Assembly: GCA_021775995.1 (NCBI GenBank)
Contig: JAJFGS010000013.1
Span: 558,001 to 622,000, forward strand
DNA length: 64,000 bases
Source of the DNA: Alphaproteobacteria bacterium
GTDB taxonomy: Bacteria; Pseudomonadota; Alphaproteobacteria; Micavibrionales; Micavibrionaceae
Direction: 5' to 3'
In this document: one piece after another, positions 1-64,000 of the stretch
Layout of the letters: each line of letters begins with the position of its first letter
Position numbering within the stretch: position 1 is the first letter of the stretch
Translations under genes and position numbers: made by a program
Notes under the pieces: generated by a model
Databases searched by the model: none
What the model saw: the letters and a program-made list of their open reading frames with translations, nothing else
Told to the model about the DNA's origin: nothing

Positions 1-164
1 AAGGCGCAGGCAAAAAATTCAACGATATGGATTTAATAGGTCTGCCTTGGCAAGTAACTATTGGCCCAAAAGGTGTCAAAAACGGTATGGCTGAATTAAA
101 AAATCGTAAAACAGGCGAAAAAAGCGAACTTCCAATCGATTCTGTTGTTGAAAAATTGAGTTAG
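1..164 (+). CDS. proS: Prolyl-tRNA synthetase, C-terminal end (partial)
   Basis: An open frame enters from the left edge (codons in phase with base 3) and stops with TAG at 162-164. The 53 visible residues contain [12 protein letters not shown] and end [10 protein letters not shown], the usual C-terminal anticodon-binding region of the shorter prolyl-tRNA synthetase found in alphaproteobacteria. The enzyme charges tRNA-Pro in the cytoplasm. Only the end is present, so the catalytic core cannot be checked. It lies 5 bases upstream of the lipoprotein-release permease, and proS-lolC/E-lolD-dnaE is a conserved order in this class, which supports the call. Confidence 0.85.
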
Positions 165-169
165 TAAAT

Positions 170-1411
170 ATGTTCTCCCCAATTGAAAGAATGATGGCAT
201 GGCGGTACTTACGGGCACGTAAAGCGGAAGGCTTTGTGTCCGTTATTGCTGGGTTTTCATTTTTGGGAATCATGCTGGGCGTTGCCACGTTGATTATTGT
301 GATGTCGGTCATGAATGGTTTTCGTGAAGAGCTTGTGAACCGTATTCTTGGTTTAAACGGTCATCTTAATGTTTATTCACAAACAGGCCCATTACAAAAT
401 TATATGTCACTGGTTGACGCCCTAGAAAAAGTAGAAGGTGTTCAATCTGTGCGTCCCATGATTGAAGGGCAGGTTCTTATATCTGTAAATGGAGCAGCAA
501 ATGGGGCAATGGTACGCGCGATGGACCGTGAAGATTTTGCAACAAAGCCGTTAATTTCAAATTCTATTGTACAAGGTGAACTGACTAACTTTAAAGACCA
601 GCAAGTGGCCATCGGTGTTGAACTTGCCAAGCGGTTAGGGCTTAAGATTGGTAATAGCATGACGTTGCTGGCACCAAAAGGTAAACCGTCACCCTTTGGA
701 ACAATACCACGATCGCGTACCTATACAGTCGGATTAATATTTGATGTCGGGATGTTTGAATATAATAGCGGCTTTATCTTCATGGACTTAAAATCTGCAC
801 AACAATTCTTTAAATTACCCAATGCTGTGAACTCTATCGAAGTCATGGCAAAAAGTGCTGAAGGCGCTGACGAGATTAAAGATGATCTTGTTACGGCTGT
901 TGGTGGCGCAGCAGGAATTTATGATTGGCGTGAGTCTAACAGCTCCTTCCTGACGGCCTTAGCCGTTGAACGTAATGTGATGTTTTTAATCCTCACACTG
1001 ATTATCTTAGTGGCGGCGTTTAATATCATCTCATCCATGATTATGTTGGTTAAAGATAAGGGCAAAGATATCGCCATTTTACGCACCATGGGCGCAACAC
1101 AGTCCAATATGCTTAAAATTTTCACCTTAACAGGATCTATCATTGGCCTAAGCGGTACGGTTGTTGGCGCACTTATCGGGATTGCGTTTGCCACCAATAT
1201 CGAAAGGATCAGACAATTTTTAGAAGGCTTAACAGGCACTGAATTATTTGCTGGTGAAATTTATTTTCTTTCACAACTCCCTGCGGTGATAAATTGGCAA
1301 GATGTGATGATCGTGGTTGGTATGGCATTTACATTGTCTATTTTAGCAACCATCTATCCTGCTTGGCGCGCCTCACGCTTAGATCCTGTGGAGGCGTTAC
1401 GATATGAATAG
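170..1411 (+). CDS. lolF: Lipoprotein-releasing ABC transporter permease (LolC/LolE family)
   Basis: 413 residues, the normal size for LolC/LolE proteins. It has an N-terminal membrane segment (about residues 22-45, after the MAWRYLRARKAEG start typical of the family), a periplasmic domain of about 200 residues, and a C-terminal FtsX-type domain with three membrane helices (about 268-290, 315-340 and 375-400), ending in the family motif YPAWRASRLDPVEALRYE. With LolD it extracts lipoproteins from the inner membrane and passes them to LolA. Only one permease gene is present, as in most alphaproteobacteria, where a single LolF-type protein would form a homodimer. Its stop overlaps the lolD start by 8 bases, so translation is probably coupled. 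No strong ribosome-binding site precedes the ATG. Confidence 0.93.
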   Translation: MFSPIERMMAWRYLRARKAEGFVSVIAGFSFLGIMLGVATLIIVMSVMNGFREELVNRILGLNGHLNVYSQTGPLQNYMSLVDALEKVEGVQSVRPMIEGQVLISVNGAANGAMVRAMDREDFATKPLISNSIVQGELTNFKDQQVAIGVELAKRLGLKIGNSMTLLAPKGKPSPFGTIPRSRTYTVGLIFDVGMFEYNSGFIFMDLKSAQQFFKLPNAVNSIEVMAKSAEGADEIKDDLVTAVGGAAGIYDWRESNSSFLTALAVERNVMFLILTLIILVAAFNIISSMIMLVKDKGKDIAILRTMGATQSNMLKIFTLTGSIIGLSGTVVGALIGIAFATNIERIRQFLEGLTGTELFAGEIYFLSQLPAVINWQDVMIVVGMAFTLSILATIYPAWRASRLDPVEALRYE

Positions 1412-2090
1412 TAGCGATACAATCCTTCATACTTATGATTTGAAACGTGTCTATGAACAAGGCGGGCAGAGCCTGTCGGTGCTGCACAATGTAAATATTG
1501 AAATTCAAGCGGGTGAAATTGTTGCACTTGTGGGACCTAGTGGGTCAGGGAAATCTACTTTTTTACAAACCGTTGGCTTGTTAGATAAACCAACAAGTGG
1601 GCAGATCACTATTGGTGGTGAAAATATTGACAATAAAGACGATAAAGCCCGCACCTTAATGCGTCGTCAATATATCGGCTTTGTTTATCAATTTCATTAT
1701 CTGCTACCAGAATTTAGCGCCTTAGAAAATGTTGTTATTCCGCAAATGATTGCTGGTGTAAAACGTAAAGACGCCGAAGAAAAAGCCAGAGAACTTTTGA
1801 CCTCTATGCGGATGGATCATCGTTTAGAACATCGCCCTGCCAGACTATCCGGTGGAGAACAACAACGTGTAGCGATGGCCAGAGCCTTGGCCAATGACCC
1901 TAAATTATTACTCGCTGATGAACCAACAGGTAACCTTGACCCTGAAACATCCGAAATAGTCTTTGAACATCTCATTAGCCTTGTTCGGGATAGCGGTGTT
2001 GGCGCCATCATTGCCACACATAATATGCAGATTGCCGAACGTATGGATAGAATATTAGAGCTCAAAAACGGTAAAATTTTAAGCTATTAA
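1404..2090 (+). CDS. lolD: Lipoprotein-releasing ABC transporter ATP-binding protein LolD
   Basis: 228 residues with all ABC ATPase motifs: Walker A GPSGSGKST near residue 43, Q-loop VYQFHYLLPEF, signature LSGGEQQR near residue 148, Walker B LLLADEPTGNLD near residue 168, and the switch histidine in IIATHNMQIAERMDR. The family is the LolD/MacB/FtsE group; the overlapping LolC/E-type permease identifies it as LolD. It powers release of outer-membrane lipoproteins. It is the last gene of the proS-lolF-lolD unit before a structured repeat element that precedes dnaE. Confidence 0.94.
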   Translation: MNSSDTILHTYDLKRVYEQGGQSLSVLHNVNIEIQAGEIVALVGPSGSGKSTFLQTVGLLDKPTSGQITIGGENIDNKDDKARTLMRRQYIGFVYQFHYLLPEFSALENVVIPQMIAGVKRKDAEEKARELLTSMRMDHRLEHRPARLSGGEQQRVAMARALANDPKLLLADEPTGNLDPETSEIVFEHLISLVRDSGVGAIIATHNMQIAERMDRILELKNGKILSY

Positions 2091-2099
2091 TATTGATCC

Positions 2100-2229
2100 T
2101 GTCATCCCGTTGGTATGAAGCAACGCTTCATTTACACAAACAGGATCTACAACGTGTTCAGCTATGCTGAACCCTTTCACTGGATCCCCGCTGTTGATAT
2201 CTGCCTAATGGCAGATCGCGGGGATGACA
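2100..2229. repeat. Palindromic repeat element (GTCATCCC family), lolD-dnaE intergenic
   Basis: A 130-base element bounded by a perfect 9-base inverted repeat, TGTCATCCC (2100-2108) and GGGATGACA (2221-2229). Inside are further hairpins: ATGAAGC/GCTTCAT, TTCAGC/GCTGAA and ATCTGCC-TAAT-GGCAGAT, the last enclosed by CCCCGC/GCGGGG. The same boundary motif recurs elsewhere in this window. The 8-mer GCTATTAA occurs on both sides (2083-2090 and 2245-2252), but not directly at the palindrome ends, so it is only a possible insertion footprint. The element fills most of the gap between lolD and dnaE and may also act as a transcript-end or stability structure. Confidence 0.8.
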
Positions 2230-2258
2230 TAGAACTTCCTAAGTGCTATTAACGTTAT

Positions 2259-5200
2259 ATGTCTAAACTCGCTGATTTTGTTCATTTGCATGTGCATTCT
2301 GCCTATTCACTGGCGGAAGGGGCTATTCGTATCAATGAATTAGTCGAGCTTTGCACAGCAGACAAAATGCCTGCTGTTGCCGTTACCGATACAAATAATA
2401 TGTTTGGCGCACTGGAGTTTTCTTTAGAAGCCACAGGCAAAGGTGTTCAACCCATTATTGGTGCGCAAGTGAATGTTGGTGAAGCTGAACAACAACTTGT
2501 CTTACTCGTACAAAATGATGTTGGTTATAGAAATCTTTCCAAAATAATCAGTGACGCCTATATGGAAGGCGATGTTTCTAAATCTGTAGCGACGAGTTTT
2601 GAATCTCTCAAAGCACATAGTAATGGGCTTATTTGTTTGTCGGGAGGTTCCATTAAAGGTTTCAGAGAAGAAAAAGATATTCTTCAATTAAAAGAAATTT
2701 ACGGTGACCGCTTTTATATCGAATTACAGCGGCATGGTTTACGTGAAGAAGAATTGCATGAACCTGCCTTAATTGAATTGGCTTATGCGCATGATATCCC
2801 TTTGGTTGCAACAAATGACGCCTATTTCACAACCCCTGAAATGCATCAAGCTCACGATGCCTTACTCTGTATTGCCGAAGGCCGTTATATTACTGAAGAT
2901 GATCGTCACAAAGCCACGAAAGAACATTACTTCAAAACACCAGATGAAATGATAGAACTGTTTAAGGATTTACCTGAAGCCGTCAGCAATACTGTTTTAA
3001 TTGCTCAAAGATGTTCTTTTATTTTAAAAACCATTGATCCTATCCTACCACCTTTCAAAACAGAGAGTGGCCGCTCAGAAGTTGAAGAATTAAATGAGCA
3101 AGTTAAAACAGGGCTGCAATGGCGTCTTGACAACTTTACCAACCATGCCGAAACCAAAGCCTATTGGGAACGAATGGATTATGAATTGGGTATCATTAAC
3201 GACATGGGTTTTCCCGGATATTTCCTAATCTGTGCCGATTTTATCAATTGGGCAAAAGACCATAACATCCCTGTTGGTCCAGGCCGTGGCTCTGGTGCGG
3301 GTTCTGTTGTGGCGTGGGCGTTAAAGATTACAGACCTTGACCCCCTTCAATTTGATTTACTATTTGAGCGTTTTTTGAATCCTGAACGTATATCTATGCC
3401 CGACTTTGATATCGACTTTTGTCAGGATCGACGCGAAGAAGTTATAAAATATGTTCAAGATCGCTATGGGCATGACCACGTTGCTCAAATTATTACCTTT
3501 GGTAAATTACAAGCCCGCGCGGTGGTACGAGATGTTGGTCGTGTCCTTCAAATGCCCTATGGCTTGGTTGACCGCATTGCCAAAATGATTCCAAACAATC
3601 CGGCGGCACCGACAACATTACAAGAAGCGTTAGATGCTGACCCTGATTTTAGATTAGAGATTAAAAAAGATGAGACCTCTGAAAAGCTGATTGATATTGC
3701 CTTAAAGTTAGAAGGGTTGTTCCGTCATGCCTCTACCCATGCGGCAGGCTTGGTGATTGGCGATAGACCATTGCATGAACTTGTCCCGCTTTATCGTGAT
3801 CCACGCTCTACTATGCCCGTAACACAGTTCAACATGAAATATGTAGAGCAAGCTGGCTTGGTGAAGTTCGATTTCTTGGGTTTAAAAACGCTAACCGTTA
3901 TTCAAAAGTCGGTTGAGTTTATTAAAGAAGTTAAAAACGAAGATATTGATATCCTGCAAATTCCTTTTGATGATAAAAAGTCATTCCAGATGCTTGCCAA
4001 AGGAGATGCCGTCGGCGTGTTCCAATTAGAGAGTGCAGGAATGCGTGATTTAGGCAAACAAATTAAAATTTCTGCCTTTGAGCAAATTATTGCGATGGTG
4101 GCGCTTTATCGCCCAGGCCCGATGGAAAATATTCCAAAATATTTGGCCTGTCTGAATGGGCAAGAAGAACGTGATTACATGCACGAAAAACTTCAACCTG
4201 TTTTGGAAGAAACATATGGCGTGATGATTTATCAGGAGCAGGTGCTTCAAGCCGCGCAGATTTTAGCGGGTTATTCCTTAGGGGCTGCCGATTTATTGCG
4301 GAAAGCGATGGGAAAGAAAATTCAAGCCGTCATGGATGCCGAGCGGGAAAAATTTGTTCGAGGCGCATTTGAACATAATCAAATCCCAGAAAAATTAGGC
4401 AATCATATCTTTGACCAAATCGCAAAATTTGCGGGCTATGGCTTTAACAAAGCTCACTCGGCAGGGTATGCCTTGGTCTCGTATCAAACAGCATGGCTCA
4501 AAGCCAATTACCCTGTTGAATTTATGGCAGCGTCAATGACTTTGGACGCAGGCAACACAGATAAGCTCAGTGTCTTTAAACAAGAGCTTGACCGTATGGG
4601 TGTTGATTTATTACCACCAGATATAAATAAGTCTGGTGTAATGTTTAAAGTTGAAGAAGGTTGTGTTCGTTACGCTCTTGCCGCTCTAAAGGGTGTGGGT
4701 GAGGGGGCCATGGAGAAGATTATTGCCGAACGTGATACCAATGGTGACTTCAAGGACATAGAAGATTTTATGGGACGGCTTGATGCCAAAGTCATGAATA
4801 AACGTCAATTTGATGGGCTTATCTGCGCAGGGGCTTTTGATTCTTTCAACCCCAATCGCTCTGAACTTCATGGCAATATTGAAATGTTACTACGTCACGC
4901 AAGCTCATTAGCCGAAGAACGCGAAAGCGGGCAATCCAGCCTATTTGGTGGTGAGGCGGTAGGTAGTGAAATGCCAGCCTATGCACCGACAGAACCATGG
5001 GATCAGTTAGAAAAACTTTCTCATGAATTTGATGCTGTCGGATTTTATCTCTCGGCGCATCCACTCGATGCGCGTATGGATCAATTAGAAAAAATGGGAA
5101 TAACCCCTCTTAAACATGTGGCACAAAAAATCAGCCGTAGCCCATCAGGGCGTGTGCACATGGCAGGTGTTCTTATTCGTAAGCAAGAACGGGTATCGGC

Positions 5201-5630
5201 AAAGTCTGGTAATAAATTTGCTTTTCTACAGCTCTCGGATTCAACAGGTGTTTATGAAGTCATGATCTTCAGCGAAACATTGGCGCGCAGTAGAGAGTTT
5301 CTTATCCCCGGCACAGGATTGCTTATTCATGCCGATGCGGAAATGAAAGATGAGGAACTTCGTTTCCTTGGGCAAGTTATTGAGCCGCTCGATGAAGCGA
5401 TGGCTGGTAAGGTGAAGGAGCTTAAAATTCATATTGATGCCAGTGAGGCCGCACAACGCCTGCATGATATTTTAAAAAATGCGGGGCAAGGGAACGTAAA
5501 AATCCATCTTTATGCGCACTTGGAAGAGCATATCGCCGAAATGGAAATCAAAGGTAAATATTCAATCCCACAAGATATGATGAGCACCCTTCAAAAAACC
5601 GCAGGATATATTAAGCATAGCGAGGGGTAA
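2259..5630 (+). CDS. dnaE: DNA polymerase III subunit alpha
   Basis: 1123 residues (E. coli DnaE is 1160). The N-terminal PHP domain begins directly with FVHLHVHSAYSLAEGA, so the ATG at 2259 is the right start even though no clear ribosome-binding site precedes it. The polymerase active site is MPDFDIDFCQDRR near residues 380-392, with the family motif GPGRGSGAGSVVAW before it. The C-terminal part has helix-hairpin-helix sequence and an OB-fold segment around residues 965-1010 (GRVHMAGVLIRKQERVS). It is the catalytic subunit of the replicative polymerase. A palindromic repeat begins six bases after the stop, and the last 20 bases of the gene recur imperfectly 140 bases downstream. Confidence 0.97.
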   Translation: MSKLADFVHLHVHSAYSLAEGAIRINELVELCTADKMPAVAVTDTNNMFGALEFSLEATGKGVQPIIGAQVNVGEAEQQLVLLVQNDVGYRNLSKIISDAYMEGDVSKSVATSFESLKAHSNGLICLSGGSIKGFREEKDILQLKEIYGDRFYIELQRHGLREEELHEPALIELAYAHDIPLVATNDAYFTTPEMHQAHDALLCIAEGRYITEDDRHKATKEHYFKTPDEMIELFKDLPEAVSNTVLIAQRCSFILKTIDPILPPFKTESGRSEVEELNEQVKTGLQWRLDNFTNHAETKAYWERMDYELGIINDMGFPGYFLICADFINWAKDHNIPVGPGRGSGAGSVVAWALKITDLDPLQFDLLFERFLNPERISMPDFDIDFCQDRREEVIKYVQDRYGHDHVAQIITFGKLQARAVVRDVGRVLQMPYGLVDRIAKMIPNNPAAPTTLQEALDADPDFRLEIKKDETSEKLIDIALKLEGLFRHASTHAAGLVIGDRPLHELVPLYRDPRSTMPVTQFNMKYVEQAGLVKFDFLGLKTLTVIQKSVEFIKEVKNEDIDILQIPFDDKKSFQMLAKGDAVGVFQLESAGMRDLGKQIKISAFEQIIAMVALYRPGPMENIPKYLACLNGQEERDYMHEKLQPVLEETYGVMIYQEQVLQAAQILAGYSLGAADLLRKAMGKKIQAVMDAEREKFVRGAFEHNQIPEKLGNHIFDQIAKFAGYGFNKAHSAGYALVSYQTAWLKANYPVEFMAASMTLDAGNTDKLSVFKQELDRMGVDLLPPDINKSGVMFKVEEGCVRYALAALKGVGEGAMEKIIAERDTNGDFKDIEDFMGRLDAKVMNKRQFDGLICAGAFDSFNPNRSELHGNIEMLLRHASSLAEERESGQSSLFGGEAVGSEMPAYAPTEPWDQLEKLSHEFDAVGFYLSAHPLDARMDQLEKMGITPLKHVAQKISRSPSGRVHMAGVLIRKQERVSAKSGNKFAFLQLSDSTGVYEVMIFSETLARSREFLIPGTGLLIHADAEMKDEELRFLGQVIEPLDEAMAGKVKELKIHIDASEAAQRLHDILKNAGQGNVKIHLYAHLEEHIAEMEIKGKYSIPQDMMSTLQKTAGYIKHSEG

Positions 5631-5635
5631 GGGTG

Positions 5636-5705
5636 CTGTAACCCCGTATTTATTACGGGGTCTGTTCCTGTTGGGTCATAGACCCCGCAACAAGTGCGGG
5701 GTTAC
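5636..5705. repeat. Double-hairpin repeat element (GTAACCCCG family), copy 1
   Basis: Outer arms TGTAACCCC (5637-5645) and GGGGTTACA (5697-5705) are perfectly complementary. The interior offers a second fold: one hairpin CCCCG/CGGGG on the left and one ACCCCGC/GCGGGGT on the right, so the four arms can pair in two ways. A clearly related copy lies at 21002-21079 between lpxB and gltA. Copy 1 follows the dnaE stop by a few bases and could serve as its transcript end. A fragment that looks like another repeat family (ACTTCGTTCGCAATGACG, about 5721-5739) follows it. Confidence 0.8.
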
Positions 5706-5768
5706 ATAAGTAGATTGATTCACTTCGTTCGCAATGACGTAATGAGGTTTTGTGAAGTATAGCGAGGG

Positions 5769-6140
5769 TTAGGACATACCTTTGTTATTTTTAGGTTGGG
5801 TAGCTTTATGCAGTTCAACTAAAGCTCCGCCAGCTTTTGCAGAAGAAAGCTTATAAGCTGCATCTAGTTCAGTATTGCTCAAACCAGAATATGAGTTTTT
5901 CTCAAAAATTTTGATAAGACCTTTCTTTAAATCACTTAGTTCAGCAAATGTTAAAGCATCAGATCTAGGTTGGACAGTTTTATGCAGTTCAACTAAAGCT
6001 GCGCCAGCTTCTACAGCAGAAAGCTTATAAGCCGCATCGTGTACATCGTTACTAGAAGAATTTGCGTTAAAAACGTTGAAAAGACCTTGCTTTAATTTAA
6101 GCCGTTCACCACTGTCTAAACCATCAAATTTTTTAGCCAT
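5769..6140 (-). CDS. Orphan protein with two internal repeats
   Basis: Not recognised. A 123-residue soluble protein, start ATG at 6140-6138 chosen because GAGGAG lies 7 bases upstream; an in-frame TTG five codons earlier is less likely. The protein is a tandem duplication: residues 8-58 and 64-116 align, each ending in a conserved block (DAAYKLSxxxAGxALVELHK followed by QP). The DNA is also duplicated: 5805-5864 and 5978-6037 match at 55 of 60 bases, so the duplication is recent or under gene conversion. No signal peptide or membrane segment. It is the only reverse-strand gene between dnaE and rpsB and looks like a lineage-specific insertion. Confidence 0.7.
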   Translation of the reverse strand: MAKKFDGLDSGERLKLKQGLFNVFNANSSSNDVHDAAYKLSAVEAGAALVELHKTVQPRSDALTFAELSDLKKGLIKIFEKNSYSGLSNTELDAAYKLSSAKAGGALVELHKATQPKNNKGMS

Positions 6141-6448
6141 GTTATTACTCCTCAAGTGAAATTTACGGCAAGTTACATAATAAAAACAGTGATGTCAATA
6201 TTTTTATGTAATATGCCACTATTTCCTTGCATTTCACCTCAAAAACCCATAAAACAAGCGCAATTCTTCAATTATGAAGAAAATTCACAGGTAGTTTCCT
6301 TATCCAGTGCATATAGATATATGCCAAGGGCTACCGAGGATATAACTGGAGTTTAAGAGTGTTTCTTAAACATTAATGACGGAGAAACGCCGTAGCGGGC
6401 TTGCCCGCCTGAGGCGCTTTTTTCGAAGAAAAAAGGAAATAAAGAATC
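6141..6448. other. 308-base intergenic region upstream of rpsB
   Basis: Non-coding as far as I can see. It must hold the divergent promoters for the orphan gene on the left (a TTGACA reads on the reverse strand at 6198-6193, with only a weak TAACTT 17 bases downstream) and for rpsB on the right. The left two thirds are very AT-rich and without clear structure. The last 70 bases are the rpsB leader with a strong GC hairpin, listed separately. A 66-codon forward open frame here has no ribosome-binding site and no recognisable sequence, and was not accepted. Confidence 0.5.
6388..6423 (+). promoter_or_regulatory. Hairpin plus T-run in the rpsB leader (possible attenuator)
   Basis: A GC hairpin, GCGGG-CTTG-CCCGC (6395-6407), is nested in a weaker outer stem (CGCC/GGCG) and followed by a run of six T (6418-6423). 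This has the form of an intrinsic terminator but ends only about 25 bases before the rpsB start, with the ribosome-binding site AAAGG at 6432-6436. Leader autoregulation of rpsB by S2 is known in other bacteria; whether this hairpin does that is inference. It could also be a piece of a repeat family. Confidence 0.45.
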
Positions 6449-7369
6449 ATGCCTATGCCTACCGTAAAAATGAAAGACCTGCTTGAAGCAGGCGTACATT
6501 TTGGTCATCACACACGTCGATGGAACCCAAAAATGCAACAATATATCTTTGGTGTTCGTAACGGCGTTCACATCATTGATTTGCAACAAACAACCCCATT
6601 GCTGGGTCAAGCCCTTCAAGCGATGCGTGATATTGTTGCCAAAGGTGGCCGTGTTCTGTTCGTTGGAACAAAACACCAAGCCAAAGTAAAGATTGCCGAA
6701 AGCGCGAAACGTTCTGGTCAATACTATGTGAACCACCGCTGGTTGGGTGGCATGATGACAAACTGGAAAACAATTTCTAATTCCATTAATCGTCTTCGTG
6801 AAGTCACCGACCTTCTTGCCAAAGGCGAAGAAACCGGTCTTAAGAAAAAAGAATTATTAATGATGGAGCGCGAGCGCGAAAAACTTGAGCTTGCTCTTGG
6901 TGGTATTAAAGATATGGGCGGACAGCCTGATGCTATTTTCGTTATCGATGTCGGCCAAGAAGATATTGCAGTTAAAGAAGCCAATAAACTAGGTATTCCT
7001 GTTTTTGCTATTCTGGATACAAATGTAGAGCCAGATGGTGTTGATTTCCCAATACCAGGAAATGATGACGCCCTTCGTGCGATCAGCCTTTACTGTGACC
7101 TTTTCTGTGAAGCTATCCTTGATGGACTTCAAGCTGAAATGGCCTCTGCTGGTAAAGATGCTGGTGCAGCGGCTGATGTAAAAATCAAAGTAGCTTCTAA
7201 AAAGGATGCGCCTAAAAAAGACGCACCGAAAGCAGAGAAAGCGGAAAAAGCACCTGCTGAAGAAGCGAAGGCAAAACCTGCTGAGGACGCCAAAGTTGCT
7301 GAAGTGAAAGCAGAGTCTACTGAAGACGCCAAAGCGGAAGAGCCTAAAAAAGCGGCCTCTGCTGGCTAA
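6449..7369 (+). CDS. rpsB: 30S ribosomal protein S2
   Basis: 306 residues. The N-terminal part has the family hallmark [19 protein letters not shown], followed by the conserved [17 protein letters not shown] and PDAIFVIDV segments, and the S2 core ends near residue 230. After it comes a tail of about 70 residues made almost only of Lys, Ala, Glu, Asp and Pro, giving a protein clearly longer than the usual 240-260 residues; such charged tails are seen in several alphaproteobacterial S2 proteins. It is part of the small ribosomal subunit. It starts the long rpsB-tsf-pyrH-frr block and is preceded by a hairpin that may control it. Confidence 0.97.
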
Positions 7370-7383
7370 TCAATATCATTGAG

Positions 7384-7399
7384 CCCCATGCAAGTGGGG
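7384..7399 (+). terminator. Hairpin between rpsB and tsf
   Basis: CCCCA (7384-7388) pairs with TGGGG (7395-7399) around a six-base loop. Only a mixed AT-rich stretch follows, not a clean T-run, so it is more likely a partial terminator or processing site that lowers tsf relative to rpsB than a full stop. rpsB and tsf are cotranscribed in most bacteria. Confidence 0.4.
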
Positions 7400-7437
7400 T
7401 TCATGATTTTCAATATATTTAAGATAAAGGAAATAAA

Positions 7438-8355
7438 ATGACACAAATTACTGCTGGAATGGTGAAAGAGCTTCGTGAGAAATCTGGCGCCGGCATGATG
7501 GATGCAAAAAAAGCACTGACTGAAGTTGATGGCGATATGGAAGCTGCGGTTGATTTACTTCGTAAAAAAGGTATGGCAAAAGCGGATAAAAAATCTAGTC
7601 GTACAGCGGCTGAAGGTTTAGTTGCTATTCTCTCTAAAGGCACTTCAGGTACCGTTATTGAGGTGAATTCTGAAACTGACTTCGTGGCTAAAAACGCAGA
7701 TTTTCAGACATTCGTTCGCAATGTTTCTGAAAAGTCTCTAGATGTAGAGAACAAAGAATCTTTGTTGGAAGCCGATTATGATGGAAAAACAGTTGCCGAG
7801 ACCCTGACAAACCTTATTGCCACAATCGGCGAAAAAATGGATGTGCGCCGTATGGAAAAATTATCCGTGAATGATGGAGCGGTTGTTGGCTATGTTCATA
7901 ATGCCGTTGCAACAAATTTGGGTAAAATTGGTGTTTTGGTCGCTTTAGAGTCAACAGGCGATAAAGCCAAGCTCGAAGCATTGGGTAAACAAATCGCCAT
8001 GCATGTTGCGGCAGCGTTCCCAAAATATCTAAAACGTGACGAAGTTGACGCTTCAGATATGGAACGTGAGAAAAATGTTATCCGTGAGCAAGCCTTAGCC
8101 GAAGGTAAGCCTGCTGAAATCGTCGAGAAAATGCTTGAAGGTCGTATGCGCAAATTCTATGAGGAAATTTGCCTGTTAGATCAAACTTTTGTAATTGATG
8201 GTGAAACTAAAATATCAGCATTATTGGAAAATGCAGCAAAAGATGTTGGTGCTCCCGTTGAATTGAAGGCTTACGCCCGTGTTCAGCTTGGTGAAGGCAT
8301 TGAAAAAGTTGAAGAAGATTTCGCCGCCGAGGTTGCTAAAACAGCCAACGGGTAA
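7438..8355 (+). CDS. tsf: Elongation factor Ts
   Basis: 305 residues, the normal length of the long bacterial form. The N-terminal UBA-like domain carries the signature VKELREKSGAGMMDAKKAL, and the EF-Tu contact region contains the conserved VIEVNSETDFVAKN. It exchanges GDP for GTP on EF-Tu. The start is supported by AAAGGA eight bases upstream. It follows rpsB by 68 bases, which hold a small hairpin, as expected for the rpsB-tsf operon. Confidence 0.97.
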   Translation: MTQITAGMVKELREKSGAGMMDAKKALTEVDGDMEAAVDLLRKKGMAKADKKSSRTAAEGLVAILSKGTSGTVIEVNSETDFVAKNADFQTFVRNVSEKSLDVENKESLLEADYDGKTVAETLTNLIATIGEKMDVRRMEKLSVNDGAVVGYVHNAVATNLGKIGVLVALESTGDKAKLEALGKQIAMHVAAAFPKYLKRDEVDASDMEREKNVIREQALAEGKPAEIVEKMLEGRMRKFYEEICLLDQTFVIDGETKISALLENAAKDVGAPVELKAYARVQLGEGIEKVEEDFAAEVAKTANG

Positions 8356-8395
8356 ATTAGTGGCTTCTTTTTAGTAATAAATTCAATTATTTTGA

Positions 8396-8424
8396 ACAGC
8401 CGCGTTGCACATCAGCGTGGCTGT
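8396..8424. promoter_or_regulatory. Stable hairpin in the tsf-pyrH gap
   Basis: ACAGCCGCG (8396-8404) pairs with CGTGGCTGT (8416-8424), a nine-pair stem with one G-T pair. No T-run follows, so it is not a classical terminator. It sits 42 bases before the pyrH start and could be a processing or translational control structure. Confidence 0.4.
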
Positions 8425-8466
8425 CATTACATTAGAGATAGTATTCAAAAACAGGAATTGTTGAAA

Positions 8467-9186
8467 ATGAGCAAAACACCAGAATATAAACGTATCTTAT
8501 TGAAGATGTCGGGCGAGGTTCTAATGGGGGATCAAGAATTTGGACTTGACCCCGCAACCGTTAACCGCGTTGCGGACGACATCAAAGAATCCGTTGATCA
8601 GGGTGTTGAGATTTGTGTTGTTGTAGGGGCAGGGAATATCTTCCGTGGTGTTTCTGGTGCCGCACAAGGAATGGATAGAACCACAGCTGACTACATGGGG
8701 ATGCTTGGCATTGTTATCAATGCTTTAGCGTTACAGAACGCATTAGAAAATCTTGATATTCAAACCCGCGTGATGTCTGCTATTCCGATGTCCGCGATTT
8801 GCGAACCATATATCCGCCGCAAGGCAATGCGCCACATGGGAAAAGGACGTGTAGTTATTTTCGCCGCCGGTACAGGTAATCCATATTTCACAACGGATAC
8901 AGCGGCAGCGTTAAGAGCCTCTGAAATGAATTGTGATGCGCTGTTAAAGGGAACAAAAGTTGATGGTATCTACAGCGCAGATCCACAAACAGATAAATCA
9001 GCCTCTCGTTTTGATAGTTTGAGCTATATGGATGTATTAACCAAGGATTTAAAAGTGATGGATGCGACGGCCGTATCTTTAGCACGTGAAAATAATATTC
9101 CCATTGTTGTTTTCAATATCCGTGAAAAAGGAAATTTAGCAAAAGTGCTGAACAATAATGGGGTTTGCACAACGGTTAAGAATTAA
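8467..9186 (+). CDS. pyrH: Uridylate kinase
   Basis: 239 residues from the ATG at 8467, the usual length of bacterial UMP kinase. A longer open frame begins at 8392, but its first 25 codons include the hairpin region and match nothing, while [19 protein letters not shown] is the expected N-terminus. Amino-acid kinase fold motifs are visible: [16 protein letters not shown], and the nucleotide-binding [19 protein letters not shown]. It phosphorylates UMP to UDP for pyrimidine nucleotide synthesis and is normally activated by GTP as a hexamer. It sits between tsf and frr, the standard order. Confidence 0.96.
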
Positions 9187-9200
9187 AAAGGGTATTTAGT

Positions 9201-9740
9201 ATGGATATAGCAGATTTAAAACGCCGCATGGATGGGGCAATTGATAATCTAAAAACTGAATTTGCGGGACTACGGACTGGTCGCGCCTCGGTTTCAATGT
9301 TAGAGCCTGTTGTGGTTGATGTTTACGGCTCTAAAATGCCGCTTAATCAAGTGGGAACCGTTGGGGTTCCTGAATCACGGCTTCTCACCGTACAGGTTTG
9401 GGATATGAATAATGCACAAGCCGTTGACAAAGCCATTCGTGAAAGTGGGCTTGGGTTAAATCCACAAACTGAAGGAAATTTAATCCGCGTGCCAATCCCT
9501 GAATTAAACGAAGAGCGCAGAAAAGAATTAACAAAAGTTGCTGGGCAATATACCGAAGGTACAAGAATTTCAATTCGTAATATCCGCCGTGATGGCATGG
9601 ATGATATTAAAGGCGATAAAGATCTATCCGAAGATGACAAGAAACGTGACTCTGACGAAGTACAAAAGCTGACCGATGAAAAAATTAAAACCGTCGATGA
9701 CATGCTATCTTCCAAAGAAAAAGATATCATGACCGTTTAG
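9201..9740 (+). CDS. frr: Ribosome-recycling factor
   Basis: 179 residues (family norm about 185). The three-helix bundle is clear: the first helix [18 protein letters not shown] leads into the conserved [17 protein letters not shown], and the C-terminal helices contain [17 protein letters not shown] sequence ([18 protein letters not shown]). With EF-G it splits the post-termination ribosome. It lies 14 bases after pyrH and 25 before uppS, in one operon. Confidence 0.96.
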
Positions 9741-9765
9741 ACGGTTTTATTAGGAATAACCTATC

Positions 9766-10482
9766 TTGAAAAAACTCCCTCAACATATTGCTATTATCAT
9801 GGACGGCAACGGCCGCTGGGCAAAGCAGCGTAGCTTGCCCCGCACAGCAGGTCATCAACAAGGAATCGAAGCCTGTAAGCGTGCCGTAAGATCTGCGGGA
9901 GAATTGGGCGTTAATTATCTTACATTATTTGGTTTTTCGACGGAAAATTGGAACCGACCTGCGGCAGAAGTCAATGAGCTGATGCGTTTACTTCGTATGT
10001 ATTTACGTTCAGAAACTGCAGAGCTTCATCGAGGTAATGTAAAAATGAAAATGATTGGTGAGCGTTCACCATTCTCAAAAGATTTATTACAGTTAATCGA
10101 AAATGCTGAAAACATAACAAAAGATAATGATGGTTTAAATTTAACAATTGCCCTTAACTATGGAGGACGAGATGAAATTATTCGCGCCTCCAGTGATATG
10201 GCTCTTTCGATGCAAGAGCAGGGGATTGAGCCCAACTATGATAATGTTCAAGAACATTTTGAATCCCATCTCATGACAAAAGATGTCCCTGACCCAGATA
10301 TTTTAATTCGCACGAGTGGTGAAAAACGAATTAGTAATTTTTTATTGTGGCAATGTGCCTATTCGGAATTTGTTTACACGGATACACTTTGGCCAGATTT
10401 TGAAAAAGAAGATATGGAGCAAGCCATTGAAGAATTTCAAGGGCGTGAGCGCCGTTATGGAGCCGTGAAGGCCTTAAAATAA
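9766..10482 (+). CDS. uppS: Isoprenyl (undecaprenyl) diphosphate synthase
   Basis: 238 residues. The start is TTG at 9766, with AGGA about ten bases upstream; the protein then reads KKLPQHIAIIMDGNGRWAK, the family N-terminus with the Mg-binding aspartate in MDGNGRWA. Later conserved parts are FGFSTENWNR, NYGGRDEI and the C-terminal IRTSGEKRISNFLLWQ. It makes the C55 lipid carrier for peptidoglycan and other envelope polymers by adding isopentenyl units in cis. Its TAA overlaps the ATG of cdsA (TAATG), so translation is coupled. Confidence 0.95.
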   Translation: MKKLPQHIAIIMDGNGRWAKQRSLPRTAGHQQGIEACKRAVRSAGELGVNYLTLFGFSTENWNRPAAEVNELMRLLRMYLRSETAELHRGNVKMKMIGERSPFSKDLLQLIENAENITKDNDGLNLTIALNYGGRDEIIRASSDMALSMQEQGIEPNYDNVQEHFESHLMTKDVPDPDILIRTSGEKRISNFLLWQCAYSEFVYTDTLWPDFEKEDMEQAIEEFQGRERRYGAVKALK

Positions 10483-11174
10483 TGAGTAAACCGTCTTTTA
10501 TTCCCGATGATCTTACACCCCTTCAATTACGCATTTTATCCTCTTGCGTTATTGTACCGGTCTTTATTCTCTCTATCTACTTTGGCGGGATTATTTTCTT
10601 TATATTTATGACCACAATTTTATTTGTTTCATTTGATGAGCTTTCTAAAATGGCAGAGAAAAGCCCTACGAGAAACAAAGATTGTGCCTTGGGAAGTGCT
10701 TATTTGGCTATTGGCTTGGGCGCTTTATTTTTATTAAGGCTACTGCCAGAAGATGCTGTGCTTTTAACCTTAACTTTGCTGTTTATAATATGGGCCTGTG
10801 ATACAGGTGCTTTTTTTAGCGGTAAAATTGTTGGTGGTAAAAAACTTTGTCCCTCCATTAGCCCAGGTAAAACATGGGCTGGATTAATTGGTGGAGTCGT
10901 TGCAGGGGCGATTGTCGCCTATTTATGTCACAATATTTTTGAGATTTATAATTCGGTATTAGGAACAGTGTTCATCGGTGTATTCGTCTCAATCGCAGGA
11001 CAGGTTGGAGATTTGTTAATTTCAAAATACAAGCGTTATGTCGGCGTTAAAGATACAGGAACGCTCATCCCTGGTCATGGCGGAATATTGGATCGCATCG
11101 ACTCGCTTTTACTGGCAGCACCAATCTACCTTGTTTTGATTATATTTTTACATGAAGCAACATCATGGCAGTAA
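10482..11174 (+). CDS. cdsA: Phosphatidate cytidylyltransferase
   Basis: 230 residues, nearly all hydrophobic, with about six membrane segments. The CDP-alcohol synthase signature is at the C-terminus: KDTGTLIPGHGGILDRIDSL, preceded by SPGKTWAGLIGG. It converts phosphatidic acid and CTP to CDP-diacylglycerol, the precursor of all phospholipids. The length is short compared with E. coli CdsA (about 285) but normal for alphaproteobacteria. The start overlaps the uppS stop by one base and its end overlaps dxr by 10 bases. Confidence 0.93.
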   Translation: MSKPSFIPDDLTPLQLRILSSCVIVPVFILSIYFGGIIFFIFMTTILFVSFDELSKMAEKSPTRNKDCALGSAYLAIGLGALFLLRLLPEDAVLLTLTLLFIIWACDTGAFFSGKIVGGKKLCPSISPGKTWAGLIGGVVAGAIVAYLCHNIFEIYNSVLGTVFIGVFVSIAGQVGDLLISKYKRYVGVKDTGTLIPGHGGILDRIDSLLLAAPIYLVLIIFLHEATSWQ

Positions 11175-12355
11175 AAAATATAAGTATATTAGGGTCAACA
11201 GGATCTGTCGGCAAAAGCACCATAAAAGTTATTCAGGCCCAAAAAGATAACTATAATATTCAAGCTATCACTGCCAATACAAATTGGAAGTTATTGGCAG
11301 AACAAGCCATCCTTTTAAAAGCAAAACGTGCCGTCATAGCCGATGAAAATTATTTTGAAGATTTAAAAAAAGCTCTCGCAGGAACAGACATTGAAATCGC
11401 AGCTGGAGAAAAAGGGCTTGTTGAGGCCGCAGCCATGCCTGCTGATTGGATTATGGCAGCGATTGTTGGGATGGCTGGTCTTAAACCATTAATGGTAGCG
11501 ATAGAGCAGGGGGGTGTTGTTGCCATCGCCAATAAAGAACCCTTGGTTGCAGCGGGTGCTTTAGTATTAGATGCCGCAAAAAAAGCAGGAACAATAATTT
11601 TACCCGTTGATAGCGAGCATAATGCTGTATTTCAAGTTTTTGAAACGGACAACAAGAAAAGTATCGAACGTATTATTCTGACCGCTTCTGGCGGACCCTT
11701 TAGAAAGCATTCTTTGGAAGACATGGCTAAAGCCACACCTGAACAAGCATTGGCGCACCCCAATTGGAGTATGGGCGATAAAATCTCTATTGATAGTGCA
11801 ACAATGATGAATAAGGCGCTGGAAATTATTGAAGCACGGCACTTATTTGATATTGAACCTCATAAAATTGAGGTCATGATTCACCCGCAATCAGTTATCC
11901 ACTCTATGGTTGAATATTCTGATGGCTCCATTTTGGCGCAAATGGGAGCTTCTGATATGTCGACGCCCATAACTAATGTATTGGGGTATCCAACGCGGTT
12001 AAAAACACCGGGGCAAAAATTAGACTTTATACAAATGAAACGCTTAGATTTTGAAGCATTAGATGAAGAACGCTTTCCAAGTATCAGACTTGCCTATGAT
12101 TGTTTAAAAGAGGGGCAGGAGGCCTGTATTGCTTTAAATGCCGCGAATGAAATAGCAGTAAGTTCATTTTTGAACCATAAAATTGCCTTTTTGGACATAT
12201 ATAAAGTAGTATTAAATAATGTTAAAAACAGACCTTCGGGTTTGGTAGATACTATAGAAAACATATTATTATACGACAAATCTGTGCGAAAGCAGACAGA
12301 ATCCTATATAGTATCTTTAGATTCCAACAGCGCCAATATGGCCGCAAAACACTAA
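11165..12355 (+). CDS. dxr: 1-deoxy-D-xylulose 5-phosphate reductoisomerase
   Basis: 396 residues, the family length. The NADPH-binding N-terminus reads ISILGSTGSVGKSTI, the middle has LPVDSEHNAVFQ (metal-binding acid residues), and further on come TASGGPFR, the substrate loop HPNWSMGDKISIDSATMMNK and SVIHSMVEYSDGSILAQMG. It catalyses the second step of the MEP isoprenoid pathway; ispDF of the same pathway lies at 52.7-53.9 kb. It overlaps cdsA by 10 bases, and rseP follows after 12. Confidence 0.96.
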   Translation: MAVKNISILGSTGSVGKSTIKVIQAQKDNYNIQAITANTNWKLLAEQAILLKAKRAVIADENYFEDLKKALAGTDIEIAAGEKGLVEAAAMPADWIMAAIVGMAGLKPLMVAIEQGGVVAIANKEPLVAAGALVLDAAKKAGTIILPVDSEHNAVFQVFETDNKKSIERIILTASGGPFRKHSLEDMAKATPEQALAHPNWSMGDKISIDSATMMNKALEIIEARHLFDIEPHKIEVMIHPQSVIHSMVEYSDGSILAQMGASDMSTPITNVLGYPTRLKTPGQKLDFIQMKRLDFEALDEERFPSIRLAYDCLKEGQEACIALNAANEIAVSSFLNHKIAFLDIYKVVLNNVKNRPSGLVDTIENILLYDKSVRKQTESYIVSLDSNSANMAAKH

Positions 12356-12367
12356 AGGGTAAGAGTA

Positions 12368-13756
12368 ATGACTTCTATTTTTGATCTATTGCAATTGGTA
12401 GCCACGAATTTGTGGTTCTATGGTGGTGTTTTTATTTTAGTACTGTCGTTGCTTGTTTTTGTACATGAGTGGGGGCATTACATTGTCGCCCGTATGTGTG
12501 GCGTAAAGGTAGATGTTTTTTCAATTGGTTTTGGGAAAGAAATTTACGGCTGGACGGATAAGAAAGACACACGTTGGAAAATTTCCATGATCCCACTGGG
12601 TGGGTATGTCAAAATGTTTGGTGACATTGACCCTGCAAGTGCTGGACATACAGAAAATGTCAAAGACGGAGAAAAAGTTAGACCTCTGACAGAAGAAGAA
12701 CGGAGTGTCGCATTTTTTAGTAAATCAATATGGAAACGTGCGCTCATTGTTTTTGCAGGACCAGCCATTAATTTTATTTTTGCGATACTTATTTTATTCG
12801 GTCTTTATTCTACATATGGACAGCCCGTTACAGCCCCTATGGCCTCCGCTGTTATCATCGGCAGTGCCGCAGAAAAGGCAGGGTTTAAACCCCACGATAA
12901 AGTTATCTCTATTGATGGAGAAAGCGTTCAAAGATTTGAAGATATTCGCCGCATCGTTATGGTGGCTTTAGATACGCCTTTAGAATTTAAAGTAATGCGC
13001 GATGAAAAAGAAATCACCTTAAATGCCACCCCTAAAAAACAAGAAATAACAGACCGTTTTGGTTTTACGCACTCTCAAGGAATGTTAGGTATTATTGGTC
13101 CAGGAGATGGTATTGCAATTGATAATATTACCTCCGTTGCTGGTAGAAAAGTAAAAACACCTGATCAAATTCGTAAGGCTCTGAATAGAAATATGGATAG
13201 GCAATCCATTATTAAACTTAGTCGCGGCGAAGAAACTGATAGCTATGTCATTTCACCTCTATCAAGCCTCAATACAGGACTTAAAGATAAAGACAGTATA
13301 AGTTATAACGCACTCGTTCTTGCAAATAGAACGGATCAATTTCTTCTAAATCCTGGTCTCCTCAACGGAGCTAAAGCTTCTGTTAACGAAACATGGCGGA
13401 TTACGACATCAACCCTTAAAGCATTGGGTCAAATGTTTACGGGAACACGTAGTGCGACAGAGCTTGGTGGAATTATTCGTATTGGCGCAATTGCTGGTGA
13501 CATGGCACAGGCTGGTTTTTTAGCTATTCTTACATTCACCGCTCTACTTTCCATAAATTTAGGCCTGATTAATTTATTCCCTATCCCTATGCTTGACGGG
13601 GGGCATTTGGTGTTTTATGGAATTGAAGCCCTAAAAGGCGACCCTGTTTCAGAAAAAACCCAAGAATATGCTTTTCGTTTTGGATTTGCGGTTTTGATAG
13701 GTATGATGTTATTTGCAAATTTGAATGATCTTTTCCAGATATTTATTAAGGGTTAA
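12368..13756 (+). CDS. rseP: Site-2 (intramembrane) zinc protease RseP
   Basis: 462 residues. The zinc-binding motif HEWGH is at residues 33-37 inside the first membrane helix. A PDZ-like segment follows around residues 145-220 (AEKAGFKPHDKVISIDGE) and a second, weaker one may lie after it. The second catalytic motif, NLFPIPMLDGGHL, is near residues 401-413, in the next-to-last membrane helix. It cleaves membrane-bound anti-sigma factors and leftover signal peptides. Its position just before bamA and after dxr is the standard proteobacterial arrangement. About 64 bases separate it from bamA. Confidence 0.95.
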   Translation: MTSIFDLLQLVATNLWFYGGVFILVLSLLVFVHEWGHYIVARMCGVKVDVFSIGFGKEIYGWTDKKDTRWKISMIPLGGYVKMFGDIDPASAGHTENVKDGEKVRPLTEEERSVAFFSKSIWKRALIVFAGPAINFIFAILILFGLYSTYGQPVTAPMASAVIIGSAAEKAGFKPHDKVISIDGESVQRFEDIRRIVMVALDTPLEFKVMRDEKEITLNATPKKQEITDRFGFTHSQGMLGIIGPGDGIAIDNITSVAGRKVKTPDQIRKALNRNMDRQSIIKLSRGEETDSYVISPLSSLNTGLKDKDSISYNALVLANRTDQFLLNPGLLNGAKASVNETWRITTSTLKALGQMFTGTRSATELGGIIRIGAIAGDMAQAGFLAILTFTALLSINLGLINLFPIPMLDGGHLVFYGIEALKGDPVSEKTQEYAFRFGFAVLIGMMLFANLNDLFQIFIKG

Positions 13757-13820
13757 GTCATTCATATTCAAAACCAAATGGGGCTTGTTTCAAGTCTCAA
13801 AATAATCTAAAGATTGTCTT

Positions 13821-16133
13821 ATGTTTATAATAAAAACCTCAAAGATTTTTGTAACCCTATTGGTTATGGCCTTAATGGCCACTTTTTCTATTCAAATTGC
13901 GCCTGCGCAAGCTCGAACCGCAAATGAGCAAGTTAGTACTGTACGCGAGATACGTATTGAAGGTGTTCAGCGTATTGAGGCATCAACCGTTCTTTCTTAT
14001 TTAGGGGTTAGTGTTGGTGACCAAGTCACAATTGATATTCTTAATCAGAGCTTAAAGAATTTATACGCAACGGGATTATTTGCTGATGTGAATATGCGCC
14101 AAGATCGTGGCGTCTTGTTTGTTATTGTCACAGAAAATCCAATTATCAATAAAATTGCTTTTGAAGGAAATGATGAAGTTAAAGACGATGAACTATTAGC
14201 TGAAATTTCACTCCGTTCGCGTCAGGTTTTCACCAAGACGCAAGCACAATATGATGTTGCAAGAATTTATGAAATTTATCGCCGTTCGGGCAGATTTGCC
14301 GCCACTGTTGATCCTAAGATCATTCAACTTGATCAAAACCGCGTTAATTTAGTTTTTGAAATTTCAGAGGGCGGCATTACAAAAATCAAAGGTATTCGGT
14401 TTGTTGGAAATGAAATTTTTAGTGATGGGGCTTTGAAAGAGGAATTATCCTCTCAGGAAGATAGATGGTATAAGTTTTTGTCATCTGATGACCGTTATGA
14501 CCCCGACCGCGTCGAATATGATAAAGAATTATTGCGCCAATTTTACTTGAAGGAAGGTTATGCCGATTTCCTTGTCACTTCTGCAAATGCTGAACTAGCC
14601 AAAGATCAAAAAGAGTTTTATCTCACATTTAATATTAGTGAGGGACCAAGGTATAGAGTGGGACAAGTTGCTATTGATTCTAATTTACGAGGATTTGATG
14701 GTGCCACAATTCGTGATCAGGTTAATGTCTTACCAGGTCAATGGTATAATGCCGACGAAGTCAAAACCTCAATAACACAAATGACAGATGCTCTTGGTGA
14801 TCAGCAATATGCTTTTGTAGACATACGACCTGTTACCAAACAAAACACTGATGCTGATACAATTGATATTACCTTTCAAATTGCTGAATCTCCTCGTGTT
14901 TTTGTTGAGCGTATTGATATTCAAGGTAATGTTCGTACGGTTGATAAAGTTATTCGCCGTGAAATGTTATTGGTTGAAGGAGACCCATTCAACAAATCTA
15001 AACTGGCGCGTTCAGAACAAAAATTACGTGATCTAGGATTTTTTGAAAATGTTGCCGTAACGACAGCGCAAGGCTCTGCCCCTGATAAAGTTATTGTCGA
15101 TATTGGTGTAACGGAACAGTCTACTGGTGAACTTTCCATTGGGGCTGGTTTTTCAACGAATGATGGACCTTTAGCTGACTTAAGAATACGTGAAAGAAAC
15201 TTGCTTGGTAAAGGGCAAGACCTTTTATTTTCAACGACGATTGCAGGAAAACGAACACAATTTGATGCTTCATTCACAGAGCCTCATTTCCTTGATCGTG
15301 ATCTATCTGCCGGTGTTGATGCTTTTCACAGCACACAAGACCTACAAGATGAAAGCTCCTTTGACCAGAACCGCACTGGTGGCGCTGTCCGTATTGGTTA
15401 TCCTTTATCTGAAAAATGGCGCCAAGGTTGGAAATATAGATTTGAGAACAATGAAATTGATAATGTTAACAGCACTGCCTCACGCTTTATCCGTGATCAA
15501 GAAGGAAGCCGTGCGACTTCTGCAATCAGCCAACGCCTATCGTTTGACGATCGTGACAGTACATTATTCCCAACAGAAGGTCTTTATTCATGGCTTGATA
15601 CAGAGTTTGCTGGCCTTGGGGGTGATGCACAATATGTATCGGGTAAATTAGGCGGTAATTATTTCATTCCAGTCTATAAACGTAGTGTTATTTTTGATGT
15701 CTTAACTGAAGTTGGAGCCATTGGTGGTTGGAATGACTCTGACGTAGAGATCAACGAGCGTTTTTATCTGGGTGGTACAACACTTCGTGGGTTTGAACGT
15801 GCTGGGGTTGGTCCACGCGATACGCTTACTGGCGACTCGTTGGGTGGTAATTTCTTCTATCGCGCTTCAGGTGAATTTAAATTCCCTATTGGATTACCCG
15901 AAGAATTGGGCGTTGCTGGTCATGCCTTTACTGATATTGGATCACTATGGGAATTAGATGAAACGGGGGCAAATAATATCTTTGATAAAAATAGCCTGCG
16001 TGCGGCGGCTGGACTTGGTGTCTCATGGCGCTCCCCACTAGGACCGGTACGTGTTGATTTTGCACAACCATTCTTAGATGAAACTTTTGATAAAGATGAA
16101 GTCTTCCGCTTTAGTTTCGGTACACGTTTTTAA
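13821..16133 (+). CDS. bamA: Outer membrane protein assembly factor BamA
   Basis: 770 residues. A signal peptide covers about residues 1-32 (hydrophobic core LLVMALMATFSI, cleavage after the AQA region). Five POTRA domains follow to about residue 365, the first opening with VREIRIEGVQRIEASTV. The rest is the outer-membrane beta barrel; the chain ends in FSFGTRF with the terminal phenylalanine that BamA itself recognises. It inserts beta-barrel proteins into the outer membrane. The next gene is the chaperone Skp, which delivers its substrates. Confidence 0.96.
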   Translation: MFIIKTSKIFVTLLVMALMATFSIQIAPAQARTANEQVSTVREIRIEGVQRIEASTVLSYLGVSVGDQVTIDILNQSLKNLYATGLFADVNMRQDRGVLFVIVTENPIINKIAFEGNDEVKDDELLAEISLRSRQVFTKTQAQYDVARIYEIYRRSGRFAATVDPKIIQLDQNRVNLVFEISEGGITKIKGIRFVGNEIFSDGALKEELSSQEDRWYKFLSSDDRYDPDRVEYDKELLRQFYLKEGYADFLVTSANAELAKDQKEFYLTFNISEGPRYRVGQVAIDSNLRGFDGATIRDQVNVLPGQWYNADEVKTSITQMTDALGDQQYAFVDIRPVTKQNTDADTIDITFQIAESPRVFVERIDIQGNVRTVDKVIRREMLLVEGDPFNKSKLARSEQKLRDLGFFENVAVTTAQGSAPDKVIVDIGVTEQSTGELSIGAGFSTNDGPLADLRIRERNLLGKGQDLLFSTTIAGKRTQFDASFTEPHFLDRDLSAGVDAFHSTQDLQDESSFDQNRTGGAVRIGYPLSEKWRQGWKYRFENNEIDNVNSTASRFIRDQEGSRATSAISQRLSFDDRDSTLFPTEGLYSWLDTEFAGLGGDAQYVSGKLGGNYFIPVYKRSVIFDVLTEVGAIGGWNDSDVEINERFYLGGTTLRGFERAGVGPRDTLTGDSLGGNFFYRASGEFKFPIGLPEELGVAGHAFTDIGSLWELDETGANNIFDKNSLRAAAGLGVSWRSPLGPVRVDFAQPFLDETFDKDEVFRFSFGTRF

Positions 16134-16155
16134 TTTTAATATAAATAGGAACTAC

Positions 16156-16698
16156 ATGACTTACTCGCCTAAAGTTATCATTATCTTGGCAACCATTTTT
16201 GTTTGCCTTCTTCCTACACATTCAAACGCACAGAATGTAAAAATTGCTGTTGTCGATATCGATAAAATTCTAAGCGAGTCTTCCGCAGGAACAAGTATCC
16301 AAGAACAATTAAAAAAACGCAGAGAAGCTTTTCAAAAAGAATTTTCTGCACGTGAAGACGGACTTACCGCATCTCAAAAGTTCTTAATGGAGCAAAAAAA
16401 AGATTTAACAGCAGAGGAATTTGCAAGTAAGCGTCAGGATTTTGAAAAACAATTACTAGAGACAAAAAGTTTGTTTCAAAAACGCCGCAATGCCCTTGAT
16501 AAAGGCTTGGGTAGTGCCTTATCTGAGCTTAGAAAAAATATTATTCAAGTAACGGCAGAAGTTGCTGAGGAAAAAGGGTATCAAGTCGTTATCACACGTG
16601 ATTCTGTTGTCATTGTTGAAAAGGAGATGGATATTACCGACATCGTTTTAAGTCGGCTTAATAAAAAAGTTTTAAATATCCCATTAGACTTAGAATAA
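16156..16698 (+). CDS. skp: Periplasmic chaperone Skp/OmpH family
   Basis: 180 residues from the ATG at 16156, chosen because ATAGGA lies just upstream and the next residues form a signal peptide (hydrophobic VIIILATIFVCLLP, cleavage near SNA-Q). A longer open frame starting inside bamA is not needed. The mature part begins VKIAVVDIDKIL, the OmpH family start, and is a long charged coiled coil (about residues 65-150) rich in Lys, Gln and Glu. Skp trimers hold unfolded outer-membrane proteins in the periplasm. The position between bamA and lpxD is standard. Confidence 0.92.
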   Translation: MTYSPKVIIILATIFVCLLPTHSNAQNVKIAVVDIDKILSESSAGTSIQEQLKKRREAFQKEFSAREDGLTASQKFLMEQKKDLTAEEFASKRQDFEKQLLETKSLFQKRRNALDKGLGSALSELRKNIIQVTAEVAEEKGYQVVITRDSVVIVEKEMDITDIVLSRLNKKVLNIPLDLE

Positions 16699-16702
16699 CA
16701 TC

Positions 16703-17710
16703 ATGACCGACCCACGATTTCATAAAACGCCTTCTCCTAAAAGCATTAAAGATTTAGCACAAATCGTTGACGCAGAAATTAAAGGTGATGAAAGCTTAAC
16801 TATCCATGATGTAGCATCATTAGATATGGCTAGCGATAAAGATATAAGCTTTCTTGATAACATTAAATATAAGAATGATTTTAAAACAACCAAAGCAGCC
16901 GCATGTATCGTTGCCCCTAAAATGGTTGAATTTGCTCCTAAAGGCTGCACCCTCATCATTTCTAAAAACCCTTACAAAACCTACGCTCTCATTGCACGAA
17001 CCTTTTACCCTATAACACCACCACTGGCTAAAATCTCAGACAAAGCGATTATCTCCGAAAGTGCGAAGATTGCTGAGGGGTGCCATATTGAAGCAGGCGC
17101 CATTATTGGCGACAATGTTGAACTAGGTAATAATTGTTGGGTTGAAGCAGGCGCCGTTATTGGTAATGAAGTTAAAATTGGCAAAAACTCTAGAGTTGGA
17201 ATAAATGCTTCTGTAACGCACGCTATCATCGGTGAAGGAACACGACTTTATCCTGGTGTTTGTATTGGTCAGGATGGATTTGGGTTTGCTATCGATCCTG
17301 CGGGGCATGTAAAAGTACCACAGTTGGGTCGGGTCATTATTGGCGATCATGTAGAGGTCGGTGCAAACTCATGTATTGATCGTGGAGCGGGACCAGACAC
17401 AATTATTGGTAACGGAACATGGATTGATAATTGCGTTCAAATTGGTCATAACGCAAAAATTGGTCAAGGCTGTGTTATCGTTGCCCAAGTCGGTATCGCC
17501 GGAAGTACAACCATTGAAGATTATGTCGTTATTGCTGCTCAAGTTGGCATTGCAGGGCATTTAACCATTGGTAAAGGGTCACAAATTGCAGCAAAAACCG
17601 GCATTATGAAGAGCTTGCCCGCCGGTTCAAAAGTTATGGGCTATCCTGCCTTGCCATTACAACAATTCTTAAGACAAGCTATTGCTCTAAAGAAATTGAC
17701 GAAACCCTAG
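16703..17710 (+). CDS. lpxD: UDP-3-O-(3-hydroxyacyl)glucosamine N-acyltransferase
   Basis: 335 residues, the family length. The N-terminal uridine-binding domain (about 1-100) is followed by a left-handed beta helix of hexapeptide repeats (about 110-300, such as IGDNVELGNNCWVEAGAVIG) and a short helical end. The catalytic histidine is in the IGHNAKIGQG stretch. It adds the second hydroxyacyl chain in lipid A synthesis. It sits four bases after skp and 22 before fabZ. Confidence 0.95.
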   Translation: MTDPRFHKTPSPKSIKDLAQIVDAEIKGDESLTIHDVASLDMASDKDISFLDNIKYKNDFKTTKAAACIVAPKMVEFAPKGCTLIISKNPYKTYALIARTFYPITPPLAKISDKAIISESAKIAEGCHIEAGAIIGDNVELGNNCWVEAGAVIGNEVKIGKNSRVGINASVTHAIIGEGTRLYPGVCIGQDGFGFAIDPAGHVKVPQLGRVIIGDHVEVGANSCIDRGAGPDTIIGNGTWIDNCVQIGHNAKIGQGCVIVAQVGIAGSTTIEDYVVIAAQVGIAGHLTIGKGSQIAAKTGIMKSLPAGSKVMGYPALPLQQFLRQAIALKKLTKP

Positions 17711-17732
17711 AAATCGTAATAATGAGAAAATC

Positions 17733-18206
17733 ATGAGTGAAAACGATAAAACATTACCTGATCATTTAGACGTCGTCCGCATTATGGAGATGATTCCGCA
17801 TCGCTATCCTATTTTACTGGTCGACCGTTTAATTGACTATGTTGCGGGAGAAAGTGCTGTTGGCTTAAAAAACGTTACAATAAATGAGCCACATTTTATG
17901 GGGCATTTCCCTGGTATGCCTGTGATGCCTGGCGTTTTAATTATTGAAGCCATGGCGCAGACATCTGCTATTTTGGTTGTTCAAACATTAGGAGAAGAAG
18001 CCGAAGGTAAGGCGGTCTTTTTCATGACCATTGATGATGCAAAATTCCGTAAACCTGTTGTACCAGGTGACAGTCTTCATATTCATGTTGAAAAAATAAA
18101 ACAACGTGGTCAAATTTGGAAATTCAAATGTGTTGCCAAAGTAGGTGAGACTATTTGCGCCGAAGCCATCATCGCCGCCATGCTTACCGATCAGGATGTC
18201 GGATAA
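17733..18206 (+). CDS. fabZ: 3-hydroxyacyl-[ACP] dehydratase FabZ
   Basis: 157 residues, a single hot-dog domain. The active-site histidine lies in NEPHFMGHFPGMPVMPGVL, and the catalytic glutamate in the following IIEAMAQ helix. The N-terminal IMEMIPHRYPILLVDRL is typical. It dehydrates 3-hydroxyacyl-ACP in fatty acid synthesis and competes with LpxA and LpxD for the same substrate pool, which explains its place between them. Confidence 0.96.
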   Translation: MSENDKTLPDHLDVVRIMEMIPHRYPILLVDRLIDYVAGESAVGLKNVTINEPHFMGHFPGMPVMPGVLIIEAMAQTSAILVVQTLGEEAEGKAVFFMTIDDAKFRKPVVPGDSLHIHVEKIKQRGQIWKFKCVAKVGETICAEAIIAAMLTDQDVG

Positions 18207-18246
18207 AACATCCTAAAAGCTGTAACACACTGTAAAACTTAGTGAG

Positions 18247-18275
18247 TTGAGACTTTAAAGACTTATCCATATTAT
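18247..18275 (+). promoter_or_regulatory. Possible sigma-70-type promoter directly before lpxA
   Basis: TTGAGA (18247-18252) and TATTAT (18270-18275) are 17 bases apart. The expected transcript start would fall at or within a base or two of the lpxA ATG (18282), and no ribosome-binding site is visible before that ATG, so the message could be leaderless. AT-rich DNA yields such matches by chance, and lpxA may simply be read from upstream. Confidence 0.35.
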
Positions 18276-18281
18276 TATGTC

Positions 18282-19085
18282 ATGACAGATTCTAAAATAC
18301 ATCCAACCGCCATAATTGAAGAAGGCGCGCAAATAGGAACAGGTTGCTCGATAGGACCATATTGTATTGTTGGGCCAGACGTGACGCTGGGCGATAATAT
18401 CACGCTGAAAGCGCACGTTGTTGTTGATGGCCGTACAACCATTGGAGAGGGCACAACTATCTATCCGTTTGCCTCAATTGGAACCGCTCCTCAAGATTTA
18501 AAATATCATGGTGAAGCATCGGAGCTTATCATTGGCAAGAATAACACCATCCGTGAGCACGCCACTATGAATCCTGGAACAGAGAGCGGCGGCATGAAAA
18601 CTATTGTCGGCGATAATGGGTTGTTCATGATGGCAACACATGTCGCACATGATTGCGAAATTGGTGACCATGTTATCATGGCCAATAATGCTACATTAGG
18701 TGGACACGTGAAAGTAGGGGATAGGGCTCTTATCGGTGGGCTTGCTGCTGTACATCAATATGTCCGTATTGGTGCTTACGCCGTTATTGGTGGTATGAGC
18801 GGCGTAGAAAGTGATGTCATTCCTTTTGGCCGTGTTAAAGGTGAACGCGCCTCATTAGCAGGGCTTAATTTAATTGGTCTAGAGCGTGGTGGATTTGATA
18901 AGAATCAAATCAAAATCATTCAAAGTGCTTTTAAAGAAATATTTGATGGTCAAGGAAACTTAGATCAGCGACTTGATAAAGTTGCCGAAAATAACGATAA
19001 TAACGACCTAGTGGCACAGATTATTGACTTTGCCCGTCACAGGGAAAAATTCGGATTATGTCAGCCGGACAAAAAATCAGCATAA
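18282..19085 (+). CDS. lpxA: UDP-N-acetylglucosamine acyltransferase
   Basis: 267 residues. The N-terminal two thirds are hexapeptide repeats of a left-handed beta helix (IHPTAIIEEGAQIGTGCSIG onwards), with the catalytic histidine in MATHVAHDCEIGDH, followed by a helical C-terminal domain (residues 190-267). It starts lipid A synthesis by acylating UDP-GlcNAc. No ribosome-binding site is obvious before the ATG. The gene overlaps lpxI by 28 bases. Confidence 0.95.
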   Translation: MTDSKIHPTAIIEEGAQIGTGCSIGPYCIVGPDVTLGDNITLKAHVVVDGRTTIGEGTTIYPFASIGTAPQDLKYHGEASELIIGKNNTIREHATMNPGTESGGMKTIVGDNGLFMMATHVAHDCEIGDHVIMANNATLGGHVKVGDRALIGGLAAVHQYVRIGAYAVIGGMSGVESDVIPFGRVKGERASLAGLNLIGLERGGFDKNQIKIIQSAFKEIFDGQGNLDQRLDKVAENNDNNDLVAQIIDFARHREKFGLCQPDKKSA

Positions 19086-19876
19086 ACAAGCTCGCTATTA
19101 TTGCAGGCAGCGGAACCTTACCACGTGATTTATATCAACGTGCCACAAGCCTTGGTATTGAATGTCACGTCATCGGGTTTAAAGGGCATACCAATTACAT
19201 TACACCAGATCTTTGGGGGAATATTGGCAAAGCATCCAAAATAATTAGTTATCTCAAAGACAATAAAATTAACGATATTATATTTATAGGAGCAATAGAC
19301 CGTCCGAATTTGTGGGGATTACGTCCTGATTGGATTACATTTAAATTCTTTTTAAAAACGTTGCTTAAATCATTAGGAGATAGCTCTTTGCTATCTTCAG
19401 CACGAAGTGAAATTGAAAAAATGGGGTTTCGTTTTCATGGTATTCATAGATTTTTACCAGAGCTTTTATTACCTGGGGGGTTATTAGGCACTGTTGAAAT
19501 TCATAATATTCTCAATGAAGATATTACTTTGGGGGTCAATGAAGCGCTTAATTGGGGTGAGCAAGATAAGGGGCAATCCATTTTAGTCAAAAATGGGCAA
19601 ATTCTTGCGCGTGAAGATAAAGGCGGCACCAATAAAATGATTGAAAATTACGGCGAGAAGAATGCAGTGCTAGTTAAAATGTGTAAACCACAACAGGATC
19701 ACGATATGGATTTACCCACCATAGGGGCAAAAACAATTCAACTTTGTGCAGAGAAAAACATAGCGGGTATCATTGGCCATGCTGGAAATATGCTGGTGGC
19801 TGAGCGTGATGATGTTATCAGATTGGCAAATAATAACGGGGTATTTGTTTACGGTCAGGTTGTCGAAGATGCCTAA
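19058..19876 (+). CDS. lpxI: UDP-2,3-diacylglucosamine pyrophosphatase LpxI
   Basis: 272 residues, matching the LpxI (DUF1009) family: LAIIAGSGTLPRDLYQRA at the start, IFIGAIDRPNL in the first domain, and the C-terminal domain with KMCKPQQDHDMDLPTIGAKT and GIIGHAGNMLVAERDDVI. It splits UDP-diacylglucosamine to lipid X and UMP, the step done by the unrelated LpxH in E. coli. LpxI is the usual alphaproteobacterial enzyme. It overlaps lpxA at the start and lpxB (8 bases) at the end. Starts slightly downstream of 19058 are possible. Confidence 0.93.
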   Translation: MSAGQKISINKLAIIAGSGTLPRDLYQRATSLGIECHVIGFKGHTNYITPDLWGNIGKASKIISYLKDNKINDIIFIGAIDRPNLWGLRPDWITFKFFLKTLLKSLGDSSLLSSARSEIEKMGFRFHGIHRFLPELLLPGGLLGTVEIHNILNEDITLGVNEALNWGEQDKGQSILVKNGQILAREDKGGTNKMIENYGEKNAVLVKMCKPQQDHDMDLPTIGAKTIQLCAEKNIAGIIGHAGNMLVAERDDVIRLANNNGVFVYGQVVEDA

Positions 19877-20996
19877 GCATATTTACCTTATTGCAGGTGA
19901 AGCGTCAGGGGATTTTTTAGGCGCTCAACTTATGAAAGCCGTTAAGGCTCAAGTTCCAGATACAAAATTTTCAGGTATTGGTGGTACCTTAATGAAAGAG
20001 CAGGGGCTAGAGAGCCTATTTCCTATGAATGACCTGTCTGTAATGGGTATATTTGAAGTCCTTCCACGCCTAAGATTAATTCTTAAAAGAATTAAACAAA
20101 CCACTCTAAATATTATAAATAATAAACCTGATATTGTTATTACAATTGATGCGCCTGACTTTTCCTTTCGGGTCATTAAGGGGGTGCGTAAACGTATCAA
20201 TAACGCTCCAAAATTCATTCACTATGTCGCCCCGACTGTCTGGGCATGGCGACCGAAACGAGCAGCAAAGGTTGCAAAATTTTTAGACGGTATGATTTGT
20301 CTCTTTAATTTTGAACCAGCTTATTTTGAAAAGGAAGGTTTAAAAGCCATTGCCGTCGGTCATCCGATGATGGAAAGCGGCATTAAGGAAGCAAAGCCTG
20401 CCGTAATAGGCAAGGCTGATACAAAAAAAATTGGTCTGTTTTTTGGCAGTCGTGGCGGAGAAATTAAACGTATATCACCCGTTATTTTGAAGACAATTCA
20501 GAGAATTATCGAAGAAGACCCTAATCTTGAACTTATTATTCCAACCCTACCGCACTTAGAAAATCAAATTTTTGACATACTGAAAGACATCAAAGTGCCC
20601 TGCCATGTCATAACGGATAAAGATAAAAAATGGTCTGCATTTAAAGCCTGTGATGTCGCCTTAGCCGTTTCTGGTACAGTGGGGTTAGAGTTAGCAGCGG
20701 CGAATGTCCCACATGTTATTGCCTATAGAATGAATCCTATCACCTACAAAATTATAAGACGGTTTATCAAAGCACCGTATGCCCATTTGGCTAATATTAT
20801 TTTAGAGCGAGAAGTCGTACCTGAATTTATTCAAGAGGATTGTGACCCCGAAGATATTGCCTTTGAGCTACTCAGCTTAATGGATAATGAAAGATATCAA
20901 CGCAACCAAACAGATGGCTTCATTAAAGTTCGTGAAAGCATTGGAAGCCTTGAAAATCCCTCCAAAACCGCTGCAGACTTTATTTTAGATTTGTAA
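19869..20996 (+). CDS. lpxB: Lipid-A-disaccharide synthase
   Basis: 375 residues from the ATG at 19869, which overlaps the end of lpxI by 8 bases. A longer frame from 19773 runs through lpxI in another phase and is not needed, since MPKHIYLIAGEASGDFLGAQ is the family N-terminus. Other conserved parts are HYVAPTVWAWRPKRA and the nucleotide-sugar site AVSGTVGLELAAANVPHV. It is a GT19 glycosyltransferase that joins lipid X with UDP-diacylglucosamine. It ends the forward lipid A block. Confidence 0.95.
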   Translation: MPKHIYLIAGEASGDFLGAQLMKAVKAQVPDTKFSGIGGTLMKEQGLESLFPMNDLSVMGIFEVLPRLRLILKRIKQTTLNIINNKPDIVITIDAPDFSFRVIKGVRKRINNAPKFIHYVAPTVWAWRPKRAAKVAKFLDGMICLFNFEPAYFEKEGLKAIAVGHPMMESGIKEAKPAVIGKADTKKIGLFFGSRGGEIKRISPVILKTIQRIIEEDPNLELIIPTLPHLENQIFDILKDIKVPCHVITDKDKKWSAFKACDVALAVSGTVGLELAAANVPHVIAYRMNPITYKIIRRFIKAPYAHLANIILEREVVPEFIQEDCDPEDIAFELLSLMDNERYQRNQTDGFIKVRESIGSLENPSKTAADFILDL

Positions 20997-21001
20997 AAGC
21001 C

Positions 21002-21079
21002 TTGTAACCCCGTTTTTATAACGGGGTCTGGTTGATAGATTTAACGAAGAGAGACCCCGCAATAAATGCGGGGTTGCAA
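21002..21079. repeat. Double-hairpin repeat element (GTAACCCCG family), copy 2
   Basis: Outer arms TTGTAACCCC (21002-21011) and GGGGTTGCAA (21070-21079) pair at 9 of 10 positions. As in copy 1 at 5636-5705, there is a left hairpin (CCCCG/CGGGG) and a right hairpin (ACCCCGC/GCGGGGT). The arms are conserved between the copies and the loops differ. It lies between the convergent ends of lpxB and gltA and fills nearly the whole gap, so it probably ends both transcripts. Confidence 0.8.
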
Positions 21080-21087
21080 AAAGTTAA

Positions 21088-22404
21088 TTACTTCCGTTTT
21101 TTTATCGGTACATAAGGGCGTTCTGGCGCACCAGTATAAAGCTGGCGCGGACGACCAATTTTTAAAGAATTTCCCTCCATCATTTCTTTCCATTGTGAAA
21201 TCCAACCCGCTGTACGCGATACAGCAAAGAGAACCGTAAACATTTCAACAGGGAAACCCATGGCTTTCAAAATAATACCTGAATAGAAATCAACATTAGG
21301 GAAAAGCTTGCGGTCTTTAAAGTAGGGATCATTAAGCGCAATCTTCTCTAGCTCCATCGCCAATTCCAATTGAGGGTCATCAATACCAAGTTCTGCCAGA
21401 ACTTCATCACAAGATTCTTTCATCACCTCTGCACGGGGATCAAAGTTTTTATAAACACGGTGTCCAAAGCCCATAAGACGGAAAGGATCCTCTTTATCTT
21501 TGGCACGCTCAATAAATTCCGGGATGTTATCCTTATGACCAATCTCATCAAGCATCTCAAGAACAGCTTGGTTGGCTCCGCCATGTGCAGGTCCCCAAAG
21601 TGAGGTAATACCAGAAGCTATACAGGCCATAGGGTTTGCCTGAGATGAGCCAGCCAATCGAACGGTTGATGTTGACGCATTTTGTTCGTGGTCAGCATGG
21701 AGGATTAAAATACGCTCCATTGCCCGCACAACAGGAGGACGTAATTTATATTCTTCCGCCGGAACCGAAAAACACATATGAAGAAAATTTTCTGTAAAAC
21801 TTAAGTCATTACGTGGGTGAACATAAGGTTGACCTTTAGAATATTTCATTGCCATCGCCGCCAAAGTCGGAACTTTTGCAATCAAGCGGTGGGCAGAAAT
21901 ACGGCGTTGTTCAGGATCCCAAATATCAAGCGAGTCATGATAAAAAGATGCCATCGTTCCAATTACACCGCACATAATGGCCATAGGATGGGCATCACGA
22001 CGAAAACCTTGATAAACAGCTTTAATCTGCTCGTGTATCATTGTGTGGTTTGTGATGTGACCTTTAAATTCTTCCAACTCTTGCTTCTTTGGCAATTCGC
22101 CATAAAGAAGGAGATAACAGGTTTCCAAATAGGTGCTTTCTTTTGCTAGCTCCTTAATATTGTAACCACGATGAAGTAAAATCCCTTCTTCTCCATCAAT
22201 ATAAGTAATTTTTGATTTACAACTACCTGTCGCCGTAAAGCTAGGGTCTAAGGTGAAATGCCCCGTGGTTTTATGCAGGCTTCTTATATCAATACAATGT
22301 GGACCATAGGTTCCTTCAACGACAGGTAACTTTACACTTTCGCCTGTTTGGTCATTCGTAAGAGTGAAGGTTTTTTCTGGCGTGTCTTTTGAGTCTGCGG
22401 GCAT
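21088..22404 (-). CDS. gltA: Citrate synthase
   Basis: 438 residues, the hexameric Gram-negative type. Conserved parts are [14 protein letters not shown], the active-site histidine in [12 protein letters not shown], and the second histidine and loop in [18 protein letters not shown], with the catalytic aspartate in the C-terminal region. It condenses oxaloacetate with acetyl-CoA, the product of the pyruvate dehydrogenase encoded at 43.9-49 kb. The start has AGGA eight bases upstream. It follows gltX in the same direction after 68 bases that hold nothing notable. Confidence 0.97.
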
Positions 22405-22472
22405 AATATTTCCTGTGAGGTGTTATAAATAAACAGAATGAAAATTCTAACAACGAGTATAGGCAATATTGA

Positions 22473-23885
22473 TTATTTTTCAATAAATTCAATTGCGGCA
22501 TCTAAACGCTTTATGACTTCTTCTTTACCCAAAACTTCTGCCACTTCAAAGAGAGAAGGGGATTTATCTGTTCCTGTTAAGGCAGCGCGTAAAGGCATCA
22601 TGACCTTGCCGAGTTTCCCTTCGGCTTGTTCCTCTGCCAAGGCACGGCATGCAGCCTCAATCACATCATGATTAAAGTTATCTAATACTTTAAATTTATC
22701 TTTTAACCCCTTAAGCATAAACACTAAATATTGATCTAAATGTTTCTTTGCTTTTTCATCATAGGACGTTATATCCGCAATATAAAAACGCGCTTCATCA
22801 GCGAGTTGAACCAACGTTTTAGCGCGTTCTTTCAGACCATTCATGCCAGCAAGGAGCGTTTTTTTCTTCGGCTCATCCAAATCAATATTAAATTTTTGTT
22901 TGATGAAAGGCGTTACCAAATCAACCAAACGATCATTGTCAGCCTCAACCATATAATGCGCATTTAAACTTTCTAGTTTCGCATAATCAAACTTCGCCGC
23001 AGATTTATTGATACCATCAAAGTCAAACAACTTGATTGCTTCTTGCATCGAAATGATTTCATCATCACCATGTGACCAGCCAAGTCGGAGAAGGTAATTA
23101 TTAACCGTTTCAGGTAGATAACCTTCATTCTTAAACTCTTCAACACTAACCGACCCATGACGCTTAGATAGCTTGCCACCACTCGGTCCATGAATAAGTG
23201 GAAGGTGAGCATAACGAGGTTTATCCCACCCCAATAAGTCATAAATAACATTCTGACGGAAAGTATTATTCAAATGATCATCACCACGCATCACATGGGT
23301 TATGCCCATATCATGGTCATCAACAACAACAGCAAGCATGTAAGTCGGCGTACCGTCACTCCGTAGGATAATCATATCATCGAGCTGTTTATTCTCAACT
23401 TTGACATCACCCTGAACTTCATCACTCACAACCGTATGACCGTCTTGAGGAGCTTTCATACGAACAACGAAAGGCGCATCAGCAGGCGCTTCACTTTCTG
23501 GCTTATCACGCCATTTACCATTATAGGCAACAATGCGACCTTCTTCTTTCATCGTGTCGCGCATCTCTTGAAGTTCTTCAGGTGTGCAGTAACATTTATA
23601 GGCATTGCCCTTGGCCAACATTTCATGCGCCACATCGATATGGCGTTGTTTATTCGCAAATTGGGATTCTGGCGTATTGTCGTAATCAAGACCCAACCAA
23701 TCAAGACTATCCAAAATCACCTGAACCGCTTCATCAGAATGACGCGCACGGTCAGTGTCCTCAATACGGATAACGAACTTACCACCCATATGCCGCGCAT
23801 AAAGATAGTTAAACAACGCCGTGCGGGCATTGCCGATATGCATCATACCAGTGGGAGAAGGCGGAAAACGAGTGATAACAGTCAT
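22473..23885 (-). CDS. gltX: Glutamate-tRNA ligase
   Basis: 470 residues. The class I signature is PPSPTGMMHIGNARTALFNY (HIGH variant HIGN), the second motif is KLSKRHG, and a four-cysteine-type region is reduced to CYCTPEE. It charges tRNA-Glu, and in organisms without GlnRS also tRNA-Gln; which applies here cannot be told from this gene. It is followed by gltA and preceded by a repeat element and divergent comEC, the common alphaproteobacterial neighbourhood. Confidence 0.96.
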   Translation of the reverse strand: MTVITRFPPSPTGMMHIGNARTALFNYLYARHMGGKFVIRIEDTDRARHSDEAVQVILDSLDWLGLDYDNTPESQFANKQRHIDVAHEMLAKGNAYKCYCTPEELQEMRDTMKEEGRIVAYNGKWRDKPESEAPADAPFVVRMKAPQDGHTVVSDEVQGDVKVENKQLDDMIILRSDGTPTYMLAVVVDDHDMGITHVMRGDDHLNNTFRQNVIYDLLGWDKPRYAHLPLIHGPSGGKLSKRHGSVSVEEFKNEGYLPETVNNYLLRLGWSHGDDEIISMQEAIKLFDFDGINKSAAKFDYAKLESLNAHYMVEADNDRLVDLVTPFIKQKFNIDLDEPKKKTLLAGMNGLKERAKTLVQLADEARFYIADITSYDEKAKKHLDQYLVFMLKGLKDKFKVLDNFNHDVIEAACRALAEEQAEGKLGKVMMPLRAALTGTDKSPSLFEVAEVLGKEEVIKRLDAAIEFIEK

Positions 23886-23908
23886 TTAAAAAAATCTTTC
23901 ATAATAGC

Positions 23909-23983
23909 GTCATTCCGACTAAGCGTTAGCGCATGGAGGAATCTTATCATGTTTTAAGATCCCTCGACTTCGCTCGGGATGAC
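23909..23983. repeat. Palindromic repeat element (GTCATnCCGA family), gltX-comEC gap
   Basis: A 75-base element with ends GTCATTCCGA and TCGGGATGAC. Read on the reverse strand it is nearly identical to the copy at 27018-27083, apart from a short insertion in the central loop (around AAACATGAT). It lies between the divergent starts of gltX and comEC, so any gltX promoter must sit inside it or beside it. Confidence 0.85.
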
Positions 23984-24029
23984 AATAAAGGTATTTTAAT
24001 TTCAATTCTGCTCGCTATAGTGTCTTGTT

Positions 24030-26144
24030 TTGCAGAAAATTCAAGAGTTTATCCATGATGAGTTAATGCAACAGAAGAATAACCTCTTTCTGTGGGCACC
24101 ATTTTGTTTTGCCGCCGGTATAGCGGTCTATTTTGGGTTGAAATTTGAACCTCAAATCTGGATTGGGGCTCTAACAACGCTAGTATTAACAGGAATTTCA
24201 TTTTTTCTCTCACGCAATCAAGATGAGCATCCTTTTAGAAAGCTAGGCTTTATTTTAAGTATTGGTGCGGTTTTAATCTTCTTTGGTTTTAGCATTGCTC
24301 AAATCCGTACCTCTTTCGTTTACACCCCAATACTGATTAAAAAAATATCGTTTACAACGCTTACGGGCACCATTGAATCTATTGAGCCTTTAGGCGAAGA
24401 AGAGGGTAGCCGTGTCGTTTTAGAAAATTTAGAAATTGAAAAACTAAAACCAAAGGAAACACCGCGCAAAGTGCGTCTTAAAATCAGAAAAGATGAAGCG
24501 CTCCAACAGGGACAACGTATTAAGGCCTTAGCAAACCTGAACCCCACAGGAACTCCCGTTATGCCTGGCGCATTTGATTTTCAACGTATGATGTTTTTTA
24601 AAGGTATTGGCGGCGTTGGCTTTACTTATAAAGCACCAGAGATTTTAGAGCAGGGGCAAAAGACTGGATCATGGCTATCCGCTATTCGTCAAAAAATTAC
24701 GGATAAAGTCATAACGGCAACGAACAACCCACAACAGGCCGTCATTGTTGCCCTCATGACAGGACAACGCGGTGCGATAGCTGATGAAAATTGGGACGCC
24801 TTACGCCAATCAGGCTTAGCGCATTTATTGGCCATTTCTGGGCTTCATGTCGGCATGGTCGCAGGGGTTTTATTTTTCTTCTCAAGATTACTGATGGCTT
24901 TTTTCCCAGCTCTGGCCCTTCATTATCCCATTAAAAAATATGCCGCCGTCATTGCCCTCATTGGGGCGCTATTTTACACCCTGATTGTTGGTGCAACCAT
25001 TCCAACACAGCGCGCGCTCATGATGACGGGGCTGGTCATGGTGGCCATTATCTTTGACCGCTCCCCTTTTTCTTTACGGCTTGTCGCTCTAGCCGCCTTG
25101 GTCGTTTTGTTTTTCTCTCCAGAAAGCCTGACGAGCGTTAGTTTTCAAATGTCATTTGCAGCTGTGGCAGCGTTAATTTATTTTTATGATCTTATCCGTC
25201 CTTATTGGATCGCCATGCATAGGAAAGCGGGATTTTCACGCAAAGTTGCCCTTTATTTTATTGGGATTTCCTTAACTACCATCGTCGCCGGAACAGCGAC
25301 AGGGTTATTCTCTCTTTATCATTTCCAAAATTATGCTGTGTTTGGTGTGCTGGCTAACATCATTGCCGTCCCTTTAATGGCTTTTGTTGTTATGCCACTC
25401 ATCGTCTTAAGTTATGTACTCATGCCCCTTGGGTTAGAAAATTTATCGTTGGGTGTTATAGAATGGGGCGTTAGTTGGGTGTTAGCCACCGCTCATTGGG
25501 TTAGTCATATAGATGGTGCCTCATGGCACATAGCGGCATTTCCTCACTGGATTTTTATTTCAATGGTTTGTTGCGGATGGTTTTGGATTGCATGGAAGGG
25601 GCGTTTCAAACGCATTGTGATACCAATATTTATTATAATGATTGGATTAATTTCTCTTTATAAACAAGCAGATATTTTAGTTTCTTCAAAAGTTAATTTA
25701 GTTGCTATCACAAACGAAACTGGGTCACTTTGGCTTTCAACAAGGGTTAAGGAACGCTATAGCTCAGATCAATGGATGCGCCTCAATGGGCTGACCAATC
25801 AAGAGAAGTTGAAATGGCCAAAGGAGGGAAGCGTCGATGGCTTTCCTTTGACTTGCGGTCAATATGGATGCCGTGGTGAATTAAAAGGGCAAAAAATTTC
25901 TGTCGCCTTTCATAACAAAGCCTGGCAGGAAGATTGTGACTGGGCCGACCTTGTTATTTCAGAACAGCCTATCCCTTATAAAAAATGTAAAGCCGAAACC
26001 GTCATAGATTTCTTTGACGTTTGGCGTGAAGGAAATCACGCCATTTGGCTTACGCCTAATAAGGTTGAAATTAAAACTGTTGAAGAGGTTAGGGGGCTAC
26101 GCCCTTGGACGCAGACCTCAGCAAACCGTAAAAAGAAGCTTTGA
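24030..26144 (+). CDS. comEC: ComEC/Rec2 family DNA-import channel protein
   Basis: Up to 704 residues. After an N-terminal DUF4131 region (two membrane helices and an OB-like domain with LNPTGTPVMPGAFDFQR), the Competence domain shows the hallmark LAHLLAISGLHVGMVAG near residue 270 and many membrane helices to about residue 555. The last 150 residues are where the metallo-beta-lactamase-like domain should be, but no HxHxDH motif is visible. The protein is the inner-membrane channel for single-stranded DNA uptake. The start is uncertain: TTG at 24030 or ATG at 24066, neither with a good ribosome-binding site. Convergent with lexA. Confidence 0.9.
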   Translation: MQKIQEFIHDELMQQKNNLFLWAPFCFAAGIAVYFGLKFEPQIWIGALTTLVLTGISFFLSRNQDEHPFRKLGFILSIGAVLIFFGFSIAQIRTSFVYTPILIKKISFTTLTGTIESIEPLGEEEGSRVVLENLEIEKLKPKETPRKVRLKIRKDEALQQGQRIKALANLNPTGTPVMPGAFDFQRMMFFKGIGGVGFTYKAPEILEQGQKTGSWLSAIRQKITDKVITATNNPQQAVIVALMTGQRGAIADENWDALRQSGLAHLLAISGLHVGMVAGVLFFFSRLLMAFFPALALHYPIKKYAAVIALIGALFYTLIVGATIPTQRALMMTGLVMVAIIFDRSPFSLRLVALAALVVLFFSPESLTSVSFQMSFAAVAALIYFYDLIRPYWIAMHRKAGFSRKVALYFIGISLTTIVAGTATGLFSLYHFQNYAVFGVLANIIAVPLMAFVVMPLIVLSYVLMPLGLENLSLGVIEWGVSWVLATAHWVSHIDGASWHIAAFPHWIFISMVCCGWFWIAWKGRFKRIVIPIFIIMIGLISLYKQADILVSSKVNLVAITNETGSLWLSTRVKERYSSDQWMRLNGLTNQEKLKWPKEGSVDGFPLTCGQYGCRGELKGQKISVAFHNKAWQEDCDWADLVISEQPIPYKKCKAETVIDFFDVWREGNHAIWLTPNKVEIKTVEEVRGLRPWTQTSANRKKKL

Positions 26145-26152
26145 TAAGTATT

Positions 26153-26229
26153 GTCATTGCGAGCATAGCGAAGCAATCCAGAATTTTAAAATGGATTGCC
26201 GCGTCGCCTTTCAGGCTCCTCGCAATGAC
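26153..26229. repeat. Palindromic repeat element (GTCATTGCGAG family), comEC-lexA gap
   Basis: Ends GTCATTGCGAG (26153-26163) and CTCGCAATGAC (26219-26229) are perfectly complementary over 11 bases, and the interior has AGCAATCCA/TGGATTGCC arms. The 8-mer TAAGTATT stands immediately left (26145-26152) and, one base beyond the right end, at 26231-26238, which looks like a target-site duplication. It fills the gap between the convergent stops of comEC and lexA. Confidence 0.85.
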
Positions 26230-26236
26230 GTAAGTA

Positions 26237-26893
26237 TTAATGATAAGTCCGAATAAGACTGGCAAGCTTTCCTTGGATTTGAACTTGCTCTGGTGCGTAG
26301 ACTTGTTCTTGGAAGTCATCATTTTCAGGAATAAGAATGACCTTGCCACTCTTACGCTTCAGGCGTTTTAGCGTCACTTCTTCACCATCAACAAGGGCGA
26401 CAACAATATCGCCATCATTAGCTTGATCGGTTTTTTTGATAATGACGGTATCCCCATCATTAATACCCGCTTGAACCATAGATTCACCATCCACTTCCAA
26501 AGCATAATGATCACCGCCACCAATCATAGAGGGTGGAATTTCAACAGAACCATTTTCATCACGTATCGCCTCAATCGGCGATCCTGCGGCAATACGTCCA
26601 TAAAGAGGGATTGATTGCATATTAGAAATAACGGCGGCACTTGGCGTTTTTGCGTTTGATGATGAATCAGCACTATAACCTTCAGGCAAACGCTTTACTT
26701 CCAAAGCCCGCGCACGATTTGGCAAACGCTCTAAATAACCACGTTCCACCAATGCCGTGATAAGGCGATGAATACCTGATTTAGATTTTAAGCCCAGTGC
26801 TTCACGCATTTCATCAAAAGAGGGGGCAATTTTCCCAGATTGCATACGGTCATTAATAAGCAATAGCAGCTCGCGCTGTTTCTTTGTAAGCAT
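26237..26893 (-). CDS. lexA: LexA repressor (SOS response)
   Basis: 218 residues. An N-terminal winged helix-turn-helix (residues 1-65, MLTKKQRELLLLIND) is joined to an S24 self-cleaving domain. The cleavage site is Ala103-Gly104 in GRIAAGSP, the nucleophile Ser138 in VDGESMVQAG and the general base Lys176 in EEVTLKRLKR. It represses DNA-damage genes and is inactivated by RecA-stimulated self-cleavage. An array of three GTTC half-sites lies about 80 bases upstream of the start, so it is very probably autoregulated. Confidence 0.96.
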   Translation of the reverse strand: MLTKKQRELLLLINDRMQSGKIAPSFDEMREALGLKSKSGIHRLITALVERGYLERLPNRARALEVKRLPEGYSADSSSNAKTPSAAVISNMQSIPLYGRIAAGSPIEAIRDENGSVEIPPSMIGGGDHYALEVDGESMVQAGINDGDTVIIKKTDQANDGDIVVALVDGEEVTLKRLKRKSGKVILIPENDDFQEQVYAPEQVQIQGKLASLIRTYH

Positions 26894-26917
26894 AGGTTTT
26901 TCCTTCTGGCACTAGAT

Positions 26918-26937
26918 CCCAGCTTTTGCTGGGATGT
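26918..26937. repeat. Perfect hairpin in the lexA leader
   Basis: ATCCCAGC (26918-26925), TTTT, GCTGGGAT (26930-26937): a perfect eight-pair stem 25 bases upstream of the lexA start, between the operator and the start codon. It resembles the inner arm of the GGATCCC-type repeats of this genome and may be a remnant. On the lexA message it would form a stem with a four-base loop. Confidence 0.55.
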
Positions 26938-26969
26938 GATATATCTATAGTTGTAGAATCAATAGAATT

Positions 26970-26995
26970 GTTCACTTATAGTTCTACATTAGTTC
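26970..26995 (-). promoter_or_regulatory. LexA operator with three GTTC half-sites at N7 spacing
   Basis: On the forward strand: GTTC (26970-26973), seven bases, GTTC (26981-26984), seven bases, GTTC (26992-26995). GTTC-N7-GTTC is the known LexA box of Alphaproteobacteria, a direct repeat. The third half-site in exact register makes two overlapping boxes. It lies about 77-100 bases upstream of lexA, in its promoter region. Confidence 0.85.
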
Positions 26996-27017
26996 CCCTT
27001 TGGTGTCAAATAAATTC

Positions 27018-27083
27018 GTCATCCCGAGCGAAGCCGAGGGATCTTAAAGATTCCTCCATGCGCTATCGCTTAGTCGGAATGAC
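27018..27083. repeat. Palindromic repeat element overlapping the 3' end of trpC
   Basis: Ends GTCATCCCGA (27018-27027) and TCGGAATGAC (27074-27083), complementary at 9 of 10 positions; total 66 bases. It is the close relative of 23909-23983 in opposite orientation. The trpC stop codon (27072-27070) and the codons for its last residues (C-H-S-D) lie inside the right arm, so the element provides the end of the trpC reading frame. Confidence 0.85.
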
Positions 27084-27870
27084 AAGGAGAGAGAAGCGAT
27101 TGAACAGCCACACCAATATCATCTTGGCGCATCAGGCTTTCTCCAACCAAAAAAGCACCATATCCTGCCGCTTGAAAGGCTTGAATGTCATTATGTTGAG
27201 CAATACCACTTTCCGCGACTTTCAAAATATCATCCGGCATCATCCGCGCAAGATGTAGCCCTGTATTTAAATCAACTTCCAATGTTTTTAGGTTGCGATT
27301 ATTGACCCCAACCATTTTAGGATTAAATCTTAGCGCCCGTGTCAGTTCTTCCTCATCATGCACCTCAACCAGAACATCCATATCAAGCGACATTGCCAAA
27401 TCATAAAATTCTGAGGCTTGAGAATCCGATAGGCACGCCATAATAAGCAAGATGCAATCTGCACCTAAAATGCGTGACTCATAAATTTGGTATTCATCAA
27501 TCATGAAATCTTTTCGGAGCATCGGTAGACCGATAGCATCACGGACTTTTGTAAAACAATCATCCGATCCTTGGAAATAGGGCTCATCTGTTAAAACCGA
27601 TAAACAGGTTGCGCCATAAGCCTGATATTGGGTGGCGATGTCGATGGGATCAAAGTTCTCACGGATAATGCCCTTACTGGGTGATGCTTTTTTGACCTCA
27701 GCAATCAACGCAACATCATTTTCTTTATAGTCTATCAAAGAATTTATAAAAGCGCGGGTTGGTGTTGCTTCTTCAAGTAACACTTTAAGGTCATCAAGTG
27801 ATTTTATACGCATTTTAGCATCAACATGGTCGCGTTTATCGGTACAAATTTTATCCAACACGTCACTCAT
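27070..27870 (-). CDS. trpC: Indole-3-glycerol phosphate synthase
   Basis: 266 residues, a TIM barrel. Conserved parts are VALIAEVKKASPSKGII (catalytic lysine region), FFxGSDD-like YFQGSDDCF, LRKDFMIDEYQIYESR, VEVHDEEELTRAL, GVNNRNLKTLEV and the phosphate site AESGIAQ...AFLVGESLM. It closes the indole ring in tryptophan synthesis. The C-terminus SPCHSD comes from a repeat element and is not a family feature. The ATG overlaps the trpD stop by four bases. Confidence 0.95.
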   Translation of the reverse strand: MSDVLDKICTDKRDHVDAKMRIKSLDDLKVLLEEATPTRAFINSLIDYKENDVALIAEVKKASPSKGIIRENFDPIDIATQYQAYGATCLSVLTDEPYFQGSDDCFTKVRDAIGLPMLRKDFMIDEYQIYESRILGADCILLIMACLSDSQASEFYDLAMSLDMDVLVEVHDEEELTRALRFNPKMVGVNNRNLKTLEVDLNTGLHLARMMPDDILKVAESGIAQHNDIQAFQAAGYGAFLVGESLMRQDDIGVAVQSLLSPCHSD

Positions 27871-28886
27871 GATGCTTCCTTTGTGAAGGCAATGTAGCCT
27901 TCTAAAACTTTTAAAGCTTCACCATTATCAATGGCTTTGGCGGCCATGGTCACGCCATCCATCATATTACTGACCTTACCATTAATATTCAAAACCGCCG
28001 ATGTATTTGCCAAAACAATATCACGATAGGCGCTTGGTTCACCCTTCAAAAGACCCATCATTGCATCGGCATTTGTTTGCGCATCGCCTCCCTTAAGATC
28101 ATCGATTGACGCAATTTCAAGACCAAAATCTTTAGGAGAAATTGTTTGTTCAGTTATCTGTCCGTTATCCAAAATGGCAATATCCGTTTTATCTGTTGTC
28201 GTAATCTCATCCAAACCATCATGACCATGAACGATCCAGGCGCGGGTGGTACCAAGATTATTGAGGACCTCAGCCATCGGGCGTAGCCATTTTTTATCAA
28301 ACACACCGATAAGCTGGAATTTTGTTCCCGCAGGATTGGCGAGGGGACCCAGTAGATTAAAGATAGTTCTAAAACCCAGTGCTTTACGCACCGGCATCAC
28401 ATGCTTCATCGCTTTATGATGATGGGGTGCCATGAGAAAACAAAAGTTGAATTGTTGAAGCGCTGTTTCAAGCTGAGCAGGCGATAAATCAAGGTTTACA
28501 CCCAGAGCCTCCAGCACATCGGCCGCCCCAGACTTTGAACTGGCGGCACGGTTACCATGTTTGGCAACAGGAACGCCGCAAGCCGCAGACACCAAAGCCA
28601 CCGCCGTCGAAATATTATAAGTCCCGACGCCATCACCACCTGTACCACAACAATCGAGAGCTTCATCAGGCGCGTTAATCGCACTTGCCATCTTTCGCAT
28701 CACGCGCGCAGCCCCCGTGATTTCAGACACTGCCTCACCACGCTCCGCCAGCATTGTCAAAAGAGACGCTATATGAGCTTCATCGACGCCACCTTGCATG
28801 ATATCAGACATAACAAACTGCATCTCTTCTTCTGATAAAACAGAGCCTTGCAATATTTTATTAATGGCAAAATCTAAAGAGGTCAT
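27867..28886 (-). CDS. trpD: Anthranilate phosphoribosyltransferase
   Basis: 339 residues. The PRPP-binding motif is CCGTGGDGVGTYNIST, followed by KHGNRAASSKSGAADVLEALG and the FNLLGPLANPAGT segment, all typical. It transfers phosphoribose to anthranilate. It lies 7 bases after trpG and overlaps trpC, giving the usual trpGDC cluster. The downstream moaC-moeA pair seen in many alphaproteobacteria is absent. Confidence 0.96.
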   Translation of the reverse strand: MTSLDFAINKILQGSVLSEEEMQFVMSDIMQGGVDEAHIASLLTMLAERGEAVSEITGAARVMRKMASAINAPDEALDCCGTGGDGVGTYNISTAVALVSAACGVPVAKHGNRAASSKSGAADVLEALGVNLDLSPAQLETALQQFNFCFLMAPHHHKAMKHVMPVRKALGFRTIFNLLGPLANPAGTKFQLIGVFDKKWLRPMAEVLNNLGTTRAWIVHGHDGLDEITTTDKTDIAILDNGQITEQTISPKDFGLEIASIDDLKGGDAQTNADAMMGLLKGEPSAYRDIVLANTSAVLNINGKVSNMMDGVTMAAKAIDNGEALKVLEGYIAFTKEAS

Positions 28887-28893
28887 ATGAAGC

Positions 28894-29460
28894 TTAAATA
28901 ATATCTAAAAAGTTTTTGAGCAGGTCATGGCCGTGTTTAGTCGCAATACTTTCAGGGTGAAATTGAACACCATGAATAGGCTTGGTTTTATGCTGCACAC
29001 CCATAATCACCCCATCATCCGTTTTTGCGGTAACGTCTAAACAATCAGGCATAGTTGCAGGTTCTATGGTTAATGAATGATAACGTGTGGCTTCAAATGG
29101 GGTCGGTAAAGTTTTGAACACACTTTGACTATCATGGTGAATATCCGAAGTTTTTCCATGCATCGGATGAACACGAACAATATCACCACCAAAAACTTGC
29201 CCAATAGCTTGATGTCCTAAACACACACCAAAAAGTGGCATATCTTGTTCAGCCGCTTGGGTTATCACATCCAGACAAATACCCGCATGATCAGGGTCAC
29301 TTGGTCCAGGAGAAATGACGATGGCTTTAGGTTTCAAGTCAAAAATCTCGTCCACGCCAATCTGATCATTACGATAAACAGAGGTTTCCGTGCCCAAATC
29401 ACCAAAATATTGAACAAGGTTGTATGTAAAACTATCGTAATTATCTATAAGCACAATCAT
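28894..29460 (-). CDS. trpG: Anthranilate synthase component II (glutamine amidotransferase)
   Basis: 188 residues from the ATG at 29460, chosen because MIVLIDNYDSFTYNLVQYFG is the family start; a longer frame begins 25 codons earlier and would overlap the divergent deacetylase gene. Class I amidotransferase motifs: the nucleophile cysteine in GVCLGHQAIGQ and the catalytic His-Pro-Glu in VQFHPESIAT. It supplies ammonia to TrpE, whose gene is 2.5 kb away at 32022-33524. It could also serve folate (PabA) synthesis. Confidence 0.94.
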   Translation of the reverse strand: MIVLIDNYDSFTYNLVQYFGDLGTETSVYRNDQIGVDEIFDLKPKAIVISPGPSDPDHAGICLDVITQAAEQDMPLFGVCLGHQAIGQVFGGDIVRVHPMHGKTSDIHHDSQSVFKTLPTPFEATRYHSLTIEPATMPDCLDVTAKTDDGVIMGVQHKTKPIHGVQFHPESIATKHGHDLLKNFLDII

Positions 29461-29517
29461 GGCAATAGTTATGCCGTGACGCTGGACGGAAAGCAAGTCT
29501 ATTGCTAGGCTTATGAC

Positions 29518-30693
29518 ATGAGTCTGAATAAGCATTCGCCTAAAAAGAACCCTTTAAAACCACACCGTAATTTCAAAGATTTTATAAAATTTATTGGAAT
29601 TGCAGTGCTTTTAATTTTTCTTGTTAAGTTTGTGATTTTTAAAGATGAACGACCTTATATCACGAAAATGAAACAAGATTATTATGCGAACGAAGCTGAG
29701 ATGGAAAAAGCCATTGAAGAAGCCTTACCCCCAAAAATTGTTTTTCCTGAAACAGGAGAAGAATATTTTGAAGCCCCCGAATTGATTTTAAAAGACAAAC
29801 AATCTTTACTGCGTGAAAAACAGTTTAATATTACCAAATTAAGACCGGATGCTTTACCGCCCAAAAAACGAAAAGCCCGCAAAAAATTTACGGGTGGGAA
29901 AGCGAAGATTGCTATTGTTATCGATGATGTTGGTATGAATATCAAACAAAGTAACGCAGCGATAAATCTTCCGAACGAAGTCACGCTTGCCATGCTACCC
30001 TATGCAAAAACAGTGCGTGACTTAGCCAAAAAAGCAAAAGCCAAAGGACATGAACTCATTATCCATACGCCGATGGAGGCGATGAACGATGATGTTTCGC
30101 TTGGCTCTATGGCTTTATATACCGATATGGGTCGTAAAGAATTTCAAGACGAGTTTAATAAAATTGCAAATTCTTTTGAAGGTTATGTCGGCGTCAACAA
30201 TCATATGGGCAGTCGATTAACGCAAGACACCAAAGCGATGGATATGTTAATGAGAGAATTGAACAAAAGGGGTTTGTTTTTTTTGGATTCGAAAACAATC
30301 GGCAACTCCATCGCCGCACAAACAGCCGAAACACATGGTATCCCCAATGTGACGCGTGATATTTTTTTAGATCATGAAGGAACAGCAGAATTTGTTTTAA
30401 ACGCCCTGAAAAAGACAGAACGTGTCGCACGGCAAACAGGATCTGCGATTGCGATTGGTCATCCAAAGAAAGTCACGATGGCCGCTTTACGACGATGGAT
30501 TCCAACATTGGAAGACAAGGGATTTGAGCTTGTCCCCTTAAGTACGCTCGTTAATCCACCTAAAAAACCTGTTGTTAAAGAGGCCAAAATAGAAGAGATA
30601 AAGGCGATAGAACCAGCCGCAGGAGAGCTTATAAAGCAAATTCAGCTCGTCAAAAAACAGATTTCACCGCAGATTTCTTACCCTGTAGAATAG
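29518..30693 (+). CDS. Divergent polysaccharide deacetylase family protein
   Basis: 391 residues. One N-terminal membrane helix (about residues 20-42, FIKFIGIAVLLIFLVKFVIF) anchors a periplasmic domain. The catalytic-type domain begins near residue 130 with KIAIVIDDVGMNIKQS and includes TLAMLPYA, GHELIIHTPMEAM, GVNNHMGSRLTQ and FFLDSKT, the signature of the divergent polysaccharide deacetylase family (YibQ group). The true substrate is not known; cell-wall roles have been proposed. A Lys/Glu-rich tail (345-391) is of low complexity. It is divergent from trpG, with the starts 57 bases apart. Confidence 0.88.
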   Translation: MSLNKHSPKKNPLKPHRNFKDFIKFIGIAVLLIFLVKFVIFKDERPYITKMKQDYYANEAEMEKAIEEALPPKIVFPETGEEYFEAPELILKDKQSLLREKQFNITKLRPDALPPKKRKARKKFTGGKAKIAIVIDDVGMNIKQSNAAINLPNEVTLAMLPYAKTVRDLAKKAKAKGHELIIHTPMEAMNDDVSLGSMALYTDMGRKEFQDEFNKIANSFEGYVGVNNHMGSRLTQDTKAMDMLMRELNKRGLFFLDSKTIGNSIAAQTAETHGIPNVTRDIFLDHEGTAEFVLNALKKTERVARQTGSAIAIGHPKKVTMAALRRWIPTLEDKGFELVPLSTLVNPPKKPVVKEAKIEEIKAIEPAAGELIKQIQLVKKQISPQISYPVE

Positions 30694-30732
30694 CCTGAAA
30701 TGACATAGTTTCCTTTTAAGGGAATATTTTTA

Positions 30733-30760
30733 TTGCCATAATTTATCTATTGTGTATAGT
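30733..30760 (+). promoter_or_regulatory. Promoter of the first tandem membrane-protein gene
   Basis: TTGCCA (30733-30738) and TATAGT (30755-30760), 16 bases apart. The surrounding bases resemble those upstream of the second gene (both have a CAATAATT stretch about 10 bases after the -10), which indicates that the promoter was duplicated with the gene. Confidence 0.55.
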
Positions 30761-30801
30761 ACGCTCAATAATTCAAAGCAGGCTGACATAAAGGATGGGG
30801 C

Positions 30802-31419
30802 ATGACTGGAACTTTTTTGACTGGAACTATATTTTTAACTGGAACTACATTTTTAGAAAAAAATGCAGAGTTAAAAAATAAAAACAAACAAAATGCCATC
30901 ACTCAAGATGCTATTACTTATGCATTTGAAAAGTTGATAAGGGATTTCAAAGGAATAGACGAAACCGTCGGTCATGATAATATCACAGTTGATTTTGATG
31001 GCGCCAATCCAAACGCAAACCTGCTTCAAAGAATGGGGCGCACAACCTTTCCTGTCATTATCCGTAATTTAACAAAAGAAGATATATCAAAAAATGTGAG
31101 CTTTCAAGAATATAAAGACCTTGTTTTAGATGAAGGCTTTGATGTAGGCATCAAACAAACATACTCTAATAGCTATTACGAACGGGATGCCAAGAAGTCT
31201 CCTCCAACATTTGCTGCTGGTGTTCTAGGTGCTCTTACTACAATATTTACTGTTGCATCTGTAATACCGCCAGAAGATTTTATAAGTAAGGCTCTGGTGA
31301 CTTTAGGAGTCGGGACTCCATCTTTAGTCGCTCTCTTCGTCTCTTCAACTAGTATGTCTCCAGCAACTTGTGAATTAAAATTCACTCGCAAACCTCCTCT
31401 TCCGTATAAAATAGGTTAA
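30802..31419 (+). CDS. Orphan membrane protein, tandem paralogue 1
   Basis: Not recognised. 205 residues. The N-terminus is a threefold repeat of TGT(x)FL (residues 2-17), encoded by near-repeats of about 18 bases. A charged domain follows (DAITYAFEKLIRD, DFDGANPNANLLQRMGRTTF), then two hydrophobic segments, about residues 138-160 and 165-188, and the ending KPPLPYKIG. The next gene is a clear paralogue: DAIT(Y/F)AFEKLI, (D/N)G(A/V)NPNAN and PYKI are shared. No signal peptide. AAGGAT before the ATG is a fair ribosome-binding site. Together with its neighbour it separates trpGDC from trpE. Confidence 0.7.
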   Translation: MTGTFLTGTIFLTGTTFLEKNAELKNKNKQNAITQDAITYAFEKLIRDFKGIDETVGHDNITVDFDGANPNANLLQRMGRTTFPVIIRNLTKEDISKNVSFQEYKDLVLDEGFDVGIKQTYSNSYYERDAKKSPPTFAAGVLGALTTIFTVASVIPPEDFISKALVTLGVGTPSLVALFVSSTSMSPATCELKFTRKPPLPYKIG

Positions 31420-31429
31420 CGCTTGCGTA

Positions 31430-31457
31430 TTGACATAAGGTTTCTCTTGTGCATAAT
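31430..31457 (+). promoter_or_regulatory. Promoter of the second tandem membrane-protein gene
   Basis: TTGACA (31430-31435) and CATAAT (31452-31457), 16 bases apart, starting 10 bases after the stop of paralogue 1. Spacing and downstream context match the promoter of the first gene, so each paralogue has its own promoter. Confidence 0.6.
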
Positions 31458-31488
31458 GGCGCCAATAATTTAATACAAGGAATAGACG

Positions 31489-32025
31489 ATGACTACAGCT
31501 ATGATGGCAGAAGAAACTTTAGACACAAGAGAGCAAGACAAGCACGATGCTATCACTTTTGCGTTTGAAAAACTTATCAAGAATGACAAAATAATACAAA
31601 AGGCTGTAAGTAATGATGATGATCGTATTATAGTAAAATTTAACGGGGTCAATCCAAACGCAAACGCAGCTCAAAGGGTTGCGCGAACAATATTTCCTCT
31701 TCCTGTTCCAACGTTAGAAGAAAAAGATATATTAGAAAATCCAACCTTTCAAAAATGTAAAACAGAGACAAGTTTTAATGTAGAACTTGTAGAAGGTCGT
31801 TCTAGTCGTTCAAGTTCAAGATGGTGCAACCGAATCTTTGCTGGCGGTGCGCTACTTGCTGTTGCTACAGCGTTTGCTGATACAGTTATACCACTAGAAA
31901 TGCAGGCCATAGGTTATAGTCTATCAACGGTCTTCATGGCATCGAGTCTGATACAGAATTCTTCGGGAGAAGCTCTATTAAAAATTACACCTAAACCTAC
32001 TGCTCCGTATAAAATAGATCGTTAA
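31489..32025 (+). CDS. Orphan membrane protein, tandem paralogue 2
   Basis: Not recognised. 178 residues. It aligns with the preceding 205-residue protein: DAITFAFEKLIKN, KFNGVNPNANAAQRVARTIFP, then a charged middle, a hydrophobic pair (about residues 115-133 and 140-160) and the ending KPTAPYKIDR. It lacks the TGT(x)FL repeat at the N-terminus. CAAGGAATAGACG precedes the ATG with a good ribosome-binding site. The stop codon overlaps that of convergent trpE by two bases. Confidence 0.7.
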   Translation: MTTAMMAEETLDTREQDKHDAITFAFEKLIKNDKIIQKAVSNDDDRIIVKFNGVNPNANAAQRVARTIFPLPVPTLEEKDILENPTFQKCKTETSFNVELVEGRSSRSSSRWCNRIFAGGALLAVATAFADTVIPLEMQAIGYSLSTVFMASSLIQNSSGEALLKITPKPTAPYKIDR

Positions 32026-33524
32026 TTCTTATCGCGCTGCGCTAGCTCAATCGCGTCTTCAGCCGCCTGAATGACGGCTTTGGCTTTGTTACAGGACTCG
32101 ATATATTCGGATTCAGGATCACTATCGGCAACGACACCGCCGCCAGCCTGCACGTAGACTTTACCGTCTTTAACAAGGGCGGTGCGCAGAGCGATACAAG
32201 TATCTAAATCCCCATTACCATCTAAATAACCCACACAGCCTGCATAGGTAGATCTTTTTGTTGGTTCAAGTTCGTCAATAATTTCCATCGAGCGGATTTT
32301 TGGCGCACCGCTGGTTGTTCCCGCAGGAAAACCCGCAAAGAGCGCATCGAGCGAGTCCATGCCGTCTTTTAATTTCCCTTCAACATTCGACACAATATGC
32401 ATGACATGAGAGTAATTTTCGACGGTGAATTGATCGGTGACCTCAACTGTAGAAATATCTGCCACGCGCCCAATATCATTACGCCCTAAATCAAGAAGCA
32501 TAAGATGTTCTGCGCGCTCTTTCGGATCACTCAATAAATCTTCCATCAACGCTTTATCTTCGGCAGCATCTTTGCCGCGCTTACGTGTACCTGCGATAGG
32601 ACGAATAGTCACAACATTATCACGAGAGCGAACAAGAATTTCTGGACTGGACCCCACCAATGAAAAGCCATCAAAGTTGATATAGAAAAGAAAAGGTGAG
32701 GGGTTTAAGCGACGAAGCGAGCGATAAAGATCAAAGGCGGGTAAATCAAAATCAACACTGAAACGTTGAGACAGAACAGCCTGAAAAATATCACCCGCTA
32801 AAATATACTCTTTGGCTTTATCAACCATCCCGTGAAACTCTTCCTGACTCATATTACTTTGTTGTTTTAAAGGCAGGTCGAGCTTGGTTTCACTATGCAA
32901 CATCACCCCATCAACAGGGTTCATCAGCTTGTTATAAACACCATCAATACGGCTAACGGCTTGGGCATAAATGGTTTCGGCACTACCATTACAATTGTTT
33001 TTATGGTCACGAACAGGCGTGACAAGACACATCATGTTTTTTACATTATCAAACAAAACCATGACCGTTGGACGCATCATCACACTGTCGGGTACGCCGA
33101 TTTCATCCGGATTATTATCAGGAATATCTTCAACCAAACGAATACAATCATAGCCCATATAACCAAATAGACCTGAAGGCCCCATTGGTGGAATGGTTTC
33201 GTCAACAACATCAATTTTACAATTTTTTAATTGTGCACGAAGAGAAGGGAGCGGGTCTTCATCTTGAACATCATCGTTCAATGTCACCTTATTATCCTGA
33301 TACTTCCAAATTAAGTCAGGCTCCAACCCAATAGCAGAGTAGCGACCCAAAACTGCACCACCCTCAACAGATTCAAGAAGCAGGCTGTACGGTTTGTCTT
33401 TTGATAATTTTAAAAAGGCAGAAACGGGGGTTTCAAGATCCGCAGAAATCCACTGCCAAACAAGCTGAGTCTTTCCAGCCGCAAAATGTGTCTTAAAATC
33501 ATTTATATTGGGAAATATGTTCAT
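32022..33524 (-). CDS. trpE: Anthranilate synthase component I
   Basis: 500 residues. The N-terminal domain contains the tryptophan-binding region (LLESVEGGAVLGRYS); the C-terminal chorismate-binding domain has GDIFQAVLSQRFSVDF, PSPFLFYINFDGFSLVGSSPE, RPIAGTRKRG, AHLMLLDLGRNDIGRV and the ending VQAGGGVVADSDPESEY. It makes anthranilate from chorismate with ammonia from TrpG. Feedback inhibition by tryptophan is likely from the conserved LLES. It stands apart from trpGDC, which is common in alphaproteobacteria. No leader peptide with Trp codons was found upstream. Confidence 0.96.
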   Translation of the reverse strand: MNIFPNINDFKTHFAAGKTQLVWQWISADLETPVSAFLKLSKDKPYSLLLESVEGGAVLGRYSAIGLEPDLIWKYQDNKVTLNDDVQDEDPLPSLRAQLKNCKIDVVDETIPPMGPSGLFGYMGYDCIRLVEDIPDNNPDEIGVPDSVMMRPTVMVLFDNVKNMMCLVTPVRDHKNNCNGSAETIYAQAVSRIDGVYNKLMNPVDGVMLHSETKLDLPLKQQSNMSQEEFHGMVDKAKEYILAGDIFQAVLSQRFSVDFDLPAFDLYRSLRRLNPSPFLFYINFDGFSLVGSSPEILVRSRDNVVTIRPIAGTRKRGKDAAEDKALMEDLLSDPKERAEHLMLLDLGRNDIGRVADISTVEVTDQFTVENYSHVMHIVSNVEGKLKDGMDSLDALFAGFPAGTTSGAPKIRSMEIIDELEPTKRSTYAGCVGYLDGNGDLDTCIALRTALVKDGKVYVQAGGGVVADSDPESEYIESCNKAKAVIQAAEDAIELAQRDKN

Positions 33525-33542
33525 GCTTTTCTTACTAGGGCA

Positions 33543-33637
33543 TCATTGCCTGAATTTAAAAAGTAAATTCTAGGGCAATCCATTTAAAAACCTCTAGATT
33601 CCCCTAGAATTTTTTTATAAAAAATTCAGGGAATGAC
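33543..33637. repeat. Long imperfect inverted repeat between ppiD and trpE
   Basis: Inner arms AAATTCTAGGG (33565-33575) and CCCTAGAATTT (33602-33612) are perfectly complementary, and outer arms CCTGAATTT (33549-33557) and AAATTCAGG (33622-33630) also are; together they form about 30 bases of imperfect stem on each side. The ends CATTGCC and GGAATGACG resemble the GTCATTCC repeat family. It lies in the 128-base gap between ppiD's stop and trpE's start and would fold into a large hairpin on the reverse-strand message. It may end ppiD transcription. Confidence 0.75.
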
Positions 33638-33652
33638 GCGTTTTATTGTCTA

Positions 33653-35557
33653 TTAATTCTGTTCGGTTTCACCATAAATTTGTTTTAAAACACGCTCATT
33701 AATTTTAACATTGTATTTCTCACTCAAATTATTGATATATTGCGCAATAATTTCTTGCGGCAATATTGATTTGGTTTCAGACATTACTTTAGTAACTTCT
33801 TTATTATTTTTTGTCAGTTTTGGTAAATCAATGTCAGTCACTTCAGCAAGAATGTAACCGTCCTGAACATCCAACTTCATAGTTACATTTTTCTCAGCAT
33901 CAAAAATTTGACGAAGAGCCGGAAGTGTAAGAGGGGCTTGCGGTGTTTGCGCACGCTTTAAATTATCAAACTTTTTAAGCGTTATCCCTAATTTTTTTGC
34001 TGTTTGTTCAAGTGTTTTTCCAGACTTCAACTCTATCATAGCATCTTCAACACGTTGTTTGTTTGCCAAACGCTTTTGCTCGGCCATCCAACGATTTTTG
34101 AGCTTCTCCTTAACGCTTTCAAATGGCTTATAAGATTTTTGCTCTATTTTATCGACATGCACAGTCACAAAACGACCATCAGCAAGCTCCATAACAGGAG
34201 AAGATTCGTTTTCAGAATAATCAAAAGCAGATTCAAGAATAGGGGCGCGATCGCCCTGATATTCAGTGAATAAATCTTTACCTTTGGAATCAATACCTGC
34301 TTGATTGAAATTAGTGAACTTTTTAGTGGTTAATCCTAAATCATTAACAACAGCCTTTAATTCTTCGCCGGATGCTAAACGGTCATCTAGCAGATTGGCC
34401 GTTTCAATTAACTCCTCCATCAATTCTTCTTGAAGCATGTCATCACGTAATGATTTTTTTACTTTTGCAAAACTCTCTATTTGTGGTTTGTTGACTTCCT
34501 TTAAAATCAAAATGTGCCATCCCAAAGCCGTTTGAATAGGGCCAATAACATCGCCCTGTTTTGCTTCAAATACTGGTCCGGAAATTTCTTCCAATAAGCC
34601 ATTTTGTTCAAAATCATTTTCGCCTACATAAGGAGAGGCATTGCCTGTCACCTCAGTAACCGCAGTTTTCAAAGCTTTTCCTGCTTCTACTTTTTTAACT
34701 ATTTCTAATGCGTCTGTTTGAAGATCAAGAATTGCTTGTGAAAGCCTACGTCTTTCAGGGCGACTATAACTTTCAATATTGCTTTCATATGCCTTTTTTA
34801 AATCTTCATCAGAAATTTTTACTTTACCCTCCAGCATTTCTTTTTTAAGCGTCGCAATCGTTACACTGCGTTTTTCAGAAATTAGAAAATCTGCTTTATT
34901 TGCTTGATAATATTTCTGTAAATTTTCCTCAGAAGGTACTGCTGGTGCTTTTGCGTGTTTATTTAAAAGTGTAAACCCACGCACATCACGAACTTCGTTT
35001 TGATATTGGTATAAATCACGTGCTTGGTTTTTGGATATGGTTTCTGAACCACTAATCAAGGCTCCACGAAAAAGTGTATTGCCCATTTCTTGGCGGATAG
35101 CCTGAACAAATTCACCTTCAGAAACGCCCTGAGAACGTAAAACTCGTTTCAAAGCATCTTTCTTGCTAACACCATCTTGTGCCAAAGGTTCGGCAATTTT
35201 AGAAATTTGTGTCATCACCGTATCATCGCTGACATGAACCCCGAGATCACGTGCTTCCCGCGTTAAGATTAGTGTTTGAATTTCACTGTTTAAGATTTGA
35301 TTGATAAGCCCTAATCTATAGGCTTCTTGAGGTGCCATACCCTGACGCGCCAAAACACGACGTACAGTTTGGTCAAACTGAACCGTGCTAACCTCTATAC
35401 CTTTACCTTGAGCCACCAGATTATTCGATACGCCGCCACGGAAGAAACCGCCCACATCCGTTAACACCAAACCACCAGCGGCCAAAACCAACATCCCCAA
35501 AAGAATATATTTTAAAAAACCTGATTTAGCTCCATCACGTAATGCCTTTAACATCAT
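33653..35557 (-). CDS. ppiD: Peptidyl-prolyl isomerase PpiD/SurA-type
   Basis: 634 residues. A single membrane helix (about residues 17-37, YILLGMLVLAAGGLVLTDV) anchors a periplasmic chain: an N-terminal SurA-like chaperone region, a parvulin domain around residues 255-365 (GPIQTALGWHILILKEV near its end) and a C-terminal SurA-like part. It helps fold outer-membrane and secreted proteins near the Sec channel. Two ATGs stand in tandem at the start; GAGGATT before them favours either. The next gene upstream is divergent tpiA, a standard neighbour. Confidence 0.92.
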   Translation of the reverse strand: MMLKALRDGAKSGFLKYILLGMLVLAAGGLVLTDVGGFFRGGVSNNLVAQGKGIEVSTVQFDQTVRRVLARQGMAPQEAYRLGLINQILNSEIQTLILTREARDLGVHVSDDTVMTQISKIAEPLAQDGVSKKDALKRVLRSQGVSEGEFVQAIRQEMGNTLFRGALISGSETISKNQARDLYQYQNEVRDVRGFTLLNKHAKAPAVPSEENLQKYYQANKADFLISEKRSVTIATLKKEMLEGKVKISDEDLKKAYESNIESYSRPERRRLSQAILDLQTDALEIVKKVEAGKALKTAVTEVTGNASPYVGENDFEQNGLLEEISGPVFEAKQGDVIGPIQTALGWHILILKEVNKPQIESFAKVKKSLRDDMLQEELMEELIETANLLDDRLASGEELKAVVNDLGLTTKKFTNFNQAGIDSKGKDLFTEYQGDRAPILESAFDYSENESSPVMELADGRFVTVHVDKIEQKSYKPFESVKEKLKNRWMAEQKRLANKQRVEDAMIELKSGKTLEQTAKKLGITLKKFDNLKRAQTPQAPLTLPALRQIFDAEKNVTMKLDVQDGYILAEVTDIDLPKLTKNNKEVTKVMSETKSILPQEIIAQYINNLSEKYNVKINERVLKQIYGETEQN

Positions 35558-35571
35558 AATCCTCTCTTTTA

Positions 35572-35630
35572 AATCGTCATATCCGCAGGCGGAAGGACTT
35601 GTTAATCGTCATATCCGCAGGCGGAAGGAC
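35572..35630. repeat. 27-base direct repeat, two copies, ppiD-tpiA gap
   Basis: 35572-35598 and 35604-35630 are identical over 27 bases, five bases apart (period 32). Each copy contains the palindrome TCCGC-AG-GCGGA, and begins with GTCAT as in the larger repeat elements. It stands directly upstream of ppiD, between the divergent starts of ppiD and tpiA, so it may touch both promoters. Confidence 0.85.
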
Positions 35631-35705
35631 AACTATTGCAAAAAATTCTTTACGCACTATAAGGAAAGCAGAGATTTAGAGCAATAAGGACAAGAAGTTT
35701 TAGAC

Positions 35706-36452
35706 ATGAAAAATTTAATTGCAGGCAATTGGAAAATGAATGGCAATCTCAGTGATGCGGTTAATCTTGCACAGAACATCGTTCAGATAATTCAAAATGA
35801 GCCCCAGCTCTTAGAAAAGAACGATTTTCTTATATGCCCACCATATCATCATCTTGTGCCTGTACAGGCTGAATTATCAATGGCTGTCTCCATAGGAGGG
35901 CAGGATTGCTCACCTTTCGACAATGGAGCTTACACGGGGGATATTTCGGCAGAAATGTTAAAAGACGCCAATTGCTCCTCTGTCATTTTAGGTCATTCCG
36001 AGCGCCGACAATACTACCTTGAAAGCAACATGTTTATCCGCCAAAAGGCGATGATGGCCAATGAGCAGGGATTAACCAGTATTATTTGCGTTGGAGAGAC
36101 TGAAGAGCAAAGAGAAGCGGGCGAAGAGCAAGATGTTGTGGTGGCTCAAATGTTAGAGTCACTCCCTGAAACAGCAACAACAGAAAACACCGTCATTGCT
36201 TATGAGCCTGTTTGGGCCATTGGGACGGGTAAAATCCCAACAATCGAGGATATTACCGCAATGCATGATTTCATTCGGAGCAAATTATCTGAAAAGCTTG
36301 AAAATGCCAACAAAGTGCGGATTTTATACGGTGGCTCAGTCAAACCAGCCAATGCGGCTGAAATTTTTGCTGTTGAAAATGTAAACGGTGCGCTTATTGG
36401 TGGTGCAAGCTTAAAAGCTGAAGATTTTATCGGGATAGCAAAAGCGAGTTAA
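35706..36452 (+). CDS. tpiA: Triosephosphate isomerase
   Basis: 248 residues, a TIM barrel. Active-site parts: Asn/Lys in AGNWKMNG, the catalytic histidine in ILGHSERRQY, the glutamate in AYEPVWAIGTGK (with the flexible loop), and the phosphate site YGGSVKPANAAEI. It interconverts dihydroxyacetone phosphate and glyceraldehyde 3-phosphate. With enolase (41.4 kb) it shows that lower glycolysis is present. Confidence 0.97.
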   Translation: MKNLIAGNWKMNGNLSDAVNLAQNIVQIIQNEPQLLEKNDFLICPPYHHLVPVQAELSMAVSIGGQDCSPFDNGAYTGDISAEMLKDANCSSVILGHSERRQYYLESNMFIRQKAMMANEQGLTSIICVGETEEQREAGEEQDVVVAQMLESLPETATTENTVIAYEPVWAIGTGKIPTIEDITAMHDFIRSKLSEKLENANKVRILYGGSVKPANAAEIFAVENVNGALIGGASLKAEDFIGIAKAS

Positions 36453-36470
36453 GCCGCAAATGCACGAGGT

Positions 36471-36995
36471 TTATAACCGCTCCTTTTTAAGTTGTAGAGA
36501 TTCTTGTATTTGCTGTCTTATCATACCTTCAGCAGATGTCCTATCTTCGACGGATGAATAAAGTTCAGGGAACTGCACATTAAATTTTTTAAACTTTTCT
36601 TGAAGTTCTTCTGCAGTCAAACTTGTTTCTACTCGTAAGCTCCATCTATTGTTTCTTTCAGATATCTTGGCTTGAGCAGAAGTGTCTTTTAAACGATCTA
36701 AAAATCCAATCTCAGGAACGTCATCCCAAATTTTTGAGCCACTTAGCACCTGTACTGCACTCTTAAGCTGTGCCATTGCCTTTTCCTCAGAGCTGAAACC
36801 TGGTATCATCCCTTTGTCATCTTCTAAAATGCCCGTTGCGATTGTAAGTACTACTGTATCGTCAGCTTTTTCATGAACAAAGGAATTGAGTTGAAAATCA
36901 CGATAGGCTTCTTGCTTAAGACCTGCCGATGCCCAAAAATGAAGCGTCAAATCAATAGAATCTTGAAGTGTTCCTATGCGGGCATTTTTACTCAT
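36471..36995 (-). CDS. Orphan soluble protein between tpiA and secG
   Basis: Not recognised. 174 residues, start ATG at 36995 with AGAGATAG as a weak ribosome-binding site. It has no signal peptide or membrane helix. The composition is mixed alpha/beta in the middle (DDTVVLTIATGILEDDKG, RWSLRVETSLT) with a Gln/Lys-rich helical C-terminus (MIRQQIQESLQLKKERL). It is on the opposite strand to its neighbours, in a place where related genomes usually have secG directly after tpiA, so it looks like an insertion. It ends 18 bases from the tpiA stop. Confidence 0.65.
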   Translation of the reverse strand: MSKNARIGTLQDSIDLTLHFWASAGLKQEAYRDFQLNSFVHEKADDTVVLTIATGILEDDKGMIPGFSSEEKAMAQLKSAVQVLSGSKIWDDVPEIGFLDRLKDTSAQAKISERNNRWSLRVETSLTAEELQEKFKKFNVQFPELYSSVEDRTSAEGMIRQQIQESLQLKKERL

Positions 36996-37116
36996 TACTA
37001 TCTCTCAGTCTTATAATTGACATAAATATAAGAGGTGATATGAAAAAGTCAAGCCTGTCCTTTTAAATATAAAAAACTTCGTGACATTAGCTTAAAGCCA
37101 CTTTAAAAACTCTCTC

Positions 37117-37503
37117 ATGGAACAAGTCATACTCATCATTCACCTCATATTGGCCTTATCGATTATTGGTCTCGTCCTTCTTCAGCGCTCTGAAGGAGGC
37201 GGCCTTGGTATTGGCGGTGGTTCTGGTGGATTAGGTGGATTAGCCTCTGCAGGCACAACAGGAAATCTCCTGACACGCGCCACAGCCTTTTGCGCAGCTG
37301 GCTTTTTCTGCACAAGCTTAACCCTTGCTGTTTTGGCAGGAAACAACTCCTCAAGTAAAAGTCTGTTAGAAAATCTAGATAATCCACCCGCAGTAGTTGA
37401 CACAATGGATAAAACAGACGATAACAAACTCCCGAAAGCTAAGGCTTCCGGAGACACTCCCAAAGAAGATATTTCCGCGCCTGTAGCCCCTTTATCTGAA
37501 TAG
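37117..37503 (+). CDS. secG: Protein-export membrane protein SecG
   Basis: 128 residues. Two membrane helices (about residues 3-22 and 52-72) flank the glycine-rich segment typical of SecG (GGLGIGGGSGGLGGLASA). The first helix ends in LVLLQRSEGGGLG, the family signature. The C-terminal 50 residues are polar, Asp/Lys/Pro-rich and without known role; such tails are common in alphaproteobacterial SecG. It is the accessory subunit of the SecYEG translocon. The order tpiA-secG-pyrG-kdsA-eno supports the call. Confidence 0.93.
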   Translation: MEQVILIIHLILALSIIGLVLLQRSEGGGLGIGGGSGGLGGLASAGTTGNLLTRATAFCAAGFFCTSLTLAVLAGNNSSSKSLLENLDNPPAVVDTMDKTDDNKLPKAKASGDTPKEDISAPVAPLSE

Positions 37504-37528
37504 TTTTTAGATAGAGTCATGGTTTATT

Positions 37529-39200
<1,672 letters not shown>

Positions 39201-40010
39201 ATGAGTAATTTAAATTTTCGCCAGTTTGAGCAAGACTTCTGGGAAAAATCAGCCTCTCCCTACAATACAGGCTTTGGTGGTATAACGTCACAAACAGCAC
39301 CATATATTTTAAATGCGTTAGACGTTTCAGAAGGGATGGAGTTTTTAGATATTGCTTGTGGACCCGGGTATATTGCTTCTGCCGCTAAAGAAAGAGGGGC
39401 AAAAGCAACAGGTATAGATTTTTCTGCTCCCATGATTGATCTCGCAAAAAGCACAAACCCCGAAGTTTATTTTCAAGTTGAAGATGCTCAAAATCTTTCA
39501 TTTGAAGATCATAGTTTTGATGCAGTGGGCTGTAACTTTGGCATTATGCACATGGAAGACCCACAAAAGGCTTTTTCTGAAGCATACAGAGTTTGTAAAG
39601 AAAAAGCACATTACGCATATGTTGTTTGGGATAGTCCTGAAAACTCACCTCTCCTTAATATGCTGTTTAGTGCTATTAAAAAACATGGAACGATGGATGT
39701 TAACCTCCCCGAAGGCTTACCATTCTTTCATTTTGCAAATCAAAATACAGCACAATCTGCTCTTAAGGGTGCAGGTTTTACAGACATAGACTCTGAGACT
39801 ATTCATGTTGAATGGAAACTAACAGGCGCGGAACAACTTTTATCAAGCTTTCGTGACGGTGGTGCACGCATGGGCGGTATTTTGAGGCATCAAACAAAAG
39901 ATGCCTATAACCTTATCCAAAATGAAATTCAGGATGAAATGCAAAAATACCAAAAAAATGATTCATTTTACGTCCCTGTAAACATGGTCATGACAAAGGG
40001 TGTAAAATAA
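39201..40010 (+). CDS. Class I SAM-dependent methyltransferase
   Basis: 269 residues. The SAM-binding site is clear: motif I EFLDIACGPGYIASAAKERG near residues 47-66, then GIDFSAPMIDLAKS and the motif-II region NLSFEDHSFDAVGCNFGIMH, as in the UbiE/Methyltransf_11 group. The substrate cannot be named. The ATG follows the pyrG TGA directly (TGAATG), so it is probably translated with pyrG. It interrupts the usual pyrG-kdsA order. Base composition is a little more AT-rich than pyrG, which would fit acquisition, but this was not measured. Confidence 0.85.
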   Translation: MSNLNFRQFEQDFWEKSASPYNTGFGGITSQTAPYILNALDVSEGMEFLDIACGPGYIASAAKERGAKATGIDFSAPMIDLAKSTNPEVYFQVEDAQNLSFEDHSFDAVGCNFGIMHMEDPQKAFSEAYRVCKEKAHYAYVVWDSPENSPLLNMLFSAIKKHGTMDVNLPEGLPFFHFANQNTAQSALKGAGFTDIDSETIHVEWKLTGAEQLLSSFRDGGARMGGILRHQTKDAYNLIQNEIQDEMQKYQKNDSFYVPVNMVMTKGVK

Positions 40011-40059
40011 GATAGCTTAGTTAACATAACTTAAAAATACTCTTTGCGTCTTGCTATAG

Positions 40060-40929
<870 letters not shown>

Positions 40930-40930
40930 A

Positions 40931-41365
40931 ATGAATAAAACCGCGACGAGCACAGCGAACACTACGGGAAATTTAAAGGAGCCTTCGGCTTTTGAAAATG
41001 AAATAGCTACAAAAGTTATGGATGCCGCTTTTATCGTACACCGTGAGATGGGAGCAGGGTTATTGGAAAGTGTTTATGAAGAATGTTTACATGATATATT
41101 GTCAGATTATAATTTAAACATTCAGAGGCAAGCTATAGTACCCATACAATTTAGAAACAAGATTCTATCTAATGGCTTTAGATCTGATTTAATTATTGAA
41201 AATTGCGTTTTATTAGAATTGAAGTCTGTAGAAAAACTTAACAAAATTGATGAGGCACAAATTCTTAATTATTTAAAACTATCTGAGATAAAAATTGGAT
41301 TCCTAATGAATTTTAATGTTCCATTGCTAAAAGATGGGTTAAAAAGATTTATTAAAACAAATTAA
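40931..41365 (+). CDS. GxxExxY protein (PD-(D/E)XK-like family)
   Basis: 144 residues. The defining motif Gly43-x-x-Glu46-x-x-Tyr49 lies in GAGLLESVYEECL, and the nuclease-like core has Asp86 (RSDLIIE) and Glu96-Leu-Lys98 (LLELKSV), followed by QILNYLK and IGFLMNFNVP. The family is widespread and related in fold to PD-(D/E)XK nucleases, but its function is unknown. The first 20 residues (Thr/Ala/Asn-rich) are not part of the family. It lies between kdsA and eno, two bases after kdsA; this is not part of the conserved order, so it probably moved in. Confidence 0.88.
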   Translation: MNKTATSTANTTGNLKEPSAFENEIATKVMDAAFIVHREMGAGLLESVYEECLHDILSDYNLNIQRQAIVPIQFRNKILSNGFRSDLIIENCVLLELKSVEKLNKIDEAQILNYLKLSEIKIGFLMNFNVPLLKDGLKRFIKTN

Positions 41366-41403
41366 TCGTAGCGTTCTTTGCGTCCGTAGCGGTTAAAACA
41401 TAA

Positions 41404-42735
<1,332 letters not shown>

Positions 42736-42748
42736 ATACTCTGCAGTG

Positions 42749-43264
42749 TTAGCCTAATTTTGGGTCAACTTCCGTATGTGTAAAGGCCTTTGCTTCAGAC
42801 CAATTATCTCCTTTAAACTCCATAAGAAGCGCTGCCGAGTTTGATAAAAAAACCGGCCACCGCCACGGCTTCAAAGCAGTAGATTCACCCGCAGCTGTTA
42901 TAGAATCAGTAACACACAGAACTGTTCTCCACTCATCTGATAAGAGTTCCGTCTGGGGCCTGTTGCAGCTCCCGAATTCCCCTCCCCGTAAGAATTCTCC
43001 TTTGCCCTTCTGGTCATCGAGAACCCCCAAAATTTCAAATTCATCATCAAGATCCAATCCAAATTTTTCAGATAATATTCGGGCATGTTCGATGGCCATA
43101 GGCCGAGGGGACGTAAAAATTTTATCAACCTGAACACCATGCTTATTCTTTAGCATTTCAACCACAGGATTTATCGATTGTTTTCCAAGCTCAGTCAATC
43201 GGCCTGTTTTCCCATCATATTCTGCATGCCTAACAAAAATAATTCTTAGTCTTTTTTGATCCAT
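42749..43264 (-). CDS. Histidine phosphatase family protein, active site incomplete
   Basis: 171 residues from the ATG at 43264, chosen because GAGGAG lies six bases upstream; the open frame extends 39 codons further without support. The phosphoglycerate-mutase-like fold is shown by RIIFVRHAEYDG (the phosphorylated histidine is residue 13), followed by LTELGKQ and IFTSPRPMAIEHARIL. The second histidine expected in a V(T/S)HG motif is replaced: the chain reads VLCVTDSITAAGE. The protein may therefore bind phosphate without normal phosphatase activity. It is on the reverse strand between eno and ftsB and is not part of the conserved order. Confidence 0.75.
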   Translation of the reverse strand: MDQKRLRIIFVRHAEYDGKTGRLTELGKQSINPVVEMLKNKHGVQVDKIFTSPRPMAIEHARILSEKFGLDLDDEFEILGVLDDQKGKGEFLRGGEFGSCNRPQTELLSDEWRTVLCVTDSITAAGESTALKPWRWPVFLSNSAALLMEFKGDNWSEAKAFTHTEVDPKLG

Positions 43265-43443
43265 TTTACTCTCCTCAAAAATTTTCCGTAAATTAACAAG
43301 ACCATAAAATATGTCAACACAATCATAAAAAATTGAATCATTAGAGTCACTTAGGAGTTTCCCTGTGGAAAAGGCTGCCAAATAATTGAATTTATTACAT
43401 TTTTTCTATTGCGTTGCTGATTCGTTTATGATTCAATAGGCGC

Positions 43444-43761
43444 ATGAAAAAACTCATTCAAAAACGCTATATTTTGCGCCGCAATATGCTGGCTATTATA
43501 GGGTTATGTTTAAGTTTTTACTTTTGCTACCATCTTATTGCCGGTCAACGTGGTTATTTTCGCCTTATGTCACTTGAAAGCCAAACCGTAAGCATTTCTG
43601 CAGAACATGATGCTCTTAAATCTGAGCGGGAAACCGTTGAAAAACGTGTCGTTATGATGCGTCCAGGCTCCATTGATCGTGATTTATTGGAAGAACGTGC
43701 CCGTCATGTTTTAGGCTTCCGTTATAAAGATGAGATGATATTGCTACAAAATCGCTCATAG
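43444..43761 (+). CDS. ftsB: Septum formation initiator family protein (FtsB/DivIC)
   Basis: 105 residues: a short basic cytoplasmic start, one membrane helix (about residues 14-33, NMLAIIGLCLSFYFCYHLIAG), a periplasmic coiled coil (40-75, LESQTVSISAEHDALKSERE) and the conserved C-terminal RPGSIDRDLLEERARHVLGF. It is part of the FtsBLQ division subcomplex. In alphaproteobacteria this small gene stands between eno and pdhA, as here. Confidence 0.9.
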   Translation: MKKLIQKRYILRRNMLAIIGLCLSFYFCYHLIAGQRGYFRLMSLESQTVSISAEHDALKSERETVEKRVVMMRPGSIDRDLLEERARHVLGFRYKDEMILLQNRS

Positions 43762-43908
43762 CTACACCTAAAAACCTCTTTAAATTCATAGACTTAGAAA
43801 AAACAAGCTGTTTATTTGCGGAAAACCGTTATTTTTCTCTAGCCTCACAAAGGCGAGGACGGTATTTAGAGGGGTTGTTTTGACAAAAATTTATAGAGGG
43901 GTTTATAA

Positions 43909-44940
43909 GTGGCAAGCACTAAGTCTAACAAGGTATCTGCTAAGCCTAATTTAAAAGCAATTTCTAATTCCAATCCTGAACCAACGCTTGATGAAATGAT
44001 GAAGCTTTATGAAGAAATGCTTCTCATTCGTCGCTTTGAAGAAAAAGCAGGACAACTTTATGGGATGGGATTAATCGGTGGTTTTTGCCATCTTTATATT
44101 GGGCAAGAAGCCGTCGTAACAGGCATCCAATCTGTTCAAGAAGAAGGCGACACTGTTGTCACAACTTATCGTGACCATGGTCATATGTTGGCACAAGGCA
44201 TGGATCCAAAAGGTGTCATGGCGGAACTAACGGGACGTGAAGGCGGGTACTCTCGTGGTAAAGGTGGTTCCATGCATATGTTCTCCCAAGAAAAAGGATT
44301 CTTCGGTGGGCATGGTATTGTTGGTGCCGCAACCGCAATTGGTACAGGTTTGGGCTTTGCTCATAAATATCGCAACGATGGCGGTGTCGCCGTTGCCTAT
44401 ATGGGTGATGGTTCTGCCAACCAAGGACAAGTCGCCGAATGTTACAACATGGCCGCACTTTGGCAATTACCTATCTTATATGTGATTGAAAATAATGAAT
44501 ACGGAATGGGAACTTCTGCCGCACGTCATGCAGCAGGACAATTATATGCTCGTGGTCAAGGCTATGGCATTCCAGGGGAACAAGTGGATGGCATGAATGT
44601 GTTTGCGGTTCAGGCTGCCGCACGCCAAGCACTCGATTATATTCGCACAGGCAATGGGCCATACATATTAGAAGTCATGACATATAGATTTCGGGGGCAC
44701 TCTATGTCTGACCCAGCAAACTACCGAACAAAAGAAGAGCTAGAAGGTAAAAAGGCACAAGACCCTATCATCCAAATAAAATCGATGATGATGGATATTC
44801 ATGGCACGAAAGAAGAAGATTTAAAAAAGATAGACAAAAAAATCAAAGCACGCATCAAAGATGCCGCAGAATTTGCGGAAAGCTCACCAGAGCTTGCCCC
44901 TGAAGAGCTTTGGACCGATGTACTGATAGAGGTAGAATAA
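43909..44940 (+). CDS. pdhA: Pyruvate dehydrogenase E1 component, alpha subunit
   Basis: 343 residues. The start is GTG at 43909, with AGAGGGG seven bases upstream. Conserved parts are [29 protein letters not shown], the thiamine-diphosphate motif [13 protein letters not shown] and the phosphorylation-loop-like [15 protein letters not shown]. With PdhB it decarboxylates pyruvate and acetylates the lipoyl group. The heteromeric E1 (alpha plus beta) is the alphaproteobacterial and mitochondrial type, unlike the single-chain AceE. It heads pdhA-pdhB-pdhC-lpd. Confidence 0.96.
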
Positions 44941-44941
44941 C

Positions 44942-46387
44942 ATGACAATACAAGTATTAATGCCGGCGTTATCGCCGACAATGACCGAAGGAAACTTAGC
45001 CAAGTGGATTAAGAAAGAAGGTGACAGCGTTGAATCAGGCGATGTCATTGCCGAGATTGAAACCGATAAAGCCACTATGGAAGTAGAAGCCGTGGATGAT
45101 GGTATCATTGGGAAAATTCTTGTTGAAGAAGGAACACAAAATGTTTCTGTGAATTCCCCTATCGCTGTTTTATTAGAAGATGGTGAAAGCGCGGACTCTA
45201 TCGTCATTCCGAGCGGAGCCGAGGAATCTTCTCAAATAACCGATATTCAAGATTCTTCGACTGCGGTCGCTGACGCTCCTTCCACTCAGAATGACATTGT
45301 TAGTCAACCAGCGGGAGCCCATGTTAAAAACCGTGACGTTCTTTATGCACAAGGTGTGGTGATTGAACCGCCTGTTTTTGATGAAGCACCATTCATGGCG
45401 GCAACAGAAACAATGACTGTCCGTGTTGCCCTTAAAAATGCAATGAGTGAAGAAATGCGTGAAGATGACGACATCTATATGATGGGTGAAGAGATTGCCG
45501 AATATAATGGTGCCTATAAAGTCACCGAAGGTATGTTAGATGAATTTGGGGCACGCCGTGTGATTGATACACCGATTACCGAACACGGTTTTGCTGGTTT
45601 GGCCGTTGGTTCAGCAATGAACGGGTTAAAACCTATTGTTGAGTTCATGACATTTAATTTCGCCATGCAGGCGATTGACCACATTATTAATTCTGCCGCC
45701 AAGACATTATATATGGCGGGAGGTCAACTTGGTTGTCCTATTGTTTTCCGTGGTCCAAATGGGTCAGCCTCGCGCGTGGGCGCACAACATTCACAATGCT
45801 ATGCCTCATGGTATGCGCATGTTCCCGGTTTAAAGGTTGTTTCTCCTTGGAGTGCCGCAGATGCCAAAGGTCTGATGAAAGCAGCCATCCGTGATCCAAA
45901 CCCGATTATCTTTTTAGAAAATGAGTTGATGTATGGACAAAGCTTTGAAGTGCCGACTGATCCTGACTATGTCATTCCGATTGGCCGCGCAAAGATTGAA
46001 CGTGAAGGAAGCGATGTCACAATCGTTGCCTTTTCAATCATGGTTGGAAGAGCACTTGAAGCGGCTGAAAAATTAGCAGAGCAGGGGATTGAGGCCGAAG
46101 TGATTAACTTACGTACCATTCGTCCGCTTGATCGTTTTACAATTCTAGAAAGCGTAAAAAAGACAAATCGCATTGTATCCTGTGAAGAAGGATTCCCATT
46201 TGCGGGTATCGGCGCAGAAATTGCCGCTCTTATTGGTGAACACGCCTTTGATTATTTAGATGCGCCGCTTAAACGTGTGACCGCCGCAGATGTACCCCTA
46301 CCTTATGCGGCTGGATTGGAAAAGCTAGCTCTTCCGCAGACGGAACAAATTATCCATGCCGCGAAAGAGGTTTGCTATGCCGATTAA
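44942..46387 (+). CDS. pdhB: Pyruvate dehydrogenase E1 component, beta subunit, with lipoyl domain
   Basis: 481 residues. Residues 1-80 are a lipoyl domain with the lipoylated lysine in [15 protein letters not shown]. Residues 155-481 are the E1-beta core ([64 protein letters not shown]). A lipoyl domain on E1-beta is an alphaproteobacterial feature. The linker contains a 93-base palindromic repeat element inserted in frame: codons 88-118 ([10 protein letters not shown]...APSTQND). The start codon is one base after the pdhA stop. The 3' end overlaps pdhC by 11 bases. Confidence 0.95.
45203..45295. repeat. Palindromic repeat element inserted in frame in pdhB
   Basis: Ends GTCATTCCGAG (45203-45213) and CTCAGAATGAC (45285-45295) are complementary at 10 of 11 positions, the same ends as the intergenic copies at 23909 and 27018. 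It starts exactly on codon 88 and ends exactly on codon 118, 93 bases or 31 codons, so the frame is kept. The encoded peptide is polar and Ser/Ala/Asp-rich and falls in the flexible linker behind the lipoyl domain, where extra residues should be harmless. Confidence 0.9.
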
Positions 46388-47645
46388 GGTCTTAATGCCA
46401 GCATTATCACCGACCATGACTGAGGGGAATTTGGCCAAGTGGCATAAGGCCGAGGGCGATACGGTAGAATCCGGTGATGTGATTGCCGAGATTGAAACGG
46501 ATAAGGCCACTATGGAGGTTGAAGCCGTGGACGAGGGTGTCTTGGGTAAAATTTTAGTGCCTGCGGGAACGGAAAATGTAAAAGTAAATGCGTTAATCGC
46601 TGTTCTGTTAGAAGACGGTGAAAATGATAACGACATGGATGCCATGTTAAAGCAGGAAGCAACACCAGCTGCGCCGCCGCAACCGACAAAGCCAACGGAG
46701 AAAAAGACCATGGCAGTACAACCTACAAAACAAGCAAATGAGGGAAGCCGCGTTTATGCATCGCCGCTTGCAAAACGTATCGCCGCAGATCAAGGGATTA
46801 ACCTATCAAATATACAAGGAAGCGGCCCAAAGGGGCGTATTGTTAAAGCAGATGTTGCCAATGCTTCAGGCGGTGGCGCTGTTTCTGCTGCTACTTCAAT
46901 AAGCGCGGCGCAACCAGTTGGAGATCAAAAAGTCAATGAATGGGGTATGGTCTATACCGAAACTCCAAATAACAATATCAAAAAAATTACAGCGCAGCGC
47001 TTGCAAGAGTCCAAATCAACCGTACCGCATTTCTACTTAACAATAGAGTGCCGCATTGATGATTTAATACGGACACGCACATTGAGCAACGAACAAGCAG
47101 ACGGTGAATATAAACTTTCTATCAATGACTTTATCCTGAAGGCATGTGCTAACGCACTAAAAGCTTATCCTGCCGCCAATGTTGCTTGGACCGATGATGC
47201 GGTGCGCCAATATGTCCATGCGGATATTTCTGTTGCTGTGTCGACACCCAATGGATTGATGACGCCTATTGTGAAACAGGCTGAATTAAAAGGTTTGAAA
47301 GAGATTTCAGCCGAAATCAAAGATTTGGCAGGACGGGCACGTGAGGGCAAACTTAAACCACAAGAATTCCAAGGCGGTACATTTAGTCTTTCAAATCTCG
47401 GTATGTATGGCATTAAAGAATTCGGTGCGATTATTAACCCGCCACAGGCCTGTATTTTGGCTGTCGGGGCTGGAGAACAAAAACCTTATGTCTCAAAAGA
47501 TTCTGGGGGCAGCGAAGTCAAAATAGGTACCTTTATGACCTGTACACTTTCTGTTGATCACCGTGCCGTCGATGGTGCAGTTGGCGCAGAATATCTTCAA
47601 GTTTTAAAAACCTATATTGAAAACCCAGCGGCGATGCTGCTCTAG
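46377..47645 (+). CDS. pdhC: Pyruvate dehydrogenase E2 (dihydrolipoamide acetyltransferase)
   Basis: 422 residues from ATG 46377, chosen because AAAGAGG lies just upstream and [17 protein letters not shown] is the usual start; an ATG seven codons earlier is also open. One lipoyl domain (lysine in [15 protein letters not shown]), an Ala/Pro-rich linker, the E1/E3-binding domain (about 115-155, [20 protein letters not shown]), a second linker and the acetyltransferase core with the catalytic [14 protein letters not shown] near the end. Its lipoyl domain is nearly identical to that of PdhB, which suggests duplication or conversion between them. Confidence 0.96.
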
Positions 47646-47656
47646 GAAATACATAA

Positions 47657-49072
47657 ATGACTGAAACAAATTTTGATGTAATTATTATTGGTGGGGGTCC
47701 GGGTGGCTATGTTGCCGCAATCCGTGCCGCGCAATTGGGTATGAAAACTTGTGTGGTGGAAGCAAACCATTTGGGCGGTATCTGCCTGAACTGGGGATGC
47801 ATCCCAACCAAGGCGCTTTTGCGTTCCAGCGAAATTCACCACCTTCTTAATCATGCAAGTGACTTTGGTTTTACTGTCAAAGAGTTCAGCTTCGATATTA
47901 AAAAAGTGGTTGAACGCTCCAGAGGTGTTGCAAAGCAACTTTCAGGCGGTATTGGCCATCTGCTAAAAAAGAACAAAGTCACTGTCTTTGACGGCTTTGG
48001 AAAGTTAGAAGGCTCAACAAAAGAGGGGGGCAAGGTTAGCGTTACCAAAGATAAGAAGCCTGTAGCAAGCCTAACAGGAAAGCACATCATTATTGCGACT
48101 GGCGCGCGGGCGCGGGTTATTCCAGGGATGGAACCGGATGGCAAACAAATCTGGACCTATAAAGAAGCGATGGTACCGACCGAAATGCCAAAATCTATTT
48201 TGGTGGTGGGGTCTGGGGCGATTGGGATTGAATTTGCGAGCTTCTACCGCAACATGGGCGCAGAAGTCACCGTTGTGGAAATGATGGACAGAGTCATGCC
48301 TGTTGAAGATGCAGAAATTTCAGATTTCGCGCAAAAACAGTTTAAAAAACAGGGCATGAACATCATAACGGGCGCAAAAACGTCCAAAATTGAAAAATCT
48401 GCGAAGAATGTAACTGTCCATGTCGAGAAAGGCGGTAAAACTGAGAAAATCACCGTCGAAAAAGTGATTATGGCGGTAGGTATTGTCGCAAACACGGAAG
48501 ATATTGGCCTAGAAAATGTCAAAGGTGTGAAACTAGATCGTGGGCATATCGTGACCGACGGCTACATGAAAACTGGTGAGGCAGGTGTTTATGCGATCGG
48601 CGATGCTTGCGGTGCGCCGTGGCTGGCGCATAAAGCTTCACATGAAGGCGTGATTTGCATTGAAAAAATCGCAGGTGAAAAAGACGTTCACCCGATTAAT
48701 AAAACCAATATTCCCGGCTGTACTTATTGTATGCCGCAAGTCGCCAGTGTTGGCCTGACCGAAGCCGCAGCGAAGGAAGCAGGGCATAAACTAAAAGTCG
48801 GCCGTTTTCCATTTATGGCGAACGGTAAAGCGATTGCGCTCGGTGAACCTGAAGGCATGGTTAAAACCATTTGGGATGAGAAAACAGGCGAATTGCTCGG
48901 CGCACATATGGTGGGGGCAGAAGTCACCGAACTCATCCAAGGTTATGTGGTTGGTAAAACGGCAGAGCTGGTTGAGGCGGATTATATGCATACCATCTTC
49001 CCACACCCAACGTTGTCAGAGATGATGCATGAGAGTGTGTTAGACGCCTATGGAAAAGTAATACATTTTTAA
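47657..49072 (+). CDS. lpdA: Dihydrolipoyl dehydrogenase (E3)
   Basis: 471 residues. FAD-binding GGGPGGYVAAIRAAQLG, the redox-active disulfide in GGICLNWGCIPTKALL, the NAD-binding VVGSGAIGIEFASFY, the second FAD motif VYAIGDACGAPWLAHKA and the C-terminal dimer segment with the catalytic histidine-glutamate pair (HTIFPHPTLSEMM). It reoxidises dihydrolipoamide and makes NADH. It ends the pdh genes; the next gene is a TIR-like protein 10 bases downstream, with AAGGAG in the gap. Confidence 0.96.
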   Translation: MTETNFDVIIIGGGPGGYVAAIRAAQLGMKTCVVEANHLGGICLNWGCIPTKALLRSSEIHHLLNHASDFGFTVKEFSFDIKKVVERSRGVAKQLSGGIGHLLKKNKVTVFDGFGKLEGSTKEGGKVSVTKDKKPVASLTGKHIIIATGARARVIPGMEPDGKQIWTYKEAMVPTEMPKSILVVGSGAIGIEFASFYRNMGAEVTVVEMMDRVMPVEDAEISDFAQKQFKKQGMNIITGAKTSKIEKSAKNVTVHVEKGGKTEKITVEKVIMAVGIVANTEDIGLENVKGVKLDRGHIVTDGYMKTGEAGVYAIGDACGAPWLAHKASHEGVICIEKIAGEKDVHPINKTNIPGCTYCMPQVASVGLTEAAAKEAGHKLKVGRFPFMANGKAIALGEPEGMVKTIWDEKTGELLGAHMVGAEVTELIQGYVVGKTAELVEADYMHTIFPHPTLSEMMHESVLDAYGKVIHF

Positions 49073-49082
49073 GGAGAAAATA

Positions 49083-49802
49083 ATGAGTAATTTTTTTGGT
49101 AAATTAGAAAAGCTTCAAGAGGTCGTTAAAACTTGTGGTTTTAAAGGGAGTTGGACTGATATTGAGTATGGTCATAGCTTTAGAGGGGAAGGTAAACAAA
49201 TTTTGAATTTTTACCCTAAAAAGGGGACTATTTTATTTCAAGGTAAAAATACTGGTAATTTTAAAGAAATTATTGAATCCAAGCTAACAGGTGGCGAAAC
49301 TGCAAATGTTACCTCTATTGACGCAGACAAAAAATCTCAAAAAATATTTGTTGTACATGGACATGACCACGAGGCACGAGATCAGCTTGAACTTGTTTTA
49401 AGAAGGTTAGGTTTGGAACCTTTTATTTTAATGAATAATTCTGGAGGTGGAAAAACTATTGTAGAAGCTCTAGAAAAACACATTTATGAAGAATCTGCAT
49501 TCGGTATAATATTGCTTACTCCTGATGATTATGGTTATGCAAAAAGTGAAACGGAAGCGGATAAGAAACCAAGAGCCCGTCAAAATGTAATACTTGAAAT
49601 GGGTATGGTTATGGCTTCATTAGGTCGCGAAAAAATGGTTTTAATTAAAAGAGGTGCTGTAGATTTACCTTCAGATACACAAGGTATGATTTATCTTGAG
49701 TATAATGATAATATTAAAGACATTGTTCCAAAGCTTGTTCAGAATATGAAAGAAGCTGGAATTGATGTTGATATAAATAAAATTACAGAAGCAGCAGCTT
49801 AA
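49083..49802 (+). CDS. TIR-like domain protein (CAP12/Pycsar-type predicted nucleotide-binding protein)
   Basis: 239 residues. Residues 86-215 match the PF10137-type TIR domain: KIFVVHGHDHEARD, then GGGKTIVEALE, FGIILLTPDDYG, RARQNVILEMGMVMASLGRE (the glutamate, residue 172, is at the expected NADase position) and DLPSDTQGMIYLE. Members of this family are NAD-cleaving effectors in anti-phage systems such as CBASS and Pycsar. Residues 1-75 are a separate small domain (ILNFYPKKGTILFQGKN) that by eye resembles the TBP-like start of RNase HIII; this is weak. No cyclase gene is near. It lies between lpdA and lipA, has AAGGAG before the ATG, and is AT-rich (49201-49260 has 15 G+C in 60; lipA 49981-50040 has 28). 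Confidence 0.85.
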   Translation: MSNFFGKLEKLQEVVKTCGFKGSWTDIEYGHSFRGEGKQILNFYPKKGTILFQGKNTGNFKEIIESKLTGGETANVTSIDADKKSQKIFVVHGHDHEARDQLELVLRRLGLEPFILMNNSGGGKTIVEALEKHIYEESAFGIILLTPDDYGYAKSETEADKKPRARQNVILEMGMVMASLGREKMVLIKRGAVDLPSDTQGMIYLEYNDNIKDIVPKLVQNMKEAGIDVDINKITEAAA

Positions 49803-50765
49803 ATGACATACAACACAGAATTATTAGACCGCGCCAAACGGCACCCTGAAAAGCAAAAACGCGAAGACAAGCCTATGGGTAAGAAACCATCTTGGATTCG
49901 TGTAAAAGCGGGGCAGGGCAAAACCTATAAGGAAACGCTCGATACTGTTAAGGGCTTAAAACTAACGACTGTCTGTGAAGAGGCGGGCTGCCCGAACATT
50001 GGTGAATGTTGGGATAAGAAACATGCCACCTTTATGATTATGGGCGAGGTCTGCACGCGCGCCTGTTCATTCTGTAATGTAGCGACAGGAAAGCCTGATG
50101 CGCTTGACCAGTATGAGCCGTTACGTGTTGGTGTGGCCGTAGAGAAGATGGGATTGAAACATGTGGTCATCACGTCTGTAGATCGTGATGATCTAAAAGA
50201 TAGCGGTGCCGCCCATTTCATTAAAACCATTGAAGCTCTTCGTTTTAAGGCTCCCGAAACAACGATTGAAATTCTACCTGGTGATTTCCGTGGTAAAATC
50301 GAGGATATTGATGCGGTCACCAAAGCCAAACCAGATGTGTTTAACCATAATTTAGAAACTGTACCGAGGCTTTATCCAACGGTAAGACCCGGCGCACGAT
50401 ATTTCCGCTCACTCCGTTTACTTCAAAGGGTGAAAGAGGTAGATCCGACGATCTTTACCAAGTCTGGCATGATGGTTGGGTTAGGGGAAACTCGGGAAGA
50501 AGTGGCGCAAGTCATGGACGATATGCGCGCCGCCGATATTGATTTCATCACCATTGGTCAATATTTACAGCCAACGCCTAAACATGCCGCCGTTGATCGT
50601 TTTTGGACACCAGAGGAATTTGAAGCACTGGAGAAAATGGCGCGGGGTAAAGGATTCTTAATGGCCTCTTGTACGCCACTGACCCGATCCTCCTATCATG
50701 CAGGGGATGATTTTGAGAAGCTTCGCCAAGCCCGTGCAGAGAAATTAGCTCAAGCGGCTGAGTAA
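49803..50765 (+). CDS. lipA: Lipoyl synthase
   Basis: 320 residues. The auxiliary iron-sulfur cluster ligands are in [12 protein letters not shown], the radical-SAM cluster ligands in [10 protein letters not shown], and the C-terminal cluster serine in LTRSSYHAG. It inserts sulfur into octanoyl groups on the lipoyl domains, which are carried here by PdhB and PdhC. The ATG follows directly on the stop of the TIR-like gene (TAAATG), so translation is likely coupled. The order pdh-lpd-lipA-coq10-cinA is the usual one apart from the two inserted genes. Confidence 0.97.
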
Positions 50766-50769
50766 TTAA

Positions 50770-51327
50770 ATGAGTTCTTTCGAAATAATTTTAGCTATTT
50801 TAGGTGCTTTGGGATTTGGTTCAATTCTGGGTCAACTTGCTAACGAATATATTATTAGAAGAAATAATCGTATTGAAGGATACGCCCAACCAATTTTTAT
50901 AAAAAGGTTAGAAATATATGAGGGGCTATATAATAAAATAACCGAAATGAATGAATTGCTTACAAAAGTTATCGAAGACAAACAATATTCTAAAGACGAA
51001 AGAAAGGAACTAATTAGCAGTCTTGTTTTTGATACAATATCTTATTGTGATAAGCATGATTTCTATCTGAATGAAGAACTAACGGTTGAATCAATTGCCT
51101 ATCCCATGGGAGTAGAAGATATATTTTATATGTCAGATGCAGAAAAAAAAGATGCTATCAAACGGCATGATCTACAAAGAAGAAAATTAAAAAAAATGAT
51201 TAGAGAGTGCTCAGGAATAACAAAAATCGAAAAGTTATTTTTTGATATACATAAACCAAAGCTGGATAGTGACCTCATAAAGTATTTTAATTCGTTAAAG
51301 AAAAAACACGGTTTTATAGAAAAATAA
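50770..51327 (+). CDS. Orphan membrane-anchored protein after lipA
   Basis: Not recognised. 185 residues: one N-terminal membrane helix (about residues 5-24, EIILAILGALGFGSILGQLA) followed by a basic RRNNR stretch and a soluble, mostly helical cytoplasmic domain rich in Lys, Glu and Ile (KRLEIYEGLYNKITEMNELL; HDLQRRKLKKMIRECSG). It is clearly more AT-rich than lipA (51181-51240 has 14 G+C in 60). It begins four bases after lipA and ends five before the coq10-type gene, in line with the operon. With the TIR-like gene it is the second foreign-looking gene of this operon; a functional link is inference. Confidence 0.75.
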   Translation: MSSFEIILAILGALGFGSILGQLANEYIIRRNNRIEGYAQPIFIKRLEIYEGLYNKITEMNELLTKVIEDKQYSKDERKELISSLVFDTISYCDKHDFYLNEELTVESIAYPMGVEDIFYMSDAEKKDAIKRHDLQRRKLKKMIRECSGITKIEKLFFDIHKPKLDSDLIKYFNSLKKKHGFIEK

Positions 51328-51332
51328 CCCGC

Positions 51333-51779
51333 ATGCTCTCCCACGTTGAACAAAAAACATTGCCGTACACACGTGAACAGATGTTTGCGTTGGTGGCTGG
51401 CGTTGATAAATATAACGAATTCGCCCCATGGTGCGTCGCCAGCCGTATCAATAGATGGGAAGGGGAGTCTGTTTTTTATGCCGACCTGATTGTTGGTTAC
51501 AAATTCTTCCGCGAGAAATTTTCTTCTAAAGTTATATTGAGTAAGCCAGATAAAATTTCGATTGAGTATCAAGAAGGCCCTTTAAAAAACCTGACCAATC
51601 ATTGGGTTTTTACGCAAAATGACAATGGGTCATGCACCATTGATTTTTCTGTACAGTTCGAGTTTAAAAATGTTGCCTTTCAAACACTTGCCACTATGTT
51701 CTTCAATGAAGTTGTGAAGCGCATGATCGGTGCATTTGAAAAGAGAGCGCGTGATGTATACGGAACACCTAAAGAATAG
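51333..51779 (+). CDS. Coenzyme Q-binding protein COQ10/RatA family
   Basis: 148 residues, one START-like (polyketide cyclase) domain: YTREQMFALVAGVDKYNEFAPWC at the start, LIVGYKFFREKFSSKV in the middle and the C-terminal helix FFNEVVKRMIGAFEKRARDVYG. In alphaproteobacteria and mitochondria such proteins bind ubiquinone and support respiration; in E. coli the homologue RatA was described as a ribosome-associated toxin. The alphaproteobacterial setting next to lipA favours the quinone role. It overlaps convergent cinA by 11 bases. Confidence 0.9.
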   Translation: MLSHVEQKTLPYTREQMFALVAGVDKYNEFAPWCVASRINRWEGESVFYADLIVGYKFFREKFSSKVILSKPDKISIEYQEGPLKNLTNHWVFTQNDNGSCTIDFSVQFEFKNVAFQTLATMFFNEVVKRMIGAFEKRARDVYGTPKE

Positions 51780-52257
51780 ACAACAAAATCTTAAAGGCTT
51801 CTCTGGTTGTTTGTAGGCGGACTTCTTCACGGCTCACATTTGTAAAATTAAACGCCTTGGCCTGAACGACCCCGCCCTTAATCCCATAACCAATATAAAC
51901 CAGCCCAACTGGTTTTTGTGGTGTGCCGCCATCAGGGCCAGCTATTCCCGTCACTGCGATAGACACTTTGGCTTCAGAATGATCCAGCGCACCTTTGGCC
52001 ATTTCCTCTGCGGTTCGCATACTAACCGCACCATGCTTCTTAAGCGTATCGGCAGACACACCCAAACAATCTATTTTTGATTGGTTTGAATACGTCACAA
52101 AGCCACGATCAAAAATGGATGAGGAGCCAGCCTTATCGGTAATGGCCGTTGCGATCATCCCACCCGTACAGCTTTCCGCTGTCACTAAATTCCATTTTTT
52201 GTGCTGAAGTTTAATAAATAACTGATCGACTAAATCTGGTTTAACCAAGTCCGACAT
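51769..52257 (-). CDS. pncC: Nicotinamide-nucleotide amidohydrolase (CinA C-terminal domain, PncC)
   Basis: 162 residues, only the CinA C-terminal domain. Motifs: TAESCTGGMIATAITDKAGSS with the catalytic serine, YSNQSKIDCLGV and AVTGIAGPDGGTPQKPVGLV. It deamidates nicotinamide mononucleotide to nicotinic acid mononucleotide in pyridine nucleotide recycling. The N-terminal molybdopterin-binding-like domain of full CinA is not present, which is normal for this class. Its start overlaps pgpA by 17 bases. Confidence 0.94.
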   Translation of the reverse strand: MSDLVKPDLVDQLFIKLQHKKWNLVTAESCTGGMIATAITDKAGSSSIFDRGFVTYSNQSKIDCLGVSADTLKKHGAVSMRTAEEMAKGALDHSEAKVSIAVTGIAGPDGGTPQKPVGLVYIGYGIKGGVVQAKAFNFTNVSREEVRLQTTREAFKILLSIL

Positions 52258-52741
52258 AGCGTAACCCTATCAGAACAATGGCCGCATAGATACCTGCTAA
52301 CACATCATCAATCATCACCCCCATGGCACCGCCAACCCGTTTATCGAGCCAGCCAATGGGAAAAGGTTTAAAAATATCAAAAATACGGAAAAGAATAAAA
52401 GCCAACCCAATGGAAGTAGGGGTTAAGACCGCAGGGATCATGGCAATCCAAACACCAACAGCCTCATCAATAACAATCATGCCAGAATCTTTTTCACGCA
52501 CCATGCGTTCAAAATGCTTTGACGCCCATAAACCAAGAGGAAAACAAATAACACAGGCGATAAGTAGAGCTGGGATACCACCAAACATGAGCAGAACAAC
52601 ACCAAAAGGAAGAGCACCAATTGTTCCCCAAGTGCCAGGGCCAGGCCTCAACAACCCACAACCAAACCATGTCGCCACCCAAGTAGCGGGATGCTTGAAA
52701 TCTAAACGACGAAGCGTGTCTTGGTGGCTTAGCTTAATCAT
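52241..52741 (-). CDS. pgpA: Phosphatidylglycerophosphatase A
   Basis: 166 residues with several membrane helices. Family motifs are WFGCGLLRPGPGTWGTIGAL near the start, VIDEAVGVWIAM in the middle and RIFDIFKPFPIGWLDKRVGG near the end, with an acidic MIDDVLAGIYA. It removes phosphate from phosphatidylglycerophosphate to give phosphatidylglycerol, downstream of CdsA. It lies between cinA and ispDF, four bases after ispDF. Confidence 0.94.
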   Translation of the reverse strand: MIKLSHQDTLRRLDFKHPATWVATWFGCGLLRPGPGTWGTIGALPFGVVLLMFGGIPALLIACVICFPLGLWASKHFERMVREKDSGMIVIDEAVGVWIAMIPAVLTPTSIGLAFILFRIFDIFKPFPIGWLDKRVGGAMGVMIDDVLAGIYAAIVLIGLRYVGLG

Positions 52742-52745
52742 ATAA

Positions 52746-53930
52746 TTAGTTTGTCACAGGCAGTTGAACAGTGGCAAGAGCTTGAGCTGCGATGCCTTCT
52801 TTTCTCCCCGTAAATCCCAATCCTTCGGTTGTTGTCGCCTTAATACTGATGCGGGAAGGGGACATCCCTATAATCTCAGCAATACGGCTTTGCATAGCGA
52901 CACGATGGGGCCCAATTTTGGGTTCTTCTGCCATAATAGTGACGTCAATGAATTTAATATCACCACCACGTTGCCCTATTAAATTGGCAGCCTCTTTAAG
53001 AAAGACTGCGCTATCCGCATCTTTCCATTTCATATCAGAAGGCGGAAAATGCAGACCAATATCACCTTCATTAATACTACCCAACAAAGCGTCAGTAATA
53101 GCATGGAGAACAACATCCGCATCCGAATGCCCCATTAATGCCAAGCTATATTCAATCTCAATACCACCCAATATAAATTTACGGGACGATGCCTCTTTTT
53201 CAAAAGCATGAACATCATAGCCTGAAGCGGTGCGTGTTTCTGTTAAATTACCCATCATGGCAGTGACCATTTCCAAATCATCTTGTGTTGTAATTTTAAT
53301 ATTCTGGCGCGAAGAGGTAACAAATTGAACCTCATGACCAAGCGCACGGATCAAACCTGTATCATCCGTAAAGCTGTCATCATCTTTAAACTGTTCATGC
53401 GCCGCCTTTAGCGCACCAAACTTAAAAGCTTGCGGTGTTTGAATAGCCCATACACCTTCACGATCTACAACCTCATTCTCTCTCGACAAAGTATCGGGAA
53501 CAGGAAAAGCAAGCGTTGCCGCATCCGTTTTTGACATCGTATCAAGAAGCGTCGCAATATCGGCGCACTGAACCATTGGACGCGCCGCATCATGTATCAA
53601 TATAATATCTTTATCTTTCACATTAGAAAAACTATTTAATCCATTATAAACACTTGATTTTCTTAAATTTGAACCAATGATATAACGGCAATTATCAAGA
53701 CCTGAAACCGCTTCATGATACAGGTCAATATCCGCCTCATTAATCACTACAGATACGCCTTGCAACCCACTGAAATTCATAAATTTTTCTATTGTATAGC
53801 GCAAAATTTCTTTTCCATTGACCTTTAAGTAAGGCTTTGGCGTTTCCAGCCCCATACGACTAGCATTTCCCGCTGCAGGAATAAGCAGGTGAAATGGCTG
53901 TGAGGCCTTATATTCAGTTGTTTTTGTCAT
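52746..53930 (-). CDS. ispDF: Bifunctional IspD/IspF (MEP cytidylyltransferase and cyclodiphosphate synthase)
   Basis: 394 residues, a fusion. Residues 10-225 are IspD: LIPAAGNASRMGLETPKPYL (nucleotide loop) and ILIHDAARPMV. Residues 230-394 are IspF: ASGYDVHAFEKE with zinc-binding Asp and His, then LMGHSDADVVLHAITDALLG, DIGLHFPPSD and GLGFTGRKEGIAAQA. It carries out steps three and five of the MEP isoprenoid pathway; the fusion is typical of Alphaproteobacteria. dusB-ntrB-ntrC, often next to it, are missing; ntrY starts divergently 109 bases away. Confidence 0.96.
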   Translation of the reverse strand: MTKTTEYKASQPFHLLIPAAGNASRMGLETPKPYLKVNGKEILRYTIEKFMNFSGLQGVSVVINEADIDLYHEAVSGLDNCRYIIGSNLRKSSVYNGLNSFSNVKDKDIILIHDAARPMVQCADIATLLDTMSKTDAATLAFPVPDTLSRENEVVDREGVWAIQTPQAFKFGALKAAHEQFKDDDSFTDDTGLIRALGHEVQFVTSSRQNIKITTQDDLEMVTAMMGNLTETRTASGYDVHAFEKEASSRKFILGGIEIEYSLALMGHSDADVVLHAITDALLGSINEGDIGLHFPPSDMKWKDADSAVFLKEAANLIGQRGGDIKFIDVTIMAEEPKIGPHRVAMQSRIAEIIGMSPSRISIKATTTEGLGFTGRKEGIAAQALATVQLPVTN

Positions 53931-54039
53931 AAATATTAACTTGCCTTTTTATACTAAATTGTTGATAGTCTGATTTAGTCTTCAGGTCAATTAAGCATAT
54001 GATTATAGACTTCATAAAGAGAATGTCTGGCATTTATGG

Positions 54040-56391
54040 ATGGATAAAATAGTAGATCAAGCCAATTTAGAGAATAAACCCGCCAGCAGCTATGCTTTCT
54101 GGCACGGGTTTGTTGACGCCTTTTGGGGTCCAAAAAGCCCATTAAGCGGTCTGCGGAGAGGGTTTTCAATTCGCAGTTGGAGCACAAGGCTTTCCTTTTT
54201 GCTCATCGCCGCGGCTATTATAAGCGGCTTTGCAACCTATGCCGCCTTAACAGAAACACCACCTTTCGGCGATAATCCCAATACCGTCATCTGGCTTCTG
54301 AACATTGATCTGGTTATTCTGCTCTTTTTGGTCACTCTTATTGCGCGCCGTGTGATTTCCATATGGAGTGGTCGAAAACAAAATATTGCCGGCTCTCACC
54401 TTCATGTCAGACTAGTCTTAATTTTTAGTATTATGGCTGCTGTGCCTGCCATCATCATGGCGGTTTTTTCAGCCTTCTTCTTTCATTTTGGGGTGCAAAC
54501 ATGGTTCAGTCAAAATGTCCGCACCGCCATCTTTGAATCACAAGCTGTTGCCGAAGCCTATCTTGAAGAACATAAACAAGTCATCAAAGCCGACATCTTG
54601 GCCATGGCAAACGATATAGATCGCCAAGCCATGGTTATGCTCGACTCTCAAGCAGCTTATGAAAAAGCATTAGACACACAATCTTTATTTAGAAATTTAT
54701 CAGAAGCGATGATATTTGATAAATCAGGCAAAATCCTTGCTCGTTCTGGTTTAACATTCACACTGACTTTTGAAAATGTGCCTGATTATCTCTTAGACCA
54801 AGCGCAAGATGGTGAGGTTGTTATCCTTACCAATGATAATGATGATCGTGTAAGGGCGTTAGTACGCCTAAATAGTGGTAATAACAATTATCTATTTGTT
54901 GGACGTCGCATTGATTCCGCCGTCTTATCACATGTGACCTCTACCCGAGATGCAACAGCACGATACGCACAGATGGAAGGGCAATATTCAGGGCTTCAAA
55001 TTACTGTAACAATGATCTTTGTTGTTGTTGCGCTTTTACTCCTGATGGCGGCGATGTGGATTGGAATTGTGTTGGCACGGCAACTGGTAACGCCCATCAG
55101 TACATTGATTTCTGCCTCAGATAGGGTGAGAGCAGGGGACTTAACCGCCCGCATCCCCAGACAAAAGCAGGTCGAAGAATTTGACTATCTGGCGCAGTCA
55201 TTTAACAGAATGACTGAACAATTGCAGCAACAACGCGACGAGCTAATTATGGCCAACCGCCAATTAGATCAACGCCGCCGTTTAACCGAAACCGTATTAA
55301 CAGGTGTTTCCGCAGGTGTTGTCGGCGTTGACGACACAGGTAAAATTACATTGGCCAACAGCATGGCAGGCGAATTGTTCGATAGAGTTTCACAAAGCTT
55401 AATTAATGAAAATATTAAAGACTTGGTTCCAGAATTATCTGTTTTATTGGAGAAAGCATACGCAAAACCAAACAAGATTGTCCAATCTGAAATTCCTTTT
55501 GTGACGCAAGCGGGCAATAAATTAACATTGATTGTTCGGATTGCCATTGAATTAATTGGCGAGGAAGAACGGGGGGCGGTTTTAACCTTTGATGACATAA
55601 CCGAACTACAATCTGCCCAACGAAAAGCTGCATGGGCTGATGTAGCGCGCCGTGTTGCACATGAAATTAAAAATCCTTTGACGCCTATCCAGCTTTCTGC
55701 AGAACGATTAAAACGTAAATACCTCAATCAGATCAAAGATGATGCTGAAACATTTGAAATTTGTACCGACACCATTATTCGTCACGTTGGAGATATCGGG
55801 CGTATGGTCAACGAATTTTCAGATTTTGCAAGAATGCCTGAATCCATTATGCGCCCAAGCCGTATCATTGCCGAGCTTAAGGATTTGGTTATTTTCCAAA
55901 AAGCAGCGCATTCGAACATAGAATTTAAAATTATTGGCAATCTTGCAGAAGATAGAGATTTTAACGTTCTTTGTGATGTTCAACAAATACGTCAAGCTGT
56001 GACCAACTTAATACAGAATGCCGTTGACTCCATTGATGGCTTTTCTAAAGATAACCCTCAACATAAAGGGAAACTTAATATTCTTTTTCATCATGATGAG
56101 GAAGATCAATTGATAATTGCCGTATCTGATAACGGCCCCGGGCTTCCTAAAAGCGAAGACCCTTCTAAATTAAGTGATCCTTATGTTACTCACCGTGAAA
56201 AAGGGACAGGCTTAGGATTGGCAATTGTTAAAAAAATTATGACTGACCATGAGGGTGAATTAATTATGGGGAACAGCTCTAAAATTAAGGAAATAAAAGA
56301 ATGGGACAATTTAGGCGGTGCAACTGTTTCTCTTGTTATCCCTAAAGGTCAAATCAGTTACAATAAAACAGAACTCAAAAAATCGGCATAA
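54040..56391 (+). CDS. ntrY: Nitrogen regulation sensor histidine kinase NtrY
   Basis: 783 residues. Three N-terminal membrane helices (about 50-72, 83-105 and 128-150) and a fourth near residues 322-345 enclose a periplasmic domain; then come a HAMP domain (about 345-400), a PAS domain (about 415-530), the dimerisation domain with the phosphorylated His541 in RRVAHEIKNPLTPIQLSAER, and the ATPase domain with VSDNGPGLP and GTGLGLAIVKKIM. It pairs with NtrX, encoded 7 bases downstream. NtrYX controls nitrogen, redox or envelope functions, depending on the species. Confidence 0.95.
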   Translation: MDKIVDQANLENKPASSYAFWHGFVDAFWGPKSPLSGLRRGFSIRSWSTRLSFLLIAAAIISGFATYAALTETPPFGDNPNTVIWLLNIDLVILLFLVTLIARRVISIWSGRKQNIAGSHLHVRLVLIFSIMAAVPAIIMAVFSAFFFHFGVQTWFSQNVRTAIFESQAVAEAYLEEHKQVIKADILAMANDIDRQAMVMLDSQAAYEKALDTQSLFRNLSEAMIFDKSGKILARSGLTFTLTFENVPDYLLDQAQDGEVVILTNDNDDRVRALVRLNSGNNNYLFVGRRIDSAVLSHVTSTRDATARYAQMEGQYSGLQITVTMIFVVVALLLLMAAMWIGIVLARQLVTPISTLISASDRVRAGDLTARIPRQKQVEEFDYLAQSFNRMTEQLQQQRDELIMANRQLDQRRRLTETVLTGVSAGVVGVDDTGKITLANSMAGELFDRVSQSLINENIKDLVPELSVLLEKAYAKPNKIVQSEIPFVTQAGNKLTLIVRIAIELIGEEERGAVLTFDDITELQSAQRKAAWADVARRVAHEIKNPLTPIQLSAERLKRKYLNQIKDDAETFEICTDTIIRHVGDIGRMVNEFSDFARMPESIMRPSRIIAELKDLVIFQKAAHSNIEFKIIGNLAEDRDFNVLCDVQQIRQAVTNLIQNAVDSIDGFSKDNPQHKGKLNILFHHDEEDQLIIAVSDNGPGLPKSEDPSKLSDPYVTHREKGTGLGLAIVKKIMTDHEGELIMGNSSKIKEIKEWDNLGGATVSLVIPKGQISYNKTELKKSA

Positions 56392-56398
56392 TATAAAA

Positions 56399-57817
56399 AT
56401 GAAAAAAGATATTTTAATTGTTGATGACGAAGATGATATTAGAGCGCTAATCAAAGCAATCTTAGAAGATGAGGGATATCAAATTCGAGAAGCATCAAAT
56501 TCGGCAGAAGCGTTGGCTGAAGTTGAAAAAAAAGTGCCTGATTTAGCTATACTTGATATTTGGCTTCAAGAAAGTGACAAAGATGGTTTAGAGGTTTTAG
56601 AACAGGTCAAACAAAACAATCCACTCCTACCTATTTTAATGATTAGCGGTCACGGTACGATTGAAACGGCTGTTACAGCCATTAAAAAGGGAGCTTATGA
56701 TTTTATTGAAAAACCATTTAAATCTGACCGCTTACTATTAATGATTACCCGTGCCCTTGAAACAGCAGAGCTGCGTAAAGAAAATCAATCACTCAAAGCA
56801 CAAAAAAATAAAACAGAGCATGAGTTAATTGGTCAATCCACAGCAATCATACAATTAAAAAGCCAAATTGAAAAAATTGCCCCAACCAACAGCCGTGTTT
56901 TTGTTACAGGAGAGGGCGGTACAGGCAAAGAGGTTGTTGCAAAAACAATTCATAATTTATCAATGCGCAAGAACAACCCCTTTATGGTTATCAATTGCGC
57001 CGCACTGCACCCTGAAAGATTGGAAGAAGAACTTTTTGGTGTTTATAAAGATGGCGACTCTCAAAAAGGAGTATTAGAACTCGCCAATGGCGGTACTTTG
57101 TTTTTAGACGAAGTCGCGGACATGCCTCTAGAGACGCAAGCCAAGATATTAAGGGTGTTACAAGACAATCAGATTCACCCTGTTGGAACACAGGATACTA
57201 TTGATATTGACGTTCGTTTCTTAGCATCAACAAATAAAGATTTAGAAGAAGTCATTAAATCAGGAGATTTTAGAGAAGATCTTTATTATCGATTGAATGT
57301 CGTCACACTCAATATTCCACCTGTTCGTCAACGTAAAGAAGATATTCAGCCTTTAATAAACCATTTTTTAGAAAATTTTTCTCTTCAAACTGGACAAATA
57401 AAACGCGTTTTAGCGAAAGATGCTTTAGATAAACTTCAAACATACCAGTGGCCAGGCAATGTCAGACAATTAAAAAACATGATGGAGTGGATCACTATCA
57501 TGACCCCATCACCCGACCAAAAGGCTGAATTAACGAAGGAAGATTTACCCCCTGAGTTTTCAGGCACAGCCAAATCATCTTCTGAAGAACCAGAATTCGA
57601 TTACACCAACCAACCTTTACGTGAAGCACGGGAAATTTTTGAAAAAACCTATCTTAATGCTCAAATTAAGCGCTTTAATGGAAATGTGTCCCAAACAGCA
57701 GAATTTGTTGGTATGGAGCGTTCTGCTCTACATCGAAAGCTAAAGGCACTTGATATTTCACTTGAAGATGCGCAGGATAGTAAAGTTGAAAACATTGCTC
57801 TTGTTAAAAGAGCTTAA
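56399..57817 (+). CDS. ntrX: Response regulator NtrX (NtrC family)
   Basis: 472 residues from ATG 56399; MKKDILIVDDEDDIRALIK is the receiver start, and the longer frame running into ntrY is not needed. The receiver has phosphoacceptor Asp53 (LAILDIWLQESDKDG). The AAA+ domain has Walker A GEGGTGKE (171-178) and Walker B TLFLDEVADMP (233-243). The sigma-54-contacting GAFTGA loop is absent: ELFGVYKDGDSQKGVLELAN stands in its place, as known for NtrX. The C-terminal Fis-type helix-turn-helix is RFNGNVSQTAEFVGMERSAL. It probably regulates without sigma-54 contact. Confidence 0.95.
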   Translation: MKKDILIVDDEDDIRALIKAILEDEGYQIREASNSAEALAEVEKKVPDLAILDIWLQESDKDGLEVLEQVKQNNPLLPILMISGHGTIETAVTAIKKGAYDFIEKPFKSDRLLLMITRALETAELRKENQSLKAQKNKTEHELIGQSTAIIQLKSQIEKIAPTNSRVFVTGEGGTGKEVVAKTIHNLSMRKNNPFMVINCAALHPERLEEELFGVYKDGDSQKGVLELANGGTLFLDEVADMPLETQAKILRVLQDNQIHPVGTQDTIDIDVRFLASTNKDLEEVIKSGDFREDLYYRLNVVTLNIPPVRQRKEDIQPLINHFLENFSLQTGQIKRVLAKDALDKLQTYQWPGNVRQLKNMMEWITIMTPSPDQKAELTKEDLPPEFSGTAKSSSEEPEFDYTNQPLREAREIFEKTYLNAQIKRFNGNVSQTAEFVGMERSALHRKLKALDISLEDAQDSKVENIALVKRA

Positions 57818-57844
57818 ATTCAAAAAATATAATAAGGGTTAAAA

Positions 57845-59221
57845 ATGCGCGTTATTATCTGTGGGGCAGGGGAAGTCGGTTTTAGCATCGCGAGCTATCT
57901 ATCGCGGGAAAGCAATGACGTCACTGTTATTGATGTTTCTCCTGAAATGATTGCCCGTATTAATATGGATATTGATGCTAATGGTATTGTTGGTTCAGCT
58001 TCTAGCCCCGAAATATTGAACGCAGCAGGGGCCAATGATGCAGATATGATTATTGCCGTCACCGAGCATGACGAAGTTAATATGGTGGCTTGTCAGGTTG
58101 CACATTCATTATTTAATGTTCCTAAGAAAATTGCCAGAATTCGCGACCAAGTTTTCAGAGATCCATCATGGGCAAATTTATTTAGCCGCGCCCATTTGCC
58201 CATTGATGTTATCATATCACCAGAGGTGGAAGTCGCTGAAGCTTTTGAAATGCGCCTTTCCGTTCCTGGCACAACAAGTGTGTCACCCATAGCTGAAGGG
58301 CGTCTCTACCTATGTGGTGTCATTTGTGAAGAAGATTGCCCCCTCGTTAATACACCTTTAGGACAACTCATTGATTTATTCCCTGACATGCAGGCTAAAA
58401 TTATTGTCATCGTCAGAAAAGGTAAAAGCTTTATCCCAACGCCTAATGATCAAATGCTTATTAATGATGAAGTGTTCTTTATTACTAAAACAACACAACT
58501 GGGACGCATTCTTTCCACTTTTGGTCATGAAGAGAAAAAAGCGCAAGACATCATCGTTGTTGGTGGCGGAAATATTGGATTAAGCCTTATTCAGAAAATC
58601 CAAAAAACACAAAAGAAAGTTAACTTAAAAGTTATTGAACTCAATACAGAACGTGCAGTCCGCTTAAGTGAAAACTTAGAAGATGTACTTATTTTAAACG
58701 CTTCAGGACTTGATAAAAAGGTTCTAGAAGAGGCAAACATCTCCACCACAGACACCTTAATTGCCGTCACCGAAGATGATGAAACGAATATTTTAGCCAG
58801 CTTATTGGCGCGTCAATATGGCTGCGCACGCGTTATCCCTTTGGTAAATAAAGAAGCTTACAATGCCTTAACGGGAACACTGGGTCTTGGTGCAGTTGTT
58901 TCACCCAAAACAATTACCGTCTCCACTATCATGCAACATGTACGTCGTGGACGCGTTAAAGCAATTCATAACTTACTGGGTAATTTTGCTGAAATATTAG
59001 AGATAGAAGCTTCTGAATCTACTAACATTTTAAATACACCACTAAAAGATATTGGCTTTTCAAAAGATGTTTTTATCTGTGCCATTGTCCGCGACAACAA
59101 CACCATCATTCCTGACTCAAAAAGCATTATAAAAGCAGGTGATCATGTTGTAATTTTAGCAAGAGAAGGCCAAGCCTCAAGAGTTGAAAAAATGTTTTCT
59201 GCTCAAGTAGATATCTTTTAA
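57845..59221 (+). CDS. trkA: Trk potassium uptake regulator TrkA
   Basis: 458 residues, two copies of a RCK-N plus RCK-C unit. The NAD-binding starts are VIICGAGEVGFSIASYLS (residue 3) and DIIVVGGGNIGLSLIQKIQ (about residue 235); the acidic VIDVSPEMIA and VIELNTERAV end the second strands. It gates the TrkH/TrkG potassium channel in response to nucleotides. No channel gene is nearby. AAGGG precedes the ATG. trkA after ntrX is the normal order. Confidence 0.95.
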   Translation: MRVIICGAGEVGFSIASYLSRESNDVTVIDVSPEMIARINMDIDANGIVGSASSPEILNAAGANDADMIIAVTEHDEVNMVACQVAHSLFNVPKKIARIRDQVFRDPSWANLFSRAHLPIDVIISPEVEVAEAFEMRLSVPGTTSVSPIAEGRLYLCGVICEEDCPLVNTPLGQLIDLFPDMQAKIIVIVRKGKSFIPTPNDQMLINDEVFFITKTTQLGRILSTFGHEEKKAQDIIVVGGGNIGLSLIQKIQKTQKKVNLKVIELNTERAVRLSENLEDVLILNASGLDKKVLEEANISTTDTLIAVTEDDETNILASLLARQYGCARVIPLVNKEAYNALTGTLGLGAVVSPKTITVSTIMQHVRRGRVKAIHNLLGNFAEILEIEASESTNILNTPLKDIGFSKDVFICAIVRDNNTIIPDSKSIIKAGDHVVILAREGQASRVEKMFSAQVDIF

Positions 59222-59233
59222 AAGGAATTTTTG

Positions 59234-60118
59234 ATGCCACGTTATATTTATCTTAACGGTCAATATGTCCCACCTTCACATGCCTCTATCCATCCAGAAG
59301 ATCGTGGTTTCTTGTTCGGGGATGCCGTTTATGAAGTTATAGGTTGTATTCACGGCCACCTAGCTGACGAAACAGGGCATTTAGATAGGCTGGAACGTTC
59401 ATTGTCAGAACTTCATATGCCAATGCCTGTTGAACGCGAAACATTACGGTTTTTAATGCGCGAAGTTTTACGCCGCAATAACCAAAAAAATGCAGCAATT
59501 TATATTCAAATTACACGCGGTGCCGCAAAACGTGATTTTAAATTTCCTGCGCCAGATACGCCACAAACACTCATGATAATTCCTTATGATTTTAACTTTG
59601 ATGAGCAAGCAGCCGTACATAACGGTGTTAAAATTAAAACAACAAACGATATTCGATGGAAACATCGTGACATTAAAACAGTCCTCTTGCTGCCACAATC
59701 TATGGCAAAACAAAATGCCGTAGATAATGGAGCCGATGATGCATGGATGGTTGATCCAGATGGTTTCGTTACGGAAGCCTCTGCCAGCAATGCCTTTATT
59801 GTCAAAGATAGTAAAATTATCACAAGACCAATATCACATGATATTTTACGCGGCATCACAAGAACGGCTATTGAAAAACTTTGTCATGAGAGCAACATGG
59901 CTCTTGAAGAACGTAAATTCGCCCCTCAAGAGGCTTATGAAGCAGACGAAGCCTTTAATACAAGTGCAACGTCCTTAATTGTACCTGTTATAAGCATTGA
60001 TGATCATCAAATTGGAAACGGTAAACGCGGCAAAATTGCTAAATTTCTTTATGATGAATATCGTGCCTATGCTGAAGGTTTGCGTGGAAAGCAGGTTCAC
60101 TGGGAACCAGGTTTATGA
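59234..60118 (+). CDS. dat: D-amino-acid aminotransferase / class IV PLP enzyme
   Basis: 294 residues from the ATG at 59234 (AAAGGA eight bases upstream; a TTG one codon earlier is also open). Class IV fold: YIYLNGQYVPPSHASIHPEDRGFLFGDAVYEV, then ITRGAAKRDFKFP, the PLP lysine in WKHRDIKTVLLLP and the cofactor-binding VTEASASNAFIV. D-alanine:2-oxoglutarate transfer for peptidoglycan precursors is likely, but branched-chain aminotransferase or aminodeoxychorismate lyase activity cannot be excluded. Its stop overlaps the HAD gene by four bases. Confidence 0.88.
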   Translation: MPRYIYLNGQYVPPSHASIHPEDRGFLFGDAVYEVIGCIHGHLADETGHLDRLERSLSELHMPMPVERETLRFLMREVLRRNNQKNAAIYIQITRGAAKRDFKFPAPDTPQTLMIIPYDFNFDEQAAVHNGVKIKTTNDIRWKHRDIKTVLLLPQSMAKQNAVDNGADDAWMVDPDGFVTEASASNAFIVKDSKIITRPISHDILRGITRTAIEKLCHESNMALEERKFAPQEAYEADEAFNTSATSLIVPVISIDDHQIGNGKRGKIAKFLYDEYRAYAEGLRGKQVHWEPGL

Positions 60119-60792
60119 TTTCAAATTATAAAGCTATTATTTTTGATTGGGATGGAACGCTTGTCGATACATGTGGGCTGGTCTTAGATGCCCATAATCA
60201 TGTTCGAAAAACCTATAATTATCCACTATGGACGATGGAAGATTTTTTAGGACAAGCCAGCCAATCTGCCAGAGAATATTATCCAACTGTTTATGGTGAT
60301 AAATCAGATGAAGCACAGGCACTTCTCTATGAATATGTCACAGAACACCATCTCACATTTCTTAAACCTATGGATAATGTAAATGATCTTTTAAAAATCA
60401 TAAATGATTCAAACATACCCATGGGAGTTGTTAGCAATAAACGTCATAAGACTTTAAATATTGAAATTGATCATATGCAGTGGCGTAGTCATTTTAAATC
60501 TGCGATTGGGGCAGGGAAGGCCACCAAAGATAAACCAGCAACCGACCCTTTACTCATGGCTCTCAATGAAATGGATAGCAATTTAAAACCTGCAGACATT
60601 TTATATATAGGTGACACAGAAACTGACCTTCTTTGCGCCCAAAACGCCAAATGTGATATTGCCCTTATTCAGTCAGACAAGCCTCGCCCAGACTTAATTA
60701 GCAAATATTCCCCTGATTATACGTGTAATAATCTATTAGAATTAATTGACCTAATTAAAAGCCATAAGCCAAGTATAATTAAGGCTTGCTAA
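60115..60792 (+). CDS. HAD family hydrolase (phosphoglycolate-phosphatase-like)
   Basis: 225 residues. Motif I IIFDWDGTLVDT has the nucleophile Asp11 and Asp13; a helical cap follows; motif II is MGVVSNKRHKTL, motif III the lysine in GAGKATKDKPATDPLL, and motif IV ILYIGDTETDLLCAQNA. This is the Gph/PGP-like subfamily of small-molecule phosphatases; the substrate is unknown. It overlaps dat by four bases (ATGA) and is followed by hfq after 83 bases that probably carry the hfq promoter or leader. Confidence 0.88.
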   Translation: MISNYKAIIFDWDGTLVDTCGLVLDAHNHVRKTYNYPLWTMEDFLGQASQSAREYYPTVYGDKSDEAQALLYEYVTEHHLTFLKPMDNVNDLLKIINDSNIPMGVVSNKRHKTLNIEIDHMQWRSHFKSAIGAGKATKDKPATDPLLMALNEMDSNLKPADILYIGDTETDLLCAQNAKCDIALIQSDKPRPDLISKYSPDYTCNNLLELIDLIKSHKPSIIKAC

Positions 60793-60875
60793 ATAAGCTT
60801 AAATTCTATAGTTAAAATCCTGATAGAGCTTGAATGAACAAGCCAAACACATATAAAAAGAAGGATAAGCTCAAA

Positions 60876-61118
60876 ATGGCTGAAAAATCCCAAAGCGTCC
60901 AAGACGTGTTCCTCAATAAAATTCGCAAAGAAAAAATGACTGTTACTGTATTCCTTGTTAATGGCGTAAAGCTTCAAGGTGTTGTGACATGGTTTGATAA
61001 TTTTTCAATGCTGCTTCGTCGTGAAAGCCATGTTCAATTGGTTTATAAACATGCGATTTCAACCATCATGCCAGGAGGGCCTTTAAACCTTCAAGAAGAT
61101 GGTGAAGAAGAAGAATAA
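60876..61118 (+). CDS. hfq: RNA chaperone Hfq
   Basis: 80 residues from ATG 60876, with AGAAGGA about ten bases upstream; a 14-codon extension to 60834 is open but unlike Hfq. Sm1 motif region [20 protein letters not shown], then [20 protein letters not shown] and the Sm2 motif [12 protein letters not shown] are all standard. The hexamer pairs small RNAs with messages. The C-terminus ends in an acidic EDGEEEE. hflX follows after three bases, the common hfq-hflX pair. Confidence 0.97.
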
Positions 61119-61121
61119 TTT

Positions 61122-62462
61122 TTGTTTGAACATCAACATCCTTCAGAAATTGTTGAAACAGCGCTGATCATTCATCCTGTTTTCACCAATGTGCCCGTGC
61201 CAGAGCGGGGAGACATTGAACAAGCAATAGGGGAAGCCTGCGGCCTTGCCGAGGCCATCAAATTACAAGTTTGCCATACAATGCGCGCCAATATTGGACG
61301 CATTACACCAGGTTATCTTTTCGGTAAAGGAACGCGTGATAATATAGCTGAGGCAATTAAAGAGTTTGAGCCCGATATTGTAATGGTCAACTTTACTTTA
61401 TCACCCGTTCAACAACGTAACCTTGAAAAACAGTTTAATACTAAAATTATTGATCGTACTGGATTAATCCTTGAAATATTTGGCGCACGAGCCCAAACCA
61501 AAGAAGGACGTATTCAGGTAGAACTTGCGCAGCTTGAATATCAAAAATCTCGCCTTGTTAAAGCTTGGTCACATCTAGAACGCCAACGTGGTGGTCAAAG
61601 CTTTGTTGGGGGTCCAGGAGAAAGTCAGATTGAGTTAGATCGCCGTATGATTGCGGGTCGTATATCCAACCTTAAAAAAGAATTGATAAAAGTGCGCAAA
61701 ACCCGTGAATTGGGGCGTAAAGCGCGGGAACGTGTTCCGTTTCCTGTTATTGCTCTTGTTGGATATACAAATGCAGGTAAATCAACGTTATTTAATAAAT
61801 TAACAGGCTCTGATGTATTTGCGAAAGATCTGTTGTTTGCAACACTTGACCCAACAATGCGGCGCATGGAATTGCCCTCTGGACGTGACATTATACTGTC
61901 AGATACTGTTGGCTTTATTACAGATCTACCCACACATTTAATCGAAGCCTTTCGGGCAACGTTAGACCAAACCCAACATGCAGATATGATTTTTCATGTT
62001 CGTGATGCAACCCAAACAGATTATGAATCTCATAAAAAAGATGTCATAAAAATCATGAAAGACCTTGGTATTGAATACGAGGCTGATAATCGCATTTTTG
62101 AAGTCATTAATAAAATCGACATTTGTTCCGAAAACCGTCTGATTGAAATTAAGCGTGAGGCGCAATACGAATCTAATGTTATTCCTGTTTCTGCGCATAC
62201 AGGAGAAGGTTTGGACAATCTATTAGAAACAATTGACGATTTTCTATCTCGCCATTCAAAATCCATTTCATATCATTTACCTTTATCTGATGGTAAAGCC
62301 TTAGCTTGGCTTCATCGGCATGCTGAAGTTATAAATACAAAACAGGGGGCAGACGCCGCCGAAGTTTTAGTGCATATTGACCCTGCAAACCAAAATAAAT
62401 TCGAAGGACTATTCCCTTATGCCCCAGTCATTCAAAAAAATGGATCCACAAAAGATAGCTGA
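61122..62462 (+). CDS. hflX: GTPase HflX
   Basis: 446 residues. The first start available is TTG at 61122, four bases after the hfq stop, with only a weak purine run as ribosome-binding site. The N-terminal HflX domain contains YLFGKGTRDNI, DRTGLILEIFGARAQTKEG and a coiled segment; the GTPase domain has G1 ALVGYTNAGKSTLFNKL, G2/G3 FATLDPT and LSDTVGFITDLP, and G4 EVINKIDI. It binds the 50S subunit and rescues or splits stalled ribosomes, especially under stress. Confidence 0.95.
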   Translation: MFEHQHPSEIVETALIIHPVFTNVPVPERGDIEQAIGEACGLAEAIKLQVCHTMRANIGRITPGYLFGKGTRDNIAEAIKEFEPDIVMVNFTLSPVQQRNLEKQFNTKIIDRTGLILEIFGARAQTKEGRIQVELAQLEYQKSRLVKAWSHLERQRGGQSFVGGPGESQIELDRRMIAGRISNLKKELIKVRKTRELGRKARERVPFPVIALVGYTNAGKSTLFNKLTGSDVFAKDLLFATLDPTMRRMELPSGRDIILSDTVGFITDLPTHLIEAFRATLDQTQHADMIFHVRDATQTDYESHKKDVIKIMKDLGIEYEADNRIFEVINKIDICSENRLIEIKREAQYESNVIPVSAHTGEGLDNLLETIDDFLSRHSKSISYHLPLSDGKALAWLHRHAEVINTKQGADAAEVLVHIDPANQNKFEGLFPYAPVIQKNGSTKDS

Positions 62463-63282
62463 TATTATTAAAGAGGTGGCTTCTAGTAAAATTGTGCCTC
62501 GGTTTCAGCAGCTTGAAAAACATGAAATTTCAACCAAATCTGGGCCATCTGATTTAGTCACCATTGCAGATTTAGAAGCCGAAATTGACTTAACAAGAAT
62601 TTTTAAAGATATATTGCCTGGCTCTCATGTTGTTGGCGAAGAAGCTGTTTCAAAAAAGGAAACAGATATGAGTCTGCTCGCAACAGAAAGTGAACCTATT
62701 TGGGTTATTGATCCCGTTGACGGCACAAATAACTTTGCGCATGGCAAACCTATTTTTGGAACAATTGTCGCTTTGGCACAAGGCGGAGAAACTATTCAAA
62801 GCTGGATTTATGATATCCCCAATGATCGTATCGCCATAGCAGAGAAGGGGGCCAGTGTAGAATTAGATGGCGCACGCATTAGTTATCCAAAAATGGAAAA
62901 CTCACTGAATGAAACGCGCGGATTTATCAGTCGTCAATTTTTACCCTCAAAACTCAAAGAAGAATTGAAAGAAGTTCTAGATAAAGAATTTGGTAACATA
63001 GAGACCTATATGTGTTGCGCCCATGAATATCTCGATATTTTGGCAGGAGAGGCACATTTTGCGATGTATTCACGTATCCGCCCTTGGGATCATTTGGCAG
63101 GCGCCATGATGATAGAAGAGGCGGGCGGTCATGTTCGCAAATGGGATAAATCTTTATATAAACCCGGTGATGAATACGGTGGGGTCATCTGCACCCCAAA
63201 TAAAGAAGTATGGGACAATATCCATGACTTATTGCTCAAACAATATTTAGAAGCACCTACTTCTGCGCGCGCCAAAGGGTAA
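62419..63282 (+). CDS. Inositol monophosphatase family protein
   Basis: 287 residues from ATG 62419 (AAGGA ten bases upstream); ATG 62440 is an alternative. Either overlaps hflX, by 44 or 23 bases. Metal-binding motifs: GEEAVSKKE, IWVIDPVDGTNNFAHGKP and RPWDHLAGAMMIEEAGG. Members act on inositol phosphate, histidinol phosphate (HisN) or PAP (CysQ); which one applies is open. It is not in the usual hflX-mazG order. Its end overlaps convergent mazG by 26 bases. Confidence 0.88.
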   Translation: MPQSFKKMDPQKIADIIKEVASSKIVPRFQQLEKHEISTKSGPSDLVTIADLEAEIDLTRIFKDILPGSHVVGEEAVSKKETDMSLLATESEPIWVIDPVDGTNNFAHGKPIFGTIVALAQGGETIQSWIYDIPNDRIAIAEKGASVELDGARISYPKMENSLNETRGFISRQFLPSKLKEELKEVLDKEFGNIETYMCCAHEYLDILAGEAHFAMYSRIRPWDHLAGAMMIEEAGGHVRKWDKSLYKPGDEYGGVICTPNKEVWDNIHDLLLKQYLEAPTSARAKG

Positions 63283-64000
63283 GCATTTCATCAAGAGACA
63301 AAGAACTAAATTCTACACCATCCTTTACACAATCTGCTTCCATACCTTCAAATCGTTTGATAAATTTATTATTGGCTTTACGCAAGGCTTCTTCTGCGTT
63401 CAATCCTTGCATGCGCCCATAGTTCACGAGACAAAAAAGTAAGTCACCAAACTCTTCTTCTTTATGAGTCTGCTCCGTTGCTTCTTTAAATTCTTCTATC
63501 TCCTCTTCAAGCTTTTTAAATGCACCTTCAGAATCAGGCCATTCATAACCAACCTTGGCGGCTTTCTTTTGTAGCTTATACGAACGGAGCAGGGCAGGCA
63601 GACCCTTTGTTACGCCGCTTAAGGCACCATCACTCTTCTTTTCTTTTGCCTTTTGATCGTCCCAAATCTCATTCACATCGCTGGCACTTTGTGCTTCGGC
63701 ATCGCCAAACACATGTGGATGGCGTGAAATCATTTTCTCTGCTACAGCATCCGCAACATCATCAAAAGAAAATACGTTATCCTCGGATGCCATTTGCGTG
63801 TGATAGATAACCTGCAATAACAAATCACCCAACTCATCCTTCAAATCTGCCATGTTGCCATTTTCAATGGCATCGGCAACTTCATACGCTTCTTCAATCG
63901 TATATTTTACAATTGATTTAAAATCTTGTTCCTTATCCCACGGACAGCCTTTTTCAGGATCACGCAAACACGCCATCACCCATTTGAGCTTCTCAATAGA
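63257..64000 (-). CDS. mazG: Nucleoside triphosphate pyrophosphohydrolase MazG (5' end cut by window)
   Basis: At least 247 residues; the frame stays open to the window edge (SIEKLKW precedes VMACLRDPEKGCPWD), so the start lies beyond base 64000. Two MazG domains: the first has KGCPWDKEQDFKSIVKYTIEEAYEV-type sequence (metal-binding EEAYE), followed by DELGDLLLQVIYHTQMA; the second has LEEEIEEFKEA and EEFGDLLFCLVNYGR. It hydrolyses nucleoside triphosphates and in E. coli dampens the stringent response. Its place after hflX is normal. Confidence 0.95.
   Translation of the reverse strand, partial: SIEKLKWVMACLRDPEKGCPWDKEQDFKSIVKYTIEEAYEVADAIENGNMADLKDELGDLLLQVIYHTQMASEDNVFSFDDVADAVAEKMISRHPHVFGDAEAQSASDVNEIWDDQKAKEKKSDGALSGVTKGLPALLRSYKLQKKAAKVGYEWPDSEGAFKKLEEEIEEFKEATEQTHKEEEFGDLLFCLVNYGRMQGLNAEEALRKANNKFIKRFEGMEADCVKDGVEFSSLSLDEMLTLWRAQK

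Follow-up and report, generated by a model that had tools for sequence, protein, structure and literature searches.

Judged by their sequences, the tandem genes A and B are a real pair of paralogues, and their products belong to an undescribed protein family that, as far as searched, is confined to one family of the Micavibrio lineage, that of the window itself (the whole 64,000-nucleotide stretch of DNA analysed here; it lies within G000:C5, G000 being the window's own genome of 1,996,750 bases in 15 contigs). The reading we favour, with about even confidence, is that of a fast-evolving lineage family whose gene was probably duplicated with its promoter in the G000 line, and whose two products each work alone as a membrane-tethered binding or adaptor protein.

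The tandem pair and the deacetylase-trpE junction

The genes and the elements around them are as follows.

30731..30776, plus strand: upstream block of A, homologous to that of B (local alignment)
30733..30760, plus strand: predicted sigma70-type promoter-like site of A, TTGCCA-16-TATAGT (consensus scan, 10/12)
30802..31419, plus strand: gene A, 205 aa, intact ORF; alpha/beta domain interrupted by a hydrophobic hairpin (deduced from homology with the model of B)
30803..30855, plus strand: 18-nt tandem repeat, 2.3-2.8 copies (Tandem Repeats Finder), coding for the TGTFLTGTIFLTGTTFL start of A
31428..31473, plus strand: upstream block of B, homologous to that of A (local alignment)
31430..31457, plus strand: predicted sigma70-type promoter-like site of B, TTGACA-16-CATAAT (consensus scan, 11/12)
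31489..32025, plus strand: gene B, 178 aa (ORF and AlphaFold2 model)

The two ORFs lie where the first-pass annotation had placed a tandem duplication, and the blocks it had listed as shared (DAITxAFEKLI, GxNPNANxxQR and a terminal PYKI) are all present in both proteins, the first two as DAIT(Y/F)AFEKLI and G(A/V)NPNANxxQR. The proteins are 37-40% identical (BLASTP, 66 of 179 aligned columns, 37%, E 6e-26), with a Smith-Waterman score of 222 (2000 shuffles reached 55 at most), and the DNA is 68% identical across a 220-column stretch; the duplication is thus real. The 18-nt repeat, which perhaps originated by slippage, lengthens the N-terminus of A and is absent from B in the A-B alignment. At the other end of the pair, the stop of B overlaps by 4 nt that of the convergent trpE (32022-33524).

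As had been claimed, each gene is preceded by predicted -35 and -10 boxes 16 bases apart. Both sites are among the three best of the 16 found in 29400-33600, that of B being the best of all; the scan alone is nevertheless weak evidence, because sites of such grade are not rare (16, versus 11.2, sd 3.6, in shuffles). The claimed duplication of the upstream regions holds as well: they align with a score of 35 across 47 columns, compared with at most 29 in 1000 shuffles, and the similarity extends beyond the two promoter boxes. Since the upstream regions align with each other, the duplicated unit comprised the upstream region, including the promoter-like site, and the gene. The copy in the sister genome, G005, has a promoter-like site of its own (TTGGCA-16-GATAAT), and its upstream region is no more similar to those of A and B than shuffles are. 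The same scan returned zero sites upstream of a tandem pair of relatives in L085.

The pair was said to be inserted between trpGDC and trpE. Insertion in the trp locus is borne out, but the position was inexact: a divergent polysaccharide deacetylase gene (PF04748; 29518-30693) separates trpGDC from the pair, and the insertion site is therefore deacetylase-trpE rather than a direct trpG-trpE junction. The order trpE (minus), deacetylase (plus), trpG (minus) is old. A deacetylase match was found near trpE in 24 of 30 loci, the window counted, and was absent around trpE in L096, L112, L113, L115, L116 and L117, some loci being short. From deacetylase stop to trpE stop we counted 1328 nt in G000, 658 nt in G005 and, overlaps included, 34 nt or less in 16 of the 22 other deacetylase-bearing loci, counts that are approximate because the frame walk hinges on the alignment end and can misplace a stop. 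The remaining six junctions are longer (L090, 193 nt; L092, 131 nt; L094, 356 nt; L099, 286 nt; L100, 1136 nt; L103, 460 nt), and the gap of L099 still contains deacetylase-like sequence. The deacetylase-trpE space of L094 (genome G008) holds a 100-aa ORF at 3064-3366. In L100 (G003, of the same genus as G008) a 366-aa orphan ORF without a Pfam match lies at 398-1498, between trpE and a shortened deacetylase match limited to residues 9-89.

Among the 30 loci, A/B-type genes occur at this junction only in G000 and G005 (tblastn, E <= 1e-3). G005 carries a single copy, an intact ORF of 185 aa, at the same junction and between the same flanking deacetylase gene and trpE. These comparisons establish the history of the site, in which one family gene would have settled at the junction before G000 and G005 diverged from their common ancestor. 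New genes may enter this convergent junction again and again.

The family evolves fast, as judged by sequence divergence. The G005 copy is only 30% identical to B and 36% to A, compared with 89% for TrpE of the two genomes. By the Nei-Gojobori method with codon bootstrap, where saturation makes the larger values rough, the A-B pair gave dS 0.80 [0.55-1.18], dN 0.49 and omega 0.62 [0.40-0.93], and trpE between G000 and G005 gave dS 1.65 [1.24-2.70] and omega 0.05 [0.03-0.07]. The A-B duplication probably took place in the G000 line once G005 had branched off: this timing is favoured by the A-B upstream similarity and by an A-B dS below that of trpE, and it is only probable because dS for B-G005 (0.95 [0.68-1.37]; omega 0.84 [0.54-1.26]) overlaps that for A-B; dS for A-G005 was 1.71 [1.12-inf]. 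Protein trees built from the hairpin members leave A, B and G005 unsettled (AU p 0.506 for A+B, 0.376 for A+G005 and 0.321 for B+G005). After duplication, probably together with its promoter, the copies would have diverged under weak purifying selection. The divergence between A and B had been taken to suggest distinct roles; since the whole family diverges fast, low identity is not in itself sufficient for that conclusion.

Two other genes of the window were noted. A CAP12/Pycsar-type TIR domain protein is encoded at 49083-49802, plus strand (PF10137, E 5.9e-34), flanked by lpd-like and lipA-like genes (named by eye) in an apparent pyruvate dehydrogenase operon. A 185-aa orphan ORF without a Pfam match follows the lipA-like gene among housekeeping genes (50770-51327, plus strand).

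Relatives and limits of the family

The first-pass annotation had matched the proteins to no known family, and we found no fitting one in Pfam, PHROGs or NCBIfam. The best Pfam match of A had E 0.1 and 12.9 bits against a cut-off of 24.1, and B had none; the best PHROGs match (of B, E 0.079) was below significance, and neither protein had any NCBIfam match. No title about the family was among the matches listed in a literature search.

The iterative profile search that had been proposed returned relatives only in the window's own family, in both the order and the class samples. A single-protein search of 95 genomes recovered two clear relatives besides the genome's own pair, in G005 (9.1e-15) and G043 (1.1e-5); altogether 17 of the 95 were matched at E <= 1, mostly weakly, and rows at E 0.04-0.6 were not counted as members. 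Profile A2 matched 10 of 104 family genomes at E <= 0.1 (G056, G132 and G136, at E 0.003-0.02, were not counted). With profile A3, 12 of 142 order genomes were matched at E <= 0.05, and every one belongs to the window's own family. The rows of A3 came from six of these (G000, G005, G007, G043, G130 and G131). Among the new matches, G050, G004 and G018 had E 4.5e-7 to 3.6e-6, and G019, G058 and G022 are tentative members because their E values were only 0.006 to 0.02. In a 289-genome class sample there was no credible match outside the window's own family; the three matches at E <= 0.01 were the own genome and two judged spurious, G320 and G382. Two further profiles were run on the 142 genomes. 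The soluble-only profile A4 matched 11, one of them (G118) spurious, and the joint profile A8 matched 18, of which 12 were counted as members and G040, G059, G066, G068, G092 and G116 (E 0.002-0.03) were not. G118, G320 and G382 were rejected once their ORFs were read.

Membership was assigned on a profile match over a helix-strand-helix-strand core with an I..N..(F/Y)..Y....G(Y/F)DV-like segment. Such a match was obtained for A: A4, built without A or B, found A at 1.3e-8 and the G005 copy at 3.7e-7. B was not found by A4 at E <= 0.05; its tie to the family is its pairwise homology with A and its match to G005 (9.1e-15). A profile of nine hairpin rows (A6) aligned with the eight soluble rows of A4, no row being shared, at 97.5% probability and E 8e-12 over 101 columns, an alignment that is not independent because the soluble rows were found by profiles seeded with hairpin rows, and in which three of the eight A4 rows (L050, L051 and L052) are tentative, with E 0.006-0.02 per genome in the 142-genome search before they entered the profile. 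The profiles thus reach both kinds of relative, and it appears from sequence that some members have a membrane hairpin and several do not.

A contig search with three close relatives returned JASBUS010000040.1, NZDE01000010.1 and DELD01000020.1 (Micavibrio sp. UBA2705). NCBI taxonomy places the name Micavibrio under Bdellovibrionota, whereas the first two of these contigs are titled Alphaproteobacteria bacterium; we take the lineage to be alphaproteobacterial (Micavibrionales). A scan of genome contigs with B alone confirmed 0 of 158 stretches.

The three matched genomes of genus g35 (G043, G130 and G131) each carry a tandem pair, with copies 17-19 nt apart, plus further single genes; G130 had seven matches with the joint profile. 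Named by eye from translations, the neighbours of the pair are succinate dehydrogenase flavoprotein-like and TsaC-like genes, and one soluble member adjoins a ferredoxin-NADP reductase-like gene in the same three genomes. In G007 (87% complete) one member was found, away from the deacetylase-trpE junction. G004 has one probable member, downstream of one of two similar leader-like stretches seen by eye in L048 (~241-300 and 1101-1160; CAACCTTCTGTCT.AAAAG...GCTTAATGA.AAATG), which may be a regulatory element.

These relatives bear on the first-pass proposal that A and B are two subunits of a heteromeric membrane complex. The genes do stand in tandem, and in the g35 genomes two diverged paralogues lie side by side so closely that a two-subunit arrangement is possible there. 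For A and B, the single copy that G005 carries at this site makes an obligate complex unlikely; in addition, G007 has one member found, elsewhere, A and B follow separate promoter-like sites, and their duplication is probably later than the split from G005.

It is very unlikely that A and B are newly arisen or decaying ORFs with hardly any function or none, although omega is high and two relatives look damaged. A stretch of G131 (G131:C17:12232-12543, L145) is a weak family match (E 0.004) with two internal stops, possibly a broken member. The G004 member has, by eye, an in-frame stop near a possible start (L048:1187-1300), and may therefore be decaying or start further downstream. Set against this, the upper bound of omega for A-B is 0.93, the second copies of g35 have omega 0.20-0.32, and A, B and the G005 copy are intact ORFs, each with a promoter-like site.

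The predicted domain and its hairpin

The annotation had described two hydrophobic segments in each protein. By Kyte-Doolittle averages over 19 residues, both segments of A and the first of B stand, and the second of B is weak.

31210..31266, plus strand: hydrophobic segment 1 of A, residues 137-155 (2.02)
31291..31347, plus strand: hydrophobic segment 2 of A, residues 164-182 (1.69)
31834..31890, plus strand: hydrophobic segment 1 of B, residues 116-134 (1.88); model helix 110-129, pLDDT mostly <50
31897..31953, plus strand: hydrophobic segment 2 of B, residues 137-155 (0.97, weak); model helix 136-155, pLDDT mostly <50

The corresponding maxima in the G005 copy are 1.77 and 1.49, and nine soluble members, three of them tentative, do not exceed 0.96.

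Structure prediction, which had also been proposed, was carried out for B of the two proteins and gave an alpha/beta domain with a hairpin, at modest confidence (AlphaFold2 with a 9-row alignment; mean pLDDT 61.7, pTM 0.52, pLDDT >=70 in 74 of 178 residues). The N-terminal part of the model has helices 2-31 and 33-41, strand 46-51 and helices 60-68, 78-82 and 85-93; the C-terminal part has strand 96-104, helices 110-129 and 136-155 and strand 160-168. The model of a relative from L086 (mean pLDDT 67.1, pTM 0.54; soluble-core blocks 61-88), has the same order of elements plus an extra C-terminal helix. Because the two models agree in this order, the hydrophobic helix pair is predicted to sit between strands 2 and 3. 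The core would thus consist of helices, strand 1, further helices and strands 2 and 3 in a small alpha/beta domain, and A, B and the g35 tandem pairs would have a hydrophobic two-helix hairpin inserted between the last two strands.

Searches for a known fold returned little. PDB sequence searches gave nothing usable, and Foldseek against the PDB gave zero matches at E <= 0.001 both for the model of B and for that of the relative (best 0.054, methyltransferases); the relative's model also had zero matches at E <= 0.001 in a viral library. With VIA-align, B reached a best Z of 3.2 and the relative 6.0, the latter covering the two hairpin helices only. Absence from such lists does not prove the fold new. 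One lead was SpoVS, which has an Alba-like fold. Against the relative's model it aligned over 76-77 of 88-90 residues with rmsd 4.4-4.5 and Z 3.2, which is background and not above unrelated rows. There was no SpoVS Pfam match in A, B or 16 family members, and PF04232 turned up neither in the window's own genome nor in any of the 21 class genomes searched, and in 4 of 14 controls; the lead was dropped.

As far as sequence comparison tells, the hairpin is better conserved in its hydrophobicity than in its sequence. Identities for domain, hairpin and the part after the hairpin are 46, 32 and 59% for A-B, 41, 27 and 44% for A-G005, and 39, 19 and 25% for B-G005. Three pairwise comparisons among the second copies of g35 gave identities of 86-88% for the domain, 46-60% for the hairpin, 89% for the strand that follows it and 47-78% for the tail. 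The divergence of the g35 hairpin beside a conserved domain fits a generic anchor; divergence alone does not mark an anchor, because the C-terminal tail varies about as much. R/K-rich stretches flank the hairpin and D/E occur in its turn (by eye), which suggests that both chain ends are cytoplasmic. With the hairpin inserted in the domain, the soluble part would be held at the inner membrane, on its cytoplasmic face.

Possible roles and known systems

We infer that the proteins bind something that changes fast: rather than forming the two halves of a fixed complex, each would act singly, tethered to the membrane, as a binding or adaptor protein with a quickly changing partner or ligand. A more specific version is possible though doubtful, namely that the hairpin has been gained or lost between the two strands, leaving within one genome soluble and tethered paralogues that diverge fast in the course of a conflict with prey, host or phage.

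A role in conflict, be it in immunity, in abortive infection or as an exported effector, would fit the evolutionary pattern. The genes are small, patchy, fast-diverging and tandemly duplicated and encode a hydrophobic hairpin, as might be expected of membrane-acting immunity proteins, an abortive-infection effector or a toxin pair. Such an identity is improbable all the same: A and B had zero PADLOC matches at E up to 1, their neighbours are housekeeping genes by eye, with no adjacent candidate partner toxin or defence gene, and B had zero tblastn matches in plasmid and phage collections. A scan of viral contigs with three relatives confirmed 0 of 150 stretches, and the PADLOC search gave, for one relative (L085:6001-6624), a match to a short stretch of JetC (E 0.0065).

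Small membrane proteins confined to one lineage are common and tend to be overlooked. As a genomic novelty the A/B family is of an ordinary kind, with one interesting feature, a hairpin, seemingly optional, within a soluble domain. One junction, which in many relatives lacks the gene, can be named as the place where it arrived and where, probably, it was copied in tandem with its promoter. Should its rapid divergence stem from a conflict, the family would give a way into the biology of a predator-related lineage that has been little studied.

Two known systems invite comparison with our preferred reading of tethered binding or adaptor proteins. Chlamydial Inc proteins are patchy and fast-evolving; they leave by type III secretion, and a bilobed hydrophobic segment of two short helices inserts in the inclusion membrane. 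A and B would share the two short hydrophobic helices, and they share the patchiness and the fast evolution. Like these bilobed proteins, they might be exported effectors that insert in a prey or host membrane, a role with which the tight turn, lineage restriction and Micavibrio-lineage relatives are consistent. We regard this as highly improbable: a signal sequence is not obvious by eye and, unlike in Inc proteins, the hairpin is predicted to lie within an alpha/beta domain, and some relatives have none. The other system is that of the YflT / DUF1269-type stress proteins, in which a small alpha/beta domain of ferredoxin-like arrangement is interrupted by a glycine-rich hydrophobic hairpin. 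Neither A nor B matched such a Pfam model at E up to 10, and their predicted order of elements differs from the ferredoxin-like arrangement. The design principle suggested by our modest-confidence models, a hairpin within a small alpha/beta domain, would be the same.
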